Translations under genes and position numbers: made by a program
Notes under the pieces: generated by a model
What the model was told of the DNA's origin: nothing
Database searches by the model: none
The model's input: only the letters and a program-made list of their open reading frames with translations
In this document: positions 1 to 25,664 of the stretch, one piece after another
How positions within the stretch are numbered: the first letter of the stretch is position 1
How the letters are laid out: each line of letters begins with the position of its first letter
DNA from: a virus
Length of the DNA: 25,664 bases
Reading direction: 5' to 3' (one strand)
IMG/VR virus record: IMGVR_UViG_3300018420_000098
Coordinates: 1 to 25,664 of that record

Positions 1-587
1 CCGCCATATATTCTATGACAATTTTCAGAAACAATCCAACTATCAGAAGAAGAATAATCTTGAAAGTCTCCGTACATTTGTTCTACTAATGATGTTGTAG
101 GAACAACAATTAATTGCTTTCTATCAAGTCTTTGATGATAGCGAATTAAATTATATATTATTAAAGACTTGCCAGAAGCAGTTGGAGATAAAAGCAAAAC
201 TCTTCCATTGTTGATAGTATGTCTTACTGCTTCTGTTTGATATTCTCTTATTTCAATGTCCTTACCTGCGCTTTGAAGATTTAAGTTTTTGGCAAAGTTC
301 TCGACATATTGAGTTGACACAGGGTCGCCTATGGCAATCATATCAATTTCTATCGTGTACTCTAAAGATTCAGAAAATTCTTTTAGATAAGGTAGCAAAC
401 CGACATACAACTCTTGTCTATACATATTGTATAGTCTTGCCTTGCCATCCCAAGCTCTAGCCCTATAACTAGGCATAAATCTAGCTCCAGGAACATCAAA
501 TGTGAAGAAGTCGCAGATTTCTTGACCAGTACTGGGATCCGTTTCTATCTTCAGATATGCTTCATTCTTTTTTGTTACTTTAATCAC
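1..587 (-). CDS. uvsW: UvsW-type DNA helicase, N-terminal part (partial, runs off the window)
   Basis: Reading from the minus strand, a GTG start at 587 opens a frame of 195 codons that is still open at the window edge. T4 UvsW is a superfamily 2 helicase that unwinds recombination intermediates and drives the switch from origin- to recombination-dependent replication. The first roughly 70 residues match the UvsW N-terminal domain pattern (CDFFTF, then RFMP, then WDGKARL). The helicase core begins with REYQTEAV (Q-motif-like) and a Walker A loop SPTASGKS, followed by IVVPTTSLVEQM (motif Ia). The GTG shares one base with the UvsY stop codon (TAGTG), so the two genes are translationally coupled, and uvsY-uvsW adjacency is the T4 arrangement. 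The C-terminal helicase motifs lie outside the window. The identification is firm; the GTG start is inferred from the overlap and the homology to the extreme N-terminus. Confidence 0.9.
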   Translation of the reverse strand, partial: MIKVTKKNEAYLKIETDPSTGQEICDFFTFDVPGARFMPSYRARAWDGKARLYNMYRQELYVGLLPYLKEFSESLEYTIEIDMIAIGDPVSTQYVENFAKNLNLQSAGKDIEIREYQTEAVRHTINNGRVLLLSPTASGKSLIIYNLIRYHQRLDRKQLIVVPTTSLVEQMYGDFQDYSSSDSWIVSENCHRIYG

Positions 588-1030
588 TAGAAACTGCCAT
601 TAGTGAATTTTTCCCATTCCACGGCGTTCTTGATATCCCAGGTTCTACTATTAAGAGATTTCATAATAGTTTCACATTGGAATACACAGGTTTTAATGTA
701 GTGAATTTTGTCATCTAGTTTTATCATATCAGAATCACTATCTATAAAGTCATTCATTTCATTTTTTAAAGGCTGTGGACCTAGATATTGTTCCCACTTT
801 AACACTTCTAACTCTTCTTTAGATAATTCACCACGAAAGTATTTCCACTTATACTGACGAATAAGTTTTCTCTGAGACTCAACTTTTTGTTGATGCAGTT
901 TGAAGTTGGTTAAGTGATTCAAATATTTTGAATGCAATATAGGAGTTTTAGTAGACTCAGCCCCAAGGTTCAATTCATCTATCTTAGAGTCTGCTGCCCA
1001 CTCATCTTGCAATTGTTTCAATGTAATCAT
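587..1030 (-). CDS. uvsY: UvsY recombination mediator
   Basis: This 147-residue protein is close to the length of T4 UvsY (137). UvsY loads the UvsX recombinase onto single-stranded DNA coated with gp32 and is needed for recombination-dependent replication and repair. The pattern seen is that of the family: an N-terminal LKQLQDEWAADSKID segment, a conserved HSKYLNHL turn, a basic helix rich in K and R (QRKLIRQYKWKYFRGEL), and an acidic-to-hydrophobic C-terminal half. It lies directly before uvsW as in T4. The start follows a GAGG ribosome-binding site, and a late-promoter variant CATAAATA lies 25 bases upstream, overlapping the stop codon of the preceding gene. I see nothing broken in it. Confidence 0.88.
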   Translation of the reverse strand: MITLKQLQDEWAADSKIDELNLGAESTKTPILHSKYLNHLTNFKLHQQKVESQRKLIRQYKWKYFRGELSKEELEVLKWEQYLGPQPLKNEMNDFIDSDSDMIKLDDKIHYIKTCVFQCETIMKSLNSRTWDIKNAVEWEKFTNGSF

Positions 1031-1054
1031 AATAAATCCTCATAATGTATAGTA

Positions 1055-1062
1055 TATTTATG
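1055..1062 (-). promoter_or_regulatory. T4-type late promoter, variant CATAAATA (uvsY)
   Basis: Minus-strand CATAAATA differs from the T4 late box TATAAATA at the first base only. It lies 25 bases before the uvsY start. The stop codon TAA of the upstream tail gene is inside the box. The spacing matches that of the exact boxes elsewhere in the window. Confidence 0.6.
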
Positions 1063-1639
1063 GCGATGTAATTTTGTATTGTCTATATCTAAAAGACGCA
1101 ACTCCTTGGAAATATTCTGTGCTGCCAGAGCTAACTTCAAATTCAAGACCACTCAAAGCAACAGGAAAGGCGTCTTGAAATACTATCGTTTTAATCGTGT
1201 TATTGTTTGAGTCAAGTATAAACAAAGATGCGTCACTGAAGTTACCTAACGCTTTTTGTTTTGTTGGGTTTATGGTAGGAAATCGATATGACTGACTATT
1301 GGAAAAGTCAGTATATTGTTTGTGGCTTTCAGGAAACCCTAAGCCGATTAGCCATTCGTATATTTCATTGTAGTTATTCATATTCTCTTGGATAAGAAAA
1401 CGTATAGTTAATTCGCCATAAGAAAGTTTATCTCCTGGCTGATAGTAATCAACTAGAGGCGTGGCAACTTGGGGCGATCCCATTGAAACATCTGGAATAT
1501 TTGCTGACTGACAGAAGAATGAGACGCTGGGAAGATTGTGAATTAAGAACTTAAATCCATTCGGTTTAAGATAATCTAATTCTCCGGGATTACCAGCGTC
1601 CCATGTTGATTCAGTTACATTTGCTAAAACATCAACCAT
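1058..1639 (-). CDS. Tail-tube-fold protein, probable tail completion protein (gp3-like position)
   Basis: This 193-residue protein carries NGFKFLIHNLPSVSFFCQSA, then PGDKLSYGELTIRFLI and a C-terminal SFRYRQYKI. These resemble tail-tube-like virion proteins of marine T4-type phages, and the last strand recalls the end of the gp19 tube protein in this same window (TFQYQNYDNI). From memory, marine T4-type phages carry a gp3-type tail terminator between gp23 and uvsY, which is this position, so a tail-terminator or tube-end role is my best guess. I cannot separate gp3 from another tube paralog by eye. It has its own exact late promoter 25 bases upstream and an AAGG ribosome-binding site. The stop codon overlaps the next promoter. 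It is confidently a structural tail protein, less so the exact homolog. Confidence 0.6.
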   Translation of the reverse strand: MVDVLANVTESTWDAGNPGELDYLKPNGFKFLIHNLPSVSFFCQSANIPDVSMGSPQVATPLVDYYQPGDKLSYGELTIRFLIQENMNNYNEIYEWLIGLGFPESHKQYTDFSNSQSYRFPTINPTKQKALGNFSDASLFILDSNNNTIKTIVFQDAFPVALSGLEFEVSSGSTEYFQGVASFRYRQYKITSP

Positions 1640-1663
1640 AGTAGTTACCTTTTGAGTTGCTAC

Positions 1664-1671
1664 TATTTATA
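1664..1671 (-). promoter_or_regulatory. T4-type late promoter TATAAATA (tail protein gene at 1058-1639)
   Basis: This is an exact match to the T4 late-promoter box, recognised by the phage sigma factor gp55 with gp33 and gp45. It lies on the coding strand 25 bases before the ATG at 1639, and it separates the tail/uvsY/uvsW unit from the accessory cassette. Confidence 0.85.
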
Positions 1672-1769
1672 ATACCTTTATTTCAGGATTTCTAATCAAA
1701 GATATTCTTGGAGCATAGTCTTCATTTGAAACTAAGTGTACGCAAAAAACGAGATAAGCTATAAAAATC

Positions 1770-1880
1770 TTAGACGATAGCATTGGCGTACAAAATTACA
1801 GCTGGAATAAACAAAGACAAAGCCAGTGGTACAGCAGTTTTAGTAAATTCAATAATAATGTCGGTCTTTCTGAGTTGCAT
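1770..1880 (-). CDS. Tiny membrane protein, 36 residues, unknown function
   Basis: A short open frame starts with ATG at 1880, preceded by AAGGA at a suitable distance, and ends in TAA at 1770-1772. The product opens with a charged stretch, MQLRKTDIIIEFTK, followed by one hydrophobic helix (AVPLALSLFIPAVILYA) and a very short tail. This reads as a single-pass membrane protein. I do not recognise a family. It is the last gene of the copper/cytochrome/PQQ block and lies beyond two hairpins that may end or attenuate the cassette transcript. A degenerate late-like box TATATATA lies at 1949-1956. A role as a small subunit of a membrane redox complex, or a holin-like role, can only be guessed. The ribosome-binding site and composition make it likely to be real. 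Confidence 0.55.
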   Translation of the reverse strand: MQLRKTDIIIEFTKTAVPLALSLFIPAVILYANAIV

Positions 1881-1921
1881 TTTCTTTTTTCCTTGCCTTG
1901 TGAGCAAAATAAATTATAAAA

Positions 1922-1945
1922 GTGAGTAATGGGTATTTTACTCAC
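1922..1945 (-). terminator. Hairpin with 8-bp perfect stem, possible weak terminator
   Basis: On the minus strand GTGAGTAA and TTACTCAC pair perfectly around an eight-base loop and are followed by TTTTATAATTT. The stem is AT-rich, so termination strength is doubtful. It could also shape the leader of the 36-residue gene downstream. Confidence 0.4.
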
Positions 1946-1970
1946 TACTATATATAAAAACAAGGATGTC

Positions 1971-2005
1971 AAAAAGTAACAAAAACGACAAAGTATTGTT
2001 ACTTT
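1971..2005 (-). terminator. Probable rho-independent terminator after the accessory operon
   Basis: On the minus strand AAAGTAACAA and TTGTTACTTT form a 10-bp perfect stem with a 13-base loop, running directly into TTTTT. It lies 47 bases after the stop of the 39-residue membrane gene. The low GC of the stem makes it a moderate terminator at best. Together with the hairpin at 1922-1945 it fills the stretch before the last small gene. Confidence 0.5.
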
Positions 2006-2051
2006 ATTGCACAGAAAAGAAATATGTTTTCAAATGGGCAGCTATGAATTG

Positions 2052-2171
2052 TCAATAATCTTCATCACCATTAAAAGCAGAGTGACCTTCAAAGTACATT
2101 TGTATCATAACGTGTATAGCAGTGTCCACCACAATGAGTATTAGACACATCACATAGAATACAGGAGACAT
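2052..2171 (-). CDS. Tiny membrane protein, 39 residues, unknown function
   Basis: The ATG at 2171 lies two bases after the copC stop codon (TAGCAATG), so it is almost certainly translated by re-initiation, and the frame ends in TGA at 2052-2054. The product has a hydrophobic N-terminal helix (VFYVMCLILIVVDTAIHVM) and an acidic tail ending GDEDY. It contains several Met residues, one Cys and two His, which would suit metal contact, but that is only suggestive. I do not recognise a family. The tight coupling to copC and the clean membrane profile argue that it is a real gene. It may be a membrane partner of CopC or of the monooxygenases. Confidence 0.6.
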   Translation of the reverse strand: MSPVFYVMCLILIVVDTAIHVMIQMYFEGHSAFNGDEDY

Positions 2172-2173
2172 TG

Positions 2174-2518
2174 CTATTCAACGGTAAAGCTAAAAGACCT
2201 GCTAACTGAGTGACCATCTGCTCCTACAACAGAAGCAGTTACAGTGAATTTTCCTTTAACCATATTGTCAACAGATACATTATAATCTTTCTTACTTTCT
2301 GGTGTTATTTTAAAATCGCTGTCTAGCTCAACACCGTTTTCTGATGTAACAGAGAGTTTGAGCAATCTCACATCTTGATTAAAAGATAAGGAAACCCCTG
2401 CTGCTGACCCAACAGTCGAACCACCGGCAGGGGTAGTCTCCAATAGCTTAGGATGTGCTTGTACAAATAAAGGTGCTGCTAACAAACACAGTCCTACAAA
2501 AGCTATTATTTTTTCCAT
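2174..2518 (-). CDS. copC: CopC-family periplasmic Cu(II)-binding protein
   Basis: This 114-residue protein has a Sec signal peptide (hydrophobic core FVGLCLLAAPLFVQA) whose expected cleavage after A21 leaves a mature N-terminus starting HPKLLETTPAGGS. CopC proteins are small beta-sandwich copper carriers of the periplasm that bind Cu(II) with the N-terminal His amine and a later DxH pair. Here the His is H22 (mature residue 1) and the pair is D101 and H103 in VGADGHSVSRSF, followed by the usual SFTVE ending. The Met-rich Cu(I) site of PcoC/CopC from resistance plasmids is not evident, so this looks like the Cu(II)-only class. It lies three bases after pqqA and two bases before a small membrane gene. 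In this operon it most likely supplies or buffers copper for the two PHM-like monooxygenases. The identification is strong; the delivery role is inferred. Confidence 0.85.
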   Translation of the reverse strand: MEKIIAFVGLCLLAAPLFVQAHPKLLETTPAGGSTVGSAAGVSLSFNQDVRLLKLSVTSENGVELDSDFKITPESKKDYNVSVDNMVKGKFTVTASVVGADGHSVSRSFSFTVE

Positions 2519-2521
2519 AGT

Positions 2522-2593
2522 TTAGCTATTCTTGAAGTACATAGTAACTTCAAATCCAAGGCGAATCTTTTGGTAAGTAGGTTTAGTCCACAT
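2522..2593 (-). CDS. pqqA: PqqA, pyrroloquinoline quinone (PQQ) precursor peptide, 23 residues
   Basis: A 24-codon frame starts with ATG at 2593 behind a near-perfect ribosome-binding site (TAAGGAG, eight bases before ATG) and ends in TAA. The peptide starts MWTKP and its core reads RLGFEVTMYF. PqqA is the ribosomal peptide whose Glu and Tyr side chains are cross-linked by the radical-SAM enzyme PqqE with the chaperone PqqD, then cut out and oxidised to PQQ. The diagnostic Glu-xxx-Tyr pair is E15 and Y19, the same positions as in the 23-residue Klebsiella PqqA as I remember it, and the MW.KP start and GxEVT core also agree. No pqqB, C, D or E gene is in the window, so the peptide would have to use the host enzymes. 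It sits between a PHM-like monooxygenase gene (12 bases upstream) and copC. The gene is very short, but the match in length, motif spacing and RBS is convincing. Confidence 0.85.
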   Translation of the reverse strand: MWTKPTYQKIRLGFEVTMYFKNS

Positions 2594-2605
2594 AGTTTTT
2601 TCTCC

Positions 2606-3553
2606 TTATTTCAGGTTTTTCCATGTCATTGCGCCAAAGAACATTTCGTCCTCTGACATTTGTCCCCAGGGTACTGAACGCTCGGGATCCGGGTTAGCAG
2701 GATTCATTGCTGAATTGTCAAACGCACCATCTACAGTGATAGTGGTTCCCGCTGGAATAAACTTAGGCTCTGTCCAGGTGTACGCAAGCTGCCAATCATA
2801 GTCGTAGTTAGCAACATTGATTAGGTCTTCTTGTGTGCCATCAGGATAGTATGCTACCGCCTTCATGCTCTTACCTCGCCAGTGCATGTGTGGTAAGAAA
2901 GTATGCAGTTCAATATCGTTGCGAGTCTTGATGCTCTTTGTTTGTACAAAGTTAGGATCGCCAGGAGGAATGTTTGTCCATGAATCAGGGAAGATACACG
3001 CACACATACCAGTCATTCTTTCTTCGGGCACTTCATCTTCTGGGTAGAACCAAACACCAAGTTTACTACGGTCAATTGCGGCAGTGCCGTTTGTAGTATA
3101 GTGAAGTTGTAGTTGCAGACTTGATCCTGCTTTTAGTAAGCCACCGGTGTTCTCAGGGAATACTGTTGCTGTGCCACCGGGTACATAAGCAGCCAAATCA
3201 ACTTGGTCCGCATCTCTACCAGACTGGTTACCTAAGAAGCCACCAAAGCTAGGCTTTGACTCAGGTCCTACTAATTGATTCAATGTGTGATGTAATACAG
3301 TACGGTCACCGGGCAACCACTCACTTGCTTGCACCCAACGATCCTCATCCAAGGGAACGTCTACTGTGACATAACGATATGGAATCATACCTGTTGCTGG
3401 AATTTCTTGTGCTGGCAGGTCAATGATCAAATCTGGTTCTCTGTTTAATTCTAAAGCTCCAGTCCACTTTGTCTCAGGCACGTCATATTGACGCAATGGG
3501 TCTTGTGCAAATGCCAGTGATGGCAGTAGTAACAATGCTAACCATTTATTCAT
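2606..3553 (-). CDS. Secreted PHM-like type II copper monooxygenase (stand-alone)
   Basis: This 315-residue protein starts with a signal peptide (MNKWLALLLLPSLAFAQ). It belongs to the PHM-fold family (Cu type II, ascorbate-dependent monooxygenases; in animals these hydroxylate peptidylglycine or dopamine). All six expected copper ligands are present: H88 and H89 (VLHHTLN) and H151 (LQLHYTT) for CuH, and H222 and H224 (LPHMHWRGKSM) with M304 (EDEMFFG) for CuM. The stretch PAGTTITVDGAFDNS followed by NPANPDPE is typical of bacterial members, which often carry cytochrome c or redoxin domains. The gene overlaps its upstream neighbour by eight bases (ATGAATAA) with AGGAGA before the ATG, so the two proteins are probably made in matched amounts and act as one unit. 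The substrate is unknown; peptide amidation should not be assumed. Confidence 0.82.
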   Translation of the reverse strand: MNKWLALLLLPSLAFAQDPLRQYDVPETKWTGALELNREPDLIIDLPAQEIPATGMIPYRYVTVDVPLDEDRWVQASEWLPGDRTVLHHTLNQLVGPESKPSFGGFLGNQSGRDADQVDLAAYVPGGTATVFPENTGGLLKAGSSLQLQLHYTTNGTAAIDRSKLGVWFYPEDEVPEERMTGMCACIFPDSWTNIPPGDPNFVQTKSIKTRNDIELHTFLPHMHWRGKSMKAVAYYPDGTQEDLINVANYDYDWQLAYTWTEPKFIPAGTTITVDGAFDNSAMNPANPDPERSVPWGQMSEDEMFFGAMTWKNLK

Positions 3554-4247
3554 CGTAGTCTCCTGGTGAACCGTTAGCGATCCACTGAATAAGTTTTTGT
3601 TGTTCTTCGTTAGTTAAATTCATATCATTCGTAAATTCACCTATCGTTGGATCTAATTGTCCAGGTGGCATACGTTTAGTAAGTAGTGCTTCACTTATTG
3701 CAGGACCGAATGCTTGAACAATCACATGATCGGTCATTGCCCATGGTCCAATCCCACCGTACCTATGACATGTAACACAATTGTCAATAAGTATGGGTGC
3801 TATTTCATTAGTATAAGAAGGCTCACCCCAATCAGTTTCTATTGGTTCACCTTCTTCTATGATAGACCTAAAGCCAATCTCACCCGTGATTGGATCCATG
3901 TACACGACTTCATTCAATTGGGTAAGACCCAAAGCCTTTGAGACTATTTTAGCATCATCCATCAACATAGGAACATTTTCAAATACTGCGTTTTGTTCTG
4001 TATCCCTGGGTTCGCCAGTAGGATTTAGTAAGAAAAATTTAGTTTTCTCAGTACTACCTCTATTGACTGTAGCAAAGAATCTCAGCTTTGCTTCTTCGCT
4101 ACTTTGTGCTGATGCTGTCATTATAGCAATTGTATCATAGTTACCATAATATCTCATCAAATGATAATTGCCTTCTGTATCAAGGAGGGCAAAATTTTGG
4201 GCTGATGCTGCAAAAGACAACATCATTAAACATAATATTCTAATCAT
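3546..4247 (-). CDS. Exported thioredoxin-fold plus cytochrome c protein
   Basis: I choose ATG at 4247 (233 residues) over the GTG one codon upstream; it overlaps the previous stop by eight bases. A signal peptide (LCLMMLSFAASAQ) is followed by a region of about 110 residues that looks like a redoxin domain (NFALLDTEGNYHLMRYYGNY at its start). The position where active redoxins carry a CxxC holds none, so it is probably not a thiol reductase. The C-terminal part is a mono-heme cytochrome c: CVTCH (C157, C160, H161), then GGIGPWAM and a candidate distal Met in KRMPPG (M193). In bacterial relatives redoxin, cytochrome and PHM-like domains are often in one chain; here the chain is split in two genes that overlap by eight bases. 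It probably passes electrons to the downstream monooxygenase. Heme attachment would depend on host Ccm-type maturation. Confidence 0.78.
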   Translation of the reverse strand: MIRILCLMMLSFAASAQNFALLDTEGNYHLMRYYGNYDTIAIMTASAQSSEEAKLRFFATVNRGSTEKTKFFLLNPTGEPRDTEQNAVFENVPMLMDDAKIVSKALGLTQLNEVVYMDPITGEIGFRSIIEEGEPIETDWGEPSYTNEIAPILIDNCVTCHRYGGIGPWAMTDHVIVQAFGPAISEALLTKRMPPGQLDPTIGEFTNDMNLTNEEQQKLIQWIANGSPGDYDE

Positions 4248-5562
4248 CACTTGCTGCTAAACTCCTTGCCTCACTTTCTCTACGTTCGGCCAATAATGTT
4301 TCATAACCTTCATCGTCTAAATGGGTAACAGCAATCCATGCGTGTGACATCTCGTCACCAGTACGGCTACCACCTACTACCCACATATCAGGATCAGGGT
4401 TGTTGGGATTATCAGCAGTATTATCATACCACTGCTTGAGTACTAAAACTTCACCAGGTGCTAATAATGGAGCAGCATCTTCAGCATAGATATGGCTGTG
4501 ATGCCATGTTGCACTCCATTTAGAAATCTGGCTAACAGATGTTGTACGACCTGTCTTAGGATCAAAAATCTCTAAGCTGGCAGCATTCATACGAAGGTGT
4601 CCGTGAGGCTGAAAGCTATCGATTCGTACAGGATGGTCAAAACTATGGAACCCTTGAGTCATAGCATAACCATGTGGAGGTACAATTAAGTGACCATTTT
4701 CGTAACCCTCTCTTAGAGGATACAGGCGCAAGTCCTGCTGATAGATATCTTCTTGCTCTTCAAATCCATCTTCGTGGAACCAAAGACCGATCTCTACTAC
4801 GTTGTCTTTAATCATGCCACCTTCAGCAGTTGCACCAACACCACCTGGAAACATATGAATATCCCAACGTACTAGTGAACCTGCTGGCATTGTACGACAA
4901 ACACCTTCGGGCATTACTTCACCCCATTTGCCCATTGCATACTCAGTCAACTGACCATAAGGAACAAGCTCGCCTTCTTCGTCATACATATACACATCTG
5001 AATTGGCGTGATGAACAACTGCTGCTGCATCGCCTCGTGGCTTAACTTGTACTGCTTTGATGCATTTGTTTTCTGTAAGTTGTGGGTTTACAAATTCCTT
5101 GCTCCACAAATCGTTTCCATTTGCAGGAATGTCGTATGCTTGTGAAGCAACAATCATATCAGGTTGACCGAACATAGCAGAGAATCTCCAATCATCAGGA
5201 TCTGGAATCTCTGGCAACTGAGGTACTATATCTTGGTCGCCGTAAGGAGACCCTTCATTTACCCATGCAACGATTGTGTCAATCTGCTCATCACTTAAAC
5301 GCCAGTCACCTTCCAGGTCTTGAATACCGATATGCTGATCATAAGCATAAGGAGGCATTTCTCTTGAAGCGACTTTCAATTGGATTAGTGGGGCCCACGG
5401 TCTTACCTGATCGTAAGATTCAAAACTCATTGGGCCAACGCCACCAGGACGGTGACAGGTTACACAGTTGTTGTTTATAATTTCTGCAACATCATCTGTG
5501 TATGTTTGAGCAAAAATAGCGGGCGAAACAATTGCTAGGAATAGTAACGATATCTTTTTCAT
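4240..5562 (-). CDS. Exported cytochrome c - PHM-like copper monooxygenase fusion
   Basis: The frame is open up to 5676, but I place the start at ATG 5562: it gives a clean signal peptide (MKKISLLFLAIVSPAIFAQ), has GGAG upstream, and lies 30 bases after a late promoter. The longer version would contain that promoter. The 440-residue product begins with a mono-heme cytochrome c (C33, C36, H37 in CVTCHRPGGVGPMSF; distal Met candidate M70 in REMPPY). A PHM-like region of about 300 residues follows. Its copper ligands are all visible: H184 and H185 (VVHHANSD), H236 (DIHMFPGG), H320 and H322 (QPHGHLRMN), and M405 (GDEMSHA). NPNNPDPDMW near the end is shared with the second monooxygenase of this operon. 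The heme domain probably feeds electrons to copper in place of ascorbate. The substrate cannot be told from sequence. It is the first gene of the cassette. Confidence 0.82.
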   Translation of the reverse strand: MKKISLLFLAIVSPAIFAQTYTDDVAEIINNNCVTCHRPGGVGPMSFESYDQVRPWAPLIQLKVASREMPPYAYDQHIGIQDLEGDWRLSDEQIDTIVAWVNEGSPYGDQDIVPQLPEIPDPDDWRFSAMFGQPDMIVASQAYDIPANGNDLWSKEFVNPQLTENKCIKAVQVKPRGDAAAVVHHANSDVYMYDEEGELVPYGQLTEYAMGKWGEVMPEGVCRTMPAGSLVRWDIHMFPGGVGATAEGGMIKDNVVEIGLWFHEDGFEEQEDIYQQDLRLYPLREGYENGHLIVPPHGYAMTQGFHSFDHPVRIDSFQPHGHLRMNAASLEIFDPKTGRTTSVSQISKWSATWHHSHIYAEDAAPLLAPGEVLVLKQWYDNTADNPNNPDPDMWVVGGSRTGDEMSHAWIAVTHLDDEGYETLLAERRESEARSLAASDD

Positions 5563-5591
5563 TCTCTTCTCCAATATTTGTAGTGTAATTA

Positions 5592-5599
5592 TATTTATA
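5592..5599 (-). promoter_or_regulatory. T4-type late promoter TATAAATA driving the accessory cassette
   Basis: An exact late box (minus strand GTTATAAATATAA) lies 30 bases upstream of the chosen start of the cytochrome-monooxygenase gene, at the same distance as in front of capsid and tail genes. It puts the copper/PQQ cassette under the phage late program. It also argues against the longer upstream start for that gene. Confidence 0.85.
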
Positions 5600-5666
5600 A
5601 CACCTGAAACTTCATTACTATCATGTAAAACAATATTACGCCTGTTTTTTATGCATATTATCTTTT

Positions 5667-6167
5667 TTAGAGACATTTCGCTTTGTATTTCTTGTGTGAA
5701 CCGTTGCCGCCTCTTGCTAAGTTGCCTTGATCTAAGTTATTATCTTTAGCAAACTTTCGCAGATTTTCTATTACGAATACATTGCCTTCAGGGTCAGTTA
5801 TCTGCCACTTCTTAGATAACGCTTTTGCTACTTTGTCTTTCTGTGATTGTGGTTGTTTACGCCCAGTAGCATTTATTTTTGCCTTGTGTTCTTCTGTGAG
5901 TTTTCTTCCTGTCATAGCATCTCTCATTTTCTGTTTTGATTCTTCAGTATGCGGAACTCCTTGTCTTGCGTGTCCCCATATATCTAATTTAGTCCATTGT
6001 CCAGACAGTCCTTTCCATGCCCAGAGGTCTTGTTTCCGTCCATACTTCTCATACAGTTTACGATGCGCCTCTGCGTGTTCTTCTACAGTGAGATATACGA
6101 GATTTGATGGGTCATCTGTGCCGCCTGCGTGTCTTGGTATGATGTGATGTTTGTGATAGTGTGTCAT
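5667..6167 (-). CDS. Free-standing HNH homing endonuclease with NUMOD-type DNA-binding motifs
   Basis: This 166-residue protein begins with an HNH nuclease site: HHIIPRHAGGTDDPSNLVYL followed by VEEHAEAH, with H7/H8, N22 and H31 as the probable catalytic and metal residues. Residues 73-100 carry a NUMOD3-like helix (TEESKQKMRDAMTGRKLTEE), and residues 121-150 a NUMOD1/IENR1-like module (ITDPEGNVFVIENLRKFAKD). Homing endonucleases of this design cut intron- or gene-free alleles and spread by repair. It lies between the gp23 terminator and the accessory cassette, and no intron is visible in gp23. The start has only a weak AAAGAG ribosome-binding site, and no TATAAATA box precedes it. It may have helped bring or move the neighbouring cassette, but that is a guess. 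Confidence 0.85.
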   Translation of the reverse strand: MTHYHKHHIIPRHAGGTDDPSNLVYLTVEEHAEAHRKLYEKYGRKQDLWAWKGLSGQWTKLDIWGHARQGVPHTEESKQKMRDAMTGRKLTEEHKAKINATGRKQPQSQKDKVAKALSKKWQITDPEGNVFVIENLRKFAKDNNLDQGNLARGGNGSHKKYKAKCL

Positions 6168-6228
6168 ATATTTCTCTTTCTTATTTTACGAACTATATGT
6201 ATATATACTTTTAAGGAGTTCTAGGCAT

Positions 6229-6254
6229 AAAAAAAGGGCTCCGAGGAGCCCTTT
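6229..6254 (-). terminator. Strong rho-independent terminator after gp23
   Basis: On the minus strand AAAGGGCTC and GAGCCCTTT form a 9-bp GC-rich stem with the loop CTCG, followed by an uninterrupted T tract. It lies 53 bases after the gp23 stop and should end the highly expressed capsid transcript before the HNH gene. Confidence 0.9.
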
Positions 6255-6263
6255 CTAAAAATG

Positions 6264-6277
6264 ATTGCTATAGCAAT
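6264..6277. terminator. Perfect 14-base palindrome between gp23 and the main terminator
   Basis: ATTGCTATAGCAAT reads the same on both strands. It can fold as a 5-bp hairpin and is flanked by T-rich tracts on both sides: on the minus strand CATTTTTAG, on the plus strand TCTTTTTATTTTTT. It may be an auxiliary terminator for gp23 mRNA or a processing or stability element. Function is uncertain. Confidence 0.35.
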
Positions 6278-6307
6278 TCTTTTTATTTTTTGCTGGGTAA
6301 TTTTACA

Positions 6308-7570
6308 TTACATTAAATTTACCACTTTAACTGCACGATAGTACTGGTTACGATCAGCAGTGAAAGTATCACCGTCAGTATTACCAGAACCGTCTACAAC
6401 GTATGGGTTAGCAATCATGCCGTAACGAGTCTTAAAGCCGATCTTGGGCTGGAAGGTCGAAGGATCAATTGCACGAACCATTTGAAGAGGTACATATGGG
6501 CAGTAGAACAGACCAGCGTCATAAGGTGAAGTACCTTTGTAGCCAGCAACGTAGAACTGTGAAGCTGCACCAGTGTTTGCGCTATATGGATCAATGTAGA
6601 CTTTGAAACGACCGTTAAGTACGCCGGCGAAAGTGTTGCCAGTGTCATCTACATTCAGGCTAGTGTTAAGAGCTGGGGCGTAATCAAGTACACCAGACAT
6701 TGCAAGAGCAGATGCTACGTCAGAAGAACAGATAATGAAGTTACCTTTTCCTCTACGAGTATCTTGTGCAATTACGTTAGCGTCACGCTCGATGTTAAAC
6801 AGCAAGCCCTTAAAACGCTCAACAGACCAGCGACCGTTTGAGTCAACGTCAAGGTCGAAAGTACCAGGAGTTGCAGTAGATGCAGAACCAGGCTTAGCGA
6901 CTTTGTAGATTGTACGAATAACTTCACGGTTAATTTCAGCAAGAATTTCTTGTGAAAGAATGTTAGAAAGCTCTGACTCAGCGTCAAGACCGTGGATAGC
7001 TTTCAGGTCTTGTGCGAGTTCTACAGTGTACTCAGCTTTCAATGCACGAGACTTGGCTGTAACAGTAGTCTTTTCGATTGAGAAAGCCATTTCGTTCAAA
7101 GTAGTTGAGTCACCGAAACCTTCAGCAGTAGAAGTTGCAACACCAGTACCAGTAGTGTAAGCACCGTCAACTGGGTTTGAACCAGCGTGAGTACCGCCAC
7201 CAGAGAAATCAGTGTCAGCTTCGTTGAAGAGTGCTTCATCACCAGTCTGGCTAGTGTAGTGTGACTTCATGGCAAAGATCAGACCAGTTGGTCCAGTCAT
7301 TGGCTGAACACCAGCAACGTCATACGCCATCAGATTAGGAAGGGCTCGCCTTACCAAGCTGATAAGAATTGGATCGTAGTTATCAACACTGCCACCAGTT
7401 TGGTTAGCGTGTGTTGCTTCCATGATACCCTTCTCTTCTTGAAGGGCCTTTTCTTGGTTTTCGAGAACTACAGCGGTAACAGCTTTCTTGTACGGATCTG
7501 CAATAGGCTGCAGGTCAGCGTGTTCAAGAACTGGTTCCCATTTGCTCTCAATTTGCTCTGAAAGATACAT
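6308..7570 (-). CDS. 23: Major capsid protein gp23
   Basis: This is the hexamer-forming HK97-fold shell protein of T4-type heads. Family motifs are clear: VRRALPNLMAYDVAGVQPM followed by TGPTG, KSRALKAEYTVELAQDLKA with HGLDAESELS, EINREVIR, and YKGTSPYDAGLFYCPYVPL with FQPKIGFKTRYG. At 420 residues it is about 100 shorter than T4 gp23 (521), as is usual in marine members. A prohead-protease site of the (L/I)xE type is visible as IME|ATHANQ, so maturation would remove a 51-residue propeptide. The start follows AAGGAG and is preceded by an exact late promoter. A strong terminator follows, fitting very high late expression. Confidence 0.97.
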   Translation of the reverse strand: MYLSEQIESKWEPVLEHADLQPIADPYKKAVTAVVLENQEKALQEEKGIMEATHANQTGGSVDNYDPILISLVRRALPNLMAYDVAGVQPMTGPTGLIFAMKSHYTSQTGDEALFNEADTDFSGGGTHAGSNPVDGAYTTGTGVATSTAEGFGDSTTLNEMAFSIEKTTVTAKSRALKAEYTVELAQDLKAIHGLDAESELSNILSQEILAEINREVIRTIYKVAKPGSASTATPGTFDLDVDSNGRWSVERFKGLLFNIERDANVIAQDTRRGKGNFIICSSDVASALAMSGVLDYAPALNTSLNVDDTGNTFAGVLNGRFKVYIDPYSANTGAASQFYVAGYKGTSPYDAGLFYCPYVPLQMVRAIDPSTFQPKIGFKTRYGMIANPYVVDGSGNTDGDTFTADRNQYYRAVKVVNLM

Positions 7571-7608
7571 TTAAGTCTCCTTGGTTTTCAGTTTTATTAT
7601 AATAGTAC

Positions 7609-7616
7609 TATTTATA
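7609..7616 (-). promoter_or_regulatory. T4-type late promoter TATAAATA (gp23)
   Basis: An exact late box 38 bases upstream of the capsid gene start, on the coding strand, inside the 63-base gap after gp22. Confidence 0.9.
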
Positions 7617-7633
7617 AAAAATTTACTTTTGGT

Positions 7634-8788
7634 TTAATTAAACTTTGTTGTTTTTGAAATTGCCTGAGCATACTTAGACATAACTGTATTAGTTACTTCA
7701 TTTGTAGCCTCAAAAGTGTCTTCAAGTTTGTCTTCGGAAACTACTTCTTTTGGAAAATAGTTTTCTTTAACAACCTGAAGTTTTTGCTCATATGAATCCA
7801 TACCAGTGTAAGTAATGTCTTCAACTAATGTTGCAAATTTTTCTTTTTCAGTTGACGCCAAGTCTTCTGAAATATTAGCAAATGCTGCTTGCTTTTTCAA
7901 AGTAATAGCTTCATGTTCTGCTGACATCTTAGACTCAACTTCTTCGTCTAACTTAGCAGTAAGGCTATCAATTTGCTGTTGCATTTCAGTCATTACATCA
8001 TACTTTTCTTCTGGTACATCAATATAATGTTCTGTGAATACTTGCTGAAGGCCTTTAATGAAAGACTCAGTTACTTCTGTGCGAATGCCGCTCTCGATGG
8101 CGATTTGATTATCAGTCATCCAGTTTTCAGTAACATAACCGAGATACTTATCGATGTTCTCTACCATTTGCTCCATCTGTGACTCAAACTCTTTGTTTGC
8201 AGCCTCAGTTAGTTCTTCTTCAATTTGTACAATTTCAGCAGTAACTCTTGAAGTAACAACAGCTTCAAATACTTCTGCTGCTTTTACTTTAAATTCTTCT
8301 GTAAGATGTTCTTCGTCAGCAAAAAGCGCATTAAGATCAGCTTCAAAAAGAGTTGGCTCTTCAACTACTTCTTCTTCAGCGATTTCTTCTGCTTCTTCAG
8401 CCGCCTCTTCTTCAACAATCTCCTCTGCTTCTTCAGTTTCAGCAACAACCTCGTCTTCCGCAATAACTTCATCAGTTACTACTTCGTCTTCAACTATAGC
8501 TTCTTCTTCAGATTCAACTTCTTCTTTCTTAGTTTCAAAGTTAGCAGGAGCTTCTTTTGCACCAGCGCCTTTAGGCAAAGTGGTGTCTTTAGATTCTTTA
8601 TCTGCTGCTTTTTTACCTACTTCAGCAGTCAGTCCGCCTTCCTTATTTCCAGTACCACTAAGGTCTTGGATTTCAGGGTTAGCGTCTGAGCTACCTTGAG
8701 CAGGACTAGAAGCATCACCTTGTTGCTTATCTTTAGGACGATTTGCAGCGCCTTCCATAAGCTCTCGGATTTTGGATTCTACACCCAT
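7634..8788 (-). CDS. 22: Prohead scaffold (core) protein gp22
   Basis: This 384-residue protein is very acidic and rich in Glu, Ala and Val, with a low-complexity central run of E-rich repeats (about residues 80-150), then predicted long helices (IVQIEEELTEAANKEFESQM onward). Position between protease gp21 and capsid gp23 and the composition identify it as the head core that shapes the shell and is degraded by gp21. Candidate cleavage sites of the LxE type occur, for example TLFE|ADLNA. T4 gp22 is shorter (269 residues); the extra length is mainly the disordered acidic N-terminal half. It has TAGGAG before ATG and its own late promoter. Confidence 0.88.
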   Translation of the reverse strand: MGVESKIRELMEGAANRPKDKQQGDASSPAQGSSDANPEIQDLSGTGNKEGGLTAEVGKKAADKESKDTTLPKGAGAKEAPANFETKKEEVESEEEAIVEDEVVTDEVIAEDEVVAETEEAEEIVEEEAAEEAEEIAEEEVVEEPTLFEADLNALFADEEHLTEEFKVKAAEVFEAVVTSRVTAEIVQIEEELTEAANKEFESQMEQMVENIDKYLGYVTENWMTDNQIAIESGIRTEVTESFIKGLQQVFTEHYIDVPEEKYDVMTEMQQQIDSLTAKLDEEVESKMSAEHEAITLKKQAAFANISEDLASTEKEKFATLVEDITYTGMDSYEQKLQVVKENYFPKEVVSEDKLEDTFEATNEVTNTVMSKYAQAISKTTKFN

Positions 8789-8829
8789 GTTTATTCTCCT
8801 ATTAGATTGTATTGCTTTGTTCTAATATA

Positions 8830-8837
8830 TATTTATA
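8830..8837 (-). promoter_or_regulatory. T4-type late promoter TATAAATA (gp22)
   Basis: An exact late box 42 bases upstream of the scaffold gene, starting six bases before the end of the 54-base gap after gp21. Confidence 0.85.
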
Positions 8838-8842
8838 AAAAT

Positions 8843-9502
8843 TTAAATTTTAGATAGCTTAGTTAAGAAGTTTTCAAACACCTGTAACTTAGCAGCTTCA
8901 AGCTCTTTAGAACTTGCAGCATGTATCAAATTTTTAGCTTCTTCAAGCTCTTTTTCTTGCCAAATACCGTTCACAATCGTCCACTCTTTATTTTCCATAA
9001 TGCCTTGAACATAAGCATCCGGGGCAGAAGGGTCAGCAACGATGTCAGCAGCAGTTGCCAACATAAAATCTTCCTGAACTTCATTAACGCCATCTCTTTC
9101 TTTGAGTGAACCCAATCCACGTGAGCTAACACCTAAACTAGCTCCTTCGTCAATAAGCTCTTTTACAATACGTCCCATGGGAGTATCTAGAATTTTTGCT
9201 CTTCCAATATAGTTGTCACCATCTTCTTTAAGACCGACAATCATATGAGAAACACGATCAAGATTTACTGTAGGTCCTTCAGGATGCCCAAGTTCACCAT
9301 ATGCACGTTTCTTATCAATAGCTTCTGCCGTATACCGAGCAACCTCTTTTTGCATCACATCTTTAGGATACATTCTGCCATTGCGGTTCTTGAGATTAGA
9401 CTGTAGGAAAACTCCTTCAATGAAGTGTGACTTTTTTCCTGTCTCCTCGTTAAGCTCAGATATGTACTTAATTTCTTCTGTGACTTCTTTTATTAGTTTC
9501 AT
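8843..9502 (-). CDS. 21: Prohead maturation protease gp21
   Basis: This 219-residue serine protease (T4 gp21 is 212) cleaves scaffold and capsid proteins after assembly of the prohead. The catalytic His lies in GELGHPEGP (H73) and the catalytic Ser in GVSSRGLGS (S126 or S127), the usual pair of the herpesvirus-like prohead protease fold. SNLKNRNGRMYP near residue 35 is also typical of the family. The start codon shares one base with the stop of the upstream gene (TAATG), so it is translationally coupled. The order 21-22-23 follows T4. Confidence 0.93.
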   Translation of the reverse strand: MKLIKEVTEEIKYISELNEETGKKSHFIEGVFLQSNLKNRNGRMYPKDVMQKEVARYTAEAIDKKRAYGELGHPEGPTVNLDRVSHMIVGLKEDGDNYIGRAKILDTPMGRIVKELIDEGASLGVSSRGLGSLKERDGVNEVQEDFMLATAADIVADPSAPDAYVQGIMENKEWTIVNGIWQEKELEEAKNLIHAASSKELEAAKLQVFENFLTKLSKI

Positions 9503-9894
9503 TATCCTAAGTCTCCATCAGCGCCTTGATGCTGTTGTGATCCGTATCCTAATACTTTAGCACACTCAACAATAACAGTACCGCCGGCTCCAGCATTATC
9601 GATGACAATATCTATGTCCTCATCATTACTATCATTATCAGTGAACCCATAAAAATCAATTTTACCATATCCAGTCATTTCATATAAAACTTTACCGTCT
9701 CTTTCCAATTGGGCTGAAGTTCCGGCTGCCAATGTCCACTGGAGTCCCTTAATGTTTACCAAAGGAGTACTCTGTGTTTCGGTTGCTTTTTTTAGAGTAG
9801 TTGCTAGTGCTACTGTGCCCGTAGCGTTTACGCCTCTGACGGCAACAACACCCTGAACTTGTGTCAGTTTCAATACGTCAACTGTGACCGCCAT
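9502..9894 (-). CDS. Conserved-type small protein between core gene and gp21, unknown function
   Basis: This 130-residue protein has a beta-rich look: alternating V/T strands at the N-terminus (MAVTVDVLKLTQVQGVVAVR), GKVLYEMTGYGKIDFYGF in the middle, an acidic DNDSNDEDIDI turn, and a Gln/Gly-rich tail. It has no signal peptide and no metal motif. It occupies the slot of T4 gp68 but does not resemble a helical core protein, so a virion or head-decoration role is possible and unproven. GAGG precedes the ATG, and the stop overlaps the gp21 start. Confidence 0.7.
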   Translation of the reverse strand: MAVTVDVLKLTQVQGVVAVRGVNATGTVALATTLKKATETQSTPLVNIKGLQWTLAAGTSAQLERDGKVLYEMTGYGKIDFYGFTDNDSNDEDIDIVIDNAGAGGTVIVECAKVLGYGSQQHQGADGDLG

Positions 9895-9906
9895 CTCTTA
9901 TCCTCT

Positions 9907-10281
9907 TTACTTTTTCTTTTTATGGTTTCCGTGAGCGCCTTCTTCAAGCACCTTCACGGTTTCGTCTGCAACTTCTACTACTTCAATAGAATTTTCAAAC
10001 ATTACTTTATACCAAGAAACGTGTCCATTCTCATCAGGCAAAGCATGTTCACCCAAAATTGGAGTACCTTCGCCTATACCTTCTTTAAATATTTTAGTAG
10101 CACACATGTGCTGATCGTCTGGCAGTGAGCCTTTAGCTACACCGTCCATCTTAGCTTCTTTCATATTTTCATGGTCGCAATCGCAGCCTTCTTTTGTATT
10201 CATAATATCGCAACCGCATTCAGAACATTTTTTGGCTTCTTGAATGTCTAACTGTTCTCTAAAACTTTTAAATGTCTTCAT
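9907..10281 (-). CDS. Small protein with a Cys-rich knuckle, prohead-core region
   Basis: This 124-residue protein starts MKTFKSFREQ, an opening common in small T4-type proteins. A dense cysteine cluster follows (CSECGCDI and, a few residues later, CDCDHE), which looks like a zinc-binding knuckle. The C-terminal half (GEHALPDENGHVSWYKVMFE, then VKVLEEGAHGNHKKKK) resembles small proteins found near gp21 in marine T4-type phages. It overlaps the upstream core gene by 14 bases and has GGAG before the ATG. I cannot assign a function; a core or internal head protein is the contextual guess. Confidence 0.7.
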   Translation of the reverse strand: MKTFKSFREQLDIQEAKKCSECGCDIMNTKEGCDCDHENMKEAKMDGVAKGSLPDDQHMCATKIFKEGIGEGTPILGEHALPDENGHVSWYKVMFENSIEVVEVADETVKVLEEGAHGNHKKKK

Positions 10282-10534
10282 TGTTATCTCCGGTATCTAC
10301 AACTTCAGGCTGTGCTGCTGGATCTACTTCTAGTATTCTTTCTTCTCCGTCAGCTAACCCCATAGATTGCAAATCGTCATTCTTGAAAACGCTCTTTGCG
10401 AGTTCTTGTTTATAATCGTTGACTGCCGTACTTGCTCTATCAAACATGATAGAATTAAATTTTGTTTGAACTTCATTACTATTGCCTTTGGCCATACTAT
10501 CCATCATATCTCTAATAGCGTCTTCTCTGCTCAT
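10268..10534 (-). CDS. Small prohead core protein (gp67-like)
   Basis: I use ATG at 10534, which shares one base with the gp20 stop (TGATG) and has GGAG upstream, rather than GTG one codon earlier. The 88-residue product is helical in its first 60 residues (REDAIRDMMDSMAKGN, VNDYKQELAKSVF) and ends in a strongly acidic tail (DTGDNNEDI). T4 gp67, an essential core protein, lies directly after gp20 and is a similarly small protein with an acidic tail. The match is by position, size and composition rather than clear residue identity. Confidence 0.7.
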   Translation of the reverse strand: MSREDAIRDMMDSMAKGNSNEVQTKFNSIMFDRASTAVNDYKQELAKSVFKNDDLQSMGLADGEERILEVDPAAQPEVVDTGDNNEDI

Positions 10535-12090
10535 CACTCTTCTCCTGTCTCTGGTTGTTCGGTCTCTTGTTCAGCCGACTGTCTCTGAGAATCCATTTGA
10601 AATTGTTGATCTTGAGTTACAAACGGTTGCTCTAGTTGTAAATCTTTTTCAATAGATTCTATTTCTTCGTCGGTCAACATTAATACTTTTTTCTGTACAT
10701 ATGTCTTACTGAAAAGAGTGCCGATATAACTTGACATCCCATTCAACACTTCAACTCTACTTCTCAGAAGTTCTTGGTTCTTTGATTCTGTATAATAAGC
10801 ATCTTGTGCAAAGTCATACATCAAATCATCTTTTATATCTATCCAATCTTCTTCTGTAATAATGTTTTTTAGAATTAACTGTGTTTTCAGCAAATCGTCA
10901 AACATTACTCCAAATTTTCTTCTAAGCCTAGAAACGAACTTTGAAAACTTCAGCTCGTCTCTATTTATTTCTGCTGATCTACCAAAGTTAAGACCGGCTT
11001 GTTGTTCTAAACGAGAAACAGGAATATTCAAAGACTGATAGAGTTTCTTCTGAAAATACTCTACATCTTCGATTTGTCCTAGATTTTGACCAGCCGGTAA
11101 CGTATCAATAGACGTTCCACTGCTGCCTTCTCTACGTGGAAGCCAAAAGTCTTCCAACATAGACATAAATTTCTTATCATCACGAACCTCGCCTGTGTTA
11201 GCATCGTAAACTAGCTTATTACGATAACGGTCCATGATGTCTTTCAAATACTGTTCTGCTTTGTTGGTTGGCAAATTGCCGACATCAACATAAAAAATTC
11301 TTCTTTCAGGTGCTCTTGTAATTCTATAGATTACAACAGCATTCTCCATCATTCTAAGTTGATTTGCAGGGCGAATAGCCTTATGCAAATATGATAGAGA
11401 TGAATTCTTGTCTTGATCTACTAGACCAGACGGCACATATGTAATTGCATCTTTGGTTATTTTCAACGCAGAATCGTTAGTCTCTGCTTTATACTGTCCT
11501 GGTCTAGATGCTAATCCTTTATCATTGAAGATATAAAATTCTTCAACGCTTTTAACAAACTGTACCCCTTGCTCGTTCTTTTCTTTTTTTACTTCTTTAA
11601 TTTTTGTTATTTTTCTGGGATCGATATATCTTATATCTCTTATCCCTTTTTTAGGATTTGCTGTGTCTATTACTTTATGAAAGTATAATCTTCCATCGAC
11701 ATACCATCTCCTAAAATAGTCATGTGATCTATTTTTGAAGTCAAGCATTTCGGTTAAGTTTTCAAATTCATCTTGAATTTGTTCTTTGACAGAATCAGAA
11801 ACACTTAACTTATCTGTAACTAAAGTTACTGGATCTTCATCACTTTGATTAGCTATAGCATCATCGATGATGTCTTGAATCGCAGTGTCAACATCAGCCA
11901 TCATAGAGATATCTCTATAACGCTTTATCAACTCTGCTTCGTTATTCGCAACGCCCTCTAGGTCTAGGTAAGTACCATAGTACCCACCTGCCCGTATGCT
12001 TTCTACACCACCTTCATCAGAAGGAGCCACGAAAGACTTTTCAGTCTCAGGTGGCTTCTCTCTGGTTATATTAAAGCCAAAAATATTCAT
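10534..12090 (-). CDS. 20: Portal vertex protein gp20
   Basis: This 518-residue protein (T4 gp20 is 524) forms the dodecameric portal through which DNA is packaged and on which the neck assembles. Family signatures include IRAGGYYGTYLDLEG near the N-terminus, DVDTAIQDIIDDAI, VDGRLYFHKVID, IRYIDPRKI, RAPERRIFYVDVGNLP, LPAGQNLGQIEDVEYF, and LNFGRSAEINRDELKFSKFV with RLRRKF. No late box lies directly upstream, so it is probably read from the gp19 or gp18 promoters. The ribosome-binding site is weak (AGG, 13 bases before ATG). Confidence 0.97.
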   Translation of the reverse strand: MNIFGFNITREKPPETEKSFVAPSDEGGVESIRAGGYYGTYLDLEGVANNEAELIKRYRDISMMADVDTAIQDIIDDAIANQSDEDPVTLVTDKLSVSDSVKEQIQDEFENLTEMLDFKNRSHDYFRRWYVDGRLYFHKVIDTANPKKGIRDIRYIDPRKITKIKEVKKEKNEQGVQFVKSVEEFYIFNDKGLASRPGQYKAETNDSALKITKDAITYVPSGLVDQDKNSSLSYLHKAIRPANQLRMMENAVVIYRITRAPERRIFYVDVGNLPTNKAEQYLKDIMDRYRNKLVYDANTGEVRDDKKFMSMLEDFWLPRREGSSGTSIDTLPAGQNLGQIEDVEYFQKKLYQSLNIPVSRLEQQAGLNFGRSAEINRDELKFSKFVSRLRRKFGVMFDDLLKTQLILKNIITEEDWIDIKDDLMYDFAQDAYYTESKNQELLRSRVEVLNGMSSYIGTLFSKTYVQKKVLMLTDEEIESIEKDLQLEQPFVTQDQQFQMDSQRQSAEQETEQPETGEE

Positions 12091-12119
12091 TCTATATAAT
12101 TACCTGTTCAAGACCAAAA

Positions 12120-12635
12120 CTAGATGTTATCGTAGTTTTGATATTGGAAAGTTACAGTAAATTCTTCAATAATATCATTTTGTGCGTACTGTAGTGCGAT
12201 TTCAGACATCTGAATTGGAAATGCATTCCTTAGAATGTAAGTACCGCCTGGCAGAACATCATCATTTCGATCCAAATGTTGAACTGTGACATCAGCTTGA
12301 TAATCAGCAGGAGTAAGAATACCTGCATTAGTTGATGTGCCATTCATTCCTTCCATCCACTGCTCAAACGGTTGACGCAATGATTGTTGAGTATCATTAA
12401 CAACAGTAATTGTCCATGGATCAAAAATTCTCTCGCCCGCCAATTTAACCTCACGACCTCTGTACTGAATGATCGCTGGGTTGACAGTTGATGCCGGAAC
12501 TGCTGCCCCAGACACCAACAGACTAAAAGAAGTGTCAACGCCTGTGACGTAGCTTGGAAAACCTAATAGTACTCTAAATTGATTAGGTCTTGCTCCTCCG
12601 GCGCCTAGTCGAGCTTTAAACTCTGTAATGTTCAT
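12120..12635 (-). CDS. 19: Tail tube protein gp19
   Basis: This 171-residue protein (T4 gp19 is 163) forms the inner tube of the contractile tail. RPNQFRVLLGFPSYV at the N-terminus, VSGAAVPASTVNPAIIQYRG, GERIFDPWTITVVND and the closing EEFTVTFQYQNYDNI are family features. It lies between sheath gp18 and portal gp20 as in T4. CAGGAG precedes the ATG, and an exact late promoter lies 21 bases upstream. Confidence 0.95.
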   Translation of the reverse strand: MNITEFKARLGAGGARPNQFRVLLGFPSYVTGVDTSFSLLVSGAAVPASTVNPAIIQYRGREVKLAGERIFDPWTITVVNDTQQSLRQPFEQWMEGMNGTSTNAGILTPADYQADVTVQHLDRNDDVLPGGTYILRNAFPIQMSEIALQYAQNDIIEEFTVTFQYQNYDNI

Positions 12636-12655
12636 CTATATCTCCTGTTTACTTT

Positions 12656-12663
12656 TATTTATA
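12656..12663 (-). promoter_or_regulatory. T4-type late promoter TATAAATA (gp19)
   Basis: An exact late box in the 32-base gap between the gp18 stop and the gp19 start, four bases after the gp18 stop codon. It probably also serves gp20. Confidence 0.85.
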
Positions 12664-12667
12664 AGCC

Positions 12668-14356
12668 TTAAGCGCCAACTTCTTCAAACTGAACTCCGGT
12701 GCGAGTAGCAACAAAGTTGAGTTGAATAAAATTGATTGACTTAGCAGGTTGAATGAAAATGTCTGCCACGAAAGAGTTAGCATCGATAACTGTTGAAGTA
12801 TTGTTTGTGTCATCACAAACTACTCTAAAGTCATAAACGCCTCTACGTCCTTGGACATCACGCAAGAAAGGTTCAACCAGATTCTTGAATTGGGCTCTAG
12901 TAAACGCATCGTTGAATTCAAATAGTTGAAACTTAGCAGCGGTTGCAATTGCCTTTTCAAGGGTAATAAACAGTCTGCGAACATTGATTCTATCAAATGC
13001 ACTTGGTTGTTCAAGTAGTGTTTTGTCACCAAACAATACAATTCCTGAACCAGGAAATCCTACGATAGGATTAACACCTGCTTGATAAAGCGCATCACGA
13101 TCAGTCTTGTTAGGGCTATATGCCATCTTAATTGCGTTCTTGATTGCTCCACGATTATATCCTGCAGGGGAGAACCAAGGATCAGCAGTGTCATCAGTCT
13201 GAGCACATAGTCCTGCTACATCTCCGTTACAAGGAACCCAAGCATAACCGTCAGTGTAACGATTATACATGTACTTCCAACCAGAATCAAATACTGCATA
13301 AGAGCTTCTGGTATAAGATGGTACTTCTGCTACTATATCAGTAGCTTCGCTTCCTGCATTGTCGATAACAGATGCATAAGCAGGGGATACAAATACCATG
13401 CAGTCTTTACGAACTTCTGCAATGTTATCGATGACATAATCACCGACTGCTGCTGGTGCATCACCAACAAAAACAAGATTAACATCTACGAGTTCGTCAT
13501 TTGCAAACAGTAAGAAAGCAGCTTGCTTATCGGCGTCAGAAATAGATCCGTCAACACCTGCGCCTAGTGAAGTAGTGGATTCATCAGTAGTATGTGTGCT
13601 GTTAAATGTTTTACCACTTGCAGCCTCGCCCCAGTTATTAGAAGCAGCCGGATGAGAAGTCCACCAAATGTATTGTGATCTTTGATTTAGAACTTCTTTG
13701 TAATAGTTTGAACGACCAAGAGAGTCTTTTGCGTCAGATGCTTTAGACACTCCTGCAAATTTTTCTAAAACAGTTCCTGCAGTCCCAGTAAACTCACCGT
13801 CTTCATCAATGACAATGATATGCATTTCGTCAACTGATCCACCTACCGCTGTAGTAGATTTTGTCGCAGTTGGTGCGTAATCAAATTGAGCTTTATATGC
13901 CCAAGTCGCATAGTCTGAAGCATCTGCAAAAGAAACTTTCAGTGAATTGCCGATAACACCTGCCCACTTAGCAGCAAACATACCATCAGCAGAACCACCA
14001 GATGAAAAATTTGTTTCATAGTCATCTTCATTCTTAATCAACGCACCAGTCGCTGCTGCATCATCAACGCCTGATGTTGCATTTTTAGAAGCAGCATTTA
14101 TTGCTCGGACAACTTTTAATGTGCTTGTGTAAGCTAGGAAAGACGCTGCTGCCATCCATGATCTTTCAGATCCTGCTGCAGGCGGCTTGCCGAAACGTGA
14201 TACTAACTCATTCTCAGAACTAATACTTACTGGGACATTGGCTGGACCCCAAGAAAATACGCCAGCAGTACCACCAATAGAGGTGCCAACCGCAGGAACA
14301 ACTGAAGTGAGGTCTTTTTCTGTTACCTGTACGCCAGGTGATAGCTGAAAAGCCAT
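12668..14356 (-). CDS. 18: Tail sheath protein gp18
   Basis: This 562-residue protein forms the contractile outer sheath. The N-terminus LSPGVQVTEKDLTSVVPAVG and GGTAGVFSWGPANVPVSISS is the standard sheath opening. The C-terminal domain that contacts the tube and neighbouring subunits is clear: NPIVGFPGSGIVLFGDKTLL, RINVRRLFITLEKAI, FEFNDAFTRAQFKNLVEPFL and FIQPAKSINFIQLNFVATRT. It is shorter than T4 gp18 (659), mostly in the variable outer domains between about residues 100 and 330. GAGGAG precedes the ATG. The leader between the late promoter and the gene contains a weak stem (TCAGAC with GTCTGA, 14378-14412) followed by TTTTT. Confidence 0.96.
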   Translation of the reverse strand: MAFQLSPGVQVTEKDLTSVVPAVGTSIGGTAGVFSWGPANVPVSISSENELVSRFGKPPAAGSERSWMAAASFLAYTSTLKVVRAINAASKNATSGVDDAAATGALIKNEDDYETNFSSGGSADGMFAAKWAGVIGNSLKVSFADASDYATWAYKAQFDYAPTATKSTTAVGGSVDEMHIIVIDEDGEFTGTAGTVLEKFAGVSKASDAKDSLGRSNYYKEVLNQRSQYIWWTSHPAASNNWGEAASGKTFNSTHTTDESTTSLGAGVDGSISDADKQAAFLLFANDELVDVNLVFVGDAPAAVGDYVIDNIAEVRKDCMVFVSPAYASVIDNAGSEATDIVAEVPSYTRSSYAVFDSGWKYMYNRYTDGYAWVPCNGDVAGLCAQTDDTADPWFSPAGYNRGAIKNAIKMAYSPNKTDRDALYQAGVNPIVGFPGSGIVLFGDKTLLEQPSAFDRINVRRLFITLEKAIATAAKFQLFEFNDAFTRAQFKNLVEPFLRDVQGRRGVYDFRVVCDDTNNTSTVIDANSFVADIFIQPAKSINFIQLNFVATRTGVQFEEVGA

Positions 14357-14413
14357 ATTTAATCTCCTCGTTAAAAATCAGACAATCTTTTTGTTTTTTT
14401 ACAATAGTCTGAA

Positions 14414-14421
14414 TATTTATA
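14414..14421 (-). promoter_or_regulatory. T4-type late promoter TATAAATA (gp18)
   Basis: An exact late box 58 bases upstream of the sheath gene and just after the terminase large-subunit stop. The longer leader holds an A-rich stretch and a weak stem-loop. Confidence 0.85.
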
Positions 14422-14425
14422 ACAA

Positions 14426-16078
14426 TTAATATTTGAACTTAGATTCCTTTACTTTTCTTTCGTATTCATCACTCACTAACCAATAATCTCCGCCTGCAAC
14501 CCATGCTTCTGGTCCATCATTCCCCTTATTGATAACAAAGGGGGTTAGATTTTGAGATATATGTTGCATTTGCTGATTGTATAATCCTTCTCTAGTATTT
14601 ACATCTACTAACTCTTTAAAGAAAGGCATTGTAGATAACCAACCGAAAAGAACCATACACATTACACAATCATCATTGTAACCTTCGTCTGCTTGATATG
14701 TGTTTCCTTTTTCGATGAATGTTGATAACTCACCAATTACATCAGCGTCAAAAACTAAAAGTTTTTTCTCTTCCATTAGAGATTTTAAAGTAAAACAACC
14801 TTGTCTCTTTACTTGCTTAGAAGTATTCACACCCAATCTCGTTGTTTTCCCGAAGCCCGGTGATACATACTGCCTAGATTTTTCTGTTACTGTACTAAAA
14901 ATATTATCATACTCAATTTCTTCATGAAGTATTTCTACCACCTGTCCGCCAATGTCGTTATTTTCTATAAGTACAAACGCCTTGTTATAATCTTCTCCTA
15001 CTTTTGATATAACATTCGGATACAACATTGGTGCTATTTTATTATTTCTGTACTTAGCTACTACTTTATACGGCATTTCAGTTATGTCAAAAACAACAAA
15101 TGCTGAATAATCTCCGCCGATTCCTCTAGCAGTATCTACTGTGATACAATAAAAATGATTTTCTTTCGGAATCTCATAAATATCAACCCCCGTTCCATCA
15201 TTTTCATATAAGGGTGCCTTAGAACTCAGTGTCGCAATAGTTCTGGCGTTTATGAGAGTATTACTAGAACCGAGGAACTCGCATAAAACCTCTTGATTGA
15301 ATTTCAATTCTCCGAGAAGTTTGAACTGTTCTTCTGCCCACTTCTCATCTCTTCCTGGTATTTCAGTATAAGGAATAAACATATTCTTGAAGCCGTTTGT
15401 TCCCTTTTCTGATTCATTCCAAAACTTCCAAAAGTGATTGTACCCTAATGGAGTTGATGTCAATAGAATTTTTGTAGTGTCACCGGCAGAAATTGTAGGA
15501 TACACTGATGCAAAAAATTCATCTGCTACATTATTTGGGATGATTGCAGCCTCATCTATGTATAGCCAGTTTACAGATTTGCCACGAATACCAGAAGTGG
15601 TTGTGGCTGCTGTAAATACTCTACAATTATTTTCTAATTCAACATCTCCTTTGTTCCAAGTCTTTACTCCCTGTTGCATCCAAATAGGAAGGCTTTCGTA
15701 CATTGTTTGATAACGCAAAAGAACTTCTCTGGCAGAAGCAGTTTTGTTTGCCATTATCGCAACAGTTTTGTCAGAATTGAATATAGTATAATGAAGAATA
15801 CAAGCTGCTGCTGTTACAGTTTTACCTTGCTGTCTTCCTTCCATCAATAGAGCTTTTCTTTCTCCCATGATGAACTTTACTTTTTCTCGTTGACAAGGAT
15901 ATAATATGAAAGGCTGCAATCCCCTATCAAGAGTTACAATCATGCAATATGTCTCTATAAAATATATAGGATCATCCTGACACTTCAGATACTCTTTGAT
16001 CTGATCTTCAGTAAACTCGTGCTTGTAACCAATAGATTTTAAATTGGGATTACCATGATAAGATGTTTCTTCACTCAT
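14426..16078 (-). CDS. 17: Terminase large subunit gp17 (packaging ATPase and nuclease)
   Basis: This 550-residue protein (T4 gp17 is 610) pumps DNA into the prohead and cuts the concatemer. The ATPase half has Walker A GRQQGKT (residues 81-87), Walker B WLYIDEAA (D175, E176) and the coupling motif TSTP (207-210). The RNase-H-fold nuclease half has its acidic residues in VDTARGIGGDYSAF (D315), VLIENNDIGG (E372) and YNDDCVM (D469/D470). All catalytic positions look intact. The gene overlaps gp16 by eight bases. No promoter lies in front, so it is read through from gp13-gp16. Confidence 0.97.
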   Translation of the reverse strand: MSEETSYHGNPNLKSIGYKHEFTEDQIKEYLKCQDDPIYFIETYCMIVTLDRGLQPFILYPCQREKVKFIMGERKALLMEGRQQGKTVTAAACILHYTIFNSDKTVAIMANKTASAREVLLRYQTMYESLPIWMQQGVKTWNKGDVELENNCRVFTAATTTSGIRGKSVNWLYIDEAAIIPNNVADEFFASVYPTISAGDTTKILLTSTPLGYNHFWKFWNESEKGTNGFKNMFIPYTEIPGRDEKWAEEQFKLLGELKFNQEVLCEFLGSSNTLINARTIATLSSKAPLYENDGTGVDIYEIPKENHFYCITVDTARGIGGDYSAFVVFDITEMPYKVVAKYRNNKIAPMLYPNVISKVGEDYNKAFVLIENNDIGGQVVEILHEEIEYDNIFSTVTEKSRQYVSPGFGKTTRLGVNTSKQVKRQGCFTLKSLMEEKKLLVFDADVIGELSTFIEKGNTYQADEGYNDDCVMCMVLFGWLSTMPFFKELVDVNTREGLYNQQMQHISQNLTPFVINKGNDGPEAWVAGGDYWLVSDEYERKVKESKFKY

Positions 16079-16514
16079 GCTCTATCACTTGTTCGTCTTT
16101 CAACGCTCTAAGTAAGTCCTTTGTGCTGCCTACAAATAAGTTGTTATTAGTAACAGCCTTTTTAGGCTTATCTTCTTCACCTTTCACTTTTTTTGCTTTG
16201 CCTTGTATTTCAAGCATAGCATTAGCATTATCCTGAAGGCCTTTGATTAACTGGCCAGCAACTTCATATGCTCGTGGCTGATCACTATTTTTAGCAATAT
16301 GCATTATGCCCCTAATAGCTTCATCGCTATAATCAGCAGTTCTTCTTAATATTTCTCTAGCTTCTTGAAAATCATCTTCGAGGTCTTTTTCTGCGTCTGG
16401 TGCAGGAATTGGCAGATTATTTTTTTGCCGGGTTTCTTTGAGATTTGCTTCTAATGCTTTTGTTTTATCTTTTGTATCAAAAGCATCATCTAAGCTGTCA
16501 AAAGGATTTTTCAT
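16071..16514 (-). CDS. 16: Terminase small subunit gp16
   Basis: I choose ATG at 16514 (147 residues, MKNPFDSLDDAF), which follows the gp15 stop by one base (TAGTATG), over the GTG at 16532. The protein recognises DNA and regulates gp17. Visible features are an acidic N-terminal segment, the central helices EDDFQEAREILRRTADYSDE and IMHIAKNSDQPRAYEVAGQL (the conserved oligomerisation core of the family), and the C-terminal NNNLFVGSTKDLLRAL, which corresponds to the T4 stretch reading ATVFMGSPTEL. It overlaps gp17 by eight bases. Confidence 0.92.
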   Translation of the reverse strand: MKNPFDSLDDAFDTKDKTKALEANLKETRQKNNLPIPAPDAEKDLEDDFQEAREILRRTADYSDEAIRGIMHIAKNSDQPRAYEVAGQLIKGLQDNANAMLEIQGKAKKVKGEEDKPKKAVTNNNLFVGSTKDLLRALKDEQVIEHE

Positions 16515-16515
16515 A

Positions 16516-17313
16516 CTACTCACCACTGCCACTAAAACTTTCCAGTATCGTAGTTATAAATTCATAATCATCTTCAGGAGTTAGTGTTGTATCAGATACT
16601 CCATTCTTTCCTGGCGTAGTTGTTACTTTGACACTTAATGGATCTAGTCCATCATTCTCATACAGTTGAGCAATAGCTTCTTTGATAACTGACTGATTAC
16701 TAACAAGTCCGTAAAAATTTAGGCGCATGGTGAAATTCAAAGTCCATATAATACTTTGTCTATCGGCAAAATCTCCCTCATAATTATCGTCATAGTCCAC
16801 TCCGTCGAGAGTTATCTTTATGTCTCGCTTTACGCCTAGTGCAGGCATCTCATTCACAGTGACATTAAAATCTGGATTAAAAAACGGAAGAATTTGTTCT
16901 ACTATTTGTAACCCATCTTCTTGATTCTTGGCAAATATGTATAAAGAGACTGACATATTATACGGAGTAGAAACGAATGAAGTTCTTACTGTATTTACAT
17001 CGTCACCTGTGCCAACAGCCTTGTTTCTTTGTATCGGAGAAACTTTTCTTGATGGATCATAATTAAGTTGCTGTATTTCAAATCCCATTCTAGGAAGAAT
17101 TATAGCAACTTCACCTCGAGATTCTGCATCTGGTATTAATGCGATTCTTGATAAGAATTTCTGTTTAGTTGAATAAGCCAAAGGAACCCGCATGACTTGA
17201 GATATATTTCCGTCTTTATCATCTCTAGCTATACGAATATTATTAAAAACCATTCCAAAGGCTACAATGGCTTTTCTAATATGCTCGTGATAGAATTGTA
17301 CATTTTTAAACAT
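16516..17313 (-). CDS. 15: Tail sheath stabiliser / tail completion protein gp15
   Basis: This 265-residue protein (T4 gp15 is 272) caps the sheath and tube and joins the tail to the neck. It shows the gp15 start (MFKNVQFYHEHIRKAIVAFG), RVPLAYSTKQKFL, ILPRMGFEIQQLNYDPSRKV, and IVEQILPFFNPDFNVTVNEM with KRDIKITLDGVDYDDNYEGD, close to the T4 wording. The start shares one base with the gp14 stop (TAATG). Confidence 0.95.
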   Translation of the reverse strand: MFKNVQFYHEHIRKAIVAFGMVFNNIRIARDDKDGNISQVMRVPLAYSTKQKFLSRIALIPDAESRGEVAIILPRMGFEIQQLNYDPSRKVSPIQRNKAVGTGDDVNTVRTSFVSTPYNMSVSLYIFAKNQEDGLQIVEQILPFFNPDFNVTVNEMPALGVKRDIKITLDGVDYDDNYEGDFADRQSIIWTLNFTMRLNFYGLVSNQSVIKEAIAQLYENDGLDPLSVKVTTTPGKNGVSDTTLTPEDDYEFITTILESFSGSGE

Positions 17314-18056
17314 TATAATTCACCAAACGGATTGACTTCTGAGAAATCTAAAATGTCATATTCTTCGTTTTCGGCAATGAAATTATCATTATCAGTAATT
17401 GCATTAGATTTAGTCAGTGCATAATCTTCTAAGATTAGTGATGTGCCGTCTTCTTGTAAAAACAAATCTCCATTTTCTAAGAAAAATTGATACAAGAACA
17501 TGTCAATATTTTGTTCCGTGTATATGTTATCAATTACATCAACGCCAGTATTAATGACTTCAGAGCTGTATTCAAACAACTCGCATTGCATTCTGAACAC
17601 AAAAATCTTACCTAACTGATAAAAAGGATTTTGAAACTCAACCAGTTTAATCTCAAAAACCGAACCAGTTAATGGAAAGAATAATAAATCGCCTTCTGAT
17701 GGGCGATCTATTAAAGTAAATTCTCCTCCAGAGTTTGCTGTAAGATCTTCCCATCTTCTCTTCGCTAAAACAAATGTAGCTTGATCTCTAATTTCAATGC
17801 CAAACTTACTGAACAAATCCCCTTGCCCGTCAAATCCTTCTACATTTTCTAAATACATTTCTAGCGGGTAGGCTTGCGTAAATTGAGAAAGAGTATCTTC
17901 GTCAAAAATACTGTCTACATCTATTTGAGTTCTTGGGATATAATATATGTCATGACCATATATTTTCAAACTTTCTATTGTCAGGTCTTCTACCAGCCTT
18001 TGTTCAGCAGTAGTGCCTGAAGTTTGCCCGCTTTGAAAATAAAAATTAGTTGGCAT
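17313..18056 (-). CDS. 14: Neck protein gp14
   Basis: This 247-residue protein (T4 gp14 is 256) forms part of the head-completion neck where the tail docks. The N-terminal NFYFQSGQTSGTTAEQRLVE and IYGHDIYYIPR, then DQATFVLAKRRWEDL and RPSEGDLLFFPLTGSVFEIK, are family features. It follows gp13 after eight bases and overlaps gp15 by one base. The ribosome-binding site is weak, so re-initiation after gp13 is likely. Confidence 0.95.
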   Translation of the reverse strand: MPTNFYFQSGQTSGTTAEQRLVEDLTIESLKIYGHDIYYIPRTQIDVDSIFDEDTLSQFTQAYPLEMYLENVEGFDGQGDLFSKFGIEIRDQATFVLAKRRWEDLTANSGGEFTLIDRPSEGDLLFFPLTGSVFEIKLVEFQNPFYQLGKIFVFRMQCELFEYSSEVINTGVDVIDNIYTEQNIDMFLYQFFLENGDLFLQEDGTSLILEDYALTKSNAITDNDNFIAENEEYDILDFSEVNPFGEL

Positions 18057-18064
18057 GGGCTAGA

Positions 18065-19030
18065 TTACCCTACATAAAACGAAGGAGGCAGTTCGTAACG
18101 AGATTGCATTTCGTCTTCTATTGAATTGATTTCAGTAATTGCTTCTTCAAATATTTTATCACCGTTAAGAGTTACGCCACCTGGTAATTGAATACCACCG
18201 AATTTTTTCATATTTTCTCCCCACTGTCTTTTAATAAGAGCAGTAGAGTATTTCTTCAAAAACATATCGTCATATACTTCAGAATATTCAGATGGATCTA
18301 GAATCGCATATGACTCAGCTACAACATAGTCTCCTGGATTAAATGTCTTGTCCCAATCAGTATCTATGTAAAGCCTGTTTGTTTTTCTATTCCAACGAAT
18401 TTGCCGTGAGCTTACAAGCAGTTGATCTAGAGTACTCAAGTGAGACTGTACAATGCTGTAATAAATCATATCAGCACCCATCAAATTGTATAGATCATTT
18501 TGTCTGAACTGATATTGCAAGTCAAACAAATTACCATCTCTCGTATTTGATGTAGCCGCTCCACCGAAATTAAATAATCTAATGATTCCTGTGATACCGT
18601 TTCCGATTGGAATATATTTATTGTCCATATCACCTGCGACATATGGAGTAGTATCTAAAATTGCAGTTGATCCTGAATCTGATCCTGTAATTGTTTCTCC
18701 AGCTTCAAAAGTTCCTTGCGTATCCTCAATAGTAATAGTAGTTCCATCTCCAGAACTTACCCTAGCAGTTGCTCCTGATGTACCACCAGTGACTGTATCA
18801 GTTGAGGTAAAAGTTGCACCATCCGCAGTAGTTAGATTTAATGTTGATCCAGTAATTTGATGCTGAACATATGTGCGTTCTACGCCGTCAAAGTGATATT
18901 CTTGCCACAGTTGTATAGCATCATCAATTCGGTCATTGATCTGATCTTCATCAATATTGATTTCTATTACAGGAAACCCTAGCCTGCGTAAACAGTAGTC
19001 TATGAGTTCTTGTCTCGTTGATAATGCCAT
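18065..19030 (-). CDS. 13: Neck protein gp13 with an inserted Gly/Thr-rich module
   Basis: This 321-residue protein (T4 gp13 is 309) builds the neck with gp14. The framework is clear: LIDYCLRRLGFPVIEINIDE, DDAIQLWQEYHFDG, then GIIRLFNFG, and later SHLSTLDQLLVSSRQIRWNR with WDKTFNPGDYVVAESYAILD and LKKYSTALIKRQWGENMKKF. Between about residues 60 and 133 there is an insert with two similar units (TDTVTGGTSGATARV and GETITGSDSGSTAI) that resembles small modules seen in phage structural proteins. It replaces the usual short link after TYVQHQIT. The gene has AAGGA and an exact late promoter upstream, and starts the long neck-tail-packaging transcript. Confidence 0.94.
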   Translation of the reverse strand: MALSTRQELIDYCLRRLGFPVIEINIDEDQINDRIDDAIQLWQEYHFDGVERTYVQHQITGSTLNLTTADGATFTSTDTVTGGTSGATARVSSGDGTTITIEDTQGTFEAGETITGSDSGSTAILDTTPYVAGDMDNKYIPIGNGITGIIRLFNFGGAATSNTRDGNLFDLQYQFRQNDLYNLMGADMIYYSIVQSHLSTLDQLLVSSRQIRWNRKTNRLYIDTDWDKTFNPGDYVVAESYAILDPSEYSEVYDDMFLKKYSTALIKRQWGENMKKFGGIQLPGGVTLNGDKIFEEAITEINSIEDEMQSRYELPPSFYVG

Positions 19031-19057
19031 TAAATTATCCTTATTTACCCGTATTTT

Positions 19058-19065
19058 TATTTATA
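19058..19065 (-). promoter_or_regulatory. T4-type late promoter TATAAATA (gp13 and following genes)
   Basis: An exact late box 28 bases upstream of gp13. As gp14 to gp17 are tightly packed with no further box, this promoter probably drives all five genes. Confidence 0.87.
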
Positions 19066-19075
19066 ATAAAAGGAC

Positions 19076-19390
19076 TTAGGGAGAAGTCGGCCAATCACTT
19101 TCTTCTAAATTCGGAAAGTTTGCATGAGTCGGCAAATCACGAAGAGCCTGCCTATAAAGCCTCCACTCTTCTGGTGCTTGATTTGATGTCAGTAATCCGC
19201 TGTTGTCTATTGCTTTCAAAGTCACCCAATCACTTTCAGCAAGTAATTTATTTCTTTTTTCTCTTACTTCAGCAGCGGCTCTATCGTCAGCTCCCGCTGC
19301 TTCTTCTGCTTCTATTGTGTCTAACTCAGCTTCTTCCTCTGGAGTAAGAGCAACCACAACACCGTTTTCTATCGCTTTATATCTAGCCAT
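19076..19390 (-). CDS. Tail fiber assembly chaperone-like protein
   Basis: This 104-residue protein has an Ala/Glu-rich helical middle (TPEEEAELDTIEAEEAAGAD) and a C-terminal module, RNKLLAESDWVTLKAID then EEWRLYRQALRDLPTHANFP and WPTSP. This is the pattern of the phage tail assembly chaperone family found next to tail fibers of many phages (Phage_tail_APC-type). Such proteins help fibers fold or attach. It follows the large fiber gene after nine bases with AGGA upstream, which fits. Confidence 0.78.
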   Translation of the reverse strand: MARYKAIENGVVVALTPEEEAELDTIEAEEAAGADDRAAAEVREKRNKLLAESDWVTLKAIDNSGLLTSNQAPEEWRLYRQALRDLPTHANFPNLEESDWPTSP

Positions 19391-19399
19391 TATTAATTC

Positions 19400-22300
19400 C
19401 TATGAGGTCTGTAGCCTATAAATATAGACAGATCCGCTAGTTGGGTTACTGTCAAAGTATAAACGTATGTCCGTAACTGCGCCAGAAATACTATCACTAT
19501 TATTTCCAGCTATAGTCATTTGTTTATTTGTTTCTACTGCCTGAGAAAACAGAGAAGGGTTCTGACCGCCAGTTTCATTCACGTTATTTAAAAATATCAT
19601 TGCACTAGCATGATTATCAGCATCAAATCCTGCTATTTTAAATCTTGCCTGATTAGTTCTTTGAATAATGCTAGTTCCAGTTTCTGTGTAATTGTAGTCG
19701 AACCATATCCACGCCCCTCCACGTTTCCATCTAAAATACAAAGCACCACAAGGATCTAAATTGTCAACTACTATCATATAAGTGCTATAAGAAGAAGATA
19801 AAGCCATGTCAATTTGTGAAACTGCTGAAGTAATAGTAGTAGAACTAAATAAAGCCCATGCGCCTCCGCCTGCACTGTTATTATTAGCCCAGCTTAAATT
19901 TCCGCTGCCATCAGTAGTCAAAACTTGATTTGCACTTCCGTCATCATTCGGAAGAGTTAAAGTATAGTCAGCATTAGCACTATGGGGAGGTCCCTTGATC
20001 GTTATTCCATGTGAGTTATTTTCACAATTAAGTTTAAAGGCACCCGATCCTCTAGTACTGTTTCCTTTAAATATAACATTTCCAGAACCATCTGGATCAA
20101 AATCTATGTCGCCGTTACCAGCCGAAACGATATCATTTCCATTGACATCTAAGTTGCCTCCAAGTTGCGGAGAAGTATCATCAACCACATCAGATGTACC
20201 ACTTCCTATAACTGTTGTAGTAGGAGTAGATCCGTATACTACAACAGCAAATCTGCTAAAAGAAGAAGGTGTGACAGTGTTGCCGTTGCTATCATAAAAA
20301 CTGACTTGAAATCCTGTTGTTGATTTGTTGCTTACAGATGCTAATCTACCATCATCTGTAAATTCGCCATCAGTCATGACAATATAATTTGAATCTGACT
20401 GAGCAGAGCTAAATGTAAATGTTAAAGTTCCGCTGCCTGAATTCCAGCTGCCATAAGATATGCCGGTGCCAGAACCACTAGTACCATCTACATTCGCAAG
20501 TGCAAATGGTGCAATAACTGTACTTGTACCCACACTAGTAATTTGATCTTCAACCCAGGTATAATCACTACCATTCCAACTTAATATCTGATTGGCTGAT
20601 GCGCTGCCTGTGTTTAAGTGAGTGTCAACTTCAGTATTTCCGTATGAGCTGGCTGCGTCAGTAAAAGTAAAGCTACCAGAGCCGTCGGTGGTGAGTACTT
20701 GATTGGCTGTGCCGTCTGTGATACCAATGTCAGTTAATGCTGAAGGTATAGTAGGTGTACCAGTAAGATCAGTGTAAGCCCCTGAAGTAGCAACAGTTGC
20801 TAGTGTAGGCGCTCCGGTCAGAGAACTATATGCACCGTCAAAAAGTGTGGGGAGATTCGTCAAATCATTATAGTTTGATACTCCTCCGCCAGAATCATTT
20901 TTTGCGATCAATATCTCAGTGGAACTTAAAGCAACGCCTGCGAATACGCTAGGATCGTCTGCTGTAGTAGAAAGAGTACCGTCTCCTTGCACAAAGTATG
21001 ACTGGCCAGGAGTCAATCCTGATTGGGCATCATCTACTGCTCCTGCTGATTGAATAGTAGCAGTAGCACCATCAGCGTATGCTGCGTCAGAAATACCAAC
21101 ATAGTTTTCAGAAGTTAAGTTACTGCTAATTTCGCCAGGTATATATGACAGTATGAGAGTATCGCCACTATATTGACCAGTACCATAAGTTCCCGTAGCA
21201 GTTACTACAGAACCATTCACAACTGCTTGAGCATACAGTGCTTGACCCCAGGTATTTACAAAGTTAAACTTTGTATGCATAGTTGATCCGTTAGCTGGCG
21301 TTCTTGTGGTGAAGGCAGATCCATCATACAACAAATCGTAAGATTCCCAAGTAACATATCCTTCATAGCTGTCGTATGGTCCTGCTTCATCTGCGGTCAT
21401 TTTTGTTATAACATAAACACCTGAAGATATCATTGAAGTTCGATATTCGTTTCTATCATCGTTTTGAAACTGTGCAACCTCATGAGATGAAGTTGCTGGT
21501 ATAGTAACTACGCCTGAAGAGATTGTAAGCATCTTGTAATGCCTTGTATCAACTACTTCTCCTGGCTGTTCCTCAACTGCATAGCTATATAAAACTCTGT
21601 TAGCAACGTCATCAGCTATTAGTTCTCTATGCAATGCATAGCTATAATCAGCATCATTATAGTGCGATTGAACATTGCTTATAGTACCAGTAGAAGACAT
21701 AGAAGCTACTTTGATGCGGGATTTCAAGCCGGCTCCTGAATTTGCCACAGTATTCCAACTTAACAAATAGTTGTTATCCCAAGAACACCAAACAGAAACT
21801 AAGTTATAGATAGCATCAACTCCAGTTTCTCCGGATATATCAGAAATTTTGCTAGAAGGGGCTTCTGTAGCGGTGAGAGTAGTACCATTATATGACATGA
21901 TAAAAGGCACTATATCCCCAGATGGTGCGCCGCCTGTAGGATTGCACTTAAAGAATACGGCCGCATTGTTATCTGTGCTGTTATATGCTGTAGCTGCGAT
22001 CTGAAAATAACTAGTGGATCTATTGACTGTCAACGCAGTGTTGATAGCTGCTACTTTTTGAGAAGTTCCCCAAGTAATATTGTTGCCACTTACTGTTGCT
22101 GTATTGAAATAAAAGTCATTATTATTACCACCTCGTCTGCTGTAACCAAAAACTAAGCAGTTTTGTGCAGTATCCCAATATGCTAAAAAGGGTTTCTCAC
22201 TTTGACCGGATTGATAAAGGTTAATTGACTGATCAGTATCATTGGTAGCATGAAGATGCCCCATATAGTCAGGAGAAACTTTAGTTACAGTACCATTAGA

Positions 22301-22963
22301 CGCAACATCAACTAAGTGAGTCACAACGGACATATTGTCGTTTCCGCCGTTGGCTGCGGTCATAAAAACAGCGCCGCCAAGAATTGCTTTTGTTGTATTA
22401 GGAACTAGCACCATGAAACCAGCGTTTGGATTATCTGTTGCATCCGTATCGCCATAGTTATTTTCAAAGGCAGATTTAATAGGATTAGATAACGATTCAC
22501 TAACAGAACTAACACTATCATCGCTGTTTACAACTAATTTATCACCGTTTGCAAGGGCGCCTGAAGCAACTGCTTGAAAAGATCCTCCGATTATTGATGG
22601 AATTGATGGAGTGCCAGTTATATCAGCATATGCTCCACTAGTAGCAACTGTGGCTAATGTAGGAGTGCCACTAAGGTCTGTATAAGATCCACTAGTAGCA
22701 ACTGCGGCTAATGTAGGAGTGCCAGTTAAAGAACTATAAGCCCCATCAAAAAGTGTGGGTAGATCAGACAAATCATCGTAACTTACTGTACCGCCGTCTT
22801 CGCCTTGAAACAAATATCCCAATGTGTTCCAATCGTCAACACCGTTTCCTATTTTAAATTTATTGGTATCAGTTTCATATCCAAACTCACCTTGTGTTAG
22901 AGTCGGGTTTACAGCAGTCCAACTAGTAGAAGCATCTCTTCTTAGCTGTATTATACGAGACAT
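19400..22963 (-). CDS. Large tail fiber protein with Mtd-like N-terminus and internal repeats
   Basis: This 1187-residue protein is a probable host-recognition fiber. Residues 1-52 (IIQLRRDAST, LTQGEFGYETDTNKFKIGNG) match the small N-terminal domain shared by Mtd-type and other phage fibers. Residues 62-122 hold repeats of the type YSSLTGTPTLAAVATSGSYT and TDLSGTPTLATVATSGAYAD. A second block of the same repeats lies near residues 700-740, and the unit NQVLTTDGSG occurs twice further on. A beta-rich region of about 550 residues lies between the blocks. The C-terminal 150 residues look like a compact receptor-binding tip. The gene overlaps its upstream neighbour by one base (TAATG) and is followed by a chaperone-like gene. 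The receptor is unknown. Confidence 0.85.
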   Translation of the reverse strand: MSRIIQLRRDASTSWTAVNPTLTQGEFGYETDTNKFKIGNGVDDWNTLGYLFQGEDGGTVSYDDLSDLPTLFDGAYSSLTGTPTLAAVATSGSYTDLSGTPTLATVATSGAYADITGTPSIPSIIGGSFQAVASGALANGDKLVVNSDDSVSSVSESLSNPIKSAFENNYGDTDATDNPNAGFMVLVPNTTKAILGGAVFMTAANGGNDNMSVVTHLVDVASNGTVTKVSPDYMGHLHATNDTDQSINLYQSGQSEKPFLAYWDTAQNCLVFGYSRRGGNNNDFYFNTATVSGNNITWGTSQKVAAINTALTVNRSTSYFQIAATAYNSTDNNAAVFFKCNPTGGAPSGDIVPFIMSYNGTTLTATEAPSSKISDISGETGVDAIYNLVSVWCSWDNNYLLSWNTVANSGAGLKSRIKVASMSSTGTISNVQSHYNDADYSYALHRELIADDVANRVLYSYAVEEQPGEVVDTRHYKMLTISSGVVTIPATSSHEVAQFQNDDRNEYRTSMISSGVYVITKMTADEAGPYDSYEGYVTWESYDLLYDGSAFTTRTPANGSTMHTKFNFVNTWGQALYAQAVVNGSVVTATGTYGTGQYSGDTLILSYIPGEISSNLTSENYVGISDAAYADGATATIQSAGAVDDAQSGLTPGQSYFVQGDGTLSTTADDPSVFAGVALSSTEILIAKNDSGGGVSNYNDLTNLPTLFDGAYSSLTGAPTLATVATSGAYTDLTGTPTIPSALTDIGITDGTANQVLTTDGSGSFTFTDAASSYGNTEVDTHLNTGSASANQILSWNGSDYTWVEDQITSVGTSTVIAPFALANVDGTSGSGTGISYGSWNSGSGTLTFTFSSAQSDSNYIVMTDGEFTDDGRLASVSNKSTTGFQVSFYDSNGNTVTPSSFSRFAVVVYGSTPTTTVIGSGTSDVVDDTSPQLGGNLDVNGNDIVSAGNGDIDFDPDGSGNVIFKGNSTRGSGAFKLNCENNSHGITIKGPPHSANADYTLTLPNDDGSANQVLTTDGSGNLSWANNNSAGGGAWALFSSTTITSAVSQIDMALSSSYSTYMIVVDNLDPCGALYFRWKRGGAWIWFDYNYTETGTSIIQRTNQARFKIAGFDADNHASAMIFLNNVNETGGQNPSLFSQAVETNKQMTIAGNNSDSISGAVTDIRLYFDSNPTSGSVYIYRLQTS
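20741..20873 (-). repeat. Fiber repeat block, downstream copy
   Basis: This block encodes NDLTNLPTLFDGAYSSLTGA and further SGAYTDLTGTPT units, near-copies of the block at 22598-22780 at both protein and DNA level (compare plus-strand caccgtcaaaaagtgtgggg here with cccatcaaaaagtgtgggta there). Ends are approximate. Confidence 0.75.
22598..22780 (-). repeat. Fiber repeat block, upstream copy with tandem units
   Basis: Three tandem units of about 20 codons encode LTGTPTL / LSGTPTL / ITGTPSI steps. On the plus strand ctaatgtaggagtgcca occurs at successive units, separated by copies of actagtagcaact, so the units are alike at DNA level and could recombine with each other or with the block at 20741-20873. 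Confidence 0.75.
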
Positions 22964-23526
22964 TAAGCAATTCCTCCATCAATTCGTTCAGATTCAGTGT
23001 ATTGACTATTAGAAGTCCCAGCATCTACATTTTGTGTGGCTATGTAAACACTATTAGCTGACCCCCCGTCAAAATCACTTGATCCTGCCGACAATAGTAT
23101 AGTAGTTCCAATTATATCTATAACATCTCCAGCACTAGCGGGAGTGTTTAAAACAACACTTGTTCCATCTGTTGCAGTAAAATCTGCAGGTACTTTTTTC
23201 AAGCCGTTTACATATACTTCTACATGTCCGACAGAGTACCTAGAAGAAAAGGTAGTTTGATTTGAAGTGGCAGTAAACACATCATGTTCTGTTGATGCGT
23301 CATTAAATAATCCGGTATGATATTTTACTCTGTTATCTATTGCAGTAGCTGATAATATTGCTTCATCAGTATAATTGAATGCTTCTCCGCTAACCTGCAG
23401 AGTTACATCAGCGAAATCTTCTGTTTCTATACCATCATTTGCTGTGTCAGAAATTCTTGCATTGGTGTTCGTCAGGATTTTTCCCCGAACATTGTCAAAG
23501 AGAATTCTCCTAACACGGCGTGACAT
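22963..23526 (-). CDS. Tail fiber-associated or virion structural protein
   Basis: This 187-residue protein starts with a basic segment (MSRRVRRILFDNVRGKILTN). Its central domain (TTFSSRYSVGHVEVYVNGLK then DFTATDGTSVVLNTPASAGD) has the beta-rich pattern found in many marine phage fiber and receptor-binding proteins. It is joined to the large fiber gene and to the upstream gene by one-base overlaps, so the three are made together. A fiber hinge or accessory fiber role is likely from context; the exact role is unknown. Confidence 0.72.
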   Translation of the reverse strand: MSRRVRRILFDNVRGKILTNTNARISDTANDGIETEDFADVTLQVSGEAFNYTDEAILSATAIDNRVKYHTGLFNDASTEHDVFTATSNQTTFSSRYSVGHVEVYVNGLKKVPADFTATDGTSVVLNTPASAGDVIDIIGTTILLSAGSSDFDGGSANSVYIATQNVDAGTSNSQYTESERIDGGIA

Positions 23527-24119
23527 TACTGTGCAACCTCTATAGTCTTAACTATAGCAGTCCACCGTATTGTTTGTGAAGAATCTCCTGTGACATAGAC
23601 TCCAATAGAATTATTTGTGTTATCGGCTCTAACATCAACCTGCCAATTTAAGTTATCTTGAGCAACGGCAATTTCATACATGTCACCAACGTCAGATACA
23701 GTATCGGAAAAATTATCAGCACATCCTTTTAAATGCCAAGCACCACTTTCTCCAACGGCATCAGTTCTTCTAGCTACTACAGAAACTTCGTAAAAACAAG
23801 TGGTGTCTGTAGCAACCGGAACTCTACTTGATCCTGTTGATAATACTTCTGCTTCAGTACTAGATGTTGTTGTTCCATATAAAACATATTGTTTAGTATT
23901 GAAAGAGGGGGCTCCATGCTCTAGTACCCCTGATATGGAAACATTATTAGGAGAAATGTCTGTACTAGATCCTCCTAATAACTCTATTACACTGCCATTT
24001 GACTTTTTAGTGTATAGTTTGCCGTCTTCAAGGTTGACTGCCAATTCACCCACATCAAGATCAGAAGCTGTTGGTTGCTGTGCAGGAACCTCGCTTCTTT
24101 TTAATTGTATAATTGCCAT
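23526..24119 (-). CDS. Small fiber-like virion protein with Mtd-type N-terminal domain
   Basis: The first 50 residues of this 197-residue protein (IIQLKRSEVPAQQPTASDLD, VGELAVNLEDGKLYTKKSNG) are the same type of N-terminal domain as in the large fiber, found in phage fiber and baseplate proteins. The rest (YEVSVVARRTDAVGESGAWH, IGVYVTGDSSQTIRWTAIVK) looks like a beta-sandwich tip domain. AAAAGGA precedes the ATG. Upstream lie a strong terminator and an AT-rich stretch without a TATAAATA box. It starts the fiber gene cluster. Confidence 0.75.
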   Translation of the reverse strand: MAIIQLKRSEVPAQQPTASDLDVGELAVNLEDGKLYTKKSNGSVIELLGGSSTDISPNNVSISGVLEHGAPSFNTKQYVLYGTTTSSTEAEVLSTGSSRVPVATDTTCFYEVSVVARRTDAVGESGAWHLKGCADNFSDTVSDVGDMYEIAVAQDNLNWQVDVRADNTNNSIGVYVTGDSSQTIRWTAIVKTIEVAQ

Positions 24120-24162
24120 TTAAGTTTTCCTTTTCTATACCCTTATAATATATATAACAAAC

Positions 24163-24222
24163 AAAAAACTCATTGATTCCTATTACAGTATTACCTGCTT
24201 TTTAATAGAAATCAATGAGTTT
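24163..24222 (-). terminator. Strong rho-independent terminator after the FG-GAP gene
   Basis: On the minus strand a 20-bp stem with one mismatch (AAACTCATTGATTTCTATTA with TAATAGGAATCAATGAGTTT) and a 17-base loop runs straight into TTTTTT. It lies about 70 bases after the stop of the beta-propeller gene and separates it from the fiber cluster. Confidence 0.85.
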
Positions 24223-24289
24223 AAAGTATAATTAACATTGAATCTAAAGTAGCTTTACAACACTGCCCCACTACTCATAGAGTAATCAA

Positions 24290-25664
24290 CTATTCGTATA
24301 AATCATACTCTTCTACTTTGCCTGTGCCCTGATTAGGACCAGCAGCAGCGTAGCCTGCTAAGAACCGATCATTACCCAAAGAAATGCCAGACAATGCATC
24401 ATTATCAGCAGTCTCAGGAGTAGTATCAGGATTCGCTAAAGTAGCGCATAATGCAGTATCAGTCCAAGTGCCGTCAGTAGTCTTGAAAATATAATTAGCA
24501 CCAGAACTAGAACCGGGAGGCTCGCCTAGTGCAGCTTCGTATATATGAAGGTTTCCAAGATTACTTGCTTCACGATAAGCTCCGATAACAAAAGTTCCGC
24601 TGTCACTAAGTGCAACAGCAGCGCCAAATCTTCCGTTATTAGACGGACTCGGAGATGTGAGAACTTTTACAGTAGATCCAGTTGTCAAATCTATTACATA
24701 AGATGTGCCGATTTCTTGGGAGCTGTATTCATCGGCATACGCTCCAGCAAGTAAATAATCCCCTGAAATACTAACCGAAGCTCCGAAGTAGTCAGCCCAA
24801 ACAATTCCGGAGTTATTCGGGTTATTAATAGTTCTTATTGAACTGCCATTAGAAGGATTATAGATATAAACCCTACCTGATCTATAATTTCCAACACCTA
24901 CTCCTGAAAATTGATCATCCCAGCCGGAACTTCCAATTGCAATATAATCGTCAGTAATAGCTAATGATTCACCGAAATCATTTCCGCTACCTTGAGGATC
25001 GTTAAAAGTTCTAAGTAAAGAACCATTTGACCTGTTAAGTACAAGGACCTTATTATCTGTAGATCCAACTGCAACATAAGAATCAGATAATGCCACTACG
25101 CTACCAAAGTTACCGATTTGTGAGGTATCACTATATGTCCAAACCCTTGATGCAGAAGAAGAGCTTACACTATAAAGGTGTACTTTTCTAGACTCGCTAT
25201 TAGCATGCGGCTCGCCGATAACTAGATGCGTTTCATCCATAGCCAAGGATTGACCAAAATGAGCATTGTCGGCATATCCACCAGGAGGGTTGTTAATAGT
25301 GTGTACTAGAGAACCTGTTGCATTGCTAAAAATGTACACTCTGCCTTGGCGGTTTTGTCCACTTACAGTTTCATAAGGTGCACCAACAGCAGTAAGAGTA
25401 CTGTTTACTGCCACCGCCCCTCCAAAGTAATATTGCCCGTCATTTGGATTGTTTAAAGTATGTACCACGGTATTAGTAGAGGTATCTATTATGACAGCTT
25501 CGCCTGCATAACTAGCATTGGTGCTTGCTACCCAAGCATTATCAGCCCCAGCAACTGCATATGAGCCGTCAGAAGAAATTGCACAGACCTTGGCGGTTGG
25601 CGCATTTCCGCCTGAACGAGTACTACCTGATATGGTTGCTTGTAAACTAGATTGAGAATAATCA
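24290..25664 (-). CDS. FG-GAP-like beta-propeller virion protein, C-terminal part (partial)
   Basis: The frame is open from its stop at 24290 to the window edge (457 codons seen), so the gene starts outside; GTG at 25468 is internal, not the start. The protein is built from repeats of about 50 residues with a core such as FGSVVALSDSYVAVGS, FGESLAITDDYIAIGSSG, FGASVSISGDYLLAGAYAD and FGAAVALSDSGTFVIGAY, each followed by a strand like GRVYIYNPSNGS. This is the FG-GAP/integrin-alpha type of propeller. The last 80 residues (IFKTTDGTWTDTALCATLAN, LSGISLGNDRFLAGYAAAGP) vary from the pattern. Such repeats mediate adhesion in cell-surface proteins; here the location beside fiber genes suggests a large tail or fiber-associated structural protein that binds the host surface. 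Confidence 0.75.
   Translation of the reverse strand, partial: DYSQSSLQATISGSTRSGGNAPTAKVCAISSDGSYAVAGADNAWVASTNASYAGEAVIIDTSTNTVVHTLNNPNDGQYYFGGAVAVNSTLTAVGAPYETVSGQNRQGRVYIFSNATGSLVHTINNPPGGYADNAHFGQSLAMDETHLVIGEPHANSESRKVHLYSVSSSSASRVWTYSDTSQIGNFGSVVALSDSYVAVGSTDNKVLVLNRSNGSLLRTFNDPQGSGNDFGESLAITDDYIAIGSSGWDDQFSGVGVGNYRSGRVYIYNPSNGSSIRTINNPNNSGIVWADYFGASVSISGDYLLAGAYADEYSSQEIGTSYVIDLTTGSTVKVLTSPSPSNNGRFGAAVALSDSGTFVIGAYREASNLGNLHIYEAALGEPPGSSSGANYIFKTTDGTWTDTALCATLANPDTTPETADNDALSGISLGNDRFLAGYAAAGPNQGTGKVEEYDLYE

Follow-up and report, generated by a model that had tools for sequence, protein, structure and literature searches.

Comparative sequence analysis showed that phage pqqA, the gene for the PQQ precursor peptide, is under purifying selection and occurs, each time as an orphan, across several phage lineages. 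The copy that we describe here lies in an IMG/VR virus record of 25,664 nucleotides (the window, by which we mean this whole stretch), a fragment of a T4-like myovirus that encodes gp23, scaffold, prohead protease, portal, tail tube, sheath, terminase, and UvsY. In gp23 it comes nearest to the OM43 phage Melnitz (70.7% identity), followed by the SAR11 phages HTVC008M (69.6%) and Mosig (67.1%). We note that this one T4-like fragment holds two different tail-tube-like proteins (both phrog_45), at 1058-1639 and 12120-12635. The features relevant to pqqA are as follows.

About 1921-1946, minus strand: Rho-independent terminator-like hairpin downstream of CopC (z = -5.7)
2174-2518, minus strand: CopC, periplasmic copper-binding protein, directly 3' of pqqA (PF04234, E = 2e-15)
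2522-2593, minus strand: pqqA, 23-residue PQQ precursor MWTKPTYQKIRLGFEVTMYFKNS (PF08042 and TIGR02107 above curated cut-offs; AAGGAG Shine-Dalgarno)
2606-3553, minus strand: protein B, 315 aa, probably a secreted PHM/DBH-like copper monooxygenase (invariant residues, AlphaFold/Foldseek)
3546-4250, minus strand: putative redoxin-like and CxxCH c-type haem protein, 234 aa (CVTCH motif; bacterial homologue L204)
4240-5562, minus strand: protein A, predicted c-type cytochrome with a PHM-like copper domain (invariant H184, H185, H236, H320, H322, and M405); its start was set at 5562, rather than 5676
5592-5599, minus strand: T4-type late promoter motif TATAAATA, 30 bp before protein A (over-representation)
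6308-7570, minus strand: gp23 major capsid protein, T4-like (PF07068, E = 1.7e-141)

The PqqA peptide and its recurrence in phages

The peptide MWTKPTYQKIRLGFEVTMYFKNS is the translation of a minus-strand frame running from 2593 to 2522, with Glu15 and Tyr19 four residues apart. TAAGGAG lies upstream of the start, in the context AAACCTGAAATAAGGAGAAAAAACT-ATG, and the gene fills most of an 87-base gap (2519-2605) between the ORFs at 2174-2518 and 2606-3553. A sequence-only reading of this DNA had described the 24-codon frame, its 23 residues, the Glu/Tyr spacing, TAAGGAG, and the position in the gap, all of which are borne out by the translation and the surrounding sequence. It had also named the peptide PqqA, an assignment confirmed by profile searches: the peptide scores 36.8 bits against Pfam PF08042 (cut-off 21.1; E = 3.7e-9 in the protein scan) and 40.9 bits against the NCBIfam equivalog TIGR02107 (cut-off 20; E = 1.2e-10). 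When we searched the whole 25.7-kb record with PF08042, pqqA was the sole match (E = 1.0e-9), and the same search of 14 control genomes gave zero matches. Judged by its sequence, the peptide is unambiguously PqqA. It shares with PqqA of bacterial pqq operons the length, the WTKP motif, the R.GFE[VI]TMY core, the Glu/Tyr spacing, and the Shine-Dalgarno; in contrast to them it is an orphan amid late phage genes, without pqqE in the virus records searched. Neighbouring pqqB-E genes are not a requirement for belonging to the family, and orphan copies are known from a methylotroph (PMC9851590).

That search, for pqqE and PQQ_2 quinoprotein domains, covered 50 related virus records, including a 41-kb record with a 99%-identical protein B, and returned no pqqE above cut-off and no PQQ_2 domain. 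Radical-SAM matches in one 126-kb record were weak and below cut-off. Hence the phages appear to carry the precursor alone, which, as to pqqE, fits the earlier statement that other pqq genes are absent. Because PqqA is consumed stoichiometrically, one per PQQ, and the pathway enzymes PqqB-E are catalysts already in the host, carriage of pqqA only makes sense.

We searched IMG/VR by degenerate DNA patterns and through neighbouring proteins. A pattern for WTKP-x7-GFE[VI]TMY was present in at least 120 stretches, and a second, RLGFE-like pattern in at least 119. Among the matches listed were 188 distinct phage pqqA copies, 187 with an ATG start; a Shine-Dalgarno precedes 186 of 187 (24 in shuffles), and the length from Trp to stop is identical in all of them. 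The ratio pN/pS among the matches listed, a simple uncorrected count with pS near saturation, was 0.22-0.29, or 0.36-0.51 in the columns unfixed by the patterns. Glu and Tyr are four apart in all 96 distinct peptides listed, a regularity partly imposed by the search, as the DNA patterns and the motif filter themselves demand both residues. When 46 whole virus records were searched with PF08042, however, exactly the same 12 carriers came up as with the Glu/Tyr motif, which argues that no degenerate pqqA is hidden in these records, and the tblastn matches in isolated phages described below also keep Glu and Tyr. As a check, the sequence-only reading had asked whether related phages keep the frame, the ribosome-binding site, and the Glu/Tyr pair, with a bias to synonymous substitution. 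They do: frame, ribosome-binding site, length, Glu, and Tyr are all kept, and most changes are synonymous.

A tblastn search against 50,697 phage records gave 12 pqqA matches. Nine come from methylotroph phages (Venkman, MEP301, MEP401, MEP402, P19250A, and four Melnitz records), one from an uncultured podovirus, and two from Acinetobacter records. The one Acinetobacter record inspected, 'Acinetobacter phage MD-2021a' (CAKLQF020000010.1), was rejected as a phage: ppk and a complete pqqABCDE operon mark it as a bacterial contig. PF08042 confirmed pqqA in one record each of the six methylotroph phages (6/6 checked), whereas the four SAR11/cyanobacterial relatives HTVC008M, Mosig, S-SKS1, and AG-345-F15 gave no pqqA match. 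This distribution implicates PQQ-dependent hosts, in line with the earlier suggestion of a PQQ-producing host. In Venkman, P19250A, MEP301, and MEP402, pqqA sits in an annotation gap, and at the Melnitz site (record L219, 5961-6056) a probably spurious CDS, QZI94433.1, is drawn on the opposite strand. Annotation has probably overlooked phage pqqA because the gene is only 24 codons long; as the sequence-only reading had anticipated, it is unannotated or under a wrong-strand CDS in the six isolates, and it goes unmentioned in the published accounts of Melnitz, MEP301, MEP401/402, and Venkman.

The complete genomes of Venkman, MEP301, MEP401, MEP402, Melnitz, and P19250A have in common with the window phage a stand-alone pqqA with a Shine-Dalgarno; unlike the window phage, they encode an M/L-R-F-GFE-type peptide and lack the copper cassette described below. 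Among contigs with R[FY]GFE-type pqqA, 121 of 181 share at least two genes with the methylotroph isolates, across four phage groups. From its sequence setting, phage pqqA has the marks of an auxiliary metabolic gene (AMG): it lies amid T4-like phage genes, occurs in complete isolate genomes, and has a host-like homologue.

The probable copper/haem operon and host

The sequence-only reading was right about pqqA itself but overlooked what surrounds it. Based on the same-strand genes, the late-promoter motif before protein A, and the hairpin after CopC, pqqA very probably belongs to a late operon with c-type haem/copper proteins and CopC. Protein B lies upstream of pqqA on the same strand, 12 nt away. 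The TATAAATA motif occurs at 8 sites in the window (2.3 expected), several of them just before structural genes, and in 12 of 25 protein-A upstream regions (0.4 in shuffles). An HNH/NUMOD homing-endonuclease-like gene at 5667-6167 lies between gp23 and the copper/PQQ operon and may account for insertion of the cassette at this site.

Protein B has six candidate copper ligands, H88, H89, H151, H222, H224, and M304 (an HH, H, HxH, M pattern), which are invariant in 30 sequences. Their equivalence to the PHM ligands is predicted from pattern and fold. Protein B had no match to Pfam Cu2_monooxygen or Cu2_monoox_C (a bacterial relative scored 11.1 bits against a cut-off of 23). PHM matches in a PDB profile search were weak, so we used a fold search. 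An AlphaFold model (pLDDT 79.6) matched PHM in Foldseek (E = 2.6e-10, probability 1.00, TM 0.53) and also resembled dopamine beta-hydroxylase. Hence we predict that protein B is probably a secreted PHM/DBH-like copper monooxygenase. The six-ligand pattern and fold are common to protein B and the PHM/DBH-type enzymes (PDB 3mll, 4zel), but the bacterial/phage branch adds c-type haem domains and has no confident Pfam match. The invariant residues of protein A follow the pattern of protein B; its model was poor (pLDDT 54.6) and was set aside. The 234-aa protein, for which a Pfam scan gave nothing above cut-off, resembles the N-terminal part of a bacterial 568-aa redoxin/cytochrome/PHM-like protein, as judged from the domain order of L204.

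We found 104 viral stretches with relatives of protein B and kept 80; in about one quarter to one third of the kept stretches, pqqA is directly downstream of B. The phage proteins form one supported clade, beside Pseudomonadales homologues. None of the isolate phages encodes protein B, and the literature searched yielded no report of such copper monooxygenases in phages or other viruses. One 7-kb contig, binned with a Pseudomonadales MAG, encodes the tandem copper proteins and falls inside the phage clade; from this placement, it is probably a mis-binned phage contig. Separately, three Pseudomonadales genomes (G048, G255, and G275) and their relatives each show seven or eight matches to PHM-like copper proteins, some of them in tandem runs of proteins of about 330-360 aa.

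Among the 369 Gammaproteobacteria genomes sampled, the best pqqA match was in G048 (UBA7449, Pseudomonadales), with 20/23 residues and 60/72 bases identical. This sample was centred on G048 on the strength of protein B, and the pqqA and B lines of evidence are linked in that sense only. Genes for PqqB, PqqD, and PqqE and a PqqC-family gene lie beside its pqqA, and G048 also has a copper-protein relative. Pseudomonadales with a close relative of B carry pqqA in 7/9 cases versus 58/286 for the others (p = 5e-4), an association confounded by shared ancestry; the bacterial loci that we read around a relative of B had no pqqA near. Taken together, these matches point to a marine, PQQ-making lineage of Pseudomonadales, akin to UBA7449, as the probable host. 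Another gammaproteobacterial genome, G529, has nine pqqA-like matches in different places.

Proposed function of phage pqqA

We consider it likely that the gene encodes a functional PqqA precursor that is expressed late, together with the structural genes, and supplies the host PQQ pathway. The peptide would be made late in infection and bound by host PqqD, host PqqE would cross-link it at Glu15-Tyr19, and host PqqB and PqqC would finish PQQ; in this way the supply of PQQ, and with it PQQ-dependent respiration, would be kept up or raised during host genome shut-off. Late supply of precursor is favoured by carriage of pqqA only, one-for-one consumption of the peptide, orphan copies in a methylotroph, and conversion in extract, besides the family models, the conservation among phages, the distribution over isolated phages, and the G048 match. 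The methylotroph with orphan extra pqqA copies is a PQQ overproducer, and the same paper cites the formation of PQQ from purified PqqA peptide plus cell extract (PMC9851590). Against this reading, only about a quarter of the copper-cassette virus records have pqqA, which is hence dispensable in them, and the contrast with SAR11 phages and cyanophages covers four genomes. Acetobacter gained only 29% in PQQ from pqqAB but eightfold from pqqABCDE (PMC7936290), so the precursor is not always limiting and the size of the gain may vary with the host. As the sequence-only reading had proposed, phage pqqA may raise PQQ supply.

A broader reading, which we hold to be rather improbable, would make pqqA and the copper/haem cassette one module, in which electrons from PQQ-dependent dehydrogenases or PQQH2 would reach the two periplasmic PHM-like copper monooxygenases by way of the c-type haems, replacing the ascorbate that animal PHM/DBH use. 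The arrangement of the genes speaks for it: pqqA lies 1-12 nt behind B in more than 20 contigs (138 nt in four and 398 nt in one) with downstream neighbours that differ between contigs, and in the window CopC follows pqqA directly. The cassette proteins have CxxCH and PHM-type ligand residues, and the 7/9 association in Pseudomonadales points the same way. However, that association has the confounder noted above, no pqqA was near the B relative in the bacterial loci read, most phage pqqA genes have no copper cassette nearby, and pqqA is absent in 34 of the 46 copper-cassette virus records searched. We hold it equally improbable, if conceivable, that marine T4-like phages possess a self-contained redox module in the periplasm, with PQQ boosted by the phage feeding electrons via phage c-type haems into phage-encoded PHM-like copper monooxygenases; such a module would be the PQQ-linked analogue of the animal enzymes that use ascorbate.

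Patchiness among close relatives (pqqA is absent in the close relative L005) is what would be expected of a neutral hitchhiker acquired along with the copper cassette, but purifying selection, the kept ribosome-binding site, and pqqA without the cassette in four phage groups already disfavour this reading, which we regard as very improbable. We give equally little credence to a decoy that would occupy PqqD/PqqE and lower host PQQ: a peptide so near the host type would be expected to meet the same partners, but in the copies found neither cross-linked residue is lost and the length is unchanged, the host-like peptide is 20/23 identical, and a decoy would be expected to have lost Glu or Tyr in some lineages. 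Precursor supply is therefore the reading that we favour.

Phage pqqA is already known from Lake Baikal, where the T4-like Methylophilaceae phage VP_266 encodes it as a proposed AMG for methanol oxidation and VP_139 and VP_266 have methanol dehydrogenase (PMC7678222); reservoir viruses with pqqA, pqqD, and pqqE have also been listed (PMC13188868). VP_266 and the window phage have in common a pqqA in a T4-like phage. They differ in that VP_266 is one virus population that also has methanol dehydrogenase, whereas in the window phage we found no quinoprotein, another host lineage is indicated, and the neighbours are copper/haem proteins. The breadth of phage pqqA and the copper operon appear to be unreported in the literature searched. 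If our reading is right, supply of a ribosomally made cofactor precursor would be a common phage strategy, tying phage infection to the oxidation of methanol and other quinoprotein substrates in the ocean and in lakes. In that case pqqA would mark phages whose hosts make PQQ, and a direct test would be possible in culture, where OM43 can be paired with Venkman or Melnitz. The copper/haem operon, for its part, would add an uncharacterised copper enzyme family to marine phages.
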